Shown here in pieces: positions 1 to 64,000 of a stretch of 64,000 bases of DNA. Under the pieces are notes generated by a model that had not been told where the DNA came from, ran no database searches, and saw only the letters and a program-made list of their open reading frames with translations. This stretch comes from an uncultured Pelagibacteraceae bacterium. Its GTDB lineage: Bacteria > Pseudomonadota > Alphaproteobacteria > Pelagibacterales > Pelagibacteraceae. How positions within the stretch are numbered: position 1 is the stretch's first letter; each line of letters opens with the position of its first letter. The translations under genes and the position numbers were made by a program. The stretch is from assembly GCA_902612605.1 (NCBI GenBank), contig CACMDY010000006.1, positions 1-64,000 on the forward strand, read 5' to 3'.

Positions 1-426
1 TTTCTCTCTTTTAATTAATCTCTTGATAAGTTCTTCCTTTGAAGGTGGTAAAACAAAGATAGTAAGCAATTTATATTTAAGCTTTTTATTTCTAATTTGT
101 CTTGTTCCTTGCCAATCAATATCAAAAATAATGTTTTTGCCTTTTTTTAATTTTTCAATAACTAAAGCTTTCGATGACCCATAATAGTTATCAAAAACTT
201 TAGCATGCTCTAAAAATTCTCCTTTTTTTATAAGTTTTTTAAAGTTATTTTTTGATATAAAATAATAATCTTTGCCATCTTTTTCGTTTGGTCGTGGAGA
301 TCTGGTTGTGTGTGATACTGAAACTGAAAAATTTCTATTTTTTGATATTTTTTTTACTAAAGTGGTCTTTCCAGCGCCTGACGGAGAGGAAAGAATATAT
401 ATTCCACCCTTTTTAAAGCTGGGCAT
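1..426 (-). CDS. gmk: Guanylate kinase, C-terminus cut by window edge
   Basis: This enzyme phosphorylates GMP to GDP with ATP in the cytoplasm. The first 142 codons are present and the frame is open at the window edge, so the C-terminal third is missing. Residues 14-22 form the P-loop (SPSGAGKTT), and the GMP-binding segment [19 protein letters not shown] lies just after it, as in the family. The start codon at 424-426 gives MPSFKKGG, a normal N-terminus. acpP lies 12 bases upstream of its neighbour's stop on the same strand, so gmk may be co-transcribed with the fatty-acid genes. Identity is certain from these motifs. Confidence 0.95.
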
Positions 427-438
427 ATTAGCTTGAAG

Positions 439-678
439 TTAGTTTGCTTTATTTTCTATAAACTTAACTGCGTCTCCAACTGTAAGAATTTTTTCTGCAT
501 CGCTGTCTGAAATTTCAGAACCAAATTCTTCCTCAAAAGCCATTACTAATTCAACTGTATCTAAACTATCGGCTCCCAAATCATCGATGAAACTTGACTC
601 TTCGGTCACTTTAGCTTCATCTATTCCCAGGTGATCTGCAACAATTTTTTTTACTTTATTTGATATATCTTCTGACAT
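439..678 (-). CDS. acpP: Acyl carrier protein
   Basis: This small acidic protein carries growing acyl chains during type II fatty-acid synthesis. It is 79 residues, the usual length. Ser38 in the motif GADSLDT is the site for the 4'-phosphopantetheine arm, and acidic helix II ([11 protein letters not shown]) that docks with FAS enzymes follows it. It lies downstream of fabD and fabG on the same strand, the common bacterial order fabD-fabG-acpP. The 47-base gap to fabG is long enough for a separate promoter, which high-level ACP expression often needs, but I see no clear one. Confidence 0.97.
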
Positions 679-725
679 ATTTTCCTTTGTAGTTAAAATT
701 CTTAATAAATATTTATATTATTTTG

Positions 726-1463
726 TCAACTAAAATACATGCCACCATTAACATGAATTGTTTCTCCTGTTATATAGTCAGATAAGGAGGAACAAAGAAA
801 AAAAACAGCATTAGCAACATCTTCTGGTAGCCCAAACCGCTCTAGAGATATTTTGTCTTGTAATATTTTTTTAAAATTGTCACTTATTTTATCTGTCATT
901 TCAGATTCTATAAAGCCAGGTGAAATACAATTTACCTTTATATTTTTTTTACCATACTCTAGAGCAAGACTTTTTGACATCCCTATCAAACCTGATTTAG
1001 ATGCTGAGTAATTTGCTTGGCCGATATTACCTGTATGACCAACAATGGAAGTTAAATTAATAATCTTACCATTTTTATTTTTTAACATTTTTTTTATTAC
1101 ATATTTGCTTAATAAGAAAGATGAGGTTAAGTTAAGATTAATTACCTTATTCCATTCCTCATCTTTCATTCTAATAGTCAAATTGTCTGCAGTAATGCCA
1201 GCATTATTTATTAAGATATTAATATTATTTTGAAAAATTTCGTTACAATCATCAATAAACTTTTCTATTAATGAATGTTTCGAAATATCAAATTTAATAG
1301 TTTTAACTTTTTTAAACTTTTCATTAATAGAGTCTAATTTTGCTTGGTTTGTGCCTGATGCAATAATATTTGCATTTCCTTCAACAAGTTTTTGAAGTAT
1401 TGATCCACCTATTACTCCTGTTGCTCCAGTTAATATTATATTTAGATTATTAAGATCAATCAT
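726..1463 (-). CDS. fabG: 3-oxoacyl-[acyl-carrier-protein] reductase
   Basis: This short-chain dehydrogenase reduces 3-oxoacyl-ACP to 3-hydroxyacyl-ACP with NADPH in fatty-acid elongation. The 245 residues match the family length. The cofactor loop is TGATGVIGG (residues 12-20), NNAG is at about 86-89, and the catalytic residues are Ser139, Tyr152 and Lys156 in YSASK. The C-terminal GGMYFS is typical of FabG. Its start overlaps the end of fabD by eight bases, so the two are translationally coupled. Position between fabD and acpP settles the choice among the many SDR functions. Confidence 0.95.
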   Translation of the reverse strand: MIDLNNLNIILTGATGVIGGSILQKLVEGNANIIASGTNQAKLDSINEKFKKVKTIKFDISKHSLIEKFIDDCNEIFQNNINILINNAGITADNLTIRMKDEEWNKVINLNLTSSFLLSKYVIKKMLKNKNGKIINLTSIVGHTGNIGQANYSASKSGLIGMSKSLALEYGKKNIKVNCISPGFIESEMTDKISDNFKKILQDKISLERFGLPEDVANAVFFLCSSLSDYITGETIHVNGGMYFS

Positions 1464-2385
1464 TTGTTAAATTTTTAATATCAGTAATATTATTTACCTG
1501 ATTTAATTTAACATTTCTATCTATTCTTTTGATAAGTCCAGATAAAACTTTTCCAGGACCTATTTCAATAAATTTCCTAATTCCTGAATTTAACATATTT
1601 GTAACACTTTCTCTCCATCTTACTGGTTGTTCGATTTGTTCAATTAAAAGTTTTTTTATTACTTCTGGACTATTTATTGGATTTGCGGTTACATTTGATA
1701 CTATATTTACTTTTGGTTTATCAAAATTTGTAGCTAGAATTTTTTGTTTCATTTCAATTGTTGCTTTGTTCATTAATGGACAGTGAAATGGTGCGCTAAC
1801 CGGTAATTTAACAAACTTTATTTTTTTTTCTTTTAATAAATTAGAAAAAAATTCTATAGAATCTGTCTTTCCACTTAATACTACTTGTCCAATTGAGTTA
1901 TCATTTGCTATGTAGCATGTATGTTTATTTTCAATTTCTTTTAACATTATTCGTATTTCATTTATGTCAATCCCTAGAGTTGCTATCATAGCTCCTTGTC
2001 CCTTAGGTACAGCATTCTGCATTGCTATACCTCTATATTTTAAAAGTGATATTGTCTGTTCAAAATCTAGTGAGTCCGCACAACAAAGAGCTGAGTATTC
2101 ACCAAGTGAATGACCAGCAAAAAAACTAGCTTCTTTTAAATTAAAATTAGCTTCCTTTTCTAATACCTTAAATATTGAATAGCTTACTAAAAAGATTGCA
2201 GGTTGAGTATTTTCGGTTTGATCTAAAATATCTTTTGGGCCGTCTAAAATTAATTTGCTTAAACTTTTATCTAGAATCTCATCAGCATTTTGGAAATATT
2301 TCCTTACACTATCATAATTTTCATAAAATTCTTTTGCCATGCCAACTATTTGGGATCCTTGTCCGGGAAAAATTATTGAAAACAT
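1456..2385 (-). CDS. fabD: Malonyl-CoA:ACP transacylase
   Basis: The enzyme moves malonyl groups from CoA to ACP to start each round of fatty-acid elongation. Its 309 residues are the normal size. Visible signatures are the N-terminal FPGQGSQ, the nucleophile Ser93 in GHSLGEYSAL, and the catalytic His201 in APFHCPLM. It is the first gene of a minus-strand fabD-fabG-acpP group. It diverges from rpsF, with 83 A+T-rich bases between the two starts that must hold both promoters. Confidence 0.96.
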   Translation of the reverse strand: MFSIIFPGQGSQIVGMAKEFYENYDSVRKYFQNADEILDKSLSKLILDGPKDILDQTENTQPAIFLVSYSIFKVLEKEANFNLKEASFFAGHSLGEYSALCCADSLDFEQTISLLKYRGIAMQNAVPKGQGAMIATLGIDINEIRIMLKEIENKHTCYIANDNSIGQVVLSGKTDSIEFFSNLLKEKKIKFVKLPVSAPFHCPLMNKATIEMKQKILATNFDKPKVNIVSNVTANPINSPEVIKKLLIEQIEQPVRWRESVTNMLNSGIRKFIEIGPGKVLSGLIKRIDRNVKLNQVNNITDIKNLTND

Positions 2386-2468
2386 AAAAAAGTTAATAAA
2401 ATAAGTAATTTTTTATATTGTAATTAAAAATTTATAATAGTATATCCTCATTTTTTCTACAAATTTAT

Positions 2469-2807
2469 ATGAACTTTTACGAGCATACATTAATAGCACG
2501 ACAGGACACTTCACCAAGTCAAATTAAATCAATACAAGAAAAATATACTAAGATAATAGAAGATAATGATGGTGACATAATTAAGTTTGAAAGCTGGGGT
2601 TTAATGCAACTCGCATATTTAATTAAAAAAAATAAAAAAGGCAATTACCTACATTTTAAAATTAAAGGTAATGGGAAAACTATAAAGGAGCTAGAAAAAA
2701 ATGAAAAGATTGATAAAAATTTGTTAAGATTTATGACTGTAAAAATGAAAAAATTAGATCTGGATACTGACTATTTTAGAAAATCTGAGGAAAATATAAA
2801 AAAATAA
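2469..2807 (+). CDS. rpsF: 30S ribosomal protein S6
   Basis: S6 binds the central domain of 16S rRNA together with S18. The 112-residue protein begins MNFYEHTLIARQD, matching the family's conserved first beta strand (Y-E). The lysine-rich segment LIKKNKKGNYLHF is the usual RNA-facing loop. The E. coli-type acidic tail is absent, leaving a short lysine-rich end. It opens the rpsF-rpsR-rplI cluster, found in this order in most bacteria. Confidence 0.95.
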   Translation: MNFYEHTLIARQDTSPSQIKSIQEKYTKIIEDNDGDIIKFESWGLMQLAYLIKKNKKGNYLHFKIKGNGKTIKELEKNEKIDKNLLRFMTVKMKKLDLDTDYFRKSEENIKK

Positions 2808-2816
2808 AAAATAAAT

Positions 2817-3083
2817 ATGAAAAAAAGAAAAGTAAAAAAAAATAGCCAGAATAATTTTTCTAAATTGAGCATTTTTCAAAACCAAAAATATAAATTTAAA
2901 AAAAAATGTCCTCTGTCTGGAAAAGGAGCTCCAGTAATAGATTATAAAAACATCAAATTATTAAAGAGATATATTTCTGAAAATGGAAAAATATTACCAT
3001 CAAGAATTACATCTGTAAGTCAAAAAAAACAAAGAGACCTATCATTATCAATTAAAAGAGCAAGAAATTTAGCTCTAATCTAA
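2817..3083 (+). CDS. rpsR: 30S ribosomal protein S18
   Basis: S18 pairs with S6 on the platform of the small subunit. The protein has 88 residues. The conserved core is easy to see: [15 protein letters not shown], then [18 protein letters not shown] and the C-terminal [16 protein letters not shown]. The N-terminus carries a basic extension ([13 protein letters not shown]). It begins nine bases after rpsF and stops one base before rplI, so the three are surely one transcript. Confidence 0.95.
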
Positions 3084-3084
3084 T

Positions 3085-3540
3085 ATGAAAATTATACTTT
3101 TAGAAAATGTAAGAAAGGTTGGTTCAATTGGAGATATTATTGATGTTAAAAGAGGTTTTGCTAGAAATTTTTTAATCGCTCAAAAAAAAGCTCTATTTGC
3201 ATCCAAGGAAAATATAAAAGAAGTAGAAAAAATTAAAAATGATTTAAGTAAAAAAGATTTAGATAAAAAAAATTTGGCTAAAGAAATAGACGAAAAAATA
3301 AAGGGAAAAGAATTTACTATAAAAAAATTAAGTACAGAAAACAAAGAACTTTATGGATCTGTAAAGCCTACAGAAATATCGAAAATTATTAAAGAAAAAG
3401 AAAATATTGATATTAATCCATCAACTATTCAACCTATTGAAGAAATCAAATCGATTGGAACCTTTTCAGTTCTTTTAAACCTTCATTCCGAAATACAATC
3501 AGATATAAAAATAACAGTTATTTCCCAAGAAGAAAATTAA
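3085..3540 (+). CDS. rplI: 50S ribosomal protein L9
   Basis: L9 is a two-domain 23S rRNA-binding protein joined by a long helix. The N-terminal domain shows the family signature MKIILLENVRKVGSIGDIIDVKRGFARNFL in overlapping segments, with the G-x-x-G-x-x-V-x-V-x-x-G-Y/F-x-R-N-F/Y pattern. A charged linker helix follows (about residues 40-75). The 151-residue length is normal. It is the last ribosomal gene of the cluster; dnaB starts 69 bases downstream, a common bacterial neighbour. Confidence 0.95.
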   Translation: MKIILLENVRKVGSIGDIIDVKRGFARNFLIAQKKALFASKENIKEVEKIKNDLSKKDLDKKNLAKEIDEKIKGKEFTIKKLSTENKELYGSVKPTEISKIIKEKENIDINPSTIQPIEEIKSIGTFSVLLNLHSEIQSDIKITVISQEEN

Positions 3541-3609
3541 TTTTATACATTTTTTTCCCCAGTTAAAATTTTACTTTGTCATTTAAGATTAAAATAAATA
3601 ATATATTTT

Positions 3610-5025
3610 GTGTCTCAATCTTTAAATATTTTAAAAAGTAAAGCCAATGAGATGCCTAATAATATTGAGGCTGAACAATCAGTAATAGGATCTATTCTTT
3701 TAACAAATGAGATATTTGATGATGTTAGTATAATTATCTCAAGTAAAAATTTTTACGATCCTGTTCATAAAAAAATATTCGAAGCATTAGAAAAATTAAT
3801 ATATGGTGGACTTTTAGCAAATCCAATAACTTTAAAAAATTACTTTGAAAAAGAAAAAGATGAATTAAACATTCCAGAGTATTTAGTTAAAATAACTAAA
3901 TTTTCTACATCTTCTAGGCAGGCTCTAGAGTATTCAAAATTAATTTTTGATCTTTATGTAAAACGTGAATTAATAAAAATTTCAGGGGAAGTAATAGATC
4001 AAGCTAAACTAAATGATTTAGGAACAGATGGAAAAAATATAATTGAAAATTATGAAAAGTCCTTATTCGATCTTGCAGAAAAAGGATCATTTAGTTCATC
4101 ATTGATTAAGTTTGATGAAGCTATGAGGCAAACAATTGAAATGGCTTCAAATGCTTATAAAAATGAGGAGGGTATAGTTGGTGTACCAACTGGACTGAAA
4201 GATTTAGATGATAGATTGGGTGGTTTGCATAAATCTGATCTTATTATTATTGCAGGCAGACCCTCAATGGGTAAAACTGCTTTGGCTACAAACATTGCAT
4301 TTAATGCTGCAAAAAAAATTCAAGAAAATGGTGAAAAAAGTTCCATTGCCTTCTTTTCCTTAGAAATGTCATCAGAACAATTATCTACAAGAATTTTAGC
4401 AGAGCAATCACGTATTAAATCAAATGATATAAGAAGGGGTAAGATATCTGAAGAACAATTTGATAAATTTATTGAAACCTCAAAAGATATATCTGAACTA
4501 CCTCTGTATATTGATGAAACTCCTGCAATAACAATTGCGGCTCTAAGCAATAGAGCTAGAAGAATAAAAAGATTGTACGGTCTTAATATGGTTGTAATAG
4601 ATTATATTCAATTAATGAGAGCTTCGAATACAAACAATGGTAGAGTTCAAGAGATTTCAGAAATAACACAAGGATTAAAAGCTTTAGCAAAAGAATTGGC
4701 TGTTCCGGTATTAGCTTTATCTCAACTTTCGAGAGCAGTAGAGCAAAGAGATGATAAAAAACCGCAATTATCGGATTTGCGAGAATCGGGTTCAATAGAG
4801 CAAGATGCTGATGTAGTTATGTTTGTATATAGAGAAGCATATTATTTACAAGGAAAAGAACCAAGGCCCGCAACTGTGGAACATGCTGAATGGCAGGCTA
4901 AAATGAATGAAGTGTCACATTTGGCAGAATTAATTATTCAAAAGCAAAGACATGGACCAACAGGTAACGTTATGCTCGAATTTGAGGCAATGTTTACTAA
5001 ATTTAAAGATATTCAAAATAATTAA
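3610..5025 (+). CDS. dnaB: Replicative DNA helicase
   Basis: This hexameric 5'-3' helicase unwinds DNA at the replication fork. The start codon is GTG, giving MSQSLNILKSK; no ATG is placed as well upstream of the N-terminal DnaB domain, which begins at PNNIEAEQSVIGSIL. The RecA-like C-terminal domain has a Walker A motif (AGRPSMGKTALA, about residues 215-226), a Walker B motif (VVIDYIQLM, about 326-334) and the DLRESGSIEQDAD segment. The length of 471 is typical and there is no intein. Confidence 0.96.
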   Translation: MSQSLNILKSKANEMPNNIEAEQSVIGSILLTNEIFDDVSIIISSKNFYDPVHKKIFEALEKLIYGGLLANPITLKNYFEKEKDELNIPEYLVKITKFSTSSRQALEYSKLIFDLYVKRELIKISGEVIDQAKLNDLGTDGKNIIENYEKSLFDLAEKGSFSSSLIKFDEAMRQTIEMASNAYKNEEGIVGVPTGLKDLDDRLGGLHKSDLIIIAGRPSMGKTALATNIAFNAAKKIQENGEKSSIAFFSLEMSSEQLSTRILAEQSRIKSNDIRRGKISEEQFDKFIETSKDISELPLYIDETPAITIAALSNRARRIKRLYGLNMVVIDYIQLMRASNTNNGRVQEISEITQGLKALAKELAVPVLALSQLSRAVEQRDDKKPQLSDLRESGSIEQDADVVMFVYREAYYLQGKEPRPATVEHAEWQAKMNEVSHLAELIIQKQRHGPTGNVMLEFEAMFTKFKDIQNN

Positions 5026-5050
5026 ATTAAATTATAAAAGCTAATAGTCG

Positions 5051-7426
5051 ATGTTAGCCAAATTATATCAAAATATTGTTTTAAAAAAACCTAATTTAAT
5101 TTTAGTTTTATTATTAATTTGTTTATGTTTTTTTGGCTATTATTCTAAAAATTTTAGACTTGATGCATCATCTGAAACTTTATTAATAGAAGGTGATCCT
5201 GATTTAAAATATTTAAACGAAATAAACGAAAGATACGGTGCGAAAGAATTTTTAGTTCTTACATACACTCCAAAAGGGGGAATGATAGAAGAAAATTCTA
5301 TCAAAAACCTAATAAAATTAAAAAAAGAAATTCAAAAACTTAATTGGGTGCATAGTGTAATCACTCTATTAGATATTCCTTTACTAAACAGCTCCGATGA
5401 ACCGTTAATAGAGAGACTGCAAAACTACTCTACACTTAGCTCGGATGGTATTGATAAAGAAAGAGGGTTTAATGAAATATTGAATAGTCCAGTTTTCAAG
5501 AATTTTGTAATAAGTGAAGATGGTAAAACATCTGGTATTATAGTTTATTTAAAGTCCAAAGATAAAATACAAGACTTTAAAAGTAAAAAAGACGAAGAGA
5601 TATATAAAGATAAATTAAAAAAACAAAATCATCAAAATATTTTAGAGATAAGGGAAGTAATAAAAAATTTTAGTTCAACAAGCAAAATTCATTTAGGTGG
5701 AATACCTATGATTGCTGATGACATGATGACCTTTATTAAAAATGACATAATTGTTTTTGGACTTGGGGTTTTTTTATTTATTGTTGCAACTCTTTGGTAT
5801 GTATTTAGAAGATTGATATGGATAATTGTACCCATAAGCAGTTGTTTTTTTTCAGTTATAATAATGATAGGACTTCTTGGTCTCTTAGGGTGGAAAGTTA
5901 CCGTTATATCATCAAATTTTATAGCTTTAATGTTGATACTAACTATGGCTATGAATATTCATATTAGTACAAGATATCTTCAGCTTTCAAAACAATTTCC
6001 GAAGTTAAATAAATTTAAAATTATTTCTTTAACAACGAGCAAAATGTTTTGGCCTATTTTATATACAGCTTTGACAACTATATTTGCTTTCTTGTCTCTA
6101 GTGTTTAGCGAAATAAAACCAATAATAGATTTTGGATTTATGATGACTTTTGGTCTAATAATTTCATTTCTTATTACTTTTAGTTTATTGCCAACATTAA
6201 TTAATTTATTTAATTTTAATAAAGTTGCTTTAAATGAGGAAAAAAATAGTAAAATTACTAATTTTTTCAGCAACGTTTCAATTTCAAATCAAAATACAAT
6301 ATTAGGAACAACTTTAATAATTATATGTTTAAGTATATTTGGAATTTCAAAACTTGAAGTAGAAAATAGTTTTATAAATTATTTTGATAAAAATACAGAA
6401 ATTTATAAAGGAATGAAACTTATAGATGAAAAATTAGGTGGTACTACACCACTTGAAGTTATTTTAAAATTTCCAAAACAAGATAATGATGAACAAAAAT
6501 CTGAGGATGAAGAAGACGATTGGGGTGATGAAGATGAGAATGATGAAAAATATTGGTTTACTAAAGACAAAATTGATAAGATAAAAAAAGTTCACAATTA
6601 TTTAGACTCTTTGGAGCCAATTGGAAAAGTGCTTTCCTTTTCATCTATTATTGACGTTGCCACTCAATTAAATAACAATAAAGAGCTAGGTTCATTAGAA
6701 ATGGGTGTCTTGTACACTAAGATACCAGATAATATAAAAAAAGAAATTGTTGATCCATATATATCAATAAAAGACTCGGAAGCTAGAATAAGCTTAAGAA
6801 TTAAAGACTCCTTAGATGATCTGAGGAGAAATGATTTATTGATTAAAATAAATTCTGATCTTGAAAATAAATTAGATTTAAAAAAAGATGAATTCAAATT
6901 AGGAGGTGTATTAATTCTTTTTAACAATCTATTGCAAAGTTTATTTAAATCTCAAATCTTAACTCTTGGATTTGTAATGCTTGGAATATTTATAATGTTT
7001 GTTATTCTTTTCAAAAATTTAAAATTAGCTTTAATAGGCGTTGTGCCAAATTTTATAGCAGCCTTTTTTATACTAGGTTTAATTGGATTATTGGGAATTC
7101 CTCTTGATATGATGACAATAACAATTGCCGCAATAACAATAGGTATCGCGGTAGATAATAGTATTCATTATATTTACAGATTTAAAGAGGAGTATGCAAA
7201 ATTAAAAAATTATAATAAGACATTAAAACTGTGTCATTCAACAGTTGGAAAAGCTATTTTAAATACTTCAATTACAATAGTATTTGGATTTTCAATTTTA
7301 GTAATGTCAAATTTTATACCAACAATTTACTTTGGTGTATTCACGGGGATTGCTATGTTGCTTGCAATGGTTTCGGTTTTAACACTTTTGCCTTCTTTAT
7401 TGCTTAAAATTAAACCATTCAATTAA
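5051..7426 (+). CDS. RND/MMPL-family exporter, Patched-like
   Basis: This is a 791-residue inner-membrane protein of the RND superfamily (MMPL/HpnN-like). One transmembrane segment near residue 20 is followed by a large periplasmic domain. A sterol-sensing-like bundle of about five helices lies at roughly 230-390, and the same plan is repeated in the second half (one helix near 415, loop, helices at about 635-785). The GIAVDNSIHYIYRF segment in the second bundle carries the Asp that RND pumps use for proton transfer. A very acidic stretch (residues 478-505) interrupts the second loop. The substrate is unknown; lipids or hopanoid-like molecules are known substrates of relatives. It ends in a TAATG overlap with the next gene. 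Confidence 0.8.
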   Translation: MLAKLYQNIVLKKPNLILVLLLICLCFFGYYSKNFRLDASSETLLIEGDPDLKYLNEINERYGAKEFLVLTYTPKGGMIEENSIKNLIKLKKEIQKLNWVHSVITLLDIPLLNSSDEPLIERLQNYSTLSSDGIDKERGFNEILNSPVFKNFVISEDGKTSGIIVYLKSKDKIQDFKSKKDEEIYKDKLKKQNHQNILEIREVIKNFSSTSKIHLGGIPMIADDMMTFIKNDIIVFGLGVFLFIVATLWYVFRRLIWIIVPISSCFFSVIIMIGLLGLLGWKVTVISSNFIALMLILTMAMNIHISTRYLQLSKQFPKLNKFKIISLTTSKMFWPILYTALTTIFAFLSLVFSEIKPIIDFGFMMTFGLIISFLITFSLLPTLINLFNFNKVALNEEKNSKITNFFSNVSISNQNTILGTTLIIICLSIFGISKLEVENSFINYFDKNTEIYKGMKLIDEKLGGTTPLEVILKFPKQDNDEQKSEDEEDDWGDEDENDEKYWFTKDKIDKIKKVHNYLDSLEPIGKVLSFSSIIDVATQLNNNKELGSLEMGVLYTKIPDNIKKEIVDPYISIKDSEARISLRIKDSLDDLRRNDLLIKINSDLENKLDLKKDEFKLGGVLILFNNLLQSLFKSQILTLGFVMLGIFIMFVILFKNLKLALIGVVPNFIAAFFILGLIGLLGIPLDMMTITIAAITIGIAVDNSIHYIYRFKEEYAKLKNYNKTLKLCHSTVGKAILNTSITIVFGFSILVMSNFIPTIYFGVFTGIAMLLAMVSVLTLLPSLLLKIKPFN

Positions 7427-7971
7427 TGATTGAGACTATTCAGGATTTTTTAATACAAGTAACATTATTTGATTATATTTATTTTGTATTAACCATTTAT
7501 TTTTTAATTCAAGGATCTAGAAAAGGTTTTGTTTTAAGTTTATTGTCAGCTGCCAAATGGGTTTTGGCATATATCTTAACAATTTATTTATTTCCTAAAG
7601 TAAAACCGTATTTTGAAGGTATTTTAGATAGTGAATATGTGCTTGATATAATTGTAGGCGTAATATTATTTATATTAATAATATTTCTTATTCTTTTAGC
7701 AAATAAAGCAATAAGTAAAGTTATTACTTACACTGGATTAGGTTCAGTCGATAAGGTTTTTGGCTTTTTTTTTGGAATCGCTAAGAGCTATATTTTAATT
7801 GTTTGTTTGTTCACAGCTATTGACGTTATCTATGATAGCAAAAAATGGCCATTAAATTTAAAAGATTCACTAACATTTCCTTGGGTTGAAAAAGGTAGTA
7901 TCTATCTTATAAAGGTATTTCCAAATCAAAAACAATATGAAGATGCTAAAGAAAAAGTTCAAGATGTATAA
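7426..7971 (+). CDS. cvpA: CvpA-family membrane protein
   Basis: A 181-residue inner-membrane protein with four predicted hydrophobic segments (about residues 14-30, 36-56, 71-93 and 102-128). The early FDYIYFVLTIYFLIQGSRKGF pattern (D-x-x-x-x-x-x-x-x-G-x-x-x-G), read in pieces, is typical of the CvpA family. In E. coli cvpA sits directly upstream of purF and is linked to colicin V and envelope stress; here purF also follows and overlaps it by eight bases, which supports the call. Its start overlaps the stop of the exporter by one base. Confidence 0.82.
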   Translation: MIETIQDFLIQVTLFDYIYFVLTIYFLIQGSRKGFVLSLLSAAKWVLAYILTIYLFPKVKPYFEGILDSEYVLDIIVGVILFILIIFLILLANKAISKVITYTGLGSVDKVFGFFFGIAKSYILIVCLFTAIDVIYDSKKWPLNLKDSLTFPWVEKGSIYLIKVFPNQKQYEDAKEKVQDV

Positions 7972-9406
7972 TCCTAAATTAAAAGAGGAATGTGCAGTCT
8001 TTGGCATAAGCAATACACCAGAAGCATCAACATTAACTGCTTTAGGACTTCATGCGTTACAACATAGGGGTCAGGAAGGTTGTGGAATTGTATCATTTGA
8101 CGGTGAAAAATATCACTCTGAAAAAAGATTTGGCCTAGTTGGAGACAACTTCAATGATGAAAAAGTCTTAAAAAATTTACCTGGAAATTACGCTATAGGT
8201 CATAATAGATATTCTACAACAGGAGGAACTGCTTTAAGAAATGTACAACCATTCTTTGCTGATACTAATTCAGGTGGAATTGGAGTTGCACATAATGGAA
8301 ATCTAACGAATGCAATAACACTTAGAAACAAAATGGTTGAAGAAGGCTCAATCTTTTACACAACATCAGATACAGAAACGATAGTAAAACTTATAGCCAA
8401 ATCAAAAAGACCAAAGACAATCGATAAAGTTATTGATGCTCTGTTTCAAATTCAAGGAGGTTATGCATTGGTTATGATGACACAAAATACACTCATTGGT
8501 GTAAGAGATCCTTATGGAATTAGACCTTTGGTTATCGGAAAACTAAAAAATTCTTATGTTTTTGCATCTGAAACATGTGCATTTGATATTATTGGCGCAA
8601 AGTTTGTTAGAGAAGTTGAAAATGGTGAAATTGTTTATGTAGAAAATGATGTATTGAAAAGTATTAAGCCATTTCCTCAAAAAAAAGTAAGACCATGTGT
8701 ATTTGAATATATTTATTTTTCAAGACCAGACAGTATTTTAAATGGCAAAACAGCTTATGAATATCGTAAAAAATTTGGAGCAGAATTAGCTAAAGAAGAT
8801 AATTTAGATGCTGACCTAGTTGTGCCAGTGCCAGACTCTGGTAATGCTGCTGCATTAGGTTATGCGGAAGAAAAAAAAATAAACTTTGATCTAGGTTTAA
8901 TAAGAAATCATTATGTCGGTAGAACTTTTATAGAACCTTCACAGCAAATTAGAAGTCTAGGAGTTAAATTAAAATTAAATGCAAATGTTTCAGTTATTAA
9001 AAATAAGAAAATTATTTTAGTTGATGACTCTCTTGTAAGAGGAACTACATCATCAAAGATTGTAAAAATGTTGCATGATAATGGTGCTAAAGAGATACAT
9101 GTTAGGATAGCTAGTCCAGAAATAAAATACCCAGATTTTTATGGAGTTGATACACCTACAAAAAAAGAACTATTAGCAGCAAATAAATCAGTAGATGAAA
9201 TAAAAGAATTTATAAAAGCAAAATCACTTAAATTTTTAACGTTAGGTGGTTTATATCGAGGAATGGGTTTTGAAAAGAGAAATGATGCTTATCCTCAATT
9301 AACCGATCATCATTTTACTGGTGATTATCCAGTAAAAATAATTGATGAACTTGGAGAAGATAAAGTTACACAATTATCACTATTAAGTACTGGTTCGAGT
9401 AATTAA
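7964..9406 (+). CDS. purF: Amidophosphoribosyltransferase
   Basis: The enzyme makes phosphoribosylamine from PRPP and glutamine, the first committed step of purine synthesis. I place the start at 7964 (MYNPKLKEECAVFGI), which puts the nucleophile Cys10 after a nine-residue propeptide, as in Bacillus-type enzymes; a start at 7937 is also open but would overlap cvpA by 35 bases. The PRPP loop is ILVDDSLVRGTTS at about residues 350-362. The C-terminal cysteines that bind a 4Fe-4S cluster in Bacillus PurF are missing: the matching segment reads DHHFTGDYP. It is therefore probably a cluster-free enzyme. Confidence 0.95.
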   Translation: MYNPKLKEECAVFGISNTPEASTLTALGLHALQHRGQEGCGIVSFDGEKYHSEKRFGLVGDNFNDEKVLKNLPGNYAIGHNRYSTTGGTALRNVQPFFADTNSGGIGVAHNGNLTNAITLRNKMVEEGSIFYTTSDTETIVKLIAKSKRPKTIDKVIDALFQIQGGYALVMMTQNTLIGVRDPYGIRPLVIGKLKNSYVFASETCAFDIIGAKFVREVENGEIVYVENDVLKSIKPFPQKKVRPCVFEYIYFSRPDSILNGKTAYEYRKKFGAELAKEDNLDADLVVPVPDSGNAAALGYAEEKKINFDLGLIRNHYVGRTFIEPSQQIRSLGVKLKLNANVSVIKNKKIILVDDSLVRGTTSSKIVKMLHDNGAKEIHVRIASPEIKYPDFYGVDTPTKKELLAANKSVDEIKEFIKAKSLKFLTLGGLYRGMGFEKRNDAYPQLTDHHFTGDYPVKIIDELGEDKVTQLSLLSTGSSN

Positions 9407-9963
9407 TGAAAAAAGTAAATTTTACTGAAATGAAAAATGGTTCTAGAGAAGATTATGAATTATTAGAAAAGTATGAAAAGAATTTTGAACGTAAAACAGC
9501 TGATAGATTGCTGAAATATCTTGCAAGTCAAACTACAACTCTTGAAGGCTATCAAATAACTAGATTAGAACATTCCTTGCAAGCAGCCACTAGAGCATAC
9601 AAAAATGGAGAAAGTGAGGAAATGGTTGTAGCAACCTTGCTTCATGACATAGGAGATGACTTGGCGCCAATGAATCATTCTCAATATGCCGCTTCAATAA
9701 TCAGACCATATGTTTCAGAAAAAACATATTGGATAATACTTCATCATGGTCTTTTTCAAACTTATTACAGTGCTCATCATTTAGGAGGAGATAGAAATGC
9801 TAGGGATAAATTCAAAGATCACAAATATTATCAAGATACAGTTGATTTTTGTGAAAAATATGACCAGTCTTCTTTTGATCCTAATTACAAATCTATGTCT
9901 TTAGAAGAGTTTGAACCAATGGTGAAAAAAATATTTGATAGAAAACCTTTTTATCATCACTAA
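9406..9963 (+). CDS. HD-domain protein, PhnZ/MIOX-like
   Basis: A 185-residue protein with a compact HD domain: His56 in RLEHSLQ, His80-Asp81 in LLHDIGDD, and His113-His114 in ILHHGLF. The segment EGYQITRLEHSLQAA resembles the start of PhnZ, a mixed-valent di-iron oxygenase that cleaves 2-amino-1-hydroxyethylphosphonate; there a Tyr and Glu in the same stretch guard the active site, and here Tyr49 is present. Other HD proteins are phosphohydrolases, so an oxygenase role is inference. It overlaps the last base of purF. No phosphonate transport or PhnY gene lies nearby. Confidence 0.65.
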   Translation: MKKVNFTEMKNGSREDYELLEKYEKNFERKTADRLLKYLASQTTTLEGYQITRLEHSLQAATRAYKNGESEEMVVATLLHDIGDDLAPMNHSQYAASIIRPYVSEKTYWIILHHGLFQTYYSAHHLGGDRNARDKFKDHKYYQDTVDFCEKYDQSSFDPNYKSMSLEEFEPMVKKIFDRKPFYHH

Positions 9964-9978
9964 TTTTTAAAAAAAAAC

Positions 9979-11928
9979 ATGACTAACAAACTTAAGGAAG
10001 AGAAAAGTCCGTATTTAAAGCAGCATAAAGACAATCCTGTAAATTGGTTTGCTTGGAATAAAGAAAGTTTAGAACAGGCAAAAAAAGAAAAAAAACCTAT
10101 ATTTCTCAGTGTTGGATATGCTAGTTGTCATTGGTGTCATGTGATGGCTCATGAAAGTTTTGAAGATGATCAAACAGCTAAAATAATGAATGAAAAATTT
10201 ATAAATATTAAAGTTGATAGAGAAGAAAGACCTGATTTAGATTATGTTTTTCAAAGAAGTTTATCTATTTTAACAGGAACCCAAGGAGGTTGGCCTTTAT
10301 CGATGTTTCTTGATGAAAATGGTGTTCCTTTTACTGGTGGAACTTATTTCCCGCCAAAAGAAATGCATGGAAGACCAGATTTTCAAAAAGTTCTAAATAA
10401 TGTTTCTGACGTATATAATAAGAATAGAGAAAAAATTCTTGATCAAGCGCCCCAAATGCAAGAAATATTTGGTAAAATTAATCAAAGATCAGCAGTATTA
10501 AATCAACCTTTAGAACCGTTTTTAGAAAAAATAATACAGCACCTTGATAAAGATAATGGAAGTTTCAAGGGAGCTCCTAAGTTTCCCCAATTTTATTTAT
10601 TTGATGCAATGTTTTATTTTTATTTAAAAACAGGAAAAGAAGAATACTTTAAACCTGTTGAAACTTTACTTTACAATATTTCTTCAAAAGGAATGTATGA
10701 TCATCTAGCTGGAGGTATAGCAAGATATACTATTGATGAAAATTGGATCATCCCTCACTTCGAAAAAATGCTTTATGATAATATTCAATATATAGGATTG
10801 TTAAATAAGTTCTTTCAAAAAACTAATAATCTTTATTATAAAGGGAAGTTAGAGCAAACCATAAATTTTATCAATTCAGAATTTAAAAATGATTTTGATC
10901 TTTATGGATCTGCATATGATGCCGATAGCGATGGTGTTGAAGGAAAATATTATGTATGGGATTATGCAGAGCTAAAAAATACTCTGGGTTCTAAATTTAA
11001 TTTATTTGCAAAAAAATATAATTTAATTGAAGAGGGAAATTTTGAAGGTAATAATATTTTAATAGAAAATCATAATAAACTTTCCGATGATGAGATTAAA
11101 GAAATCTCAAACACAGAAAAAACGTTATTAGATCAAAGAAATAAACGTACTAAACCATTATTTGATGATAAATCTCAAACTGATCAAAATTGTTTTTTAT
11201 TAGAAACACTTCTTCTTTCATCGCTAGTAACTGATAATGAAGAACTAAAACAAAATACTCTTGTTAGTATAAAGATATTGGAAAAATATTTGTCAGACAA
11301 AATTTTCCATTGCTATCAAGACACAGAGATTGACGCTTTTTTGGAAGATTACGTATACTATGCTAGTCTTTTGATAACTATTTATGAGTTAGATGGTGAC
11401 GTTAAATACATCGAAAAATCAAAAGATATTTTAATAAAAACCTGGGAATACTTCTTTGATAAAAAATCAGGCTTAATGCAGAAAAATAAAATATTAGACA
11501 ATGATCTATTTGTACAACCAGTAGATCTAAATGATAATAATATACCAAATGGAAATAGCGTATATTTAAACTTATGTAATAAAATATATATTATAACTAG
11601 CGATAAAATATGGTTTGAAAAAATTGATATTTTAAAAAAAAGTTTCCACCAAGTTTTAAACTCAAACTTTGCACAAATGTTTAGTTTTGTAAAATCATTG
11701 GATATTTGCAATGAAAGTATATCTTTCACAATTCATGGAAAGCAAAATTTAGATCCTAATATAAAAAAGTATTTGCAAAAAAAATTTTTTACTAGAGCTA
11801 CATTTAAATATCTGGATAATGAAGTAAAAGAGGCAAAAATTGTTATATGTAAAAATCAAACTTGCTCTAACAAATTAAGTAATATAAAGGAAATTGAAGA
11901 TTATCTAAAAAGAAACAATATAAGCTAA
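9979..11928 (+). CDS. YyaL/Spermatogenesis-associated-20-like protein (thioredoxin domain)
   Basis: A 649-residue cytoplasmic protein with an N-terminal thioredoxin-like domain (DUF255) followed by an alpha/alpha-toroid resembling sugar epimerases. The family signature is clear: LKEEKSPYLKQHKDNPVNW at the start, then the redox-like motif CHWC at residues 50-53, and KVDREERPDLD soon after. GGWPLSMFL and GGTYFPP complete the first domain. The molecular function of the family is not established. It ends in a one-base overlap with gshA, which hints at a thiol-related role, but that is only context. Confidence 0.88.
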   Translation: MTNKLKEEKSPYLKQHKDNPVNWFAWNKESLEQAKKEKKPIFLSVGYASCHWCHVMAHESFEDDQTAKIMNEKFINIKVDREERPDLDYVFQRSLSILTGTQGGWPLSMFLDENGVPFTGGTYFPPKEMHGRPDFQKVLNNVSDVYNKNREKILDQAPQMQEIFGKINQRSAVLNQPLEPFLEKIIQHLDKDNGSFKGAPKFPQFYLFDAMFYFYLKTGKEEYFKPVETLLYNISSKGMYDHLAGGIARYTIDENWIIPHFEKMLYDNIQYIGLLNKFFQKTNNLYYKGKLEQTINFINSEFKNDFDLYGSAYDADSDGVEGKYYVWDYAELKNTLGSKFNLFAKKYNLIEEGNFEGNNILIENHNKLSDDEIKEISNTEKTLLDQRNKRTKPLFDDKSQTDQNCFLLETLLLSSLVTDNEELKQNTLVSIKILEKYLSDKIFHCYQDTEIDAFLEDYVYYASLLITIYELDGDVKYIEKSKDILIKTWEYFFDKKSGLMQKNKILDNDLFVQPVDLNDNNIPNGNSVYLNLCNKIYIITSDKIWFEKIDILKKSFHQVLNSNFAQMFSFVKSLDICNESISFTIHGKQNLDPNIKKYLQKKFFTRATFKYLDNEVKEAKIVICKNQTCSNKLSNIKEIEDYLKRNNIS

Positions 11929-13223
11929 TGATAGAAACAAAGGAACAAATAATAGAACATTTTAAGTCAGGCTCAAAGGATAAATCTAATTTGAAGATTG
12001 GAGTTGAGCATGAAAAATTTATTTTTGATAAAAAAACAAATACGAGAATTGATTATTCCAAAATCAAGAAAATGTTTGAAAATTTATATGAGTTTGGCTG
12101 GAAACCCATTTTTGAGGAAAAAAATCCAATAGCGTTAACTAAGAAAGGTAAAAGTATTACTTTAGAGCCTGGTAATCAAATAGAGCTATCTGGTGCAAAA
12201 TTAAATAATATTCACGAAGCTTGTGCTGAATCTCATGAATATTTATTTGAGTTAAATCAGGTAATTGAAAAATTAGATTTTAAAATAGTAAGCTCTGGAT
12301 ATGATCCTATATCTAAACTTGAAGATATACCTAATAATCCAAAAAAAAGGTATGAGGTTATGACCAAAGATATGCCTGTTGGAGGAAAACTAAGTTTGGA
12401 TATGATGTATAAAACTGCAGGTACGCAATTAAATTTAGATTATACCTCAGAAGAAGATTTTATAAAAAAATTTAAGTTGGCAAATAATTTAGTTCCAATA
12501 TCTATCGGACTTTTTGCAAATTCCTCTATAGTTGAAAAAAGTAATAGTGGATACTTATCTTACAGATCTAAAGTTTGGCAAGAAACATCTAGAGGTGGAT
12601 TGCCTGAGTTTTTTTTAAAAGATGTAAATTTTGAAAAATACGCAGATTATATTATGAATTATCCAATCTTATTTTTACAAAGTGAAGGTAATTATATATC
12701 TGGAAAAAAATATTTATTTAAAAACTTTATGAATGGAGAAATTAAAGAAATTGGAAATAAAATTCCTAGTGCTAATGATCTTGATACACATTTAGGAACA
12801 ATATTTACAGAGAACAGATTAAAACAATATATTGAATTAAGATCAATGGATGCGTGTGGATGGGAGTGTTTATGTGCTGGTCCTGCCCTATTCACTGGAT
12901 TACTTTATGGAAATCTGGAAGAAGCTTTAGATTTAATTAAAAATTGGGAAGCTAATGAAGTGCTTTCAGCTTATAAAAATGCGCCTAAAAATGGCTTAAA
13001 AACTAATTTGATGGGTAAGGATATTTCGTATTGGGCAGAGAGACTATTAGACATATCAAAATCAGGATTAAAAAAGAGAGACTTTTTAAATAGAAAAAAA
13101 TTAAGTGAAGCAAGGTTCTTAGATCACTTAGAAAAAATTGTAAAAAATAAAAAAACAAATGCTGATAATATAATAAGTAAGTATTCAAATTCCGAAAATT
13201 TGAATGATTTATATGACCAATAA
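11928..13223 (+). CDS. gshA: Glutamate-cysteine ligase, GCS2/plant type
   Basis: It joins glutamate to cysteine with ATP, the first and rate-limiting step of glutathione synthesis. The 431 residues match the alphaproteobacterial/plant-type ligases, which differ from the E. coli type. Key stretches are IGVEHEKFIF near residue 25, SITLEPGNQIELSGA (about 79-93), and LRSMDACGWECLCAGPALF at about 305. It starts inside the stop codon of the preceding gene and overlaps gshB, so both glutathione enzymes are made from one message. Confidence 0.93.
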   Translation: MIETKEQIIEHFKSGSKDKSNLKIGVEHEKFIFDKKTNTRIDYSKIKKMFENLYEFGWKPIFEEKNPIALTKKGKSITLEPGNQIELSGAKLNNIHEACAESHEYLFELNQVIEKLDFKIVSSGYDPISKLEDIPNNPKKRYEVMTKDMPVGGKLSLDMMYKTAGTQLNLDYTSEEDFIKKFKLANNLVPISIGLFANSSIVEKSNSGYLSYRSKVWQETSRGGLPEFFLKDVNFEKYADYIMNYPILFLQSEGNYISGKKYLFKNFMNGEIKEIGNKIPSANDLDTHLGTIFTENRLKQYIELRSMDACGWECLCAGPALFTGLLYGNLEEALDLIKNWEANEVLSAYKNAPKNGLKTNLMGKDISYWAERLLDISKSGLKKRDFLNRKKLSEARFLDHLEKIVKNKKTNADNIISKYSNSENLNDLYDQ

Positions 13224-14136
13224 AATTGTTGCTATACAAGGTGATAATTTAAAAAAAATAAATATCAAAACAGATACTACTATTTTTTTAGCTAATGAAG
13301 CTCAAAACAAAGGTTATAAATTATTTTATTATTATCCAGAAAATTTATCGAATATAAGAGGAAAAACTGTAAGTGAAGGATATTTTATTAAAATTGATTA
13401 TTCAAAAAAGAAATTTTATAAAATTCTAAAAAAATCAAAATTAGACTTATCCTTTGTAAAATATATTTTAATCAGACAGGATCCACCTTTTAACCTGGAA
13501 TATATTTCTACAACATTAATGTTAGATAGAATCAAAGATAAAACAAAAATTATTAATGATCCTACTTCAGTAAGAAATATTTCAGAAAAATTCTATTCTT
13601 TAAATTTTAAAGATTATATGGCAGATACAATATTTACTAAAGATTTGATTGAAATTAAAAAATTTTTCAAAAAACATAAAAAGATAATAATTAAACCTAT
13701 TCATAGCTATGGTGGCAATGATATAAATCTTATTTCAGGAAAGCTTAATTTGCTTAAAATAAAACAAATATTGAAAAAACATGGTCACATTATGTGTCAA
13801 AAATTTTTAAATAAAATTAAGTTTGGAGATAAAAGAGTTTTTATTATAAATGGTAAGGTTTGTGGAGCTATATCTAGAGTTCCAAAATCAGGATCAATAT
13901 TGAGCAATATGAGCAAAGGTGCAAAACCTAAAATCGCATTTTTAAGCAATAAAGAGCTAAAAGTTTCAAATATTATTGCAAAAAAAATTAAGAAAGACGG
14001 AATATACTTTGCAGGAATAGACTTCATTGATGGAAAGTTAAATGGAGATATAAATGTAACATCACCAACGGGTATAAAAACATATTTTGATTTATCTCAG
14101 ATAAACTTGGCTAAGACTTTTTGGAAAGGTTTATAG
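13213..14136 (+). CDS. gshB: Glutathione synthetase
   Basis: This ATP-grasp enzyme adds glycine to gamma-glutamylcysteine. I prefer the ATG at 13213 (MTNKIVAIQGD), since bacterial GshB proteins begin within a few residues of this strand; a start at 13204 adds three residues. Family motifs are IRQDPPFNLEY, the lysine-bearing IIKPIHSYGGNDI, and the C-terminal FAGIDFIDGKLNGDINVTSPTG. The protein has about 307 residues. Glycine is a substrate, which ties it to the glycine genes elsewhere in this window. It overlaps gshA by 11 bases. Confidence 0.93.
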   Translation: MTNKIVAIQGDNLKKINIKTDTTIFLANEAQNKGYKLFYYYPENLSNIRGKTVSEGYFIKIDYSKKKFYKILKKSKLDLSFVKYILIRQDPPFNLEYISTTLMLDRIKDKTKIINDPTSVRNISEKFYSLNFKDYMADTIFTKDLIEIKKFFKKHKKIIIKPIHSYGGNDINLISGKLNLLKIKQILKKHGHIMCQKFLNKIKFGDKRVFIINGKVCGAISRVPKSGSILSNMSKGAKPKIAFLSNKELKVSNIIAKKIKKDGIYFAGIDFIDGKLNGDINVTSPTGIKTYFDLSQINLAKTFWKGL

Positions 14137-15003
14137 TTGAAAAATTTGTCAAATCAGCAAAAAGGATCATCCCTTGCATTTATAGCTGTGATGTTTATCA
14201 CACCAGATTCACTTTTTATAAGATTATCTTCTATAGATACTTGGGGATTATTGTTTTATAGAGGTGCGATACCATTTGTAGCTGTATTAATTGGACTTCT
14301 CATATTTTATAAAAAAAACTTTATTAAAGCATTTTTGAATGTTGGTTATGCTGGTATTTTTTATATTATTAGTTTTTCGATTTGTAACATCACATTTATA
14401 ATTTCAATACAAAATACAAATGTAGCAAATACATTAATAATGATTGCAATGGCACCCATGCTTTCAGCAATCCTTGGTGCATTATTTCTAAAAGAGGTCC
14501 CTGATAAGAAGACTTGGATAGCTATAGCTATTACTTTAGTAGCTGTAATATATATATTTTATGACTCTCTAGAGATGGGTAACTTATTTGGTGATCTTAT
14601 GGGTATAACAACAGCTTTTGGACTCGCCACCAACGCGGTAATAATCAGGTCGGCAAAGGATAGAGATTTGCTACCTTCGGCAGTTGTCGGTAAGCTTACA
14701 GTAGCTCTATTTGCTCTCTTTTTCGTTGAAAGTTATGAGTTAGTTGAAAAAGACCTGATTTATATACCTTTAATGTGTATTTTGTGTGTAGCAATACCAT
14801 TTGTTTTGGTGACGATTGCTCCAAGATTTATACCTGCAGAGGAAGTTAATCTGTTTTTTCTTCTTGAGACCATCTTAGGACCCATTTGGGTTTGGTTAGT
14901 TATCAAAGAGCAGCCAAGTATAGAGACAATAGTTGGTGGACTGGTGATTATATTCACTATAGCTGTTCACTCATATCTAAAATTAAAATCTTCTTCTAAA
15001 TAA
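14137..15003 (+). CDS. EamA/DMT-family transporter
   Basis: A 288-residue inner-membrane protein with ten predicted helices arranged as two EamA repeats, the standard drug/metabolite transporter design. The second repeat contains FFLLETILGPIWVWLVIKE, with the family's conserved Glu and Pro. The start is TTG directly after the gshB stop, with no gap, so it is translationally tied to glutathione synthesis. The substrate cannot be told from the sequence; small amino acids and their derivatives are common for this family. Confidence 0.85.
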   Translation: MKNLSNQQKGSSLAFIAVMFITPDSLFIRLSSIDTWGLLFYRGAIPFVAVLIGLLIFYKKNFIKAFLNVGYAGIFYIISFSICNITFIISIQNTNVANTLIMIAMAPMLSAILGALFLKEVPDKKTWIAIAITLVAVIYIFYDSLEMGNLFGDLMGITTAFGLATNAVIIRSAKDRDLLPSAVVGKLTVALFALFFVESYELVEKDLIYIPLMCILCVAIPFVLVTIAPRFIPAEEVNLFFLLETILGPIWVWLVIKEQPSIETIVGGLVIIFTIAVHSYLKLKSSSK

Positions 15004-15072
15004 ATTATTTTTCTTTTTGTCACAAATTTGTCTTGATTTAAAATTAGATCGCCCATAAACACCGCTAATTTT

Positions 15073-16365
15073 ATGAACAAAATTATAAAAAACTCTTGGG
15101 CTCTCTTTATGGGTATGGCATTTATAATGCTAGCTCATGGTTTTCAAGGTACTCTTTTGGGTGTTAGAGCAGTAAAAGAAAATTTTGGTCTATCATCGAC
15201 AGGTTTTTTATTTTCTGGATATTTTGTTGGATATTTTATTGGAGCAAAAATTATACAATCATTAATTCATAGAGTTGGACATATTAGAGTATTCGCAGCT
15301 TTTGCTTCTGTAACTTCAATTGTGGTCTTATTACACTCAATTTTTGTAAATCCTTTTTCCTGGTTTGTGCTTAGAATGATTTCTGGTTTTAGCATGGTTT
15401 GTCTTTATACAATTGCTGAAAGCTGGTTAAACGATAGATCTACAAATAAAAACAGAGGTAGTGTTTTATCAATCTACATGATTGTTATGTATGCTTCTAT
15501 GGCAATTGGAATGTTTTTTATAAACTTTAGTAAACCAGAAAACTTTCAACCTTTTATACTGATATCTTTATTTATGTCATTGTCTCTTGTGCCAATATTA
15601 TTAACGAAAAGAAAGGCTCCAAACTTTAAAAAAATATCAGGTATGAAGCTAAAGGAAGTTTATAAATCATCACCATTTGGTGTTGTAAGTTCTTTTTTAA
15701 TTGGAATATCACATTCGGCTGTTTTCTCATTGATTGCAGTTTATGCTACATCGATGAATTTTAGTATTTTAGAAGTTTCAATAGTAACATTTTTATTTGC
15801 TATATCTGGAGCTATATCTCAATGGCCAATTGGAAAATTATCAGATGTTTTAGATAGAAGAATTGTAATTATATATACAACATTTGGAGCAGCTTTATTT
15901 TGTTTTTTAGCGATTATTTCTTCGGATCAAATGTATATGCCTGCAGGTTTAGCTACATCAAAATTATTTTTTTATATTTGCATAATGTGTTTTTCTTTTT
16001 GTAGTCTGCCAATGTTTGCATTAATTTTTGCACATACAAATGATTTTATACCAAAAGATAAATTTGTAGCAGCAGGAGCGGGATTACAATTTGTTTTTGG
16101 TCTTGGTGCAATTTGTGGTCCTTTTATGTGCTCATTATTTATGGAATTTTTAGGAGAAAATGGTTTTTTTATTTTTTTAATTATATTTCATTCATTAATT
16201 GGTCTTTTTGGAATATATAGAATGCAAATTAGAGAGTCTGGCGATAATCCAGATTCACAATTTGCACCTATGCCTCAAACGATTACTCCAGCCGGTATAG
16301 AACTTAATCCTTCAACTGAACCAATAGATGAACCAAATAATTTGAACGAATTTAAGAAAATTTAG
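15073..16365 (+). CDS. MFS transporter, YcaD-like
   Basis: A 430-residue major facilitator protein with about twelve hydrophobic segments. A central charged loop lies near residue 190 (KRKAPNFKKISG), and GKLSDVLDRRIVI is the loop signature between helices 8 and 9 (G-x-x-x-D-x-x-x-R-R). The early part resembles the YcaD/UMF family, whose substrates are unknown. The C-terminal tail (about residues 390-430) is hydrophilic and proline-rich. It begins 69 bases after the EamA gene, so it may have its own promoter. Confidence 0.85.
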   Translation: MNKIIKNSWALFMGMAFIMLAHGFQGTLLGVRAVKENFGLSSTGFLFSGYFVGYFIGAKIIQSLIHRVGHIRVFAAFASVTSIVVLLHSIFVNPFSWFVLRMISGFSMVCLYTIAESWLNDRSTNKNRGSVLSIYMIVMYASMAIGMFFINFSKPENFQPFILISLFMSLSLVPILLTKRKAPNFKKISGMKLKEVYKSSPFGVVSSFLIGISHSAVFSLIAVYATSMNFSILEVSIVTFLFAISGAISQWPIGKLSDVLDRRIVIIYTTFGAALFCFLAIISSDQMYMPAGLATSKLFFYICIMCFSFCSLPMFALIFAHTNDFIPKDKFVAAGAGLQFVFGLGAICGPFMCSLFMEFLGENGFFIFLIIFHSLIGLFGIYRMQIRESGDNPDSQFAPMPQTITPAGIELNPSTEPIDEPNNLNEFKKI

Positions 16366-16380
16366 TGTAAGTTTAAAATT

Positions 16381-17034
16381 ATGAAAACAGCATTAATATT
16401 TGGCTCAACTGGATTAATTGGTGGAATATTACTTAAATTGTTAGCAAGTGATAAAAAATATAAAAAAATCAAGGTTTTTGTAAGATCTTCTACTTCAAAA
16501 ATTGATCCCAAAATAGAAGTTGTTCAAACAGATTTTGCGAAATTAAAAAATATTAAGTCAGAAATAAAAGGTGATGATTGTTTTTTTTGTATTGGAACTA
16601 CAAGAAAAAAAACGCCTAACAAACAAGATTATATAAACGCTGAGTACAATTTACCTGTAACAATTGGAAAAATTTGTAGCGATAATAATGTACAAAATTT
16701 TACTTATATTTCTTCATTGGGTGCCAGTTCAAAAAAAACAAATTTGTATTTAAAAAATAAAGGTATGGCTGAAGAAGAATTAAGAAAACTAAACTTTAAA
16801 AAATTTATTGTAATTAGACCTTCATTTTTAATTGGAAAAAGAATAGAGGAAAGATTGGGAGAAAAAATAGGTATTTTCGCCATGAAATGTATATCGCCAT
16901 TTTTAGTTGGAGATTTAAAAAAATATAAATCGATAAATGCAGAAATAGTTGCTAAATCCATGATAAATATATCAAACAGTGAACAAAGTGGAGTATTTGA
17001 ACCACCACAATTATTACGAATTGGAAGAGAATAA
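16381..17034 (+). CDS. NAD(P)-binding protein, HTATIP2/TIP30-like
   Basis: A 217-residue Rossmann-fold protein of the atypical SDR group. The dinucleotide loop is FGSTGLIGG near the N-terminus (G-x-x-G-x-x-G), followed by KVFVRSS, whose Arg suggests NADP. FTYISSLGAS (about residues 107-116) and YLKNKGMAEEELR, with the catalytic-type Lys, are like bacterial oxidoreductases related to human HTATIP2. FIVIRPSFLIG is the usual later strand. The reaction is unknown. It follows the MFS gene by 15 bases and probably shares its transcript. Confidence 0.75.
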   Translation: MKTALIFGSTGLIGGILLKLLASDKKYKKIKVFVRSSTSKIDPKIEVVQTDFAKLKNIKSEIKGDDCFFCIGTTRKKTPNKQDYINAEYNLPVTIGKICSDNNVQNFTYISSLGASSKKTNLYLKNKGMAEEELRKLNFKKFIVIRPSFLIGKRIEERLGEKIGIFAMKCISPFLVGDLKKYKSINAEIVAKSMINISNSEQSGVFEPPQLLRIGRE

Positions 17035-17076
17035 ATTTTTTATAAATCAATAAAATATTAAAAAAATTATTTTAAG

Positions 17077-17100
17077 TGCTATAATACATTTAAAGGAGGT
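17077..17100 (+). promoter_or_regulatory. Extended -10 promoter and perfect Shine-Dalgarno for the GYD gene
   Basis: The sequence TGCTATAAT (17077-17085) is a consensus extended -10 element with no good -35 box. It is followed by AAAGGAGGT (17092-17100), the full complement of the 16S anti-Shine-Dalgarno, four bases before the ATG at 17105. The leader would be only about 13 bases. Most genes in this window have weak or no such site, so the gene is probably strongly expressed. Confidence 0.7.
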
Positions 17101-17104
17101 ATCT

Positions 17105-17428
17105 ATGGCTAAATTTTTTTTAATGGGAAATTTTACAGAGAAAGCATTCGCAGGCTTTTTAAAAGATCCTGGATCAGATAGATCTGAGGTTGCTAGAAAG
17201 TGTTCTGAAAGTGTTGGCGCTGAAATGAAATCTTACACTTATTTAAGAGGACCTTATGACTTTATAGTTGAAACCCATGGCACATTTGAGCAAATGGCTG
17301 CTATAAAAATGGCTACTGAGGGAAGTGGTGCGCTTAAAAATATCGCTATTTGTGAGGAAACACCAATGAATGAAATTGCAAATCATGCAACAAAAGTATC
17401 AAGTGGCTATAAAGTGCCTGGACAATAA
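17105..17428 (+). CDS. GYD-domain protein
   Basis: A 107-residue cytoplasmic protein that looks like the GYD family, small ferredoxin-fold (dimeric alpha/beta barrel-like) proteins. The family-type core is YTYLRGPYDFIVETHGTFE, in which GPYD takes the place of the usual G-Y-D. The N-terminus MAKFFLMGNFTEKAFAGF is the first strand and helix. Its function is unknown. It stands alone, with its own consensus promoter, an ideal ribosome-binding site and a terminator-like hairpin, which points to an abundant single-gene transcript. Confidence 0.72.
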   Translation: MAKFFLMGNFTEKAFAGFLKDPGSDRSEVARKCSESVGAEMKSYTYLRGPYDFIVETHGTFEQMAAIKMATEGSGALKNIAICEETPMNEIANHATKVSSGYKVPGQ

Positions 17429-17434
17429 TTTTAC

Positions 17435-17463
17435 TGGTAGCTTCATTAATTATGGAGCTACCA
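17435..17463 (+). terminator. Candidate terminator hairpin after the GYD gene
   Basis: An 8-base inverted repeat, TGGTAGCT and AGCTACCA, flanks a 13-base A+T-rich loop seven bases after the GYD stop codon. There is only a short run of T after the stem, so termination strength is uncertain. Confidence 0.55.
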
Positions 17464-17528
17464 ATTTAAAATCGAAGCTGTCAAAATATCTCATTCAAAT
17501 AAAGTAATATTGATCTATTAAGAAAGTT

Positions 17529-17987
17529 ATGAACAAAAGAAAATTTATAAAATTAACTATATTTGGATCTTTATTATACAGTATTTTTCCATTCAAAATT
17601 TCATTAGCTGAAACTAAAAAAATAATTAATCAAAATTTAACAGAAGCCCAAAAAAAAATAATGTTTGAGGAAGCAACCGAACGACCATTCTCAAGCCCTC
17701 TTAATTACGAGAAAAGAGAAGGTTTTTATCACTGTGCAAATTGTGGAGCTAAACTATTTAAGTCTAGCTCAAAATTTGATAGTGGAACTGGTTGGCCATC
17801 ATTTACAGAGGCGCTTCCTGGAGCTTTTAAAACTAAGGTTGATTACAGCTTTGGCATGAAAAGAATTGAATACCATTGTGCAAAATGTGGTGCTCATCAC
17901 GGACACGTCTTTGAAGACGGTCCTGGATCGACAGGAAAGAGATATTGTAATAACGGCTTGTGTTTAATATTTAAGCCATCATCATAA
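17529..17987 (+). CDS. msrB: Exported peptide-methionine (R)-S-oxide reductase
   Basis: It reduces the R form of methionine sulfoxide in oxidised proteins. A basic, hydrophobic leader (MNKRKFIKLTIFGSLLYSIF, cleavage likely after ISLA near residue 27) indicates export; KRKFIK resembles a Tat signal with Lys in place of the first Arg. The structural zinc ligands are Cys69, Cys72, Cys117 and Cys120, and the catalytic Cys140 lies in GKRYCNNG. GTGWPSF is the substrate-side motif. An MsrA that is also exported is encoded at 24632, so both sulfoxide forms can be repaired outside the cytoplasm. Confidence 0.93.
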   Translation: MNKRKFIKLTIFGSLLYSIFPFKISLAETKKIINQNLTEAQKKIMFEEATERPFSSPLNYEKREGFYHCANCGAKLFKSSSKFDSGTGWPSFTEALPGAFKTKVDYSFGMKRIEYHCAKCGAHHGHVFEDGPGSTGKRYCNNGLCLIFKPSS

Positions 17988-17999
17988 AACGGAGGAATA

Positions 18000-18185
18000 A
18001 TGAAGATATTGAGTATATTGAAAGGGGTTGAATTAGTTATAGCAGATTTAGAAGTAAATTTGGGAGAACAGGTGAGAAGTGCACCTACGTTATGCGCAAG
18101 ATACAATGGTAAGATTATACCTTTAAACACTGCTCAAGATGGTCGACCTATTCTTATGAGAGAAGAAAACGCTTTAGAAAACTAA
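18000..18185 (+). CDS. Unknown 61-residue protein between msrB and sodB
   Basis: I do not recognise this protein. It begins 12 bases after msrB behind a good ribosome-binding site (GGAGG, six bases before ATG), which favours a real gene. The sequence is soluble in character, starts MKILSILKGVELVIADLEVN and carries one cysteine (residue 32). It looks like two or three beta strands with a short acidic tail (REENALEN). Its place between methionine sulfoxide reductase and superoxide dismutase suggests a role in oxidative stress, by context only. Confidence 0.6.
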   Translation: MKILSILKGVELVIADLEVNLGEQVRSAPTLCARYNGKIIPLNTAQDGRPILMREENALEN

Positions 18186-18249
18186 TTTTGTATTTAATTG
18201 CGTCAACTTAATTAAGTTTATTTATAAGAAAATATTATAAAAGATAACT

Positions 18250-18843
18250 ATGACATTTGCATTGCCAAAACTAGATTATACTAATGAGGCTTTGTCTCCA
18301 ATAATGTCACAAGAAACATTAGAATTACATCATGGAAAACATCACCAAACCTACATAACAAATCTTAATAATTTTATAAAAGATACAGACATGGCTGAAA
18401 TGTCATTGGAAGATATAATTATAAAAAGTTCAAAAGATAACTCAAAAGCAGGAATATTTAATAATGCAAGCCAGCATTGGAACCATAATCTTTTTTGGAA
18501 GTGCATGAAGCCAAAAGGTGGTGGGAATATTCCGTCAAAACTTGAGAAAAAAATTATTGAAGATTTTGGAAGTATTGAAAAATTCAAAGATGAATTCAAA
18601 CAAGCAGGTATAACTCAATTTGGATCAGGTTGGTGTTGGTTATCATTAAATAATGATAAATTGGTTGTTACAAAAACAGCTAATGCAGCAAATCCATTAG
18701 TTGACAACATGAAGCCAATACTTGGGTGTGATGTTTGGGAACATTCTTATTATATAGATTACCGAAATAGAAGACCTGAATATTTAGACAAATTTGTTGA
18801 AAATCTTATTGATTGGGAATTTGTTGATTCTCTTTTAGGTTAA
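18250..18843 (+). CDS. sodB: Superoxide dismutase, iron type
   Basis: The enzyme converts superoxide to oxygen and hydrogen peroxide. It is 197 residues with no leader, so it is cytoplasmic. Metal ligands are His27 (LELHHGKHH), the His of WNHNLFW near residue 79, and Asp and His in CDVWEHSYYIDY. The motif NNASQHWNH places the active-site Gln in the N-terminal half, the mark of iron rather than manganese enzymes. The ATG follows an A+T-rich 64-base gap that probably contains its promoter. Confidence 0.95.
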   Translation: MTFALPKLDYTNEALSPIMSQETLELHHGKHHQTYITNLNNFIKDTDMAEMSLEDIIIKSSKDNSKAGIFNNASQHWNHNLFWKCMKPKGGGNIPSKLEKKIIEDFGSIEKFKDEFKQAGITQFGSGWCWLSLNNDKLVVTKTANAANPLVDNMKPILGCDVWEHSYYIDYRNRRPEYLDKFVENLIDWEFVDSLLG

Positions 18844-18859
18844 TTTAAAATAAAAAAAA

Positions 18860-19087
18860 ATGAACAAGTACAATGCCAGTAAACTCTGGAAAATTATTCA
18901 GGAGGCAGGCGACTATTTAAATGGTCAATTGCCTGATCACCCAAATCATCCAAAAGGAAGAAATCCATACGCGCATGTAGCAATATGTGTAAAAAATAAA
19001 TTTAATGCTAGTTACAAAGATATCGAAGATGATAAATTTAATGAAGTATTAAATTTTATCGAAGATATTAAAAACAACCCAAACTAA
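18860..19087 (+). CDS. Conserved-looking 75-residue protein of unknown function
   Basis: I do not recognise a characterised family. The protein is hydrophilic, with an N-terminal helix (KLWKIIQEAGDYLNG) and a striking central segment, LPDHPNHPKGRNPYAHVA, containing three histidines in a proline-rich turn, then a C-terminal acidic helix (DKFNEVLNFIEDIKN). The His/Asp cluster could bind metal, which is inference. It starts 16 bases after sodB with an A-rich leader and is probably co-transcribed with it. Confidence 0.65.
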   Translation: MNKYNASKLWKIIQEAGDYLNGQLPDHPNHPKGRNPYAHVAICVKNKFNASYKDIEDDKFNEVLNFIEDIKNNPN

Positions 19088-19095
19088 TTAATAAA

Positions 19096-19155
19096 GTTAA
19101 TCTAAAAATTGTTTGTATGCTAAATAAGCTAGAACTAATACAGCTACAACTTCCA
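19096..19155 (-). CDS. Tandem membrane microprotein 2 (19 codons)
   Basis: A short frame starting with GTG encodes VEVVAVLVLAYLAYKQFLD (first residue translated as Met). It has an AGGAG ribosome-binding site four bases upstream (complement of 19160-19164). One hydrophobic helix is followed by a charged tail, as in single-pass microproteins. Its first eight codons match the neighbouring upstream frame at protein and DNA level, so the two arose by duplication. It is far below the size at which chance frames can be excluded; the paired structure is the argument. Confidence 0.5.
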
Positions 19156-19165
19156 CATTTCTCCT

Positions 19166-19225
19166 TTTAATTAAAGCTGCCAGTCGCAAATAATATTATT
19201 ATTACTAATACTGCCACAGCTTCCA
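19166..19225 (-). CDS. Tandem membrane microprotein 1 (19 codons)
   Basis: An ATG frame encodes MEAVAVLVIIILFATGSFN, a single hydrophobic helix with one acidic residue at position 2. The leader AAAAGAAGTTA before the ATG gives a weak ribosome-binding site. It is exactly as long as the second copy 10 bases downstream, and both begin (M/V)-E-(A/V)-V-A-V-L-V. It lies 42 bases after the threonine aldolase stop on the same strand and may be its operon tail. Confidence 0.5.
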
Positions 19226-19267
19226 TTAACTTCTTTTATAATTTGAAAGGGTTAATTTCAAGTATAT

Positions 19268-20317
19268 TTAATTGAAAATAGTATTCAAAAACTCATCCAC
19301 TTCACTGTCTTTAGTATTCCAAGCAGTGACTAATCTAACTGTTTTGCCAGTCAATTCATCTTTGCTCATCATATACTCTTCTGAATTAAGATGTTCGACC
19401 ATCTTTTTTGGGAGTTTCACAAAAACTTCGTTTGCTTCTGTCGGATATTCTAGTTTCACTTGATTGCTAGAAACTAAACCATCGCTTAATTTTTTTGCCA
19501 TTAGATTTGCATGTCTTGCGTTTTTTAACCAAACATTATTTGAGATATATCCATCTAATTGTGCAGAAACAAAACGCATTTTAGACAATAGATGACCAGA
19601 TCTTTTTAACAAGAATGGTAAGTTCCCAACTAATTCCTTATTAAATATTATAATTGCTTCGGCTGCTATACATCCGTTCTTCGTTGCTCCAAAAGATAAT
19701 ATGTCAATTCCTGATTTCCATGTCATTTCTGCGGGAGTAACATCTAGTGAAACAAGCGCATTAGCGAACCTAGCACCATCCATATGTACTTTTAATTTTT
19801 TTTTATGTGCGATTTCAGAAATATTTCTAATTTGATCTAAAGTATAAACTTCACCAGTTTCTGTTGCTTGAGTTATACTAACAATAGATGGTTGAGTGTG
19901 ATGCACAATTCCAAACCCTCCAATATTATCATTTAGCTCATCAACTGTTATTTTGCCATCTTTACCGTGCAATGGAACAAGTTTTGCTCCACCTGTATAA
20001 AATTCAGGGGCTCCACACTCATCAACATTAATATGAGAAAATTTGTGGCAATAAATATTTCCAAATGATGGAGATATAGCAGAAAGTGCTAAAGCATTTG
20101 ATGCGGTTCCTGATGCAGTTGGATAAACAATCACATCCTTTTCAAAAATTTTAGAAAATTTTTCTTGTAACACACCTGAAATTTCATCGTTACCATACGG
20201 TGGGGCAATACCATCATTTGCTTTGATAATTGCATCCAAAACTTCTGGACAAGCTCCTGTCACGTTATCTGAAGCAAATTTTACTCTTTTTCGTTTTGTA
20301 TTAATTTTTGCGTTCAT
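19268..20317 (-). CDS. ltaE: Low-specificity L-threonine aldolase
   Basis: This PLP enzyme splits threonine into glycine and acetaldehyde. The 349 residues match the family. The PLP lysine is in SFGATKNGC at about residue 213, and the PLP-contacting segment KVHMDGARFANA precedes it. The N-terminal FASDNVTGACPEVLDAI is the usual opening. It sits one base after the amidinotransferase stop, so the two are co-expressed. Threonine-derived glycine could supply the amidinotransferase and glutathione synthesis, which matters in organisms short of glycine. Confidence 0.9.
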   Translation of the reverse strand: MNAKINTKRKRVKFASDNVTGACPEVLDAIIKANDGIAPPYGNDEISGVLQEKFSKIFEKDVIVYPTASGTASNALALSAISPSFGNIYCHKFSHINVDECGAPEFYTGGAKLVPLHGKDGKITVDELNDNIGGFGIVHHTQPSIVSITQATETGEVYTLDQIRNISEIAHKKKLKVHMDGARFANALVSLDVTPAEMTWKSGIDILSFGATKNGCIAAEAIIIFNKELVGNLPFLLKRSGHLLSKMRFVSAQLDGYISNNVWLKNARHANLMAKKLSDGLVSSNQVKLEYPTEANEVFVKLPKKMVEHLNSEEYMMSKDELTGKTVRLVTAWNTKDSEVDEFLNTIFN

Positions 20318-20318
20318 T

Positions 20319-21434
20319 TTATTGTTTTGGAAAATAATCTTTTAAAGTACCTTCTCTATAAACATCAGCTGTACAACAATGAAGGCCTCCACCAAAAGCA
20401 TATGCATCTCTCAACTCTACAGGGATAACCTCCATACCTAATTTATCTAACTGTTCAGCTTGATATTTTTCACTTTTTTCAACACATACAGTTTTAGGGT
20501 CAAGAACTAAAACATTCATTGATAGCCATACTGAAGAGTAACAAAGTGGTGGTGGGGTATTATGAGCAGGTTGTGCAGCATCAATGATTTCCCATCCATT
20601 ATCTTCAAATAATTTTCTTTGTTCTTTTGGAATTCTTCGTTGTGGATTATTAATAATTAACCCTTCTTTAATTGGGGTAAAGGTTGCATCAATATGAATT
20701 GGATAAGGATCGCCTGGGAAATTTACAGCATGAACTCTATGATCCTTAAAATGTCTTTTTATCCAATCAATTCCTTTTAAGTTAGTTGTAAATCCGTGTT
20801 GTACAACCAAATCCTTTCCAAATCTTAGAATATCTGCGGCATCAAATAATGGTTCTTCCTCAGTTGTGACAAAGTATTTATTTTCTGTCCATTCAAGTCT
20901 TTTAGTTACACCAATTTTATCTGACAAATAGTCTTTTCTATAATCTGCGTCTGTTAATCTAGGCTTTGGTGCTGACTCATGTCTCATATTTGGATCTTTA
21001 TTATAATAGTCTTTTAATAAAGGTCTGTAACATAGGTACTCAAACCATCTGCACCTGTAGCTCATTGTGGCTTCTAATATTTCATTTCCCACAGTTAATA
21101 AAACATCTCTAGGTGGCATGCATCCAAACATAGTTTCAGCTTTCCAGTCAGGAGTTGATGTTGGTTGATTAAAATCTAAAGGTGTTGGTCTATCAACTTT
21201 TATACCTCTTTTTTCAAGCAAATTTGAGAAGTTATCTAATAGTTCATTAGCTTTATCGACAGTGTCCCTAGTTCTTGGACCATAAGTTCCTCGCATATCA
21301 GAGTCCTCTGGAACTTTAGCATCTAAAGCAGGTTCAGGTGCTGGAATACAAGTACCATCTGCTCTTCCAACAATTACATGTTTTAATGGATCCCATTCAT
21401 TCCAACTATTAACAATCTTATTATTTTGAACCAT
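20319..21434 (-). CDS. Glycine amidinotransferase family enzyme (AGAT-like)
   Basis: Relatives move the amidino group of arginine to glycine, yielding guanidinoacetate and ornithine. The 371-residue protein has the AGAT fold signatures: NSWNEWDPLKHVIVGRADG at the start, catalytic Asp in LFDAADILRFGKDL, catalytic His in IHIDATFTPI, and the nucleophile Cys353 in GGGLHCCTADV. The acceptor amine may be glycine or another amine (as in the related inosamine or lysine amidinotransferases), so the exact product is not settled. It lies between ltaE and an EamA transporter on one strand, six bases from the latter. Confidence 0.85.
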   Translation of the reverse strand: MVQNNKIVNSWNEWDPLKHVIVGRADGTCIPAPEPALDAKVPEDSDMRGTYGPRTRDTVDKANELLDNFSNLLEKRGIKVDRPTPLDFNQPTSTPDWKAETMFGCMPPRDVLLTVGNEILEATMSYRCRWFEYLCYRPLLKDYYNKDPNMRHESAPKPRLTDADYRKDYLSDKIGVTKRLEWTENKYFVTTEEEPLFDAADILRFGKDLVVQHGFTTNLKGIDWIKRHFKDHRVHAVNFPGDPYPIHIDATFTPIKEGLIINNPQRRIPKEQRKLFEDNGWEIIDAAQPAHNTPPPLCYSSVWLSMNVLVLDPKTVCVEKSEKYQAEQLDKLGMEVIPVELRDAYAFGGGLHCCTADVYREGTLKDYFPKQ

Positions 21435-21440
21435 GTAAAA

Positions 21441-22346
21441 TTAATTTAATCCAATAAATCTTCTATTAGATTGCATTATCATACTATAATAAAAAATAGC
21501 TAAAAAAATAAAGAAGCCACCAATAATTGTATTAGTTGAAGGAATTTCATTTATTCCAAGCCAAGGAAGCCAAACCCAAAATATTCCTCCTATTACTTCA
21601 GTCAATGATAGTAAAGTCAAATCAGCTGCTGGAATATGTTTTGATCCAATTGAGTAAAGAATTAAACCCATACAAACAAGTGTTCCGTGAGTAGCAAATA
21701 ATGCTTCATTTTTATTTGAAGATAAGAAATTTGCATCATTATTTAAAATCATAACAGTTGAAAATAAAAAACAAAATAAGCCTGCTATAGCAACTGTTGT
21801 AAACTTGGGGGTTTGTTTTCTCCATCTCAGACTTACTGAAAAAATTGAAAAACCTAGTGCAGATACTAATCCAAATATTAGACCCATTAAAGAATTTTCT
21901 TCAGTATTACCGTAGGCCATTACTATTATACCAAATGCAGCAACTAAAATTGATATCCAAACTGTGATTGAAATTTTTTCTTTCAAAAATAGGAAACCAA
22001 GTAGCGCGGTTATAAAAGGCATTGCAGCTAAACATAATAAAGTTACTGCTGCTGTCGTGTTAGTAATTGACCAAATAAAAGTTATCATTGCTGTTCCTAA
22101 ACCAACACCACCTATAATTCCAGATATCCCAATTTTTAAATAATTTTTATAAAATGAAATTCCTTCTTCCAAGAATAAGTAAACATTGAGCAATAAAAAA
22201 ATAACAATACCTCTTGCAAACAAGTATTGCCAAGGGACAGTTTCAGGTTGATCTATATGTCTTACAACATATGGTCCAAATGACCAAAGTATGCCTGCAA
22301 ATAAAACAATTGGAATAGCTACTTTAGGATTTTTTAAATCAGGCAT
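21441..22346 (-). CDS. EamA/DMT-family transporter
   Basis: A 301-residue membrane protein with ten predicted helices in two EamA repeats. The second repeat ends LTLLSLTEVIGGIFWVWLPW with the conserved Glu. It is the first gene of a minus-strand group with the amidinotransferase and threonine aldolase, which suggests transport of glycine, arginine or a guanidino compound; this is context only. It diverges from the NifU-like gene across 47 bases. Confidence 0.83.
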   Translation of the reverse strand: MPDLKNPKVAIPIVLFAGILWSFGPYVVRHIDQPETVPWQYLFARGIVIFLLLNVYLFLEEGISFYKNYLKIGISGIIGGVGLGTAMITFIWSITNTTAAVTLLCLAAMPFITALLGFLFLKEKISITVWISILVAAFGIIVMAYGNTEENSLMGLIFGLVSALGFSIFSVSLRWRKQTPKFTTVAIAGLFCFLFSTVMILNNDANFLSSNKNEALFATHGTLVCMGLILYSIGSKHIPAADLTLLSLTEVIGGIFWVWLPWLGINEIPSTNTIIGGFFIFLAIFYYSMIMQSNRRFIGLN

Positions 22347-22393
22347 AAATTAATTTATTTTTTATAAATTTTTAGTGATATTATTAAATAAAT

Positions 22394-22795
22394 ATGGATT
22401 TAGATATAATAAAAATTGCATCCGACACGACTAATAATAAAATATTGAAAGATTACACTCATAGATCGAAATATAAAAATAAAACTTGTGGTGATATAAT
22501 TGAAATGAGAGTTAATATTAAGAAAAACATAATACAAGATATTGGGTATCAGACAAAGTCCTGTGTTTACTGTCAAGCTTCTGCAAGCTTAATATCTCAT
22601 AAACTTATCAAAAAAAGTAAAAATAAAGTGAATTACTTATTAAAAAATCTTATCGATTATTTTGAAAATGAAATTAAACCTTTGCCAAAAAATCTAAATA
22701 AATTTAATAAATTGTTTAATAAAAAAAATATATCTAGAAAAAACTGTGTATTAATGCCATTAATTGCACTTAAGAAACTCAGCATTGATGAATAA
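22394..22795 (+). CDS. NifU/SufU-like iron-sulfur scaffold protein
   Basis: A 133-residue protein of the IscU/NifU-N family, which assembles Fe-S clusters before transfer to target proteins. The three ligand cysteines are visible: Cys32 with Asp34 in KTCGDIIEM, Cys57 in KSCVYCQASASLIS, and Cys118 in RKNCVLMPL near the end. An extra Cys60 sits in the second motif. It most resembles the SufU/NifU-like branch. It overlaps the HPP gene by eight bases. No suf or isc genes are nearby. Confidence 0.8.
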   Translation: MDLDIIKIASDTTNNKILKDYTHRSKYKNKTCGDIIEMRVNIKKNIIQDIGYQTKSCVYCQASASLISHKLIKKSKNKVNYLLKNLIDYFENEIKPLPKNLNKFNKLFNKKNISRKNCVLMPLIALKKLSIDE

Positions 22796-23252
22796 TTTAG
22801 ACATTAAAAAACCTGTTATCGCTGCAATATTTTCTACTATGACAATTGGGGTTTTGTCATTGCTTACTTATAAAACACCTTATGGATTATTTTTGATTGC
22901 TTCCTTTGGTTCTACAATGGTTTTACTTTATGGTTATCCAGAAAGTCCTTTTGCAAAACCTAAAAATATATTTTTTGGTCATTTTTTAACCTCGCTTGTT
23001 GGTGTGATATTCGTGAATTTCGTTCCGCTCCCGATATATATTATTATACCTGTCGCTGTTGGAATAGGTGTGGGATTAATGATCATTCTTAATGTAACCC
23101 ATCCTCCTGCAGGAGGAAATCCTATAATTGTGATCATGGGATCAGTTTCTTTTGAATATTTGATATCCCCAGTTATAAGTGGATCAATTATTGTGATAGT
23201 TTTCGGCATAATCTTGAACAAATTTATTGCTAAAAGGAATTACCCAAAATAA
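22788..23252 (+). CDS. HPP-family membrane protein
   Basis: A protein of about 154 residues with four hydrophobic helices and the family motif HPPAGGNPI at roughly residue 105. Another early signature is FGSTMVLLYGYPESPFAKPKN. HPP proteins are integral membrane proteins; a cyanobacterial relative transports nitrite, but the substrate here is unknown. I use the ATG at 22788, which overlaps the upstream stop by eight bases; a TTG start 24 bases earlier is possible but less natural. Confidence 0.82.
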   Translation: MNNLDIKKPVIAAIFSTMTIGVLSLLTYKTPYGLFLIASFGSTMVLLYGYPESPFAKPKNIFFGHFLTSLVGVIFVNFVPLPIYIIIPVAVGIGVGLMIILNVTHPPAGGNPIIVIMGSVSFEYLISPVISGSIIVIVFGIILNKFIAKRNYPK

Positions 23253-23346
23253 ACACAATTTGTTTGCTAGTCCTATTTAACTTGTGCTAGTCTTTTCAAA
23301 TAATAATTAATAATTCAGCTTTAAGAAGCTAGTAATAGGAGTAAAA

Positions 23347-24546
23347 ATGAAAGTACTTTGTGTATTGTATGATGATCCAAAAGGAGGAATGCCTAAATCC
23401 TATCCTCTGTCGGATTTACCAAAATTAGAGAAATATCCAGATGGAATGACATTGCCATCACCTAAAGGAAGAGATTTTACACCAGGCCAATTACTTGGTT
23501 GTGTTTCAGGTGAACTTGGTTTGAGAAAATTTTTAGAGAGCAATGGACACGAGTTAGTTGTTACTAACAGTAAAGATGGAGATGGATGCGAAGCGGATAA
23601 ACATATTGTTGATGCTGACATAGTTATCTCTCAACCATTTTTCCCTTATTATTTAACTAAAGAAAGAATCGCTAAAGCTAAAAACCTTAAGATGGCAATT
23701 ACAGCAGGAATAGGTTCTGATCACGTTGATTTACAAGCAGCAATGGATAATAAAATTGATGTTGTTGAAGTAACTTTTTGTAATTCTAGATCAGTTGCTG
23801 AACACATAGTAATGATGATTGTCTCAATGGTTAGAGATTATCACAATCAACATAGAATAGTTAATGAAGGTGGATGGAATATTGCAGATGCTGTTCAGAG
23901 AAGTTATGACGTTGAAGGAATGCATATAGGAACTGTTGCTGCTGGAAGAATCGGTTTAGATGCACTTAGAAAAATGAAACCGTTTGATGTTCATTTACAC
24001 TATTTTGATAGACATAAGTTACCTGATAGCGTTGAAAAAGAACTAAACTTAACTTTTCATGAATCCGTGGAGTCTATGGTAAAAGTTTGCGACGTTGTTA
24101 CAATCAATTGTCCACTTCATCCGGAAACTGAAAATTTGTTTGATGATGAAATGATAAGTAAAATGAAAAAAGGGGCGTACATAGTTAATACTGCAAGAGG
24201 TAAAATTTGTAATCGAGATGCAATAGCTAAAGCCCTTAAAAGTGGACAGCTAAGTGGATACGCAGGTGATGTATGGTTTCCACAGCCTGCTCCAAATGAC
24301 CATGTATGGAGAACAATGCCAAATCATGGAATGACACCACACACTTCTGGTACATCTTTATCTGCTCAAGCAAGATATGCAGATGGAGTTAGAGAAATAT
24401 TGGAATGTTTCTTTGAAGGAAAAGAAATTAGAAATCAATATTTGATTGTAAAAGATGGCCAATTAGCAGGAATGGGTGCACATTCTTACAGTAAAGGGTC
24501 TGCAACTAGTGGATCAGAAGAAGCTGCTAAATATCAAAAAAAGTAA
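23347..24546 (+). CDS. fdh: NAD-dependent formate dehydrogenase
   Basis: This soluble, metal-free enzyme oxidises formate to CO2 with NAD. The 399 residues are very close in pattern to the Pseudomonas/methylotroph enzyme, from MKVLCVLYDDPKGG to the C-terminal AHSYSKGSATSGSEEAAK. Catalytic and substrate residues are in VTFCNSRSVAEH (Asn), NTARGKICNRDA (Arg) and MTPHTSGTS (His). The NAD loop is GTVAAGRIGLDALR, and Asp in YFDRHKLP favours NAD over NADP. A good ribosome site (AGGAG) precedes the ATG and a strong hairpin follows the stop, so it is a single-gene unit. Confidence 0.95.
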   Translation: MKVLCVLYDDPKGGMPKSYPLSDLPKLEKYPDGMTLPSPKGRDFTPGQLLGCVSGELGLRKFLESNGHELVVTNSKDGDGCEADKHIVDADIVISQPFFPYYLTKERIAKAKNLKMAITAGIGSDHVDLQAAMDNKIDVVEVTFCNSRSVAEHIVMMIVSMVRDYHNQHRIVNEGGWNIADAVQRSYDVEGMHIGTVAAGRIGLDALRKMKPFDVHLHYFDRHKLPDSVEKELNLTFHESVESMVKVCDVVTINCPLHPETENLFDDEMISKMKKGAYIVNTARGKICNRDAIAKALKSGQLSGYAGDVWFPQPAPNDHVWRTMPNHGMTPHTSGTSLSAQARYADGVREILECFFEGKEIRNQYLIVKDGQLAGMGAHSYSKGSATSGSEEAAKYQKK

Positions 24547-24556
24547 AATAGATTTA

Positions 24557-24592
24557 TTAAAGGTATGCTACTTAAAAAGTAGCTACCTTTAA
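24557..24592 (+). terminator. Terminator-like hairpin after fdh
   Basis: A nearly perfect inverted repeat, TTAAAGGTA-t-GCTACTT against AAGTAGCTACCTTTAA with a three-base loop and one bulged T, begins ten bases after the fdh stop. The stem has 16 pairs. A classical T run does not follow, so it could also act as an mRNA 3'-end stabiliser. Confidence 0.65.
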
Positions 24593-24631
24593 TACCATAG
24601 ATTTAAACCCTCATTATTATATATTTTGGAT

Positions 24632-25204
24632 ATGAGGTTATTTTACTACTTTTTATTGTTATTTCTTATCTCGACATCATTCTCTCATTCTAAAGATAAG
24701 GCATATTTTGCAGGAGGTTGCTTCTGGTGTATGGAGGAGTCCTTTGAAATGTTGGAAGGTGTAGAAGAAGTTATATCAGGTTACTCAGGAGGGATAACTG
24801 CAAATCCAACATATAGGGAAGTCACTTATGGAGATACTGGTCATTTTGAGGTTGTTGAAATAATTTATGACAAAGAGAAAATATCCTATAAAGAACTCTT
24901 AAAAAACTTCTGGCTTAATATTGATCCATTTGATGCTTATGGCCAGTTTTGCGATAAAGGATACAGCTACAGATCTGTAGCATTTTATGAAAACAATTAT
25001 CAGAAAGATTTAATTGATAAAGATATAAAAAGATTAGAAAAGAAATTTAAAAAGAAGGTAGTCACATATGTTAAAGAATTTGAGATTTTTTACAAAGCAG
25101 AGGATAAACATCAGGATTACTATCAAGTATATTTAGAAAATTATTTAAAATATAAGAAAGCATGCAAAAGAGAGAGAATACTTGATATTATTTGGGGATC
25201 ATAA
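24632..25204 (+). CDS. msrA: Exported peptide-methionine (S)-S-oxide reductase
   Basis: It repairs the S form of methionine sulfoxide. The ATG at 24632 gives a short hydrophobic signal (MRLFYYFLLLFLISTSFSHS), after which the active site GGCFWCMEESFE begins; the nucleophile is Cys30. A TTG two codons earlier is possible. GYSGG and YSYRSVAFYEN are further MsrA signatures, and KHQDYYQVYLEN is the substrate-binding segment. With a signal peptide it should act outside the cytoplasm, like the MsrB at 17529. The curA-like gene follows after three bases. Confidence 0.92.
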   Translation: MRLFYYFLLLFLISTSFSHSKDKAYFAGGCFWCMEESFEMLEGVEEVISGYSGGITANPTYREVTYGDTGHFEVVEIIYDKEKISYKELLKNFWLNIDPFDAYGQFCDKGYSYRSVAFYENNYQKDLIDKDIKRLEKKFKKKVVTYVKEFEIFYKAEDKHQDYYQVYLENYLKYKKACKRERILDIIWGS

Positions 25205-25207
25205 TTA

Positions 25208-26215
25208 ATGCCTGTAACAAGCAAGTTTGTAACTTTAAAAAACTATATCCCCACAGGTTTACCAAAAGAAACTGACTTTGAAATAAAAACTAAAGAGATA
25301 TCTTTAGATACTAAGAACAATATATTGGTTTTAAATTTATGGATTTCAGTTGATCCTTATATGAGGGCAAGAATGACTGAAAGAAAAAACTATAAACCAC
25401 CTTTTAATATTGGAGAAGAGATGGAAGGTTATGCATTAGGTATAGTTAAAGAATCTAAAGACAAAAATTTTAAAGAAGGAGAAATTGTTTTTAGTAATTT
25501 CGGAATGAGAGATTACTTTGTTTGTAATTCCAATGATCTAAAAAAAATTGAGCCAATGAAAATTCCTATACAAACATATCTAGGTCCACTTGGAATGACA
25601 GGTCATACCGCTTATATTGGACTTTTTAAACATGGTGAATTAAAACCAGGTCAAACAATCCTTGTTTCTTCAGCTGGAGGTAGTGTTGGATCTACTGTTT
25701 GTCAAATTGCAAAAAATATGGGTTGTAAAGTAATTGCAAGTACAGGATCAGATGAAAAAGTTAAATGGTTAAAAAATGATTTAAAAATTGATCATGCGTT
25801 TAATTATAAAAAAATTGAAAATCTTGTTTTACATCTTAAAGAAGTTTGTCCTGAAGGATTTGATTTATATTTTGATAATGTAGGTGGCGATTTCTTAGAG
25901 TCAGCTATTTTTCAAATGAAGAACTTTGGAAGAATTGTAATTTGTGGAAGGATATCCCAAATGAATGCAACTAATCCTGGCTCTGGTTTAAAAAATATGG
26001 CCCATGTTCTTGTAAAAAGACTAACTATTAAAGGTTTTATAATTTTTGATCATGAAAATGATCGAGAACAGTTTGAAACTGATATGACTAAATGGCTATT
26101 AGAAGATAAAATTAAATTTAAAGAAACTGTTTACGAGGGTATAGAAAATACGCCAAAATCATTCATTGATTTATTAGAAGGTAAAAATATAGGAAAAATG
26201 CTTGTAAAAATTTAA
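25208..26215 (+). CDS. NADP-dependent medium-chain reductase, CurA/leukotriene B4 dehydrogenase-like
   Basis: A 335-residue zinc-free medium-chain dehydrogenase/reductase. Relatives reduce activated C=C bonds, such as curcumin, enones or leukotrienes, with NADPH. Visible signatures are WISVDPYMRARM near residue 45, LGPLGMTGHTAYIGL, and the cofactor loop SSAGGSVGSTVCQIAKNMG. YFDNVGGDFLESA and GRISQMN are typical of this subfamily. It follows msrA by three bases and may act on lipid-derived aldehydes or enones, which fits an oxidative-damage context but is inference. Confidence 0.85.
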   Translation: MPVTSKFVTLKNYIPTGLPKETDFEIKTKEISLDTKNNILVLNLWISVDPYMRARMTERKNYKPPFNIGEEMEGYALGIVKESKDKNFKEGEIVFSNFGMRDYFVCNSNDLKKIEPMKIPIQTYLGPLGMTGHTAYIGLFKHGELKPGQTILVSSAGGSVGSTVCQIAKNMGCKVIASTGSDEKVKWLKNDLKIDHAFNYKKIENLVLHLKEVCPEGFDLYFDNVGGDFLESAIFQMKNFGRIVICGRISQMNATNPGSGLKNMAHVLVKRLTIKGFIIFDHENDREQFETDMTKWLLEDKIKFKETVYEGIENTPKSFIDLLEGKNIGKMLVKI

Positions 26216-26226
26216 TTAGAATTTTT

Positions 26227-26397
26227 ATGAAATTTTTAAAGAAGTTTTATAGACCCTTTTTATTAACCTATATTTTTTTGAGTATAGCTATCAGTTTTTA
26301 TCCATCCTTTGATTTTTACTCACTAAAAGGTCAAATTCTTATAATTGCTGTTTCTTTTTTTAATGGGATGATGGGAGTTTACGTAAAAAAATTATAA
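26227..26397 (+). CDS. 56-residue two-helix membrane protein
   Basis: An ATG frame 11 bases after the reductase encodes a basic N-terminus (MKFLKKFYRPF), two hydrophobic helices (about residues 11-26 and 36-51) and a basic tail (VYVKKL). The positive ends suggest both termini face the cytoplasm. The stop overlaps the end of the convergent FAD oxidoreductase gene by six bases. I do not recognise a family; gene packing and charge pattern support it as real. Confidence 0.55.
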   Translation: MKFLKKFYRPFLLTYIFLSIAISFYPSFDFYSLKGQILIIAVSFFNGMMGVYVKKL

Positions 26398-27495
26398 GAC
26401 GTAAGGCTCGGGTCTTGCAGAGCTATTTAATACTCTTTCGACTGCGAAAACACTAATATCTATAGTTTGATAATTGCCTGTAGTTATTAATTCAGTTAGA
26501 GCTCTACCAATTCCTGGTGCTTGCATTAAACCTCTACCGGTAAATCCTGAGGCCATGTAAACATTTTCATATTTTGGATGTTTTCCAACTACAGCATTAT
26601 TATCTAATTTGTTACAATCATAATATCCGGCCCATCCACCTGTTAACTTTAGTTCTTCAAATGCTGGTATTCTTTTTGCAAGTGCAGGCCAAACTAATTC
26701 TTCAAAATCATTCCATGCAGGTTCGAGATCTTCTGCATCAAAAACTGAAATTGGAGAACCTGCTAAATATTCTTTTCCTTCTGGTCGCCAATATACTCCT
26801 GTTGTTAGATCTCCGGATAATGGCATCTCTGGAATATGTTTAGGACATTTAACTCTAAAGACTGTATGTTTTTGAGGTACTACAGGAATATCTTCAAGTA
26901 GTTCCTTAGTCCAACACCCAGCTGCGGAAATAATTGTTTTTGCATTAATTTCGGAAAGGCTCTTAACCTCTCCCTTAATAAATTCTGCCCCAAGATCAAT
27001 TGCTTTATGCTTTAAAGCGCTATGAAATAAAAATGGATCAATCCATCCCTCGCTCTTGTTATCAGTAAATGTTGCAGTTTCAATTCCTTCCTCATTAATG
27101 TAAGGAAAATAGTTTTTTAATTCAGAACCTTTAATATTTTTTGTACCCGCTTCACATTCTTTATGATTTTCTAAAGCTCTGTATTGCTCTTCTGCATGAT
27201 CTGGTCCAAACATTAGAAGGTATCCATTGGGCACCATGCTAGCTGTTGGATTTGGATTTTTTTCAGTTTTCAATAATTCTGGTATTTGAAATATAAATTC
27301 CCTTGCGAATTTTCCTAAAAGAATATTTTCTTTTTGAAAAAACTGTCGTCTAAATCCACCAAGTGATAATGGGAATGATGCAGTTTTATAAGTTGGATCC
27401 CTTTCAATGACTTTTACTTTTCTGCCTTCTTTGGACATAAAGTACGCAGTTGCAGCTCCAATTATACCACCACCTACTATTACAACATCATCCAT
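26392..27495 (-). CDS. FAD-dependent oxidoreductase, DAO/FOXRED1-like
   Basis: A 367-residue flavoprotein of the D-amino acid oxidase/sarcosine dehydrogenase class. The FAD motif VVIVGGGIIGAATAYFM is at residues 4-20, followed by KVIERD, whose Glu binds the ribose. LSLGGFRRQFFQKEN is typical of the FOXRED1/sarcosine-oxidase-like subset, and ASGFTGRGLMQAPGIGRAL is the C-terminal FAD contact. Likely substrates are N-methylated or other secondary amino acids, which SAR11 cells are known to use, but the sequence does not specify one. The gene starts one base after the TspO stop. Confidence 0.82.
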   Translation of the reverse strand: MDDVVIVGGGIIGAATAYFMSKEGRKVKVIERDPTYKTASFPLSLGGFRRQFFQKENILLGKFAREFIFQIPELLKTEKNPNPTASMVPNGYLLMFGPDHAEEQYRALENHKECEAGTKNIKGSELKNYFPYINEEGIETATFTDNKSEGWIDPFLFHSALKHKAIDLGAEFIKGEVKSLSEINAKTIISAAGCWTKELLEDIPVVPQKHTVFRVKCPKHIPEMPLSGDLTTGVYWRPEGKEYLAGSPISVFDAEDLEPAWNDFEELVWPALAKRIPAFEELKLTGGWAGYYDCNKLDNNAVVGKHPKYENVYMASGFTGRGLMQAPGIGRALTELITTGNYQTIDISVFAVERVLNSSARPEPYVL

Positions 27496-27496
27496 A

Positions 27497-27964
27497 TTAG
27501 TTTATCAAAAAAATGTTTATATTTAAAAGCAATGCAAAACAACACCATAACAAATATGGAATCATTAAATACATGCTTAATAGACTTATATTCTTATATT
27601 TAAATACCAATAAAACAATAAATATAATTAACACAACAAGATTTAAAATTGCTAAAGAAATATTATGGAAACCAAAGAAAACAACACTCCAAGTTGTATT
27701 AAAAAAAAGATGAATGAAATATAAAAATACAATATTTAAATTTTTTGTGTTTTTATGCCACGCATTCCATATGGAAATTGTCATAAATAAATAAAGTAAT
27801 GTCCATACTGGCCCAAATATCCAATCTGGTGGATTGTATTGAGGTTTAGATAAATTTGAATACCAAGGTTCTTTAAAATTTATAGTAACCAAACCTCCAA
27901 TAAATGAAGCTGAAAACGTAGTAATTGCAAAGAGAATAAAAGATAAAATTTTATTTTTTATCAT
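27497..27964 (-). CDS. tspO: TspO/MBR-family tryptophan-rich sensory protein
   Basis: A 155-residue protein with five predicted helices, the TspO fold. Family motifs are the loop EPWYSNLSKPQYNPPDWIFGPVWT (read in pieces) and the helix-3 segment TLLYLFMTISIWNAW. Relatives bind porphyrins and other tetrapyrroles and act in oxygen- or light-linked regulation or stress. It is divergent from the SDR gene with only 24 bases between the starts, so both probably have leaderless or nearly leaderless transcripts. Confidence 0.9.
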   Translation of the reverse strand: MIKNKILSFILFAITTFSASFIGGLVTINFKEPWYSNLSKPQYNPPDWIFGPVWTLLYLFMTISIWNAWHKNTKNLNIVFLYFIHLFFNTTWSVVFFGFHNISLAILNLVVLIIFIVLLVFKYKNISLLSMYLMIPYLLWCCFALLLNINIFLIN

Positions 27965-27970
27965 TTAAGT

Positions 27971-27976
27971 ACTATA
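27971..27976 (-). promoter_or_regulatory. Candidate -10 element for tspO in a 24-base divergent gap
   Basis: On the minus strand the hexamer TATAGT lies six bases before the tspO ATG (27962-27964), which would start the transcript at or next to the initiation codon. On the plus strand TACTAT (27970-27975) overlaps it and could serve the SDR gene at 27989. This is a pattern call without experimental support. Confidence 0.4.
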
Positions 27977-27988
27977 CAGCAGTTAAAT

Positions 27989-28747
27989 ATGAATAAAAAA
28001 GTAATTTGGATCACCGGCGGAAGTACAGGAATTGGCAAAGCACTTGCATTAAAATTTGCTAATAATGGATGGATAGTTGCTATTTCCGCAAGAAGAGAAA
28101 ATTTATTGAAAGAAATTGAAGATAAGCATCAAAATATTAAATCTTTTCCTCTTGATGTAAATGACAAGGAAAAGTGTAAGTCTGTTTTTGAAAATATAAA
28201 AAAGGAACTTGGAGATATTGAAATTTGTTTTTTTTCTACAGGTACCTGGGATCCAAAAAAAGAAAGAGAAATTGATGTAGAACAAATTGAAAATGTATTT
28301 AAGGTAAACTTTTTTGGAACATTAAATTGTATAAAAGCAGTTGAAACTCATTTTCGTGAAAGAGAAAAAGGTATCATTACCATTGTATCTTCAATTGCAG
28401 GATACAAAGGCTTACCTAATTCAAGTGGCTATGGACCATCTAAAGCTGCTTTAACTAATCTTGCTGAAAGTTTACATTTTGATTTTGGTAGATATGGTGT
28501 GAGGGTTTGTTTGGTTTCTCCAGGTTTTATCAAAACACCAATGACTGATAAGAATGATTTTAAGATGCCGTTTCTAAAAACTCCAGAATACTCAGCAGAC
28601 AAAATTTATGATGGACTTATTAATGGTTCTAATTTTGAAATACATTATCCAAAAGAATTAACTTTTATCCTTAAATTTTTAAAAATAATTCCTGATCGAC
28701 TATATTTTTATTTAATACGGAAATTAACTAAATTACAAAAAAAATAA
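27989..28747 (+). CDS. Short-chain dehydrogenase/reductase
   Basis: A 252-residue classical SDR. The cofactor loop is TGGSTGIGKAL near residue 9, with SARRENLL following (Arg suggests NADP). Catalytic Ser is in IVSSIAGYKG and the Tyr-Lys pair in YGPSKAAL. The C-terminal extension (LKFLKIIPDRLYFYLIRKLT) is hydrophobic and basic and could touch the membrane. It faces the lipid-modification cluster at 28750-32476; an SDR is part of a similar group in Rhodobacter, so it may act on lipids. Confidence 0.83.
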   Translation: MNKKVIWITGGSTGIGKALALKFANNGWIVAISARRENLLKEIEDKHQNIKSFPLDVNDKEKCKSVFENIKKELGDIEICFFSTGTWDPKKEREIDVEQIENVFKVNFFGTLNCIKAVETHFREREKGIITIVSSIAGYKGLPNSSGYGPSKAALTNLAESLHFDFGRYGVRVCLVSPGFIKTPMTDKNDFKMPFLKTPEYSADKIYDGLINGSNFEIHYPKELTFILKFLKIIPDRLYFYLIRKLTKLQKK

Positions 28748-28749
28748 AA

Positions 28750-29298
28750 TTAATCTTTAACAAACATTACAGTCAATTCAGCTACTTTAATTCCAAATTT
28801 TGTCATTTTCGCTCTGTTGATAGCTACTCTTTCGTCTTGCATAAATATCCAATCATCAAAAGTAATTTTGATATTTTTTCCTTTCACAGGAACTAACAAA
28901 ACATACTCAAATTTAAATGCTGGGCCATATGAATACCCCCTAGCCTTACCAACTACATCGCCTGCAGTTCCCTCGTAATTATGTTCATCAATTTTATCTA
29001 TTACCCATTGCCTATTTTGTATTTCACCATCATTCCAAATAAATTTTTCGTCTAATATAAGTTGTTTGCCATCCCACTTACCGTCTAAGTCTGCTGAAAA
29101 TTGTCTTGTAACTTTACCTGATCTGTTTTGTAGTATACCCCAAGCTTTGACGTTTCCGCTTAAATATTCTTCAATTATTAATCTTGGTTTTTGATCTTTA
29201 AAATCTTCTGGTTTCATAGATTGATTATTTATACAGCTTGTAATTAATCCTGTAAAAATTATCAATAAAAATACTTTAAAAAATTTTTTTTTAATCAT
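28750..29298 (-). CDS. DUF3833-type lipoprotein
   Basis: A 182-residue protein with a lipoprotein signal: hydrophobic segment VFLLIIFTGLITSC, with Cys22 as the likely lipidation site. The mature part is beta-rich, with DLDGKWDGKQLILDEKFIWNDGE and a C-terminal YGPAFKFEYVLLVPVKGK, the pattern of DUF3833 proteins. The function is unknown. It is the last gene of a four-gene minus-strand group with a Cfa-like methyltransferase, one base from it, and may present or bind the modified lipid. Confidence 0.75.
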   Translation of the reverse strand: MIKKKFFKVFLLIIFTGLITSCINNQSMKPEDFKDQKPRLIIEEYLSGNVKAWGILQNRSGKVTRQFSADLDGKWDGKQLILDEKFIWNDGEIQNRQWVIDKIDEHNYEGTAGDVVGKARGYSYGPAFKFEYVLLVPVKGKNIKITFDDWIFMQDERVAINRAKMTKFGIKVAELTVMFVKD

Positions 29299-29299
29299 A

Positions 29300-30481
29300 T
29301 TAAATTTTATTTTGCATGGAAAATTGAATTAAATCTATATTCTTTGATTTAAACCCAGCTTCACAATATGACAAATAAAAATGCCACATACGTTTAAATT
29401 TATTATCAAATCCATGTTTTGAAATCTCTTCCCATTTTTTAAGGAATTCATCTCTCCATATTTTTAAGGTATTGGAATAGTGAGAGCCATATGACTCATA
29501 TTTTTTAATTTCTAAACCGTTGCTACTAGATAAATCATATAATTTTCTTTTTGATGGCAAAAAACCTCCAGGAAATATGTATTTTTGTATAAAGTCTTCT
29601 TTGGTTTTATATCTGTCAAATAAACTATCATCGATTGTAATAGATTGTATGGCAGCCCTTCCATTCTCAGATAAATTTTTTTTAATACTTTTAAAATAAT
29701 TGACTAAATAATTTTGTCCAACAGCTTCTATCATTTCTATAGATGCGATAGAGTCATATTTGTCTTCTACATCTCTATAATCTTTCAAAAATATATTCAC
29801 TTTTTCATTCAATCCATTTTCAAATATTCTTTTTTTTGAAAATTCAAATTGCTCTTTAGAAATTGTTATGCAATCTAATTTAACATCATAATTTTTACCC
29901 ACATATTCAGCGAATCCGCCCCAACCACAGCCAATTTCTAAAATTTTATTTCCTATGTTTGGCTTTATTAATTCTGTAAGCTTTTTATATTTATTTAGTT
30001 GAGCAGAAAATAAATCGTCTTTTTGTTTTTCAAAAATTGCACTTGAATAAGTAAGTGAAGGATCCAACCATAATGAAAAGAAATCATTTCCTAAATCATA
30101 ATGTTTTGAAATGTTTTTCTTACTTCTGCTCTTATTATTTTTTATGAAAATACTCTTTAATTTATTAATCATTGATAAATCAAAAATACCTGAAAATTTA
30201 TAGACAATTTTTATATTTTTAGCTGTTATTTCTATTAGATTAGTTAGATTGTCTGTTTCAAATTCATTTCGCATATACGCTTCTGCAAGTCCTACGCTTC
30301 CCGATTTTATTATTTGAAGCGTTAAACCAGGTTTGTTAATTTTAATCTTTGCTCTTAATTGTTCACTCTCATTACCAAACTTATATATTTTGCTATCATG
30401 ATTTTGAATTTCAAGAAATCCATGCTTTATTAGTTTTAGGGAATTAAATACGATTTTATCTGACAAAAGATTAAAATTCAT
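29300..30481 (-). CDS. Cyclopropane-fatty-acyl-phospholipid synthase family methyltransferase
   Basis: A 393-residue SAM-dependent methyltransferase acting on unsaturated acyl chains in phospholipids. The SAM site is ILEIGCGWGGFAEYVG near residue 183, preceded by KHYDLGNDFFSLWLDPSLTYSSA, the family hallmark. EMIEAVGQNYL and YIFPGGFLPS (about 292-301) are further signatures. Products of relatives include cyclopropane and, in Rhodobacter, methylated precursors of furan fatty acids, so the call stays at family level. It overlaps DUF1365 by four bases. Confidence 0.9.
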   Translation of the reverse strand: MNFNLLSDKIVFNSLKLIKHGFLEIQNHDSKIYKFGNESEQLRAKIKINKPGLTLQIIKSGSVGLAEAYMRNEFETDNLTNLIEITAKNIKIVYKFSGIFDLSMINKLKSIFIKNNKSRSKKNISKHYDLGNDFFSLWLDPSLTYSSAIFEKQKDDLFSAQLNKYKKLTELIKPNIGNKILEIGCGWGGFAEYVGKNYDVKLDCITISKEQFEFSKKRIFENGLNEKVNIFLKDYRDVEDKYDSIASIEMIEAVGQNYLVNYFKSIKKNLSENGRAAIQSITIDDSLFDRYKTKEDFIQKYIFPGGFLPSKRKLYDLSSSNGLEIKKYESYGSHYSNTLKIWRDEFLKKWEEISKHGFDNKFKRMWHFYLSYCEAGFKSKNIDLIQFSMQNKI

Positions 30482-31245
30482 TTTTTTTCAAACGTAATAT
30501 TATTTTTTATTTTTATGTTTTTTTTAACTAACTTAACTCCCTTTAACCATAATTTTAATGCTTCAAAATGAATTGCGGCAATAACTTTAAAGGTCATTAA
30601 AGGGTGAGAAATATAAGATATAAGCATATTTTTATTGTTAATTTCTTTTGCAATCCCGTCTTGTGAAGCATATAACAATTTTCCCTCCTTATCACTTTGA
30701 TCAATTATTACGGATAACATTTTTTCAGGTTTGAGGATTCTAAAATTATATTTACTTTTCATTTCAATAAATGGTGAAACGAAAAATTTCTTCTCACAGC
30801 TATTTGTAATTATTTTTTCGTCGTTGACTTTAAATATATAAGTATGTTGCTCACCAAATGTATTTTTAACTTCATACAATATAGCTATTATTTTTGAATG
30901 ATTATCATAAACGAAAAAAATACTTAATGGATTAAATACGTAACCAAATATTCTAGGATAACAAAGCAATTTTACCTTTATGTTTTCAAATTGAATGTTG
31001 TTTGATTTTAAATTTTCTATTACCCAGGCTTTTAAATCACTACCATCTCTAGGTCCGTGATCTTTGTCATAAAAACTTAAAATATTAAAACTATTGTTAG
31101 AAAAAATTTTAATTTTTTTTTGTATCAAATTAATTTCATCAAGATCTAAAAAGAGTGAGAAAACGTTGTATTTAAAAAAGTGATATTTTGGCTTAAATCT
31201 TTTATGAATTACTTTACCTTCGTAAATATTGGAATTTTTAATCAT
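30478..31245 (-). CDS. DUF1365 protein
   Basis: A 255-residue protein matching the DUF1365 family. The signature parts are IYEGKVIHKRFKPKYHFFKYNVF at the start (read in pieces), DHGPRDGSDLKAW, and LLCYPRIFGYVFNPLSIFFVYD. Its biochemical role is unknown, but it is nearly always encoded between a flavin amine oxidase-like protein and a Cfa-like methyltransferase, as here. It overlaps both neighbours by 4-8 bases, so the three are certainly co-translated. Confidence 0.88.
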   Translation of the reverse strand: MIKNSNIYEGKVIHKRFKPKYHFFKYNVFSLFLDLDEINLIQKKIKIFSNNSFNILSFYDKDHGPRDGSDLKAWVIENLKSNNIQFENIKVKLLCYPRIFGYVFNPLSIFFVYDNHSKIIAILYEVKNTFGEQHTYIFKVNDEKIITNSCEKKFFVSPFIEMKSKYNFRILKPEKMLSVIIDQSDKEGKLLYASQDGIAKEINNKNMLISYISHPLMTFKVIAAIHFEALKLWLKGVKLVKKNIKIKNNITFEKK

Positions 31246-32476
31246 TTAGGTTTTCAATCATATTAATGGATGATTTTATTCCATCTTCATGAAAACCGTA
31301 ACCAAAATAACTTCCACAAAACAATACATTTCTTTTATTTTGTATTTCTTTTAATAATTTTTGATTATTCAAAGCATCTTGATCAAAATAAGGGTGGGTA
31401 AAGGTAACTTTTTGTAGGATTTTTTTTTGATCTATTTCAAAAAACGGATTTAAGGTTAAGAAAATATTTTTTTCTATTTTCAGATTTTGTAATAAGTTCA
31501 ACCAATAAGTTAATGATGTTTTACTAATATCTGATTTATCAACTGAGGAATTCCATGAAGACCAAACTTTTTTATTATTTGGCATACATACATCATCAGT
31601 ATGTATTACTGCTAGATTGGATTTATATTTAAAATTTGAAAGTATTTTTTTTTCATCCTCAGTCGGCTCACTCAAAATTTTCAATGCATCATCTGCATGA
31701 GTAGCGATGACAACTTTATCATAGTCAAAAAATTCGTTACTAGCACCGTAATATACTTGAACACCAATTTTATTTCTTTTTATCGAACTAATCTTATAAT
31801 TTTTAAAATATTCTCCACTTATTTGAGTTAATACTTTCTCTACATAAGTTCTGCTTCTGTTGGTGACTGTGTACCATTGTGGTCTATTTTTTAATTTAAA
31901 AAGTCCATGATTTTGAAAAAATTTTAAAAAAAATTTAATTGGCATTTGATTTGCTTCTACTGGGGGCATAGACCAGATAGCAGAAACCATTGGGATTAGA
32001 TGAAAATTAATAAAATTTTTTGACCATTTATTTTTTTCAAGAAATTCACCAAGAGTAATCTCTTCATTTAAACTTTTAATTTGATCACACTTTTTGTAGA
32101 AATTTATAATATCAAAAAACATTTTTAAAAATTTTAAATTAAAAAGATTAGCTTTATTTGCAAAAATTCCGTTTAAACCCCTACCACAATATTCATAATT
32201 TGTATCTTTTACAGAAACAGAAAATGACATATCGCTTTTTTCAATTTCAATTTTTAATTCGTTAAAAAAATTTATGAGATTTGGATAAGTTTCATGATTA
32301 AAAACAATAAAGCCAATATCTACAGGTACTTTTTTATCATTAATTAAAGTATCTAAAGTATATGAATGACCACCAAAATGATCTTCGCTTTCGAATAAAT
32401 CAACATGATGTTTTTTGGAAAGCTTTTGTGCTGCTGATAAACCAGAGATTCCTGATCCGATTACTGCAATTCGCAT
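31238..32476 (-). CDS. Flavin amine oxidase-like protein (COG2907 type)
   Basis: A 412-residue FAD protein. The dinucleotide motif AVIGSGISGLSAAQKLS starts at residue 4, followed by HVDLFESEDHFGGHSYTLDT, the FAD-contacting stretch, and VDIGFIVFNHETYPNL. In Rhodobacter sphaeroides a related flavoprotein, a DUF1365 protein and a Cfa-like enzyme are grouped in the singlet-oxygen response. The reaction is probably oxidation or desaturation of a lipid chain, which is inference. It starts six bases after gcvP ends on the same strand, so it could also read through from the glycine operon. Confidence 0.84.
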   Translation of the reverse strand: MRIAVIGSGISGLSAAQKLSKKHHVDLFESEDHFGGHSYTLDTLINDKKVPVDIGFIVFNHETYPNLINFFNELKIEIEKSDMSFSVSVKDTNYEYCGRGLNGIFANKANLFNLKFLKMFFDIINFYKKCDQIKSLNEEITLGEFLEKNKWSKNFINFHLIPMVSAIWSMPPVEANQMPIKFFLKFFQNHGLFKLKNRPQWYTVTNRSRTYVEKVLTQISGEYFKNYKISSIKRNKIGVQVYYGASNEFFDYDKVVIATHADDALKILSEPTEDEKKILSNFKYKSNLAVIHTDDVCMPNNKKVWSSWNSSVDKSDISKTSLTYWLNLLQNLKIEKNIFLTLNPFFEIDQKKILQKVTFTHPYFDQDALNNQKLLKEIQNKRNVLFCGSYFGYGFHEDGIKSSINMIENLND

Positions 32477-32481
32477 TAAGG

Positions 32482-35352
32482 CTATGCTGCGTCTTCTTTA
32501 AACTCATCCATACTTGGACATGTGCAGAATATATTTTTATCTCCATAAACATTGTCTACCCGAGCAACTGGAGGCCAGAATTTGTTTTGTTTTAAAAAAC
32601 TTGAAGGATATGCTGCTTCTTGTCTTGAGTATTTATGTTCCCATACATCTGATGATAATTCAGTATCAGTGTGAGGAGCATTTTTAATTGGATTATCAAT
32701 TTTATCAAATTCACCTGATTTAATTTTTTCAATTTCTTGTTTAATCTTAATTAAAGTGTCACAAAATCTGTCTATTTCTGATAACCCTTCACTTTCGGTT
32801 GGCTCTATCATCATAGTCCCAGCAACAGGCCATGACATAGTTGGTGCGTGAAATCCAAAATCTATCATTCTTTTAGCAATATCTTCTTCTGTTACCCCTG
32901 TTTCAGATTTAATATTTCTAATATCAATTATGCACTCATGTGCAACATTGCCATTTGCACCTTTGTACAAAATCGGAAAGTGATCTTTTAGTCTGTGAGC
33001 AATATAATTTGCGTTTAAAATTGCAACTTGAGTAGCAAGCTTTAATCCTGTTGATCCCATCATTTTAATATACATCCAAGAGATTGATAGAATACTTGAG
33101 CTACCCCAAGGAGCTGCTGATACTGCTCCAATTCCACTTGTTGGTCCGCAATCTTTTATTACTGGATGATTAGGCAGATAAACTTGTAAATGTTTTTTAC
33201 AAGCTATAGGTCCCATTCCAGGTCCGCCACCACCATGAGGAATGCAAAATGTTTTATGCAGATTAATATGACAAACATCTGGACCAAAATTTCCAGGCTT
33301 TGCAACTCCAACAAGGGCATTTAAATTTGCTCCATCCATATAGACCTGTCCACCATGTTTATGAACTAACTCACAAATATCTGTTATTTTTTCCTCAAAT
33401 ACTCCATGGGTAGATGGGTAAGTTACCATTAAAGCTGCGAGATTTTCTGAATGTTGCTCTACTTTTTTCTTTAAATCATCGAAATCTACATTTCCCTCTT
33501 TGTCACAATTAACAACAACCACTTTCATTCCAACCATTTGTGCGCTTGCAGGATTTGTACCATGTGCCGAACTTGGGATTAAACATATATTACGATGAGC
33601 TTCATCTCTATCTAAGTGGTACTTTCTTATGACCATTAGACCTGCATATTCTCCTTGGGCGCCTGCATTAGGTTGTAGAGAAACACCGGAAAAACCTGTT
33701 ATAGATCTCAACCAATTTTTTAAATCGGTAAACAAATCTCTAAAACCTTCCATTTGTTCAACTGGAACAAAAGGATGAGGTTCTGCAAATTCTTTCCAAG
33801 AAATCGGGATCATTTCAGCAGCAGCATTTAACTTCATTGTGCACGACCCAAGTGCTATCATAGTTCTATTCAATGCTATATCCTTATCCTCTAGCTTTTT
33901 AAGATATCTAAGCATTTCAGTTTCTGAATGATATAAGTTAAAAATTGGATGCTCTAAATATTTTGAAGTTCTTAATAAATTTTTTGGTAAATTAGGTAAT
34001 TTAACTGAAGGATCCTCTTTTTTTATTGATTCTGCAGCGTTAAAAATTTTTAATAATTGATTTACTCTATAAACGTTTTTTCTTTCATCGAAAGAGACAG
34101 CAAGCATTTCAGAATTTACTTTTCGTATATTAACTTTCTGATTTAGAGCATTTTTATAAATTTGATCAGTCTTTTCTTTGGTAATAATTGTAACAGTATC
34201 AAAAAAATAATCAGAATAAATTTCATAACCTGACTGTTTTATTTTATCAGCAAAACTTTTTGCTAATTGAGAAACTCTTTCAGAAATATTTTTAATTCCA
34301 TCTGGACCATGATAAATAGCATATGCTGCTGAAACAATTGCTAATAAAGCTTGTGCAGTACAAATATTGCTTGTCGCCTTATCTCTTCTGATGTGTTGCT
34401 CTCTAGTTTGTAAAGATAATCTGTATGCCTTGTTACCATGTCTATCAACTGACACTCCAACAATTCTACCAGGCATTGATCTCTTATACTCGTCTTTAGT
34501 TGCAAAAAATGCTGCATGTGGACCTCCATACCCCATTGGTATTCCAAATCGCTGAGAGCTTCCTACTGCTATATCAGCACCAAGTTCTCTTGGAGTTTTT
34601 AATTTTGCTAAAGCTAATAAATCACAAGCTAATACAGCCTTACCATTTTTTTTATGAATTTTGCTAATTGCTTCACTTGGGTCTTTAATATCTCCTAAAG
34701 TTCCAGGATATTGTAAAATTCCACAAACAAGATCTTCTTTTAATTGGTCTAAAACTTCATCTTCTTTTCCAACTAAAACTTTTAACCCCATTGGTTCAGC
34801 TCTAGTTTGAATTACATTTATAGTTTGAGGATGACAATCCTCAGATACAAAAACTAAATTGCTATCTTTTTTATTTAATCTATGACTAAGGCCCACGGCT
34901 TCTGCTGCTGCTGTACCTTCATCCAATAAAGAAGCATTAGCGATATCCATTCCAGTAAAATCAACAATCATTTGTTGAAAGTTCAATAACATCTCAAGTC
35001 TTCCTTGAGCTACTTCAGGCTGATAAGGTGTATATGATGTATACCAACCTGGATTTTCTAAAATATTTCTTAAAATTACATATGGCGTATAAGTTCCATA
35101 ATAACCCATTCCAATAAAATTTGAGTAAACATGATTTTTTTTTGAAATTGCTCTTAATTTTCTTAACGCCTCATATTCTGAATTAGGTTCTCCGATATTA
35201 AGCTCACCTTTAAACATTATTTTTTCTGGAACAGTGTTATTCATTAAATCATCTATTGATTGATAATTTAATTCTTTTAACATTTTTGATTGGTCTTCTT
35301 TAGAAGGTCCAATGTGTCTTTTTATAAAATCTTTTTCTGAATTTGGTAACAT
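32482..35352 (-). CDS. gcvP: Glycine dehydrogenase (decarboxylating), P protein
   Basis: The P protein removes CO2 from glycine and loads the aminomethyl group on the lipoyl arm of GcvH. At 956 residues it is the fused homodimeric form, with two related halves. The PLP lysine is Lys700 in HINLHKTFCIPHGGGG. The N-terminal FIKRHIGPSKEDQSKML and YYGTYTPYVILRN are family signatures. The C-terminus is VYGDKNIFCTCPSM. It shares one base with the gcvH stop, giving gcvT-gcvH-gcvP in one message under the glycine riboswitch. The L protein (lpd) must be elsewhere. Confidence 0.96.
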   Translation of the reverse strand: MLPNSEKDFIKRHIGPSKEDQSKMLKELNYQSIDDLMNNTVPEKIMFKGELNIGEPNSEYEALRKLRAISKKNHVYSNFIGMGYYGTYTPYVILRNILENPGWYTSYTPYQPEVAQGRLEMLLNFQQMIVDFTGMDIANASLLDEGTAAAEAVGLSHRLNKKDSNLVFVSEDCHPQTINVIQTRAEPMGLKVLVGKEDEVLDQLKEDLVCGILQYPGTLGDIKDPSEAISKIHKKNGKAVLACDLLALAKLKTPRELGADIAVGSSQRFGIPMGYGGPHAAFFATKDEYKRSMPGRIVGVSVDRHGNKAYRLSLQTREQHIRRDKATSNICTAQALLAIVSAAYAIYHGPDGIKNISERVSQLAKSFADKIKQSGYEIYSDYFFDTVTIITKEKTDQIYKNALNQKVNIRKVNSEMLAVSFDERKNVYRVNQLLKIFNAAESIKKEDPSVKLPNLPKNLLRTSKYLEHPIFNLYHSETEMLRYLKKLEDKDIALNRTMIALGSCTMKLNAAAEMIPISWKEFAEPHPFVPVEQMEGFRDLFTDLKNWLRSITGFSGVSLQPNAGAQGEYAGLMVIRKYHLDRDEAHRNICLIPSSAHGTNPASAQMVGMKVVVVNCDKEGNVDFDDLKKKVEQHSENLAALMVTYPSTHGVFEEKITDICELVHKHGGQVYMDGANLNALVGVAKPGNFGPDVCHINLHKTFCIPHGGGGPGMGPIACKKHLQVYLPNHPVIKDCGPTSGIGAVSAAPWGSSSILSISWMYIKMMGSTGLKLATQVAILNANYIAHRLKDHFPILYKGANGNVAHECIIDIRNIKSETGVTEEDIAKRMIDFGFHAPTMSWPVAGTMMIEPTESEGLSEIDRFCDTLIKIKQEIEKIKSGEFDKIDNPIKNAPHTDTELSSDVWEHKYSRQEAAYPSSFLKQNKFWPPVARVDNVYGDKNIFCTCPSMDEFKEDAA

Positions 35353-35732
35353 TATGCTGACGTCTCCTTTGCAAATTTTTCATATTCTTCTTTTTTCATA
35401 AGACTATCCATTTCAGATTTGTCTTTTATTTTAAGTTTAAAAAACCATGCAGACTCTTCTGGGTCTTCATTTATTTTTGATGGATCATCAACTATCATTT
35501 GATTTGTGTCTATAACTTCTCCACTAACAGGAGTGTAAACATCGCTAGCAGCTTTAGTTGACTCAACCACTCCAGCAGTTCCATCTTTATCAACATGTGA
35601 GCCTTTCTCTGGAAGTTCTGCAAATACTATATCCCCAAGCATTTCTGTTGCATGCTTAGTTATTCCAATTGTAGCTTCTTCTCCATCTAGTTTAATCCAC
35701 TCATGTTCTTTTGAATATTTAACTTCAGACAT
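35352..35732 (-). CDS. gcvH: Glycine cleavage system H protein
   Basis: H protein shuttles the aminomethyl group between P, T and L proteins on a lipoyl arm. I place the start at the ATG complementary to 35730-35732 ([15 protein letters not shown]), which has a GGGGA site just upstream and gives the usual length of 126 residues; the longer open frame to 35813 reads through gcvT sequence. The lipoylated residue is Lys60 in VVESTKAAS. It overlaps gcvT by eight bases. Confidence 0.95.
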
Positions 35733-36831
35733 TAATTTCCCCTTTTGCGTAATTTTTTTTATAAAACGGTAAGTTACAAATATTTGCAGGAATTTTTTTT
35801 CCTCTAACTTCAAGAAATATTTTTGTATTTACTGTTGAATAACTATTATCGACATATCCCATTGCTATTGGATGTTCAACGCTCGGTCCAAATGTACCAC
35901 TTGTTACTTTCCCGATTTCTTGATTTTTATCATTGTAAATTTTGGTATTTCCTCTAGCAATTACTTTGCTGTCTGGTTTTATGCCAACTCTTAATTTTTT
36001 TACTCCGCTTTGAAATTGGTTTTTTAAAACTTCTGATCCAACAAATTCAGTCTCAATTCTGCTCTTAGGTATTGCCCATTTTAGATTAGCTTCGATAGGA
36101 CTGGTATCGTTGTCTAAATCATTTCCATACAAGCACAGTCCAGCTTCCATTCTTAATGTATCTCTTGCTCCTAAACCAATCAATTTAGATCCATTTTTTA
36201 TCAAACTTTCTACAAAAGTTTCAGCATCACTATGTTTTATAGAAATTTCAAATCCATCCTCACCAGTATATCCTGATCTAGTTATGTATACTTTTTCATT
36301 TTTATAGACATAGTTGTTTCCGTTCATAAATTTTAGACTGTTACAACCAGGTATAACTTTATTTAAAACGTTTTTTGCTTCAGGGCCCTGTAATGCAATT
36401 AATGACAATGTCTCTTCAAGATTTAATTTATATTGATTATCAAGTTTAGATTTTATTATTTCATAATCATTATACTTGCATGCAGCATTCAAGATAATTA
36501 AAAATCCATCAGATGTTTTAGCAATTATCAGATCGTCCTGAATTCCTCCTTTGTTATTCATTAAAAATGAATACTTACTTTGATTAATTTTTAATTTTTT
36601 CAAATCCGCAGGAAAAATCTTCTCAAGATCATTTGTAAGATCATCACCGCCCGATATAAATAATTGGCCCATATGAGAAACATCAAAAATACCAGAGTGT
36701 GAACGTGTGTATTTATGCTCTTGTATAATTCCATCTTTATATTGAATGGGCATTTGATATCCAGCAAATTCTACAAGCTTTGCGCCATACTTGATGTGGA
36801 GATTATTTAACGATGTTTTTTTTATACTCAT
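35725..36831 (-). CDS. gcvT: Aminomethyltransferase, T protein
   Basis: T protein transfers the methylene group from the H protein arm to tetrahydrofolate, releasing ammonia. Its 368 residues show [18 protein letters not shown] and [12 protein letters not shown] at the N-terminus, [19 protein letters not shown] in the middle and [11 protein letters not shown] near the end, all family signatures. It is the first gene of gcvTHP. The start codon lies inside a 12-base segment able to pair with the second aptamer of the upstream riboswitch, so translation is probably glycine-controlled. Confidence 0.96.
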
Positions 36832-36840
36832 ATTAACTCT
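36829..36840 (-). promoter_or_regulatory. Start-codon segment that can pair with the riboswitch
   Basis: In mRNA sense this is AGAGTTAATATG, ending with the gcvT start codon. It is the exact complement of CATATTAACTCT at 36904-36915, whose last four bases also form part of the P1 stem of aptamer 2. The two pairings exclude each other. Glycine binding, which favours P1, should free the start codon. Confidence 0.7.
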
Positions 36841-36844
36841 TTAT

Positions 36845-36985
36845 GCCCCCTCTGTCTTTTTGCCTGAGAGATTTGCTCCTTCGGCGAGAATAATTCTCTT
36901 TCCAGAGTTAATATGTACGGTCCATTTGCCTGAGAGTTTCCGGGGTGGTTGCTCCTTCGGCGCTACAAAAGTAGTCTCTCCCGTA
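36845..36985 (-). ncRNA. Tandem glycine riboswitch
   Basis: Two glycine aptamers lie back to back in the gcvT leader. In each, the conserved GCCGAAGGAGCAA core is followed by CTCTCAGGCAAA. In plus coordinates the cores are at about 36950-36963 (aptamer 1) and 36863-36876 (aptamer 2). Aptamer 1 closes with ACGG/CCGT (36981-36984 with 36917-36920) and aptamer 2 with CTCTG/CAGAG (36903-36907 with 36850-36854). This class activates glycine cleavage genes, and a glycine riboswitch has been described in SAR11. Confidence 0.93.
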
Positions 36986-36991
36986 TAAATT

Positions 36992-37000
36992 CTTATAACA
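36992..37000 (-). promoter_or_regulatory. Extended -10 promoter of gcvTHP
   Basis: On the minus strand TGTTATAAG forms an extended -10 element, seven to eight bases before the first riboswitch stem, so transcription would begin at the aptamer edge. No strong -35 box is seen. Confidence 0.55.
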
Positions 37001-37022
37001 TAACTAATATAAATTTATAGCT

Positions 37023-37895
37023 CTAATTTGTTGCACTTTTTTTTTTCATAAGTGAAAGAAATTGTATTAAAACTGCAAATATCACTATTAAACCACCAAT
37101 TAAAACGCTGGTTGGAGGATTTTCGTTTATAAACATCCACGCCCAAAAAGGTCCTAAAACTGCCTCTGATAACATTATGATTCCAACTAAGGCTGAAGGT
37201 GTAGATCTTGCGCCGATTGTAATAAAAATAAAACCAAAACCAAGTTGGAAAAAACCAGCTAAAAATCCCAAAAAAATGTCATTTAAAGATATAAAAATCG
37301 TTTTAGACATAAAATATCCAATGATCAAAGCAATAACGCCTGCAATAAATTGTAATGGAACCATATCTACACTTGGAAATTTTCTAACTATTAAAATTAA
37401 TGTTGCGAATGATATTGGCATAATAAAAGCAGCAATATTTCCACTCATTTGTCCAACTGTTAATGAGCTTCCAACCATTAAAATTATTCCTGAAATTGCT
37501 AAAACTATAGAAGTTAATGTTATTAAGTTTATTCTTTCTTTTAAAAAGATATATCCAAAGATTGCTAAAAATAATGTTTGGGTTTGAATTATAAAATTAG
37601 TATTTGCTACAGTAGTATTATACATTGCAAAAACATAACCACTAAAGCCACAGGCAAGTATAATGCCTCCAATAAGACCAGGGGCTCCAGATTTATAAAA
37701 TGCTGAAATAAAATTTTGCTTATAACTAATAATTAGAAAGATCAGAACTACAATTATAAAAAAAACTGATCTCCAAAATAGAATCTGCCATAGTGTGGAA
37801 CCTTCGAAAGATTTGACTATCAACCCTCCAAAACTTAAACTGAAAGCACCAAAAAAAATCAAAAGCGGCCCTGGTAATTTTGTAATTAAATTCAT
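37023..37895 (-). CDS. EamA/DMT-family transporter
   Basis: A 290-residue membrane protein with ten predicted helices in two EamA repeats; SEAVLGPFWAWMFINENPP carries the conserved Glu and Pro of the second repeat. It overlaps the pxpC stop by four bases, so it belongs to the pxpB-pxpC transcript. The context suggests 5-oxoproline, glutamate or a related compound as substrate, but the family sequence does not say. It ends about 23 bases before the gcv promoter. Confidence 0.83.
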   Translation of the reverse strand: MNLITKLPGPLLIFFGAFSLSFGGLIVKSFEGSTLWQILFWRSVFFIIVVLIFLIISYKQNFISAFYKSGAPGLIGGIILACGFSGYVFAMYNTTVANTNFIIQTQTLFLAIFGYIFLKERINLITLTSIVLAISGIILMVGSSLTVGQMSGNIAAFIMPISFATLILIVRKFPSVDMVPLQFIAGVIALIIGYFMSKTIFISLNDIFLGFLAGFFQLGFGFIFITIGARSTPSALVGIIMLSEAVLGPFWAWMFINENPPTSVLIGGLIVIFAVLIQFLSLMKKKSATN

Positions 37896-38848
37896 TTAAT
37901 TTGAGAAATAAGATTATTAGTCTCCATCTGATAAAGTTTATATAATGTTTCAGCATCCTCTAAGCTTACATATTTAAATTTAATATTAGATCCTGGTGTT
38001 AATTGTACCAGTCGATCATAGTCAGCAGATATGATAGTTGCAATCTTCGGATATCCACCAATAGTCCCATGGTCTGATAACATAATTATTGGATCTCCAG
38101 CAGATGTTATTTGAATTACACCTTTTACCAAACCTTCAGATTTTATATTAGGATCAACGATATTTTCAATTTTTGGACCTTCTAATCTCATACCCATCCT
38201 GTCTGAAAGTTTTGTAATTTTAAAACTTTCTTTAAAGAATTTATTTTGTGAAGACTCAGAAAAATAATCATAGTTTGTACCTTTAATGACCCTTATATTT
38301 TCAATAGTGCTACCTAGGTAATCAAGTTTTCTTTTGTTAAAAGAATTATTAATATCAATTATTTCAATTTCTAAATCTTTAGAAAATTTATTCCCATTAT
38401 TTGGTCCAATTTGAGCTTGTGTATTTATTGAACAACTTCCCCAATAATAATCAACACTAAAAGTTCCGTTAATCGAAAAATATCCATAAACAGACTTGTT
38501 GGTTGAATGTATATCGACTTCATCACCATTTTTTAACAAATAACATTGGTAGGAATTACCATCAATAACACCCTTTTTTGTTATAATTTTAAATGATACA
38601 TTTCCAGAAATACAAAAAAAAATATCTTTTCCAAAATACTTCAGATGCGGGCCTTGATAAGCAAATTCTATTACAGGTGAATTGTAATCATTTTGTAGAA
38701 GTGAGTTTAACAATTGAAAATTTCTTTTATCCATCGCTCCACTAAAAGGAATACCAATATGATATAAATTATTTCTTCCTAAGTCTTGATATGTGGTGTT
38801 GATACCAGCTCTTAAAATTTTAAAGTAGTTTCTATCTTTTGATTTCAT
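37892..38848 (-). CDS. pxpC: 5-oxoprolinase subunit C
   Basis: Part of the bacterial ATP-dependent 5-oxoprolinase PxpABC, which opens pyroglutamate to glutamate. The 318-residue protein is of the KipA/biotin-dependent carboxylase-like family. Signatures are LRAGINTTYQDLGRNNLYHIGIPFSGAMD (in pieces) near the start, SDRMGMRLEGP, and IQITSAGDPIIMLSDHGTIGGYPKIATI near residue 250-285. It overlaps pxpB by 17 bases. The divergent pxpA completes the enzyme. Confidence 0.9.
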   Translation of the reverse strand: MKSKDRNYFKILRAGINTTYQDLGRNNLYHIGIPFSGAMDKRNFQLLNSLLQNDYNSPVIEFAYQGPHLKYFGKDIFFCISGNVSFKIITKKGVIDGNSYQCYLLKNGDEVDIHSTNKSVYGYFSINGTFSVDYYWGSCSINTQAQIGPNNGNKFSKDLEIEIIDINNSFNKRKLDYLGSTIENIRVIKGTNYDYFSESSQNKFFKESFKITKLSDRMGMRLEGPKIENIVDPNIKSEGLVKGVIQITSAGDPIIMLSDHGTIGGYPKIATIISADYDRLVQLTPGSNIKFKYVSLEDAETLYKLYQMETNNLISQIK

Positions 38849-39506
38849 TATATTGATCTAAAGTTATTCTATAAAATTTTATTGTATCACCTGGATTAAC
38901 AAGATTAGGATTTGATTGATTAGATGAATCGAAAATATTTTGTGGCGTGTTTCCTAAAATATTCCATCCCCCAGGTGTTTCAAAAGTGTATATGTTACAA
39001 AATTGTTCTGTTATTCCAACTGAACCTTTTGGAACTTTAACTCTTGGTGTTTCTAATCTTTTTAATCTCATTTCCTGGTTAAGATCACCAAGAAAAGGCA
39101 TGCCAGCCACAAATCCTGTCATATAACAAAAGTAATTTTTGCTAAAAAATTTTTCTAGGATTATTTCTGATTTTAGTTTTAGTTTATTTTCAACTCTTTT
39201 AATATCTAATGCGAAATTATTATCACAACACACAGGAATTTTGATTAAGTTTTTTTCTAATTTATTGCTTTCTTTAATCTCTATATTTTCAATTTTTTTT
39301 TTTAAAGATAAAAAAGAATGTATATTTAAATCATATGAAATTATTAATTTATTATAAGATGGAGTTAAGTTTGTAATACCTTTTAAATTTAATTTTTTTA
39401 TATGGTAAAAATATTTGATAACATTTGAATTAATTTCTTGATTTACATCACTTCCAAAGTCGCAATACAATGCTGCGTCACCAAGATTTAATATATTTTT
39501 TATCAT
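38832..39506 (-). CDS. pxpB: 5-oxoprolinase subunit B
   Basis: This KipI-like subunit forms a complex with PxpC. The 224-residue protein shows LTPSYNKLIISYD, IPVCCD, and the strongly conserved MTGFVAGMPFLGDLNQEM followed by TPRVKVPKGSVGITEQFCNIY and PGGWNILGNTP. The start codon lies 27 bases from the divergent pxpA start and has no Shine-Dalgarno sequence, so the transcript is probably leaderless or nearly so. Confidence 0.9.
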   Translation of the reverse strand: MIKNILNLGDAALYCDFGSDVNQEINSNVIKYFYHIKKLNLKGITNLTPSYNKLIISYDLNIHSFLSLKKKIENIEIKESNKLEKNLIKIPVCCDNNFALDIKRVENKLKLKSEIILEKFFSKNYFCYMTGFVAGMPFLGDLNQEMRLKRLETPRVKVPKGSVGITEQFCNIYTFETPGGWNILGNTPQNIFDSSNQSNPNLVNPGDTIKFYRITLDQYNEIKR

Positions 39507-39510
39507 ATCA

Positions 39511-39519
39511 TGTTATACT
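39511..39519 (+). promoter_or_regulatory. Extended -10 in the pxpA/pxpB divergent gap
   Basis: TGTTATACT is an extended -10 element whose transcript would begin about eight bases before the pxpA ATG (39534). On the opposite strand TATAAC (39512-39517) overlaps it and would start transcription at the pxpB initiation codon. The whole gap is 27 bases, so the two promoters must overlap. Confidence 0.5.
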
Positions 39520-39533
39520 TATGATTTGTTAGT

Positions 39534-40307
39534 ATGGAAATTAATATCAATTGTGATTTAGGTGAAAAATCAAAGCATCATTCAAATGAAAATGATCCAA
39601 AATTACTAAAAATTGTCAATTCAGCCAATATAGCTTGTGGATATCATGCTGGGGATGAAGAAAGTATGAACGAAGTAGTAGAAATTTCAAAAAAAAACGG
39701 AGTAAGTATTGGTGCCCATCCATCATTTAATGATCCAGAGAACTTTGGAAGAAAAAGAATGCAACTTGATGAGAAAGAAATTAATCAATTATTAGTAGAT
39801 CAGTATGAAATTTTACAAAAAATTGCAGATAAATATGGAGAGAAAGTAACACATATTAAGCCCCATGGTGCTCTGAATAATATGGCTTGTGAAGATATTA
39901 ATTTAGCAACCATAATTGCAAAATCCATAAGTGATATAGATAAATCGCTAATATATTTAGTTCCAACTGGATCGAAAATGGAGGAGGCAGCTAAAAAATT
40001 TAAAATGAAAATTGCTTGTGAAATTTTTGCTGATAGAAATTATGAAGATGACGGAAATCTAGTTTCAAGAAAGAAGTCGAATGCTCTTATAACTGATGCT
40101 GATCAAGCAAAAATCCATGTTTTATCCATGGTTGAAAATCAGGCACTTAATTGTCACAGTGGAAAGCGAATACCTTGCGAAATAGACTCGGTCTGCATAC
40201 ATGGAGATAATAATAGTTCTCTTGAAACAGCAATAGTTGTTAAAGAAAATTTAATTGAAAACGGTTTCAAACTAAAACCACTAAACAATATGAGGAAATT
40301 TACATAA
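39534..40307 (+). CDS. pxpA: 5-oxoprolinase subunit A
   Basis: The LamB/YcsF-family subunit of 5-oxoprolinase. The 257 residues begin MEININCDLGEKS and contain NIACGYHAGDEESMNEVV, IGAHPSFNDPENFGRK, VTHIKPHGALNNMAC and CEIFADRNYEDDGNLVSR, with the His/Asp residues conserved in the family. All three subunits are in this window, so the activity should be complete. 5-oxoproline forms spontaneously from glutamine and gamma-glutamyl peptides, which fits the glutathione genes nearby. The next gene shares its last base. Confidence 0.92.
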   Translation: MEININCDLGEKSKHHSNENDPKLLKIVNSANIACGYHAGDEESMNEVVEISKKNGVSIGAHPSFNDPENFGRKRMQLDEKEINQLLVDQYEILQKIADKYGEKVTHIKPHGALNNMACEDINLATIIAKSISDIDKSLIYLVPTGSKMEEAAKKFKMKIACEIFADRNYEDDGNLVSRKKSNALITDADQAKIHVLSMVENQALNCHSGKRIPCEIDSVCIHGDNNSSLETAIVVKENLIENGFKLKPLNNMRKFT

Positions 40308-40789
40308 TGATAAAAACAAAAGTATTTTCAATAATTTTATTAGTTGGACTTATAACAAATTCTTTTTCAGCTGGATCATCGGGTGCGCCTAAAGACACAT
40401 TATATGAGAAAGCAGTAAACTTAATAAATGTAGCAAAAAAAATGGAAGAAAAAGGTAAAATTGAAAAAGCTAAAAAAAGATATCAAAAAGCCCAAAAATT
40501 TTTAATTAAATCGAATAAAGAAAAACCAAATAAAGCAGATACGCTAAACTATCTAGGGTTTACAACAAGAAAACTTGGAGATTTTGATGGTGGAGAAAAG
40601 TTTTATCTACAAGGTTTAGCTATAAATCCAAATCACAAAGGAATTAATGAATACCTTGGTGAATTATATGTTGCAACCAATAGGATGAATTTAGCAAAAG
40701 AAAGATTAGGTGTTCTAGAGGGATGTAATTGTGATGAATATAATCAGCTAAAGGGTGTGATAGACGGGTCTAAAAAATCAAAATATTAA
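40307..40789 (+). CDS. Exported TPR-repeat protein
   Basis: A 160-residue protein with an N-terminal signal (MIKTKVFSIILLVGLITNSFSAG, cleavage probably after residue 21). Helical repeats follow: KAKKRYQKAQKFLIKS, ADTLNYLGFTTRKLGDFDGGEKFYLQG and HKGINEYLGELYVATNRMNLAKERL fit tetratricopeptide repeats. It ends with LEGCNCDEYNQLKG, a pair of cysteines seen in a family of small exported TPR proteins. The partner is unknown. It is co-transcribed with pxpA and meets the convergent TRAP gene with a four-base overlap. Confidence 0.7.
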   Translation: MIKTKVFSIILLVGLITNSFSAGSSGAPKDTLYEKAVNLINVAKKMEEKGKIEKAKKRYQKAQKFLIKSNKEKPNKADTLNYLGFTTRKLGDFDGGEKFYLQGLAINPNHKGINEYLGELYVATNRMNLAKERLGVLEGCNCDEYNQLKGVIDGSKKSKY

Positions 40790-42096
40790 TTTATATTTTT
40801 TATCATTTGCTCAGGCATCCAAAGAGCGATTTCTGGAAATATCACAACTAAAATAACAGCAAAAATCATTAGCAAGAAGAGTGGAAACGCACTTCTTGCT
40901 ATATACCCCATATCCTTATTAGCCATACCCTGAAGAACAAAAAGATTAAAGCCAACCGGTGGCGTGATCTGAGCCATTTCTACAACAATAACTAGAAAGA
41001 CACCAAACCAAATCATATCAAAGCCTGCTTGTCTAATCATTGGTTCAATTATAGCCATTGTTAAAACTACAGCAGAGATACCATCAAGAAACATTCCAAG
41101 AATTATATAAAAAATCATTAAAACAAAAATTAAAACATATGGAGAAAGTTCCATGCCTTCGATCCATAAAGCGAGATTTCTTGGTAATCCTGTAAAACCC
41201 ATTGCTAAAGATAAAAAAGTAGCTCCTGCTAATATAAAAGCTATCATACAAGAAGTTTTGGTAGCACCCAGCAATGATTCTTTAAATGTTTTTAAAGATA
41301 AACTTTTTTGAAAGTATGATAATATTAATGCGCCAACTACACCCAATGAGGCTGCTTCAGTTGCAGTTGCTATACCAGTATAAATTGAGCCAATAACTGA
41401 AACTATTAATAATATTACAGGTATCAGTTTTCCTGATTTCCTTATCTTTTCCATAAATGAGAAGTCTTGTTTAAAAGTAGGCATGGATTTTTTATTTATT
41501 AACGACCAAATCATTACATAAGTCATAAAGATCAACGCAATCATTATTCCTGGTACAATTCCTGCAATAAATAGTTTTGCTATCGACTCTTGGACAGTCA
41601 CGCCATAAATAATTAAAATAATAGAAGGTGGAATTAGAAGACCCAGCGTTCCTGAACCAGCTAAACTTCCAAGTAGAATACTTTCTGGATATTTTCTTTT
41701 TCTTAGCTCTGGAATAGACATTTTTCCTACTGTGGCTACAGTTGCTGCAGAAGATCCTGAAATAGCTGCAAATAAAGCACATCCAACTACATTAACATGC
41801 ACTAAGCCACCGGGCAGTTTCTGCATCCATGGGGATAATCCTTCAAATAAATTTTCAGATAACTTCGTCCGAAATAAAATTTCACCCATCCAAACAAATA
41901 AAGGAAGTGCAGTTAAAGTCCATGAGGATGAGGCTCCCCAAATTGTTGTTGCCATCGCATCACCAACTGGCCTTGTGGTGAACAGCATCATTCCTATAGA
42001 AGAAACTCCAACCATGCTTATAGCAACCCAAATTCCCGAGCCTAAAAATATCAAGAGAACACTTATGAAAAATATAGTGAGTAAAATTTCAGTCAT
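40786..42096 (-). CDS. dctM: TRAP transporter large permease (DctM)
   Basis: The large membrane subunit of a tripartite sodium-driven importer. It has 436 residues with about twelve hydrophobic segments. GCALFAAISGSSAATVATVGKMSIPELRKR and GTLGLLIPPSIILIIYG are typical DctM signatures, as is the second-half TPPVGFNLFVLQGM. It overlaps dctQ by eight bases. Because the transporter lies beside the 5-oxoprolinase genes, pyroglutamate or a related acid is a reasonable candidate substrate. Confidence 0.93.
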   Translation of the reverse strand: MTEILLTIFFISVLLIFLGSGIWVAISMVGVSSIGMMLFTTRPVGDAMATTIWGASSSWTLTALPLFVWMGEILFRTKLSENLFEGLSPWMQKLPGGLVHVNVVGCALFAAISGSSAATVATVGKMSIPELRKRKYPESILLGSLAGSGTLGLLIPPSIILIIYGVTVQESIAKLFIAGIVPGIMIALIFMTYVMIWSLINKKSMPTFKQDFSFMEKIRKSGKLIPVILLIVSVIGSIYTGIATATEAASLGVVGALILSYFQKSLSLKTFKESLLGATKTSCMIAFILAGATFLSLAMGFTGLPRNLALWIEGMELSPYVLIFVLMIFYIILGMFLDGISAVVLTMAIIEPMIRQAGFDMIWFGVFLVIVVEMAQITPPVGFNLFVLQGMANKDMGYIARSAFPLFLLMIFAVILVVIFPEIALWMPEQMIKNIN

Positions 42097-42580
42097 TTTT
42101 TTTTATTTGTATTTTCAAAACTAATTGATGAGATACACATATGAAAAATATTAGTGATCCTAAAGCAACACTAGTTTGTGGTATCCAAATTAAAATTTCG
42201 TCAGCTCCTTCACTTCTCTCTTGAAATTCATAAGATATTTTTAGCATTTTCAAAAAATAAAAAGCTAGGTAACCAGAAAATATAGTTGCAAGTATTAAAC
42301 TCCATAATTCCAAAAATCTCTTTTTAATCCCAGTAGCTTTTTCTAAAAATAAAGTAATTCTAATGTGGCCACCTTCTACAAAAGTATAAGATAAGGCAAA
42401 AAAAGATGAGGCAGCCATACAATATCCAGAATATTCGGCTAGGCCTCTTATATAAAAACCAAATATTCTTGATGAAATTCCAATTAAAATAAAAACTGCA
42501 ACTAAAATAAGAAAGAATGCAGCGATATAGCCTGAGTAACTATAAAGATTATTTAAAAATTTATTGACTTTAGTAAACAT
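42089..42580 (-). CDS. dctQ: TRAP transporter small permease (DctQ)
   Basis: The small membrane subunit, 163 residues with four predicted helices. GLAEYSGYCMAASSFFALSYTFVEGGHIRITLF (in pieces) is the family's central signature. The start codon is only two bases beyond the T run of a strong hairpin, and no Shine-Dalgarno sequence is available. Expression relative to the binding protein is therefore probably low. Confidence 0.88.
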   Translation of the reverse strand: MFTKVNKFLNNLYSYSGYIAAFFLILVAVFILIGISSRIFGFYIRGLAEYSGYCMAASSFFALSYTFVEGGHIRITLFLEKATGIKKRFLELWSLILATIFSGYLAFYFLKMLKISYEFQERSEGADEILIWIPQTSVALGSLIFFICVSHQLVLKIQIKKND

Positions 42581-42581
42581 A

Positions 42582-42610
42582 TAAAAAGGCCGTTTAATAC
42601 GGCCTTTTTA
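42582..42610 (-). terminator. Strong hairpin between dctP and dctQ
   Basis: A perfect 12-base-pair stem (TAAAAAGGCCGT / ACGGCCTTTTTA) with a five-base loop lies between dctP and dctQ on the minus strand. GC-rich stem plus T run is the form of an intrinsic terminator. It should end most transcripts after dctP and keep the binding protein in excess of the permeases. Confidence 0.8.
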
Positions 42611-42621
42611 ATTATAATGAT

Positions 42622-43593
42622 TTAATTATAAGCAGCAAGAACACTAGCACCTCTATCACCAGCTTTTTTCTTCCATTCTTCTGCCATTGTAGCACCAACT
42701 TTTTTGAAATGACTTTCAAGGGCTGCATTTACTTTGCCTACTTTCATTCCAGCATCAGCTAAAGCTTTTTTATCAGCAACATTTCCTTTTTTTGAAAGTG
42801 CCCAACCTTTTTTCTCAGCAACTGCTGCCTCTTCCATAATCATTTTTTGTGTAGCTTTATCTAATTTATTCCAAGAACCTCTGTGAGCTACAATCATATT
42901 TTTTGGAAACCAAGCTGCAATATCATAAAAATACTTTACTCCATTTTCCCAAATTTTACTGTTCTTACCAGTAGTTGGTGAAGTAATCATACTTTCAACC
43001 GCACCAGTTGAGAATGCTTGGCTTATTTCAGCTGCTTCTATTTTTGTAGGAGCCATACCTGTCAACTCGGCCATTCTAATAGTTGCAGAATTATATGCTC
43101 TAAATTTTAAACCTTTTAAATCAGCAACACTATTAATTTCCTTTTTACTATAAAGACCTTGTGCAGGCCATGGTACAGCGTATAAAAATACAAGACCTTT
43201 TTGATCTAGACCTTTAATTATTGCAGGCTTAGATGCTTGATACAGTTTCATAGCATCATCATAAGATGTTGCAAGAAATGGTTGTGAATCAATCTCTAAT
43301 AACGGGTCCTCTTTACCTAGGGCCGACATAAATCTCTCACCAATTTGAGCTTGTCCAGTTCTAACAGCCCTAAATATCTCTCCACCTTTAAATAGAGATC
43401 CACCTGGGTGTGTTACTATTGTTAATTTTCCCCCACTTTTTTCTGAAACATTTTTAGCAAATTCAGCTGCATTAGCAGAATGGAAGTTGCTTGCACCATA
43501 TGCTAGTGCCATATCCCATTTTTCTGCAGCAAAAGCATTAGCAGATAAAATAACAGAAAATAAAACAGAGAGCAAAATTTTGAAAAGTTTCAT
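42622..43593 (-). CDS. dctP: TRAP transporter solute-binding protein (DctP)
   Basis: The periplasmic binding subunit, 323 residues with a clear signal peptide (cleavage after NAFA, about residue 22). The sequence LKGLKFRAYNSATIRMAELTG contains the conserved arginine that clamps the carboxylate of organic-acid ligands. AAEISQAFSTGAVESMI and GGEIFRAVRTGQAQIG are further DctP signatures. Bordetella relatives bind pyroglutamate, and the pxp genes next door make that ligand plausible. It heads the operon and is followed by a terminator that allows some readthrough to dctQM. Confidence 0.92.
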   Translation of the reverse strand: MKLFKILLSVLFSVILSANAFAAEKWDMALAYGASNFHSANAAEFAKNVSEKSGGKLTIVTHPGGSLFKGGEIFRAVRTGQAQIGERFMSALGKEDPLLEIDSQPFLATSYDDAMKLYQASKPAIIKGLDQKGLVFLYAVPWPAQGLYSKKEINSVADLKGLKFRAYNSATIRMAELTGMAPTKIEAAEISQAFSTGAVESMITSPTTGKNSKIWENGVKYFYDIAAWFPKNMIVAHRGSWNKLDKATQKMIMEEAAVAEKKGWALSKKGNVADKKALADAGMKVGKVNAALESHFKKVGATMAEEWKKKAGDRGASVLAAYN

Positions 43594-43705
43594 AAATCCT
43601 CCATATTTCTAAAAAACATATCTCATTATGTATTAAAACTTAAATCAATAAAAATTTTTGATGTTTTATTGAAAAATAATAAATAATTACTATTATAGTA
43701 ACATC

Positions 43706-44317
43706 TTGATCGAACAATCACTCATTTTACTGCAAATTATATTTATAGATATTATTCTTGCGGCAGATAATGCAATAATAATAGGATTAATAGCAGCTAA
43801 TTTTGTCCCAAAAAATAGAAAAAAAATAATATTTTGGGGAGTAGTTGGAGCATTAGTTTTCAAAGTTATATTTGCAATATTTGCAACATATTTATTTAAA
43901 TTTTACTTCATTAAAATTCTTGGAGGATTACTTTTAATTTGGATTGTTAACGACTTAAGAAAAGATTTATTTGAAATTCAAAAAATAAAGTCTCCTAAAA
44001 AGAAATCTATGGAGCCTTCATTTATCAAAAGTATTTACAAGGTTTTATTTGCAGATATTACAATTAGTTTTGATAACGTTATTGGAGTTGTGGGAGCAGC
44101 CAAAGGTAATTTTGGTTTTATGATTTTTGGCTTAGTATTATCAGTAGTTCTTACTGGAGCTTTAGCTACTTATTTAGCAAATTATATTCAAAAACATTTA
44201 TGGATAGCTTATATAGGCTTAGGTTTTATTTTGTTGGTTGCTATTCAATTAGTAATAGGTGGACTAGTCGATTTAGAAATTTTAAATATTAATGAAAAAT
44301 ATATAAAATATTTCTAA
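43706..44317 (+). CDS. TerC/YjbE-family integral membrane protein
   Basis: A 203-residue protein with about seven hydrophobic helices. The TerC signature is visible as IDIILAADNAIIIGL near residue 15 and again as ADITISFDNVIGVVGA in the second half, each with an Asp-Asn pair in the membrane. Relatives export manganese or move metal ions to exported enzymes. The start is TTG with a TATAGT -10-like element eight bases upstream, so it may be leaderless. It stands between the TRAP operon and glyoxalase I. Confidence 0.8.
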   Translation: MIEQSLILLQIIFIDIILAADNAIIIGLIAANFVPKNRKKIIFWGVVGALVFKVIFAIFATYLFKFYFIKILGGLLLIWIVNDLRKDLFEIQKIKSPKKKSMEPSFIKSIYKVLFADITISFDNVIGVVGAAKGNFGFMIFGLVLSVVLTGALATYLANYIQKHLWIAYIGLGFILLVAIQLVIGGLVDLEILNINEKYIKYF

Positions 44318-44319
44318 TA

Positions 44320-44739
44320 TTACCAAGTTCCGGTATTTTCCATTGATGACCAAGGCTCTTTAGGAGGAAGATTTCCCTCCTGAAGTATTTCAATTGATAT
44401 TTTATCTGGTGATTTCACAAATGCCATATGACCATCTCTAGGTGGTCTATTAATTGTATAACCCATATCCATTAGTCTTTGACATATTTCGTATATATTT
44501 TTAACTCTATAAGCTAAGTGACCAAAATTTCTAGATCCCTCTCCTAAATTGTCACCGTCCCAATTATAAGTTAGTTCAATTTCTGCATTATTGTCGTTTG
44601 GTGCAGCTAAAAAAATTAATGTATATCTGCCTTTTTCATTTTCCATTCTTTTTGTCTCTTTTAAACCCAGTCCATCACAAAAAAATTTTAACGACTCCTG
44701 AATATTAGAGATTCTGATCATTGTGTGTAAATATTTCAT
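44320..44739 (-). CDS. gloA: Lactoylglutathione lyase (glyoxalase I) or VOC relative
   Basis: It detoxifies methylglyoxal by converting its glutathione hemithioacetal to lactoylglutathione. The 139-residue protein begins KYLHTMIRISNIQESLKFF, with the first metal His, and has AEIELTYNWD (metal Glu), FGHLAYRVKNIYEICQ (second His) and KSPDKISIEILQ (second Glu), as in GloA. Length is typical. The glutathione genes gshA and gshB in this window supply its cofactor. It follows guaA's start by 20 bases in the opposite order, so it is read independently. Confidence 0.87.
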   Translation of the reverse strand: MKYLHTMIRISNIQESLKFFCDGLGLKETKRMENEKGRYTLIFLAAPNDNNAEIELTYNWDGDNLGEGSRNFGHLAYRVKNIYEICQRLMDMGYTINRPPRDGHMAFVKSPDKISIEILQEGNLPPKEPWSSMENTGTW

Positions 44740-44759
44740 AGTAAAATTATAATTTATTT

Positions 44760-46331
44760 CTATTCTAGTTCAATAGTACTTGGTGGTTTAGAAGTCACAT
44801 CATAAACTACTCTATTTATACCTCGAATATTATTAACTATTTTATTCGATACCATTTGCATAAATGATTTATTAAATTGAAAATAATCCGCTGTCATTCC
44901 ATCTTCAGATGTTATTGCTCTAAGCAAGCATAAATATTCATAGGTTCTATTGTCTCCCATGACACCAACAGTTTTAACAGGCAGTAATGCAGCATAAGCC
45001 TGCCATATCTTATGATATAGATTATGTTCTCTTAATGCGTTTACAAAATAATTATCTGCTTCTTTTAAAATTTTTATTTTTTCTTTAGTAATTGTACCTG
45101 GCATTCTAATTGCTAAACCAGGACCAGGAAAAGGATGTCTAGAAATAATTTCTTTACTTAAATTTAATTCTAGACCCAACATTCTAACTTCATCTTTAAA
45201 TAAATACTTCAATGGCTCAACCAATTTTAATTTCATTTTTTTTGGCAAACCGCCTACATTATGATGAGACTTAATTTTTGACGTTTGACTTCCTGTTACA
45301 GATTTACTTTCAATTAAATCAGGGTATAGAGTTCCTTGAGCTAAAAATTTTACATTTTTTGTTTTTTTTGCGTATTTTTCAAAAAGTTTGATAAATAAAT
45401 TTCCAATAATTTTTCTTTTTTTTTCTGGATCTGTTACATTTTTTAATTTGCTTATAAATAATTGTTCAGCATTTACATAAATTAAATTCAATTTGAATTT
45501 TTTTCTAAAAGTATTTACTACTTGTTTTTCTTCGTTTTTTCTGAGCAGACCGGTATTAACGAATATACAAGTTAAGTTTTTTCCAATCGCATTACTAATT
45601 AATTTTGCTACTACACTACTATCTACTCCACCAGATAATGCACAAATTACTTTAGAATTTCCAACTTGTTCTTTAATTTGTTGCATAAGTTTGGATTTTT
45701 GATTTTTTGATGTCCAATTTTTTTTAATTTTACAAATTTTAATTACAAAGTTTTTTAATATTACTTTGCCTTTAACTGTATGGGAAACTTCTGGATGAAA
45801 CTGTATGCCATATATTTTTTTTTTTACATTTTCTATCATGCATAATTTCGAATTTGAGGATTTTGCTATGACTTTAAAACCTTTAGGTAATTTAATTACC
45901 TCATCTCCATGGCTCATCCATACATTGGTAGATTTTTTTGAAAAGAAATTTTCGGTTAAAGCGCTTTTTTTTAATTTTGTAACTTTTGCCAACCCGAATT
46001 CTCTTGATTTTGCTCGTTTTACTTTACCTCCTAATTCTTTAGAGATTATCTGGTGACCAAAACAAATACCTAAAATTGGAATATTTAAACTTAATATACT
46101 TCTATTGAATTTAACTTTTTTATTTTGATAAACATTTAAGGGACCACCTGATAAAATGATACCTTTCACATTTTTTTCATTTTTGTAGTCTTTAAGTTTG
46201 TTGTGACTTATAATTTCACAAAAAACATTTAATTCTCTTACTTTTCTTGCAATTAATTGTGTAAACTGAGACCCAAAATCGATTATTAAAATTTTATCTA
46301 GATTATTTTCAAGACGCATCTTTTTTTTCAA
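44760..46331 (-). CDS. guaA: GMP synthase (glutamine-hydrolysing)
   Basis: It converts XMP to GMP using glutamine. The 523-residue protein has the class I amidotransferase domain (nucleophile Cys in LGICFGHQI, His-Glu in [10 protein letters not shown]), the ATP-pyrophosphatase loop [13 protein letters not shown], and the dimerisation domain ending in [11 protein letters not shown] start at 46319 ([11 protein letters not shown]) would shorten the overlap with the TPR gene from 23 to 11 bases. It forms a guaB-TPR-guaA operon. Confidence 0.95.
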
Positions 46332-46743
46332 ACTCTTTTAGGCGTTTGTTAATAGATGCGATTTTATCACAAAGGTTCGAGCATATTTTCTTAAAATCTT
46401 CTCTAAGTTCCGTTGCTTTAGAAAAATTAGATCTTTCTAACTCAATGTCTATTAATAGATACATTGCCTCTTCGTTGTTTGGCTCGAGTAGTAAGACTGT
46501 ATTTATATTTTTCTCTAGTTCTGTTTTATTTTCCTCGTTTTTAAATATTTTTGCCAAATATAGATATGACTTTGAGTCTTTGGGATTGTATACAATATTT
46601 CTTTGAAATAAAAATTTTGAATCTTCATATTTTTCATTTTCATAAAGATTTTTTGCTTCATCAAAAAAATTAACTTTCTCCGCGTTAACATTAAAAATTA
46701 AAGTAAAAAGTAAAATTATTGCTAAGGTAATTTTTTTTATCAT
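46309..46743 (-). CDS. Exported TPR protein between guaB and guaA
   Basis: A 144-residue protein with a signal peptide ([23 protein letters not shown], cleavage near residue 21). The rest looks like tetratricopeptide helices: [41 protein letters not shown] and [20 protein letters not shown]-terminal helix has cysteines in [11 protein letters not shown]. It overlaps both guanine genes, by 4 bases with guaB and 11-23 with guaA, so it is co-translated, but its link to nucleotide synthesis is unclear. Function is unknown. Confidence 0.68.
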
Positions 46744-47804
46744 CTTTTTATTTCGTCTATGTTATGTACCATACTTTCATAAAAACCTGCTTTAGTAATT
46801 TTGACAAATTTTGGTTTTTTTCTAAGATCTTTAATTCTTTTTGCACCTAAGTATCCCATTGATGATTTTAAACCCCCTACAAGTTGGTAGATTATTTTTT
46901 CAACTGTGCCTTTGTATTTAACAAAACCTTCAACACCTTCAGCTACATATTTTGAAGTATCTTTTTGTTTTGATTGAAAATATCTATCTGCTGATCCTTT
47001 ATTCATTGCTCCAATAGATCCCATGCCCCTAAAACTTTTAAATAATTTACCACCTCTTTTTATAATTCTACCTGGAGCCTGATCTGTTCCTGCAAATAAT
47101 GATCCAATCATCACCGCATCTGCTCCTGCTGCAAGTGCTTTTGCAATATCCCCAGAAAATTTGATACCTCCATCAGCTATTAATGTTGTTTTACTTTTGC
47201 CCATACCTTTTTTTACATCTAAAATTGCACTTAACTGTGGAACTCCAATCCCGGCAACTAATCTTGTAGTGCATATAGATCCTGGTCCAATTCCAACTTT
47301 TATAATATCTACTCCTTGCTTAATCAGAAATTTAGCTGCTTCTGCTGTAGCAATATTACCTGCACATAAAGCTGTTTTAGTTGGTTTAATTTTTTTAATT
47401 TTTTTTATTATTTCAGCAACTTTTTTTGTATGGCCATGAGCTGTATCAACAACAATTAAATCGATATTTTCTTTTAAAATCTTTTGAGCTCTTATGTGTT
47501 CGTTTAAACTTGCACCAACAGCTGCACCAACTAACATTTTTTTTGCTTTTACTTTTCTTATTTCTTTTATCTGATCATTTATTGATAAATTTCTATGTAT
47601 AACGCCTATTCCACCCTTTTTACCAATTGAAATAGCCATATTAGACTCTGTTACAGTATCCATTGCTGAAGTTAGAAGGGGTATAGAAATATTTAAGTGT
47701 TTTGATAATTTAGCTTCTGTCTTTACTTCTGAAGGTAAAATTTCAGAATAATTTGGTGCTAAAGTTACATCATCGAAAGTGAGCGCTTCTTTGATAGGAT
47801 CCAT
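46740..47804 (-). CDS. guaB: IMP dehydrogenase lacking CBS domains
   Basis: The enzyme oxidises IMP to XMP, the branch point to guanine nucleotides. The catalytic barrel is complete: LTFDDVTLAPNYSEILP at the start, the active-site Cys178 in GIGPGSICTTRLVAG, DGGIKFSGDIAKALAAGADAVMIGS and FRGMGSIGAMNKGS (the flap side). The protein is only 354 residues, against about 490 in most bacteria, because EIRKVKAKK at 82-90 joins LVGAAVGAS directly and the CBS pair is absent. Adenine/guanine nucleotide control by CBS domains is therefore lost. Confidence 0.95.
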   Translation of the reverse strand: MDPIKEALTFDDVTLAPNYSEILPSEVKTEAKLSKHLNISIPLLTSAMDTVTESNMAISIGKKGGIGVIHRNLSINDQIKEIRKVKAKKMLVGAAVGASLNEHIRAQKILKENIDLIVVDTAHGHTKKVAEIIKKIKKIKPTKTALCAGNIATAEAAKFLIKQGVDIIKVGIGPGSICTTRLVAGIGVPQLSAILDVKKGMGKSKTTLIADGGIKFSGDIAKALAAGADAVMIGSLFAGTDQAPGRIIKRGGKLFKSFRGMGSIGAMNKGSADRYFQSKQKDTSKYVAEGVEGFVKYKGTVEKIIYQLVGGLKSSMGYLGAKRIKDLRKKPKFVKITKAGFYESMVHNIDEIKR

Positions 47805-47841
47805 GTCCTTATATAAACGATTCTTAAAAAAATGAAAGTAT

Positions 47842-48453
47842 CTATCTTAAATTTTTGCAGATTAAAAAACTTTCTTTAGAGTCTTTTCTACTTGCTGGAG
47901 GCTTATAGACATTAAATTTTACAAAATTTTTTTTTGAAAATGTAATTATCTCATTAAATGAAGTTCCCATAAATAATTTTGAGACAAAATAGCCATTTGG
48001 CTTCATCATTTTTGTAGCGAAATCCAAAGCTTCTAAAACTAATTCTCCAGTTACCATAGAGTCTAGATTTTTATTTCCCGTAGTATTGACTGCCATATCT
48101 GAAATAATTAGGTCAATTTTTCCAGCAAAATAATTATTAATTTTATTTTGTTGCTCAGTATCCGTAAAATCTCCTTTTAAAATTTTTACATTCTTTATTT
48201 CTTCTATTTCTTGTAAATCTATTGCTAAATGCTTATTACATTTTAAATTAATTGATATATATTGAGACCAGCTTCCAGGAGCAGCTCCAAGATCTATTAC
48301 TGATATATTATTTTTTAAAAATTTAAATTTTTCGTTAATTTCTTTTAATTTATAAACGGCTCTTGATCTATATCCTTCAACTTTTGATTGTCTAACATAA
48401 ATATCTCTTCTCTGCTTATTAATCCAATTTTTTGAGATTTTATTTTTTTTCAA
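47842..48453 (-). CDS. rlmE: 23S rRNA 2'-O-methyltransferase
   Basis: The FtsJ/RrmJ enzyme methylates U2552 of 23S rRNA in the assembling large subunit. The 203-residue protein has SRAVYKLKEINEKF, the SAM site VIDLGAAPGSWSQY, LIISDMAVNTTGN (catalytic Asp) and GYFVSKLFMG (catalytic Lys). The final KESFLICKNLR carries the last catalytic Glu region. It overlaps the glycosyltransferase-like gene upstream by four bases. Confidence 0.92.
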   Translation of the reverse strand: MKKNKISKNWINKQRRDIYVRQSKVEGYRSRAVYKLKEINEKFKFLKNNISVIDLGAAPGSWSQYISINLKCNKHLAIDLQEIEEIKNVKILKGDFTDTEQQNKINNYFAGKIDLIISDMAVNTTGNKNLDSMVTGELVLEALDFATKMMKPNGYFVSKLFMGTSFNEIITFSKKNFVKFNVYKPPASRKDSKESFLICKNLR

Positions 48454-49364
48454 TTAGTTTTGAACCTTAAAGATTTTGAGATTTTATTATTATCCAAAGT
48501 ATTTAATTCTATCTCTAGATTTTTCTCGTTTCTCATATCTTTATCATTTACTTTAATACCACTAGCCAAATGTATAATTCCAATTTTATAATTTGGTAAA
48601 AAAGGTTCCACGAAAATTTTATTCTTTTCATCAAACTTTGGAAGTAAGTTGCTAGCCAACCAGTTGCAATTATGAGGAAGAAATTCAACATCTACATTAT
48701 CAATATATACGCATATATTTATTGCTAGTTGCTCTGAACCAAATATTTGGCCATGACTAAGAGTAGTTTTTAAATTTTTTTGCCAAACATTCCAACAATT
48801 AGAGTCTTTTTCTAATGAGAAAACACCAATATTAATATGCGGAGCGAATGCTAACTTTCTTGCTTTATTAATATCAATTTTAGATTTAATAGCATGTTTA
48901 AAATTTTGAGATTTTATAATTGCTAATTTTCCAAACAGCCAATTAACGTTGCTTAATATTCTATATCCAGGTGTCATTGTCTGGGTAATACCTAGTTTAC
49001 CATTATCACAAGCCTTAAAATATAAGTCTATTGAACTCCAATCTTGAACCCAAGCATCACAATCAATCCAAAGATATTTTTTATAGTTAGGAAAATATTT
49101 TGGAAGAAATGCTCTTGATACCTGGCTTTTTAGCCATTCTTTACCTTTAACTTTAGATTGTGGAACCTCAATATCCCATTCAGCTTTTTTGATCTCGTCT
49201 ACTTTATTTTTTAGAATAGCAGTTTGCTCCTGTGTTAAACCCGCATCAAGTATGCAAATAGCAACCTTGTCAGTGTGATTGAATTGTTTAATAGAGTCTA
49301 TTAATTCATTTAGCAATTCAAAGTAATTAGAATCTGCTAGAGAAATAATTGCATTCTCTTTCAT
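48450..49364 (-). CDS. Glycosyltransferase family 8-like protein
   Basis: A 304-residue protein with a GT-A fold pattern: an N-terminal strand (AIISLADSNYFELLNELI), the metal-binding D-x-D in KYLWIDCDAWVQD at about residue 101, and INIGVFSLEKDSNCW before the acceptor region. The late IGIIHLASGIK contains a His often used for metal binding in GT8 enzymes. The sugar and acceptor are unknown. It overlaps rlmE by four bases and shares a base with pssA, placing it in a message with phospholipid genes. Confidence 0.68.
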   Translation of the reverse strand: MKENAIISLADSNYFELLNELIDSIKQFNHTDKVAICILDAGLTQEQTAILKNKVDEIKKAEWDIEVPQSKVKGKEWLKSQVSRAFLPKYFPNYKKYLWIDCDAWVQDWSSIDLYFKACDNGKLGITQTMTPGYRILSNVNWLFGKLAIIKSQNFKHAIKSKIDINKARKLAFAPHINIGVFSLEKDSNCWNVWQKNLKTTLSHGQIFGSEQLAINICVYIDNVDVEFLPHNCNWLASNLLPKFDEKNKIFVEPFLPNYKIGIIHLASGIKVNDKDMRNEKNLEIELNTLDNNKISKSLRFKTN

Positions 49365-50161
49365 TACAAAATATCTTCGTGATGATCAACGCCATCATCT
49401 TTATCTTTATTTTGTTTTTTTAAAAATAAGTAATGAATTGAACTTGCTGGAATCATTAATAAATAAATAATTCCCGAAATTATAATTGTATTAAAGGTAT
49501 ATATTAGCAACAAACCAAAATACAAAATTATTCCAAATAAAAGAAATATAGAAGTGCTTCTTGGAACAACGATTCTTTTCAAAGAATATGTAGGAATTTT
49601 ACTTATCAAAAGTATAGATATAACAATGAATAAAGATGGAACAATAATATTTTTATTAATAGTTATAAACTGAACTTCGCTAAAACTATAAATTAATGGC
49701 ATTAATACTAATACTCCACCTGCTGGTGACGGAATACCTTCAAAAAAATTATCTCTCCATGAAGGTTCACCTCCTGTTGAAACATTAAATCTTGCAAGTC
49801 TTAAAGCAACACAAACCACATATATTAAAGATATTAACCAACCAAATCTGCCGATATTATCTAGCGCCCAGAAATACATTATAAATGCTGGTGCAACTCC
49901 AAAACTAATTACATCCGTTAATGAATCTAATTCTTTTCCAACTTTTGATGTGGCTTTAATTAATCTTGCAATTCTTCCATCTAAACCATCAATGATTGCA
50001 GCAATTAAAACTGCAATAACTGATAATTCAAATCTTCCATCAAATGCAAATTTAATTGAAGTTAAGCCAATACATACTCCAACAAGAGTCATAATATTCG
50101 GCAAAATAACTCTTGAATTTTTATTTGATACTAATCTTATATTCTTTTTTGGATTTTCCAT
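49364..50161 (-). CDS. pssA: CDP-diacylglycerol-serine O-phosphatidyltransferase
   Basis: It makes phosphatidylserine from CDP-diacylglycerol and serine in the inner membrane. The 265-residue protein has the CDP-alcohol phosphotransferase motif D-G-x2-A-R-x8-G-x3-D-x3-D in DGLDGRIARLIKATSKVGKELDSLTD (in pieces), at about residues 58-83, and several helices after it. psd ends one base away, so both steps of phosphatidylethanolamine synthesis are adjacent. The tail (KKQNKDKDDGVDHHEDIL) is hydrophilic. Confidence 0.93.
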   Translation of the reverse strand: MENPKKNIRLVSNKNSRVILPNIMTLVGVCIGLTSIKFAFDGRFELSVIAVLIAAIIDGLDGRIARLIKATSKVGKELDSLTDVISFGVAPAFIMYFWALDNIGRFGWLISLIYVVCVALRLARFNVSTGGEPSWRDNFFEGIPSPAGGVLVLMPLIYSFSEVQFITINKNIIVPSLFIVISILLISKIPTYSLKRIVVPRSTSIFLLFGIILYFGLLLIYTFNTIIISGIIYLLMIPASSIHYLFLKKQNKDKDDGVDHHEDIL

Positions 50162-50809
50162 TTATCTTTTAGCTATCAATGTTTCTCCAGCAACTGCTCT
50201 TTGATTAACTTTCACTAAAGGTTCATAGTTTTCAAAATATAAATCTGCTCTACTTCCAAATCTAATCATTCCTATTCTAGATCCTTGTTCAACATTTTCT
50301 TCAACTGAGGTATCAGTTACTATTCTCCGTGCAACCAGTCCTGCTATTTGAACTACAATTATGTCTTCGCCATGAGAATTTTTAATTTTGTAATAATTTC
50401 TTTCATTATCCTCACTTGCTTTATCAAGAGATGCATTAATAAATTTTCCAGGTTTGTATAAAATTTCTTCAATTTTTCCTGAACATGGAGATCTATTCAC
50501 ATGGCAGTCAAATACATTCATAAATATACTTACTTTCTTAAACTTTTTGTTTTCAAGTCCCAATTCTTTTGGTCCGTTTGTATCTAAAACTTGTAAAACC
50601 AATCCGTCAGCAGGACTTGTTAAATAGTTCTCATCATTTATTGGAATTCTCTCTGGATCTCTAAAAAAATAATAACACCAAATACTTAAAACCAATCCTA
50701 TGAAACCTAAAAAACCATGAATGAAATATAAAATGATAGTTGCTACTACAAAAATTACTATAAATTTATAGCCTTCGTTATGAATCTTTGGAAAAATTTT
50801 GTCTATCAT
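50162..50809 (-). CDS. psd: Phosphatidylserine decarboxylase, short type
   Basis: It converts phosphatidylserine to phosphatidylethanolamine. The 215 residues fit the short membrane-anchored form, with two hydrophobic segments near residues 15-45. The self-cleavage site is Gly-Ser in RFGSRADLYF, where Ser186 becomes the pyruvoyl group; the upstream FDCHVNRSPCSGKIEEI is a further signature. It pairs with pssA immediately downstream and diverges from icd. Confidence 0.93.
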   Translation of the reverse strand: MIDKIFPKIHNEGYKFIVIFVVATIILYFIHGFLGFIGLVLSIWCYYFFRDPERIPINDENYLTSPADGLVLQVLDTNGPKELGLENKKFKKVSIFMNVFDCHVNRSPCSGKIEEILYKPGKFINASLDKASEDNERNYYKIKNSHGEDIIVVQIAGLVARRIVTDTSVEENVEQGSRIGMIRFGSRADLYFENYEPLVKVNQRAVAGETLIAKR

Positions 50810-50883
50810 AATCGTTCAATTGATAATTCTGGATTAATATGTATATAAAAAGTATAAATTCAATTATTAAGATACATCAAAAA

Positions 50884-52098
50884 ATGAGCAAAATTAAGGT
50901 AAAAAATCCCATTGTCGAGCTAGACGGCGATGAAATGACAAGAGTAATTTGGGAATTCATCAAAAACAAATTAATTCTACCTTATTTGGATTTAGGCATT
51001 GAGTATTACGATCTAGGAATGAAAAGCAGGGATGATACAGATGACAAAATTACAATCGACTGTGCCAATGCAATCAAGAAAAATGGAGTAGGTATCAAAT
51101 GCGCAACTATTACTCCTGACGAGGCGAGAGTTGAAGAATTTAAATTAAAGAAAATGTGGAGATCACCAAATGGAACAATAAGAAATATTATTGGAGGAAC
51201 AGTATTTAGAGAGCCAATAATTTGTAAAAATATTCCTAAACTTGTCCCATCTTGGACAGATCCTTTAATTATTGGAAGGCATGCTTTTGGTGATCAATAT
51301 AGAGCTACAGATTTTTTGGTTCCAGGAAAAGGTAAATTAGAAGTTAAGTGGACATCGGAAGATGGAAGTGATGAAAAAAAATATGAGGTATTTGATTTCC
51401 CAGGACCTGGTATTGCTCTTTCAATGTATAATTTAGATAAATCAATTGAGGACTTTGCAAGGTCATGTTTCAATTACGGTCTAATAAAAAAATGGCCTGT
51501 ATATTTATCAACTAAGAATACTATACTAAAAAAATATGATGGTAGATTTAAAGATATATTTCAAAATATTTTTGAAAAAGATTTTAAATCAGAATTTGAA
51601 AAAAATAAGATAACTTATGAACATAGGTTAATCGATGATATGGTTGCTTGTGCTATGAAGTGGCACGGTAAATATATCTGGGCTTGTAAAAACTATGATG
51701 GCGATGTTCAGTCAGATACTGTTGCTCAAGGTTATGGTTCTTTAGGTTTAATGACAAGTGTTTTATTAGCACCTGATGGCAGAACAATGGAAGCAGAAGC
51801 GGCTCATGGAACTGTTACTCGACATTTTAGAATGCATCAGCAAGGTAAAGAAACATCAACCAATCCAATTGCATCTATATTTGCTTGGACAAGAGGTTTA
51901 GCACACAGAGGAAAGTTAGATAATAATGATGAATTAATTAAATTTGCTAAAACACTTGAGGAAGTATGTGTTGAGTCAGTTGAATCAGGTTCAATGACCA
52001 AAGATTTGGCAATACTTATTGGTCCTTCTACAAATTATTTAACAACTAACCAGTTTTTAGATGTAATTGATGGAAGTTTAAAGCAAAAATTAAATTAA
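50884..52098 (+). CDS. icd: NADP-dependent isocitrate dehydrogenase, eukaryote-like type
   Basis: It oxidises isocitrate to 2-oxoglutarate. I use the ATG at 50884 ([18 protein letters not shown]), as the family begins here; the open frame to 50839 adds 15 unlikely residues. The 404-residue protein is the homodimeric type found in mitochondria and alphaproteobacteria: [57 protein letters not shown], and [11 protein letters not shown]. It ends nine bases inside the convergent alaS. Confidence 0.95.
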
Positions 52099-54753
52099 GG
52101 TTTTTAGTTTTTCTAAAGCTTCGTCGATTTTATTAGAGTCTTGGCCTCCAGCCTGTGCAAAATCTTTACGGCCTCCACCGCCCTTTCCACCAATAATATC
52201 AGATCCTAGTTTTGCAAATTTAACTGCATCGTATTTATTTGTTAAATTTTCTGTTACACCTACAGCAAGACCAACTTTCTCATCCTTATTTGCAAATACT
52301 ACTACTATTCCCTTACCCAACTCTTTTTTACCTGCATCAACGAGTTTTCTTAGGTCTTTTGGAGATAAATCTTGAACTTTTTGTAATCTAACTTGAGTGC
52401 CATTTATATTTTCATCTTTAATTATGTTTTTTGTTTTATCAGCTAAAACTGATTGAACATTTATTTGCTCTAGTTGTTTATTGAGGTCTTTAATTAATCC
52501 TTTCGTATCTTTATTTTCTAGATTTGGTTTTCCACCTAATTTAATAATTTGTGCAGACACTTCTTCAATATTGTCTTCATCCTTTTGTGCAGAAAGGTTT
52601 GACATTTTTTCCTTGTTTTTTAAGAATATTTCGAGTTGTTTGTCCCTTAAAGCCTCAACCCTTCTAACTCCAGCAGCTATTGAGGATTGGCTAATAGTTT
52701 TAAATTTTCCAATATCACCTGTATTTTTTACATGTGTTCCACCACATAATTCTGTTGAAAAATAAGAGTTATTTTCTGCCCCCATAGAAACTACTCTTAC
52801 CTCTTCTCCATATTTTTCACCAAAAAAAGCTAAAGCACCTTTTTCAATGGCAGCTTTTGGTGTCATAATTCTTGTAGTTACATCAGTTTTGTTTTGCACG
52901 TATTCATTAACTAATTTATCAATAATTGTTAGCTCATCCTCTGTAATTGGTTTCATATGACTAAAGTCAAATCTTAACCTATCAGGCGCAACTAAAGATC
53001 CTTTTTGCATAACGTGTTTTCCCAATGTTCTTCTCAAAGACTCATGTAATAAATGGGTTGCAGAATGATATGCCTTAAGATTGTTACGTCTTTCAATATC
53101 TATTTTCATTTCTACAACGTCTTTAATCTTAATCTCACCAGATTTTAGAATGCCATAATGTATAAACAGATCTCCAAGTTTTTTTTGAGTATCTGTAACC
53201 TCAAATACTGAATTACCAGATACTATTGTTCCTTGATCTCCAACTTGTCCACCGGACTCTCCATAAAAAGGGGTTTGATTAGTAATAATTATCCCTTCCT
53301 CACCATTTGAAATATTTTGTGCTTCTTTATTATTTTTAATTATCGATAACACCACTCCTTCTGATTGGTTAAACTCATACCCAAGAAACTCTGTAGGTCC
53401 TATTTTATCTTTTATACCAAACCAGATTTCTTCTTCAGAGGCATCTCCAGAACCTTTCCAATTTTGTTTTGCAAGCTCTTTGCTCTTTTTCATTAATTCA
53501 TCAAATTTATTTTGATCAACGGTCAAAGATTTATTTTTTAAAATATCTTCTGTTAGGTCTAACGGGAAACCGTAAGTATCATATAATTTAAACGCTACTT
53601 CACCTGGTAAAACTTTTTTTATTTTTGAAATTTCATCATTCAAAATTTTAATTCCCCTATCAAGTAATACTAAAAATTTTTCTTCTTCCATTTTTAATGT
53701 TTCTTTGATTAAAGTCTCTGATCTTTCTAATTCAGGATAATTTCCTTTCATTTCATCTTTCAATGTATCAAAGATTTTATTGAAGACTGGTTCTTTAGAA
53801 CCTAGCAAATGAGAATGTCTCATTCCTCTTCTCATTATCCTTCTAAGAACATAGCCTCTGCCTTCATTTGAAGGTAATACTCCTTCTGCAAGAAGAAATG
53901 AGCTAGCTCTTAGGTGATCTGCAATTACTCTAAAGCTTGATAAATTATTTTCTTCTTGTTTTACTTTTGTAAATTCAGAAATAGAACTAATTAATTTTTT
54001 AAAATGATCTGTTTCATAATTATCATGTGTGCCCTGAAGTAATGCTGCAATTCTCTCTAAACCCATTCCAGTATCTACAGAAGGTTTTGGAAGGTTAATT
54101 CTTTTATCTTTTGAAACTTGCTCAAATTGCATGAAGACTAAATTCCATATCTCAATATATCTATCGCCATCCTCATCTTTGGTTCCGGGTAAACCACCTT
54201 TTAAATGATCTCCATGATCATAAAATATCTCTGAACAGGGTCCGCAAGGACCCGTTTCACCCATTGACCAAAAGTTATCTGAAGTTGCTATCCTAATAAT
54301 TCTATCGTCGCTAAAACCCGCTATTTTCTTCCAAAAATTGAAGGCTTCATCGTCTTCATGAAATACTGTTACATATAATCTGTCTTTATTTAATCCAAAA
54401 TCTTTAGTAATTAAATTCCAAGCAAGTTCAATTCCCCTTTCCTTGAAGTAATCTCCGAAAGAAAAATTTCCAAGCATTTCAAAAAATGTATGGTGTCTTG
54501 GAGTATAACCAACGTTTTCAAGATCGTTATGTTTACCTCCTGCTCTTACACATTTTTGAGAAGTAGTAGCTCTTTGATAATCCCTTTTTTCTAGTCCAGT
54601 AAAAACATTTTTAAACTGGACCATGCCTGAATTTGCAAACATTAATGTTGGATCATTATTTGGAACCAAATTGCTAGACTCGACTATCTTGTGATCATTT
54701 TTTTCAAAATAATCTAGAAAAGTTGATCTGATCTCGTTTAATGTTTTTGCCAT
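52090..54753 (-). CDS. alaS: Alanyl-tRNA synthetase
   Basis: It charges tRNA-Ala. The 887-residue protein has all regions: class II catalytic core ([41 protein letters not shown]), the tRNA domain, the editing domain with the zinc motif ([13 protein letters not shown] and [13 protein letters not shown]), and the C-terminal C-Ala domain with [16 protein letters not shown]. Length is normal for bacteria. It follows recA's terminator on the same strand, so it has a separate or partly readthrough promoter. Confidence 0.95.
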
Positions 54754-54803
54754 ATTTAGTTAAAATACAGCTTTTTCTATTGATGTCTACACCTCTAAAG
54801 GGA

Positions 54804-54832
54804 AAAAAGGCGCCCTTTCGAGCGCCTTTTTA
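54804..54832 (-). terminator. Intrinsic terminator after recA
   Basis: On the minus strand AAAAAGGCGC-TCGAAAGG-GCGCCTTTTT forms a GC-rich stem with an eight-base or shorter loop followed by T residues, 19 bases past the recA stop. This is the form of an intrinsic terminator and separates recA from alaS. Confidence 0.8.
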
Positions 54833-54850
54833 ATAACTAAAAGTTATCTG

Positions 54851-55975
54851 CTAATTTTTTTTAGTAGGAATTTCTTCTTCTTTTTTTTGAGCCTCTACTT
54901 TTTCCTCGCTTAGTGGATTTCCTTCAATCTTTTTTGAGATCACACCAGCCTTTTCTCTGATTGCCATTTCAATTTCAGCAGCAGCTTTAGGATTTTGTTC
55001 AAGGTAAAGTTTCGCATTCTCTCTACCTTGACCAATTTTTTCACCTTTGTAAGCATACCAAGCTCCAGATTTCTCTACAATATCTGCTTTGGCACCTAGG
55101 TCTATTAGTTCCCCTACTTTACTAATTCCTTTTCCATACATTAAGTCAAACTCAACAACTTTAAATGGTGGAGCAACTTTATTTTTCACAACTTTAACTC
55201 TTGTTGTATTACCAACGATATTATCTTTATCTTTGATTGCTCCAATTCTTCTAATGTCCATTCTAACTGACGAGTAGAATTTTAAAGAATTTCCACCCGA
55301 TGTTGTTTCCGGGCTTCCAAACATAACACCAATTTTCATTCTAATTTGGTTAATGAAAATAACCATTGTATTAGTTCGTGAAATTGAGCCTGTTAATTTT
55401 CTCAATGCTTGAGACATCAATCTAGCTTGCAAACCAACATGAGTATCACCCATATCGCCTTCAATTTCAGCTCTCGGCGTTAATGCAGCTACAGAGTCCA
55501 CAACAAGAACTGACATTGAGCCAGATTTAATTAATGTATCAGTAATTTCTAAAGCTTGTTCACCTGTGTCTGGTTGAGAAATTAGTAACTCTTCAGTATT
55601 TACACCTAATTTCTTTGCATACACTGGGTCTAAAGCATGTTCTGCATCAACGAAACCACAAATTCCACCTGCCTTCTGTGCTTCTGCAACTACTTGCAAT
55701 GCTAAAGTAGTTTTTCCTGAAGACTCTGGTCCGTAAATTTCAATAATTCTTCCTTTTGGTAATCCACCAATTCCTAAAGCAAGATCTAAGCTTAAAGATC
55801 CAGTTGAGATAGACTCAACATCCATAGCTTTTTGTTCACCAAGCTTCATTACTGAGCCTTTTCCAAAGCTATCTGTAATTTGGCTGATTGCTGCGTCTAA
55901 TGCTTTATTTTTCTCTTTATTTTCCAATTCTTTATCTTTTGCGGTTTTCACCACTTTTAGGTTATTTTTAGTCAT
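54851..55975 (-). CDS. recA: Recombinase A
   Basis: RecA forms filaments on single-stranded DNA, promotes strand exchange and triggers self-cleavage of LexA and UmuD. The 374-residue protein has Walker A GPESSGKT (82-89), Walker [12 protein letters not shown], and L2-loop region [29 protein letters not shown]. An acidic/lysine-rich C-tail follows ([18 protein letters not shown]). Upstream, on the same DNA, is a degenerate LexA-type repeat. Confidence 0.97.
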
Positions 55976-56025
55976 TTTTTGCCTCTTTTTTTGCTTTTTT
56001 TAACACTCGAATCATGGATTTAAAT

Positions 56026-56040
56026 GTACACATTTTGTTC
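56026..56040 (-). promoter_or_regulatory. Degenerate LexA-type box upstream of recA
   Basis: On the minus strand GAAC-AAAATGT-GTAC differs by one base from the alphaproteobacterial SOS box GAAC-N7-GAAC (the reverse of GTTC-N7-GTTC). It sits about 50-65 bases before the recA ATG, between a possible TTGCCA -35 and a TACATT -10 box. Its first eight bases match the exact box at umuD. Confidence 0.45.
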
Positions 56041-56082
56041 TCATTGGCAATATATTTCTCAAAATAGCTTAAAATCGTTAAA

Positions 56083-57375
56083 TTACTTGAGTTTTAGGTA
56101 TTCGCTATTCAATAAACCAATGGCTTTTAGAACATTGTATTGAGCTATAAGATTATTTCTCTCAGATTCTGCTAGAGAAATTTTTGCAGCCAATAACAAA
56201 GAGTTTGATTGAATAACATCTAGCGTTGTTCTTGAACCTCTTTCATACTCTGCAGCTATTCCTTCGTTAGCAATTTTTGCTGCTCTAACTTGAGATCTTA
56301 CAGAATTTAAAAAACTTTTAGATGCTTCGAGATTCGACCAAGCGCTTCCGACATTTTTTTCAGTTGTTTTTACCACATCCTCAAATAACAAAATTTTTCT
56401 ATTTTTTAGATTTGTATTCTTGTTTATTTTTGCACGTTTACTTCCACCTGAATAAAATGGCCAGCTAATTGTTGCTTTAAGTGTATCCTTTTCTCTTTGA
56501 TCATAAGTTGAACTAAAATCCTCAGCATATGATCTTTCTAAAGATAAAGAAGCGCTAGGTTTTAGGTCACTTTCAGCAATAGCAATATCCATTTCAGATT
56601 GATTTAATTCTATTTTAGCGATCATTATATCTGGATTGTTTTCTCTTGCTAAATTAATTGCTGAACTAAGTTCACTTGGAACTCCTACAATTGCTCTATT
56701 TGTCTTTTTTAATTCATTGGTATTTAAAAGTTTACCAATGATATTTTCATAATTTAATTTGTTAATCATTAATTCACTTCTTGCTTGAGTTAGTTGAGCG
56801 CTTGCTCCAGCAAGTGAGGATTCAGTTTGTGATAAATCTGCAGTTTTTATTTGTCCTCTATCTAATCTAACTTTATCATTTTCAAGTTGTTTAATAAGTA
56901 AATTTAAATTTTGTCTATTAATCGCAACTTTTTCTCTTGATAAAATTACAGATGTAAAAGCTTCTATAGCACTGTAAAGAACATCCTGTTCTTTTTTAAA
57001 TAATTTTGCTTTTGAAAGTTCTAAACCTATTAAATTTTTTTCATAATTAAGGTCTCTTCTAAAATCCAATAAGGTTTGCTCTAATTTTATGGATGTTGTG
57101 AATGGATCAGAATCACTAATTGTTGCATCACCTCCACTCTGATTTGTAAGTTTATTTGTTTCTTCAAGGCTTTTAGAACCACTTAAACTCAAGGAAGGCA
57201 TATAATCGGCTTTAGATATATTTAGATCTTCCTCAGATGCTTTTATATTTTCTCTCTCGGCATTTAATTGTTTATTTTTGTTATAAGTTTCATTTAATGC
57301 TTCATATAATGTGACAGCTAGCGATTGAGCTGTTAAGCAAAGAAAACTAACAATTATTATTAATATTTTTTTCAT
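56083..57375 (-). CDS. tolC: TolC-family outer-membrane efflux protein
   Basis: A 430-residue protein forming the outer-membrane tunnel of drug efflux or type I export. The signal peptide ends near residue 20 (AQSLA). Two repeats of coiled-coil helices with beta barrel strands are visible, for instance LNLLIKQLENDKVRLDRGQIKTADLSQTESSLAGASAQL and the later EYERGSRTTLDVIQSNSLLLAAKISLAESERN, each in pieces. No pump or adaptor genes adjoin, so it may serve several systems. It shares one base with the glycerate kinase gene. Confidence 0.88.
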   Translation of the reverse strand: MKKILIIIVSFLCLTAQSLAVTLYEALNETYNKNKQLNAERENIKASEEDLNISKADYMPSLSLSGSKSLEETNKLTNQSGGDATISDSDPFTTSIKLEQTLLDFRRDLNYEKNLIGLELSKAKLFKKEQDVLYSAIEAFTSVILSREKVAINRQNLNLLIKQLENDKVRLDRGQIKTADLSQTESSLAGASAQLTQARSELMINKLNYENIIGKLLNTNELKKTNRAIVGVPSELSSAINLARENNPDIMIAKIELNQSEMDIAIAESDLKPSASLSLERSYAEDFSSTYDQREKDTLKATISWPFYSGGSKRAKINKNTNLKNRKILLFEDVVKTTEKNVGSAWSNLEASKSFLNSVRSQVRAAKIANEGIAAEYERGSRTTLDVIQSNSLLLAAKISLAESERNNLIAQYNVLKAIGLLNSEYLKLK

Positions 57376-58301
57376 TAGTTGTACTTTACAGAATTAATTT
57401 GATGATTAGAATTTAATTTAATGACTATAGATGCGTATTTTGGCGCATATTTAAACATATTCTGTGTAATTCTCTGGTAAGTTTGCATAAAGTTTAAAAC
57501 TTCCTTTTTCGTCATAATTTTTTGTTTTGTTTTTTTATTCTTATTTTTTAATTTAAGTTTTTTTTCCTGAATAACTCTCCACTTTTGTAATAAACTAAAA
57601 TTTTCTGCCCTTAAAAATAATAAACAATCGAGCTTACTATAAAGTTTTTTATATCCTTTTTTTAGCTGGTCATTAACGTGTTTTCTCCAGATTAATTTAT
57701 TATCGTCATTTTTTTCCATCATATTTACACTTTTTTTTAATGTTTTTAAGCTTTCAGGTCTTGCTCCAACACACCAACCTTCGAAAATAATTACATCTGG
57801 TCTGCTATTTACTTTGTACCAATTTTTTTTTGTAAATCTGTCATCAATTGCCTTATCGAACTTGGGTAATATAATTGATTTAAATTTTCTAGAGTTTGCT
57901 TTTTTAATAAAGCTAGACATATAACTTATGTCATGGGTCCCGGGTACACCTCTTGTCAATAATAATGGATGAACTTTCTTTGATAACTTTATTCTATCAT
58001 TCTTTGTTTTATAAATATCGTCAATTGATATTTTGAAAACATTTAACTTAAAATATTTCTTTAAAATTATCATTAAGATAGAGCTTATAGTAGTTTTTCC
58101 AGTTCCCTGTCCTCCTGTTAAACCAACAATATAAGGTTTCTTAAAATTTGTTTTTTTTGCTATCCAGAAACTCATTGGGACAAGAAAATGTTTTAACATC
58201 TTGTCTTTGTTTTTAAATTTATCAGAAGATGTTTCTTGTGTTTTAATAAACTTATAACAATCTTTTTTTACTTTATTTAAACAATCCTCAACTAAATTCA
58301 T
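57375..58301 (-). CDS. D-glycerate 3-kinase, GLYK/P-loop type
   Basis: It phosphorylates D-glycerate to 3-phosphoglycerate. The 308-residue P-loop kinase resembles plant GLYK: GLTGGQGTGKTTISSIL (about 61-77), SIDDIYKTKNDR, HPLLLTRGVPGTHDI and DVIIFEGWCVGARP. The late MTYQRITQNM-type segment (FMQTYQRITQNMFKYAP) is another signature. The enzyme links glycolate/serine-derived glycerate to central metabolism, in line with the glycine-cleavage genes here. It is separated from the GFA gene by six bases. Confidence 0.83.
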   Translation of the reverse strand: MNLVEDCLNKVKKDCYKFIKTQETSSDKFKNKDKMLKHFLVPMSFWIAKKTNFKKPYIVGLTGGQGTGKTTISSILMIILKKYFKLNVFKISIDDIYKTKNDRIKLSKKVHPLLLTRGVPGTHDISYMSSFIKKANSRKFKSIILPKFDKAIDDRFTKKNWYKVNSRPDVIIFEGWCVGARPESLKTLKKSVNMMEKNDDNKLIWRKHVNDQLKKGYKKLYSKLDCLLFLRAENFSLLQKWRVIQEKKLKLKNKNKKTKQKIMTKKEVLNFMQTYQRITQNMFKYAPKYASIVIKLNSNHQINSVKYN

Positions 58302-58307
58302 TTAATT

Positions 58308-58673
58308 TTATTTTTGGTCAAGTGGATGGTTTAAACCATCAAAGAAAACAACGTCTTTTAAATCATCGGCTTTAACTTCATCTACACAACCTAAATTGAA
58401 TCCAGTCATGGCGGGTGCACTTCTTGGGTTATGATGTGTGTAAATTCCACATTCAATACAAAAGTAATGATTAGCAACTTTCGTATGGTACTGATAAAGT
58501 TTTAATTTATCTTCTCCCTTAGTAACTTTAAAATCTTCATTTTTAACCATTCCCATTGTTGCATTTTTTCTTTTACATATAGAGCAGTTACATCTTACAA
58601 TTTTTGGTAATTCATTAATTGGAACATTAATTTCTGCTTCTACACATCCACAATGACATGTTAGTCTCGGCAT
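58308..58673 (-). CDS. GFA/CENP-V family zinc protein
   Basis: A 121-residue protein of the glutathione-dependent formaldehyde-activating/CENP-V family. Zinc ligands are visible as CHCGCVEAE near residue 6, CNCSICKRKNA near 30 and YFCIECGIYTHH near 75. The fold binds one or two zincs and holds formaldehyde-glutathione adducts in one studied member, though the reaction is disputed for many. With formate dehydrogenase in this window it would fit formaldehyde oxidation, which is inference. It lies three bases after the cupin. Confidence 0.83.
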   Translation of the reverse strand: MPRLTCHCGCVEAEINVPINELPKIVRCNCSICKRKNATMGMVKNEDFKVTKGEDKLKLYQYHTKVANHYFCIECGIYTHHNPRSAPAMTGFNLGCVDEVKADDLKDVVFFDGLNHPLDQK

Positions 58674-58676
58674 TAA

Positions 58677-59027
58677 TTATTCTCCCCATTTTCCATGAAA
58701 CTCATAAACAACTGCTGGCTTATCACCAACTACCCAGCCGTCATGACCTGGGTCAATTGAATATGCATCACCTGCTTTATATGTTAATTCTGTTCCATCA
58801 TCATGTTTGGCGCAAACTGCTCCTGAAACTATTACTCCAAGATGTTTTGCTTTACAGCTATCAGTTCCTACAGTTGGTTTAATATCTTGTGACCATTTCC
58901 ATCCTGGCTGCAAAACTAATCTCATTACTCTTTGATCTCCCACTTTTACGATATCCATTTTTGCATTGTTGAAACTGGTATTGCTTTCATCTGGATTATC
59001 AAAACTTTTAACTTCAATTGAACTCAT
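58677..59027 (-). CDS. Cupin-domain protein
   Basis: A 116-residue single cupin. Motif 1 appears as KHLGVIVSGAVCAKHDDGTEL and motif 2 as YKAGDAYSIDPGHDGWVVGD, with the usual Gly-x5-Pro-x-Gly spacing weakened and His in place of some metal ligands. It starts right where a 189-base gap with the umuD promoter begins. Cupins have many functions; with the GFA gene three bases downstream this one may sense or handle a small aldehyde or thiol compound. Function is unknown. Confidence 0.75.
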   Translation of the reverse strand: MSSIEVKSFDNPDESNTSFNNAKMDIVKVGDQRVMRLVLQPGWKWSQDIKPTVGTDSCKAKHLGVIVSGAVCAKHDDGTELTYKAGDAYSIDPGHDGWVVGDKPAVVYEFHGKWGE

Positions 59028-59119
59028 GCTTCTCTCCTTTTATAATTAAATTAGGATTATAGACTACTAATGGTTTAAGTTATCCACAATAGCACAAAAT
59101 ATGGTTTTGGATGTTCATG

Positions 59120-59141
59120 TTTTGATTCACTTTTGATTCAC
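59120..59141 (+). repeat. Tandem 11-base repeat between the cupin and umuD genes
   Basis: The unit TTTTGATTCAC occurs twice in direct succession in the 189-base divergent region. It lies about 80 bases before the cupin start and 75 before umuD. A regulator-binding site is possible but unproven. Confidence 0.6.
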
Positions 59142-59165
59142 TTACAGACTCAAAATACAACCTAA

Positions 59166-59194
59166 TTGACACTATTGTATAACTCATGTACTAA
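59166..59194 (+). promoter_or_regulatory. Promoter of umuDC
   Basis: TTGACA (59166-59171) is a perfect -35 box; 17 bases downstream is TACTAA (59189-59194), a weak -10. Transcription would begin close to 59200, inside the LexA-type box, which is a sensible place for repression. Confidence 0.5.
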
Positions 59195-59197
59195 TAA

Positions 59198-59212
59198 GAA
59201 CAAAACAAGAAC
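59198..59212 (+). promoter_or_regulatory. LexA-type SOS box at umuD
   Basis: GAAC-AAAACAA-GAAC is an exact match to the alphaproteobacterial LexA direct repeat (GTTC-N7-GTTC read on the other strand). It ends four bases before the umuD ATG at 59217, so bound LexA would block transcription initiation. Confidence 0.75.
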
Positions 59213-59216
59213 ACTT

Positions 59217-59612
59217 ATGAAGCTAACAATACCTTATTATTTACATAAAGCAGGAGCTGGTTTTCCTTCCCCTGCAACTGACTACATAGAAGAAGATATA
59301 GATTTAAACGTACATCTAATCAAAAATGTTCCGGCAACTTTCATCATAAGAGTTCAAGGAAAATCAATGGTGGATGTTGGAATAAATGATGGTGATTTAT
59401 TAGTTGTAGACAAAAGCTTAACTCCAAAAAATTTTTCAACTGTCATAGCAAATGTTCATGATGAGCTCGTTGTTAAAACTTTAGTTAAAGAAAAAGATAA
59501 ACAATTTTTAACATCAGGTTCTAAAGAATTTTCTGATCGAATTTTAATAAATGAAGAACAAGATATTTTTATTTGGGGAGTAGTCACCTATGTCATACAT
59601 TCAGTACACTAA
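59217..59612 (+). CDS. umuD: UmuD-like error-prone polymerase subunit, self-cleaving
   Basis: UmuD is cut by RecA-stimulated self-cleavage and then joins UmuC in DNA polymerase V. I use the ATG at 59217; the open frame to 59166 has no support. The 131-residue protein has the cleavage site Ala14-Gly15 (KAGAGFPSPATDY), the nucleophile Ser50 (GKSMVDVG) and Lys87 (DELVVKTL). The N-terminus is shorter than in E. coli. It overlaps umuC by 23 bases. Confidence 0.93.
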   Translation: MKLTIPYYLHKAGAGFPSPATDYIEEDIDLNVHLIKNVPATFIIRVQGKSMVDVGINDGDLLVVDKSLTPKNFSTVIANVHDELVVKTLVKEKDKQFLTSGSKEFSDRILINEEQDIFIWGVVTYVIHSVH

Positions 59613-60867
59613 AAAATTAGCACTGGTTGACTGTAATTCTTTCTATGTTTCTTGTGAAAGACTATTTAATCCAAAAATAAGGAAAAAACCTGTTGTAGTT
59701 TTATCTAATAATGATGGCTGTATAGTTTCAAGATCCACTGAAGCAAAAGCTTTAGGAATTAAAATGGGTGAACCTTACTTTAAAGCAAAGGATATTATTA
59801 TCAAAAATGATGTACAAGTATTCTCATCAAATTATTCTTTGTATGGAGATTTATCTAGAAGAGTAATGAGAACTTTAAAAAGATTTAACTCTGATATTGA
59901 AGTTTATTCAATTGATGAAGCATTTATGGATTTATCAAATTTTTCTGACAATGAAGTAGAGCAAGTTGGAAGAGAAATTAGAGAAACAGTTTTAAAGTGG
60001 ACTGGTATTCCAACAAGTATAGGAATAGCTAAAACTAAAACTTTAAGCAAAGTTGCAAATCATATAGCTAAGAAAAAACAATCAGGTGTTACAAGTTTAA
60101 TTGGAATAGAAAATCTCGATCCTATTCTTGAAAAAATTGATATTAACGATGTTTGGGGTGTTGGAAGACAGATGACAAAGTTTTATCAAAAAAATGGAAT
60201 TTATAATGCTAAACAATTAAAAAATAAATCAAACACCTGGATTAAAAAATCCTCAAATGTTCTAAGTTCAAGAACTGCAATGGAACTTAGAGGTGTACCT
60301 TGTATTGATTTAGAAAAAACAGCATCAAAAAGAAAAAGCTGTGTAGTATCAAGATCATTTGGAAAAAGAATAGAAAAATTCCAAGAACTTGAAGAAGCTG
60401 TTGCTAGTTATTGTTTAAATGCATCAGAGAAAATAAGATCTGAAAACCTTGTTGCAAAAGCAGTTATGGTATTTGTTAGAACCAGTCCATTTCAAAAACA
60501 ATTTGGCTTTTATTCAAACTCCAGAACTGTTGATTTTCCTATAGCAACTAACAATAGTATAGAGATCGTAAAAAATGCTTTATCTGTCTTAAAAGTAATC
60601 TTTAGGAAGGGACATCGTTATCAAAAAGCAGGAGTGATGCTAACTGGATTAACAGATGCTGAAAATAATGAAAACTTATTTTCATCTGCAAAAGATGAGA
60701 GAATTAATAGACTTATGAGATCAATTGATAATACAAACTATAGGTATGGAAGATCGACATTAAGTCTCGCAAGTGCTGGTGTTAGAAAGTCCTGGAGCAT
60801 GAAAAGAGATTATAACTCAAAGATAGATACAGCTGATTTTTATAGTTTACCAACAATCAGAGCTTAA
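59590..60867 (+). CDS. umuC: DNA polymerase V catalytic subunit (Y family)
   Basis: UmuC copies damaged DNA with low fidelity after UmuD cleavage. The 425-residue protein has the Y-family palm motifs LALVDCNSFYVSCERLF (catalytic Asp near residue 14) and YSIDEAFMDL (Asp-Glu at about 115-117), then VVVLSNNDGCIVSRS with the steric-gate region. GVGRQMTKFY is the helix-hairpin-helix and the C-terminal UmuC-type little finger follows. It is coupled to umuD by a 23-base overlap. Confidence 0.95.
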   Translation: MSYIQYTKKLALVDCNSFYVSCERLFNPKIRKKPVVVLSNNDGCIVSRSTEAKALGIKMGEPYFKAKDIIIKNDVQVFSSNYSLYGDLSRRVMRTLKRFNSDIEVYSIDEAFMDLSNFSDNEVEQVGREIRETVLKWTGIPTSIGIAKTKTLSKVANHIAKKKQSGVTSLIGIENLDPILEKIDINDVWGVGRQMTKFYQKNGIYNAKQLKNKSNTWIKKSSNVLSSRTAMELRGVPCIDLEKTASKRKSCVVSRSFGKRIEKFQELEEAVASYCLNASEKIRSENLVAKAVMVFVRTSPFQKQFGFYSNSRTVDFPIATNNSIEIVKNALSVLKVIFRKGHRYQKAGVMLTGLTDAENNENLFSSAKDERINRLMRSIDNTNYRYGRSTLSLASAGVRKSWSMKRDYNSKIDTADFYSLPTIRA

Positions 60868-60872
60868 AAAAA

Positions 60873-61742
60873 TTATTTTATCGTATCAATATTTTCAATA
60901 TTGCTAAGAGAATTATTTAATTCTTCTAAATTTTCTCTTCTACCAATCATTACAACTGATAATCCAAATGCGATAATTAGAGCTAAGGGGATAGCTGTAA
61001 CAACGCTTATGTAATCGGCCATTAAGATTAAATAAATAGCATAAAATAAAATTGATCGAATAATAACTGTAGATTTAAAAACAGCTATGATTGCTAAGGA
61101 ATGCTTAATTAAATTTTTAAAACTCATTTTAGAAGGACCAAAATATCTTTTTCCTCTTTCTGAAGGAGAGGAAGATCTGTCTTTTTCTAATTTTGCTAAT
61201 GCTCCTGAAAAGCTGCACCAAGTAGATTTATCGTTTATTAATTTATCAACAGTTGACTTTGGAAGACAAGTATAATTTCCAAATTTTATCGAATGACCAG
61301 TAAATACATAGGTAATTATTTTATGTAAATGGTAACAAGTTTTAAAAATGAAATTTTCAGATCTTTTTACTCTTTCTCCAACAATTGGTTTTCCTTCGTC
61401 ATAATTAATATACTCAAGAAAACTTTTGATTTCTTCAGGTCTATCTTCACCATCTGAATCCATTGGAATTACATAATCAAATTCTTTATTTTGAAATATA
61501 TGTTTAAGTCCTGTTGCAATACATCTTCCATGGCCTTGATTGTTTTTAATATTTAAAATTTCAACAGATAATAGGTTTTCTGTATTGGAAATAGAGGTTG
61601 GTTTTTCCTCAGTTGATGCATCATTAACTATGACAAGAGAAAATTCAGCATCTAAGTCTTTTACAATTGCATTTATTTCTTCAATTAATTTTGAAGCTGA
61701 TTTCCAGTCATTGTAAACTGGTGTTAAAATAGTAATTTTCAT
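60873..61742 (-). CDS. Family 2 glycosyltransferase with C-terminal membrane helices
   Basis: A 289-residue GT2 enzyme: ILTPVYNDWKSASKLIEEI at the start, LVIVNDASTEE (nucleotide-sugar Asp) and VIPMDSDGEDRPEE (metal-binding D-x-D). Two hydrophobic helices near residues 225-265 anchor it in the membrane, as in polyprenyl-phosphate sugar transferases (DPM1-like or GtrB-like). A small peptide gene and a family 39-type transferase lie just upstream on the same strand, suggesting a lipid-linked sugar donor for the latter. Confidence 0.82.
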   Translation of the reverse strand: MKITILTPVYNDWKSASKLIEEINAIVKDLDAEFSLVIVNDASTEEKPTSISNTENLLSVEILNIKNNQGHGRCIATGLKHIFQNKEFDYVIPMDSDGEDRPEEIKSFLEYINYDEGKPIVGERVKRSENFIFKTCYHLHKIITYVFTGHSIKFGNYTCLPKSTVDKLINDKSTWCSFSGALAKLEKDRSSSPSERGKRYFGPSKMSFKNLIKHSLAIIAVFKSTVIIRSILFYAIYLILMADYISVVTAIPLALIIAFGLSVVMIGRRENLEELNNSLSNIENIDTIK

Positions 61743-61746
61743 TTAT

Positions 61747-61851
61747 TTAACTTGCAAGCAACCTCAGTAATGAGGCTACAATTCCATGTCCAGACAGCTC
61801 TATTATTACAACAATAAAGACGATGAAAAGTATGTTTTTATTGAATTTCAT
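61747..61851 (-). CDS. 34-residue single-helix membrane peptide
   Basis: An ATG frame encodes a basic start (MKFNKNI), one long hydrophobic helix (about residues 7-20) and a mildly basic C-terminus ending LLRLLAS. It begins three bases after the large glycosyltransferase stop and ends four bases before the family 2 glycosyltransferase start, filling the gap between them exactly. I do not recognise it. A small partner protein for the neighbouring membrane transferases is possible. Confidence 0.5.
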   Translation of the reverse strand: MKFNKNILFIVFIVVIIELSGHGIVASLLRLLAS

Positions 61852-61853
61852 AT

Positions 61854-63179
61854 CTAAGACCCTACGCAAATCTTATCAATACACATATATTTATCAAATG
61901 AATTCAATTTTTCCTTAGTAACAAATCCTTTCCAAATAGGCCTTGAATTAATGTGATATGATAAATTTCCAGCGGCCCATTCATCACCAAGCACATATTT
62001 GATAGGCTCATCATGTTGTTCATGCCATGCCATTTGAACCTTTATAGCTATATCTCTTCCAGGATAATCAGTCCTTTTATCAGTCTGAGATATTGAGATA
62101 TAACCATACAAAATTGGAGATAATAAAAATAAAAATATAAATCCTATTAAAAACGAATTTAGTTTCTTAATGTTTATTTGATCTTTCAAAAGATAAATAA
62201 ATAAAGTTCCAAAGAATAAGTAAAAAGGGGTCATCCACATAGTTCTAATTTTTGATCCAGTTATTAGCGCTGTCATAAAAACCAGAACAATTGGGACTAA
62301 ATTAATAAATATTAAAAATAAAAGTTTTTCATCTTTTAATTTTAATTTTTTAGGAATTTTATTCATTAGTAGCCAGACTAAAATTAAAAATGGTATTAAA
62401 ATACCAATTTGTTTTAACGTGAATATCAATGGATATTTAAGATGATTTATTATTTGTCCTTCATCCAAACCTGCTCTGGCAAAACCATACTTGATAGTAA
62501 TAAAATCATTGTTGAATAACCAAATTATATGTGGAATTAAAATTACAAAAAATACTTCTAAAGAAACTAAATATTTAAAATCAAATTTTTTAGATTTTTT
62601 AAATAATATTAAATATGCAAACAATAAATCTATTGCTACTAACAAATATATAAAAAGATATTTAGATAAAATACCAAACGCTGCTGCAGCTCCTAACAAG
62701 ATACAATCATAGAGCTCAATTTTTTTACTAATATATATTTTCCAAGTGTAATAAATAGTCAAACACCAAAAAGGTAACTGGCAAACATTTACATTAAATT
62801 CTGGAGTTGTGAAATTATAGAAGTATATCCCTTCAATAAGAAAAACTGATAACAAACTCAAAGTGCCATCATTAAGAATTTCCTGTGATAGTTTAAAAAT
62901 AATGAAAAAAGATATCACTACAAAAATTTGACTTAAAAAATAATAAACCCAATCTTGTGGTCCAAATATTTGAAAAAAAACTTCTGGAAAAAACGCACTT
63001 AATGGAGGATGTTTGTTAAATCCCCAATTTAAATTACTACCCCAAGCCAAAGCTTCAATTGTATCCAAAGGTAAATTTGAGTTTGTGATAGTTGGAACAA
63101 CTGTCCATAGAATTAAGTGAGTCGTTACAAAAATATAAAAAATATTATTTATATTTCTTTTGTTTAAGGCCATTTTCAT
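61854..63179 (-). CDS. Family 39-like (PMT/ArnT-type) membrane glycosyltransferase
   Basis: A membrane enzyme of about 441 residues with eight or more helices, resembling the PMT_2/ArnT group that uses polyprenyl-phosphate sugars as donors. The first periplasmic loop contains EALAWGSNLNWGFNKHPPLSAFF with the family's charged residues. The start is taken at the ATG complementary to 63177-63179 (MKMALNKRN); a GTG ten codons earlier is possible. The acceptor is unknown. The neighbouring GT2 enzyme could make its donor. Confidence 0.8.
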   Translation of the reverse strand: MKMALNKRNINNIFYIFVTTHLILWTVVPTITNSNLPLDTIEALAWGSNLNWGFNKHPPLSAFFPEVFFQIFGPQDWVYYFLSQIFVVISFFIIFKLSQEILNDGTLSLLSVFLIEGIYFYNFTTPEFNVNVCQLPFWCLTIYYTWKIYISKKIELYDCILLGAAAAFGILSKYLFIYLLVAIDLLFAYLILFKKSKKFDFKYLVSLEVFFVILIPHIIWLFNNDFITIKYGFARAGLDEGQIINHLKYPLIFTLKQIGILIPFLILVWLLMNKIPKKLKLKDEKLLFLIFINLVPIVLVFMTALITGSKIRTMWMTPFYLFFGTLFIYLLKDQINIKKLNSFLIGFIFLFLLSPILYGYISISQTDKRTDYPGRDIAIKVQMAWHEQHDEPIKYVLGDEWAAGNLSYHINSRPIWKGFVTKEKLNSFDKYMCIDKICVGS

Positions 63180-63202
63180 CAATCTATATGAATAAACCGT
63201 TC

Positions 63203-63230
63203 TTGACACTCATTTATTCATGAATATATT
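63203..63230 (+). promoter_or_regulatory. Promoter of dksA
   Basis: TTGACA (63203-63208) and TATATT (63225-63230) are separated by 16 bases, a near-consensus housekeeping promoter. The leader to the ATG at 63253 would be about 16 bases. Confidence 0.65.
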
Positions 63231-63252
63231 CACCAACTCAAAATAGCTAAGT

Positions 63253-63669
63253 ATGGTAAGAATTTCAAAAACTTATACACCAAAAGAAAAAGAGAAATAC
63301 ATGTGTGCTAAACATTTAGCATATTTTAAGATGAAATTAATGGAGTGGAAAAAAGATTTAAAGAGATCTAATAATGAGGCGATTTTTCAGGCGTCAATGG
63401 ATGATAATAGTGCATCAGCTGACATAGTTGATCAAGCAAGTTCATACACTGAAAAAAATGTAGAAATGAGAGCTATTAATAGACAAATCAAATTAATTTC
63501 TAAAATAGATGGTGCATTAAAGAAAATTCAAGATGGAACTTATGGATTTTGTGAAGAAACTGGTGAACCTATTGGTTTAAAAAGATTAATGGCAAGGCCA
63601 GTTGCAACTCTTTGTATTGCAGCTCAAGAAAAACACGAAAAAGACGAAAAAGTTTACGCTGACGACTAA
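63253..63669 (+). CDS. dksA: RNA polymerase-binding transcription factor DksA
   Basis: DksA enters the secondary channel of RNA polymerase and, with ppGpp, tunes rRNA and amino-acid promoters. The 138-residue protein keeps the coiled-coil tip residues Asp57, Asp60 and Ala62 in DIVDQA. The zinc-finger region YGFCEETGEPIG...ATLCIAAQEKHE has only Cys100 and Cys121; positions 103 and 124 are Thr and Ala. This is the two-cysteine form known from alphaproteobacteria and Pseudomonas DksA2, which works without zinc. Confidence 0.92.
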   Translation: MVRISKTYTPKEKEKYMCAKHLAYFKMKLMEWKKDLKRSNNEAIFQASMDDNSASADIVDQASSYTEKNVEMRAINRQIKLISKIDGALKKIQDGTYGFCEETGEPIGLKRLMARPVATLCIAAQEKHEKDEKVYADD

Positions 63670-64000
63670 GGAAAATCTATTTCAGCATCTTTATTTAGTG
63701 CTTTAAACCCTTTGATTACAGCTGGACGTTCAGCAATTTCAACAAACCATCGAGATAAATTTTCAAAATTATTTAATCCAATATCATGTCTTTTGTGTCT
63801 TGCGATCCATGACCATGTTGCAATGTCAGCAATAGAGTATTTATCATTTGCTAAAAATTTACTTTGAGCCAATCTAGCTTCAAGATCTTCATAAATCTTT
63901 CTTGTGATTTTGAAGTATCTTTCCTCACCCCACTCACTTTTTCCTTGATGATAATAATGAAACTGATGATGTTGGCCTATCATTGGACCTACAATAGCCA
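63666..64000 (-). CDS. Glutathione S-transferase family protein, N-terminus cut off
   Basis: The final 111 codons of a GST-like protein are present and the frame runs off the window edge. The all-helical C-terminal domain is clear: GPMIGQHHQFHYYHQGKSEWGEERYFKITRKIYEDLEARL in pieces, then KYSIADIATWSWIARHKRHD and RWFVEIAERPAVIKGF. These features are like the YfcG/YghU Nu-class proteins, which use two glutathiones as disulfide reductases. The glutathione-binding thioredoxin domain lies outside. It meets dksA with a four-base overlap. Confidence 0.82.
   Translation of the reverse strand, partial: AIVGPMIGQHHQFHYYHQGKSEWGEERYFKITRKIYEDLEARLAQSKFLANDKYSIADIATWSWIARHKRHDIGLNNFENLSRWFVEIAERPAVIKGFKALNKDAEIDFP

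What the first reader, a model, noticed from the sequence alone, without database searches (positions are those of the whole stretch)
19096..19225. Two tandem, equal-length 19-codon membrane microproteins
Two minus-strand frames, each 60 bases with stop, encode peptides starting (M/V)-E-(A/V)-V-A-V-L-V and having a single hydrophobic helix. The second has an AGGAG site. The matching DNA arms, including ACTAATAC-(a/t)-GC-(t/c)-ACA, show local duplication. Identical length, shared start and clean stops make chance less likely. They sit after an amidinotransferase-threonine aldolase group. Tiny paired membrane peptides of this kind resemble microprotein regulators or type I toxins, but no antitoxin RNA is evident.
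Basis: seen in the sequence. Interest (0 to 1): 0.72.

Follow-up and report, generated by a model that had tools for sequence, protein, structure and literature searches.

The report
Paired 19-residue SAR11 membrane microproteins
Two tiny neighbouring genes, each coding for a 19-residue peptide that should sit in the membrane, look real because selection has kept their peptide sequence in related ocean bacteria; what they do is not yet known.

Summary
Minus-strand ORF A (19226..19167) reads MEAVAVLVIIILFATGSFN and ORF B (19156..19097, GTG) reads (M)EVVAVLVLAYLAYKQFLD, 10 bases apart with AGGAG before B. These are not chance ORFs. Homologues occur in 20 distinct SAR11 genomes, each directly downstream of the same threonine aldolase: 9 with the pair, 9 with one A-like copy, 2 with a divergent copy. 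All intact frames have 19 codons except one of 18. Substitutions favour synonymous sites (pS 0.53, pN 0.15; p 2e-5, or 8e-4 under the harshest mutation bias tried) and third codon positions (33 of 54). Carriers fall in one aldolase clade that also holds 21 loci without the genes. Members tested match nothing in Pfam, NCBIfam, PHROGs or PADLOC. Best reading: duplicated single-helix membrane microproteins, probably modulating a larger membrane protein. A type I toxin is less likely: no antisense signal was found and net charge is -1 in all eight forms tested. Function is inferred, not shown.

The parts
19167..19226 (-). ORF A: 19-codon membrane microprotein MEAVAVLVIIILFATGSFN, ATG start, TAA stop
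   Evidence: homologous frames in relatives; selection test
19097..19156 (-). ORF B: 19-codon membrane microprotein (M)EVVAVLVLAYLAYKQFLD, GTG start here (ATG in the other 8 pair genomes), TAA stop
   Evidence: homologous frames; selection test
19161..19165 (-). AGGAG, Shine-Dalgarno-like site of B in the 10-base gap between A and B
   Evidence: same site in 7 of the 8 pair rows shown, GGGGG in L033
19235..19261 (-). Promoter-like TTGAAA - 15 bases - TATAAA, 8 bases before A's ATG; in L033 TTGAAA-15-TATAAT-8-ATG. Would make A's message nearly leaderless. Suggestive only: a 15-base spacer is short, and another promoter-like site (TTGAAT-16-TATACT) lies at 19288..19261
   Evidence: my own scan; one search scanned spacers of 16-18 only and lists the second site
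19268..20317 (-). threonine aldolase-like PLP enzyme (Beta_elim_lyase), gene directly upstream of A in every carrier found
20319..21434 (-). amidinotransferase-like protein of the same strand (Pfam ADI, E 6e-6)
21441..22346 (-). EamA-family transporter of the same strand, one candidate membrane partner (inference only)
18860..19087 (+). H75: convergent 75-aa gene without a Pfam or NCBIfam match, bounds the microprotein region on the other side

Best explanation
A and B are real protein-coding microgenes: a tandem duplicate pair at the 3' end of an amidinotransferase/threonine-aldolase gene group in one SAR11 clade. Each makes a 19-residue peptide with an invariant acidic second residue and a hydrophobic stretch of about 12 to 16 residues, expected to sit in the inner membrane as a single helix. 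Shown by sequence: homologous frames, nearly constant length, start and (B, singles) ribosome-binding site, purifying selection on the peptide, duplication, absence from close relatives. Inferred: translation from a short message of their own (A near-leaderless, B by its Shine-Dalgarno site), membrane insertion, and function. The mechanism I think most likely is that of other single-helix small membrane proteins: the peptide packs against transmembrane helices of a larger membrane protein or complex and tunes its activity or stability, with A and B as diverged partners or alternatives (their first halves are alike, their C-terminal halves differ). I hold the coding claim at about 0.93; the figure below is for the whole statement with its mechanism.
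For: Homologous frames at the same place in 20 distinct genomes. 19 codons in every intact frame except one 18-codon A. B starts with ATG in 8 of the 9 pair genomes, GTG here. Four gene comparisons: pS 0.53 versus pN 0.15; changes at codon positions 1, 2, 3 are 16, 5, 33; p 1.9e-5 against equal mutation, 8e-6 to 8e-4 under six mutation-bias settings, and 2.6e-4 or 2.9e-4 when one of two comparisons that share a tree branch is dropped. Shine-Dalgarno-like sites before B in 8 of 8 pair rows and before 11 of 11 single copies. Profile hits in whole genomes are well separated: members at E below 1e-5 except one at 0.001, next best hit 0.007. GRAVY 1.3 to 2.2 and side-chain charge -1 in all 8 forms tested. 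In the 17 carrier genomes that were searched whole no further copy was reported. The region is no genomic repeat: one hit in the own genome.
Against: No translation, expression or membrane data. The family is dispensable: absent from 69 of the 80 aldolase loci fetched, 21 of these inside the carrier clade, and found in 10 to 15 of 399 genomes per draw from the genus. Constraint is weaker than on the aldolase (pN/pS 0.10-0.46 versus 0.03-0.09). One genome (L005) has ATT in place of A's ATG. A versus B shows no synonymous excess (dN/dS 1.2 and 2.2). B's hydrophobic stretch is short before K15. No partner is identified; the EamA transporter is 94-99% identical in carriers and 98-99% in clade members without the genes. 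I chose the comparisons after seeing the data, alignments are ungapped, and two of the four share one branch of the aldolase tree. The best 14-residue hydropathy of B (2.1) is lower than that of A (2.9).
Confidence: 0.55

Rival explanations
1. The peptides are type I toxins of the Ibs kind: hydrophobic 19-residue peptides that depolarise the membrane when overproduced, held down by an antisense RNA from the opposite strand.
For: Length 19 and 14-15 hydrophobic residues match the reported IbsC (19 aa; 15 aa with at least 10 hydrophobic residues suffice; PMC8309996, passages). Duplicated loci are known for such toxins (zorO/zorP, abstract start of PMC3919570).
Against: No promoter-like site on the + strand within 19097-19226, neither strand is structured beyond shuffles (z -0.93 and -0.61), no Rfam match here. 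Net charge is -1 in all 8 forms, with Glu2 invariant in the 14 aligned forms. No further copies in the 17 carrier genomes searched whole. Particular residues are conserved, whereas frame-shifted IbsC is reported to stay toxic (PMC7192591, abstract start), so a generic toxin would need less constraint.
Confidence: 0.15
2. The ORFs matter as translated RNA, not as peptides: ribosome transit over the 3' region of the aldolase message shapes termination or collision with the convergent H75 gene.
For: They lie in a very short convergent junction with no terminator-like hairpin; in single-copy genomes of the A kind the microgene stop abuts H75's stop.
Against: Such a role would not select for amino acids; nonsynonymous changes are under-represented and Glu2 and Ala5 are invariant in 14 aligned forms. 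Most relatives without the ORFs keep the same convergent genes.
Confidence: 0.07
3. A and B are remnants of a longer membrane protein gene, or chance ORFs left by recombination next to an insertion hot spot.
For: The region is present or absent between close relatives, and L029's copy is more diverged at synonymous sites than its aldolase predicts (p about 0.003), which suggests recombination. A possible insertion hot spot, the 5' end of H75, lies about 200-350 bases away.
Against: Remnants would not keep 19 codons, start, Shine-Dalgarno site and a synonymous bias over saturated aldolase divergence (L004 to L033, aldolase dS 1.3). No longer homologue appears in Pfam, NCBIfam or PHROGs.
Confidence: 0.05
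4. Leader or attenuator peptides that control a downstream gene.
For: In L032 and L134 a same-strand gene follows the microgene closely; the one scanned (from the L032 genome) is PMT_2-like.
Against: In the window and the other 17 carriers with A-like ORFs the next gene is convergent, so there is nothing downstream to control.
Confidence: 0.03

Closest known systems
Ibs type I toxins (ibs/Sib) of E. coli
   Same: 19 residues, single hydrophobic helix (PMC8309996, passages); several related copies (recalled)
   Different: No antisense RNA signal seen here, net negative charge with invariant Glu2, placed after an enzyme gene, no Pfam match
Single-helix small membrane protein regulators and subunits (AcrZ, KdpF, CydX, MgtS)
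   Same: One hydrophobic helix, non-catalytic; a CydX study reports sequence plasticity (title and abstract start of PMC6005532)
   Different: Those are longer (about 29-49 aa, recalled) and have identified partners (AcrZ with AcrB, CydX with cytochrome bd: abstract starts); here the partner is unknown and the peptide is 19 aa
Catalogued microbial smORFs (GMSC)
   Same: That catalogue predicts ORFs from 30 bases up in metagenomes (PMC11364881, passages), so these ORFs may sit in it unnamed
   Different: I could not query the catalogue; the paper's main text has no occurrence of 'Pelagibac'

Membership tests
Ibs/Sib type I toxin-antitoxin | Hydrophobic peptide of 18-19 residues | tested here: met
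Ibs/Sib type I toxin-antitoxin | Antisense RNA gene on the opposite strand | tested here: inconclusive
   No + strand promoter-like site inside the ORFs, no structure beyond shuffles, no Rfam hit; no RNA data
Ibs/Sib type I toxin-antitoxin | Sequence match to the family profile | tested here: inconclusive
   No Pfam family for four members at E up to 10; HMMER filters are weak at 20 residues, and that Pfam holds an Ibs model is recalled, not checked
Ibs/Sib type I toxin-antitoxin | Toxicity on overproduction | not testable with these tools
   needs expression
Single-helix small membrane protein (functional kind, not a sequence family) | Under 50 residues with one hydrophobic helix-length stretch | tested here: met
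   (18-19 residues, best 14-residue mean hydropathy 2.1-3.0); no transmembrane predictor was run
Single-helix small membrane protein (functional kind, not a sequence family) | Peptide under purifying selection | tested here: met
Single-helix small membrane protein (functional kind, not a sequence family) | Located in the membrane and bound to a partner | not testable with these tools
   needs fractionation and pull-down
Leader peptide / attenuator | Regulated gene downstream on the same strand | tested here: not met
   next gene is convergent in 18 of 20 carriers, the window included; L032 and L134 are the exceptions

The most novel reading that the evidence does not exclude
A and B are a lineage-specific, duplicated pair that works as a two-part membrane unit: A and B assemble through their alike first halves and each contacts a different target through its own C-terminal half, one of the smallest natural protein pairs kept by selection, in one of the most streamlined free-living genomes.
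Probability: 0.15. Interest if true: 0.65.

Novelty: new member of a known kind. Interest (0 to 1): 0.45.

Why it matters
SAR11 genomes shed nearly everything dispensable, so unannotated 19-codon genes that still show purifying selection suggest that gene catalogues of these abundant ocean bacteria miss a functional layer. The family has no name in the four profile libraries tried, and it offers a clean test: some sister lineages keep A and B, some keep one, some have neither, in an otherwise very similar neighbourhood.

Tried and rejected
Whole-region DNA search in 41 genomes found the own copy plus two short chance stretches. The first profile (A1) at E up to 1 brought mostly chance hits; profiles A2 and A3 with tighter cut-offs separated them. 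L113 and L140 (MEVV/MEVI-like 18-codon frames) overlap a NifU-like gene on the other strand and were rejected. A degenerate pattern in IMG/VR gave three contigs; their frames (20 and 17 codons) start like the family because the pattern asks for it, lack a ribosome-binding site and differ in the second half, so I set them aside by eye. Phage searches with DNA gave four short weak matches and with the B peptide none. Class-wide search of 190 genomes gave, besides the own genome, three partial hits at E 0.04-0.1, taken as chance. A terminator or structured RNA found no support. Linking the genes to the EamA transporter by co-occurrence failed. Structure prediction was not run: the peptides are under the 30-residue minimum.

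The conclusion stands with weaker p values.

Full report
What is there. The minus strand of window 19097-19226 holds two ORFs of 19 codons each, A (19226..19167) and B (19156..19097), separated by 10 bases that contain AGGAG. A starts 41 bases after the stop codon of a threonine aldolase-like gene (19268-20317, Pfam Beta_elim_lyase), and B ends 9 bases short of the stop of a convergent 75-residue gene, here called H75 (18860-19087). Upstream on the same strand come an amidinotransferase-like gene and an EamA transporter gene.

Not chance. I fetched the 80 best threonine aldolase loci from genome contigs (580 relatives were found and 80 kept) and read what follows the aldolase. Of these 80, three have the pair (L004, L005 with A's ATG changed to ATT, L033), seven a single A-like ORF (L023, L025, L026, L027, L028, L029, L030), one a divergent single ORF (L032), and 69 none. 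Whole-genome profile searches added more: 10 genomes with a member at E below 1e-5 among 399 of the genus, 15 of 399 in a second draw restricted to at least 70% completeness, and 13 of 397 in a draw from the order, one of these at E 0.001; the draws overlap and include the own genome. The remaining hits (E 0.007 and above) are partial; among their loci the ORF scan found no family-like frame except L113 and L140, which overlap a NifU-like gene on the other strand. A search of 190 genomes across the class gave no member besides the own genome, and phage records gave no convincing match.

Coding evidence. Frames, start context and length are kept: 19 codons in all intact frames apart from an 18-codon A in L033. 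B starts with GTG in the window and with ATG in the other eight pair genomes. The ATT of L005 counts against A being essential there, or is a sequencing error. In L033 a TAA stands right before B's ATG, so the 30-residue TTG reading offered by the ORF list is not the conserved form. I compared A and B of L004 with L033, the single ORFs of L032 with L134, and those of L028 with L029: 27.7 synonymous changes over 52.7 sites and 26.3 nonsynonymous over 172.3 sites; 16, 5 and 33 changes at codon positions 1, 2 and 3. The excess at third positions has p 2.7e-5; the synonymous excess has p 1.9e-5 with equal mutation and between 8e-6 and 8e-4 under six settings of transition and AT bias. Two comparisons share one branch of the tree; dropping either leaves p 2.9e-4 or 2.6e-4, and up to 0.005 under the harshest mutation setting. 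The aldolase of the same genomes is more constrained (pN/pS 0.03-0.09 against 0.10-0.46), so the peptides evolve under moderate purifying selection. The two paralogues compared with each other show no synonymous excess: after the duplication the C-terminal halves went separate ways. Within the window A and B agree at 6 of 7 residues after the start and at 17 of 21 bases there, but at 13 of 36 bases further on.

History. A quick maximum-likelihood DNA tree of 88 aldolase rows puts all carriers into one clade of 40 rows (SH-aLRT 100), which also holds 21 rows without the genes: one group of 20 (98) and L031. L033, with the pair, branches first in this midpoint-rooted tree. The tree needs three changes between having and lacking the genes, two of them forced by well supported branches; it cannot tell gain from loss. 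The simplest account is one gain with an early duplication, then at least two complete losses and loss of one copy in the single-copy lines. The gene order around the locus is largely the same in carriers and in clade members without the genes (L024 and L031 differ on one side). L029's copy differs from L028 at 10 of about 14 synonymous sites while the aldolase differs at 32% (p about 0.003): local recombination is likely.

Expression signals. In the pair genomes A has no good Shine-Dalgarno site, but TTGAAA-15-TATAA(A/T)-8-ATG stands before it in 6 of 8 rows at exactly that spacing, with L108 one base shorter and L085 reading TATACA; L033 keeps these blocks although much of the rest of its leader has diverged. 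A 15-base spacer is short for a sigma-70 promoter, and a second promoter-like site lies at 19288..19261, so this is a lead: A may be made from a near-leaderless message. B and all 11 single copies have a purine-rich Shine-Dalgarno-like site. No promoter-like site on the + strand lies within the ORFs and no terminator-like hairpin was found in 18800-19500; six promoter-like sites were found there against 3.3 expected. RNA folding of either strand is no better than shuffles. Rfam at gathering scores finds a glycine riboswitch and the SAR11_0636 sRNA elsewhere in the window and nothing else.

What it works like. All eight forms tested have side-chain charge -1, 14-15 hydrophobic residues and GRAVY 1.3-2.2. 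Length and hydrophobicity are like those reported for IbsC (passages of PMC8309996), so the peptides could perturb membranes if overproduced. But there is no sign of an antisense partner, and the selection on particular residues, Glu2 and Ala5 invariant in 14 aligned forms, and the placement with ordinary metabolic genes fit a membrane accessory peptide better. Which membrane protein it serves is unknown; the EamA transporter of the same gene group is the obvious first candidate, without co-occurrence evidence. Four members match no profile in Pfam, PHROGs or NCBIfam, and the two window ORFs match none in PADLOC, with the caveat that profile searches are weak at 20 residues. Paper searches combining SAR11 or Pelagibacter with small proteins, sORF, microprotein, small ORFs, microbial smORFs or ribosome profiling (of 482 papers I saw 20) listed none that I could recognise as describing this family; I read passages of two papers and otherwise only listings.

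Verdict. Real, conserved and, as far as I could look, unnamed; of a known general kind; function open. The neighbouring H75 gene led to a separate observation, given under Noticed in passing, that may deserve its own study.

Noticed in passing
window 18878-18916 (5' end of H75, 18860-19087 +); L181-L186: Possible insertion hot spot for gene cassettes in SAR11. A 32-base core from the 5' end of H75 occurs in 47 of 99 genomes of the genus (reversed control pattern: none); in 14 of them two or three copies lie on one contig, same orientation, about 0.8-5.2 kb apart. In the six stretches read, all 9 extra or upstream copies are fragments of about 22 H75 codons ending in TAG, followed by short repeats and other genes; in five of the six a full-length H75 and then the aldolase stand at the end. 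In 81 aligned rows the mean third-position conservation is 0.83 for H75 codons 6-23 and 0.74 for codons 24-75. Genes before H75's start vary among genomes of the other aldolase clade, while in the window's clade it is mostly SOD. Genes seen near H75's start in single loci include a methylase with a restriction enzyme (L046), a methylase (L062), a ResIII helicase (L045), a HEC-05-like protein (L050) and alternative oxidase (L049); L183 and L185 hold type I restriction-like blocks by eye. No integrase was recognised by eye. The window holds one core only. Listings named no such site.
   Followed up: partly
L187 5620-5651: One IMG/VR contig of 9,070 bases carries the H75 core; a cassette carried by a virus or a host fragment in the collection. 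Not read.
   Followed up: no
window 19268-22346 (-): The aldolase / amidinotransferase / EamA transporter group is kept in most loci of both aldolase clades. The best NCBIfam match of the aldolase is GntG-like, far below its cut-off (71 against 230 bits), so its substrate is open.
   Followed up: no
L029 4082-4141: Microgene copy with far more synonymous divergence than its aldolase predicts, pointing to local recombination.
   Followed up: partly
window 36908-36993 (-) and 59072-59162 (-): Glycine riboswitch and SAR11_0636 sRNA by Rfam.
   Followed up: no
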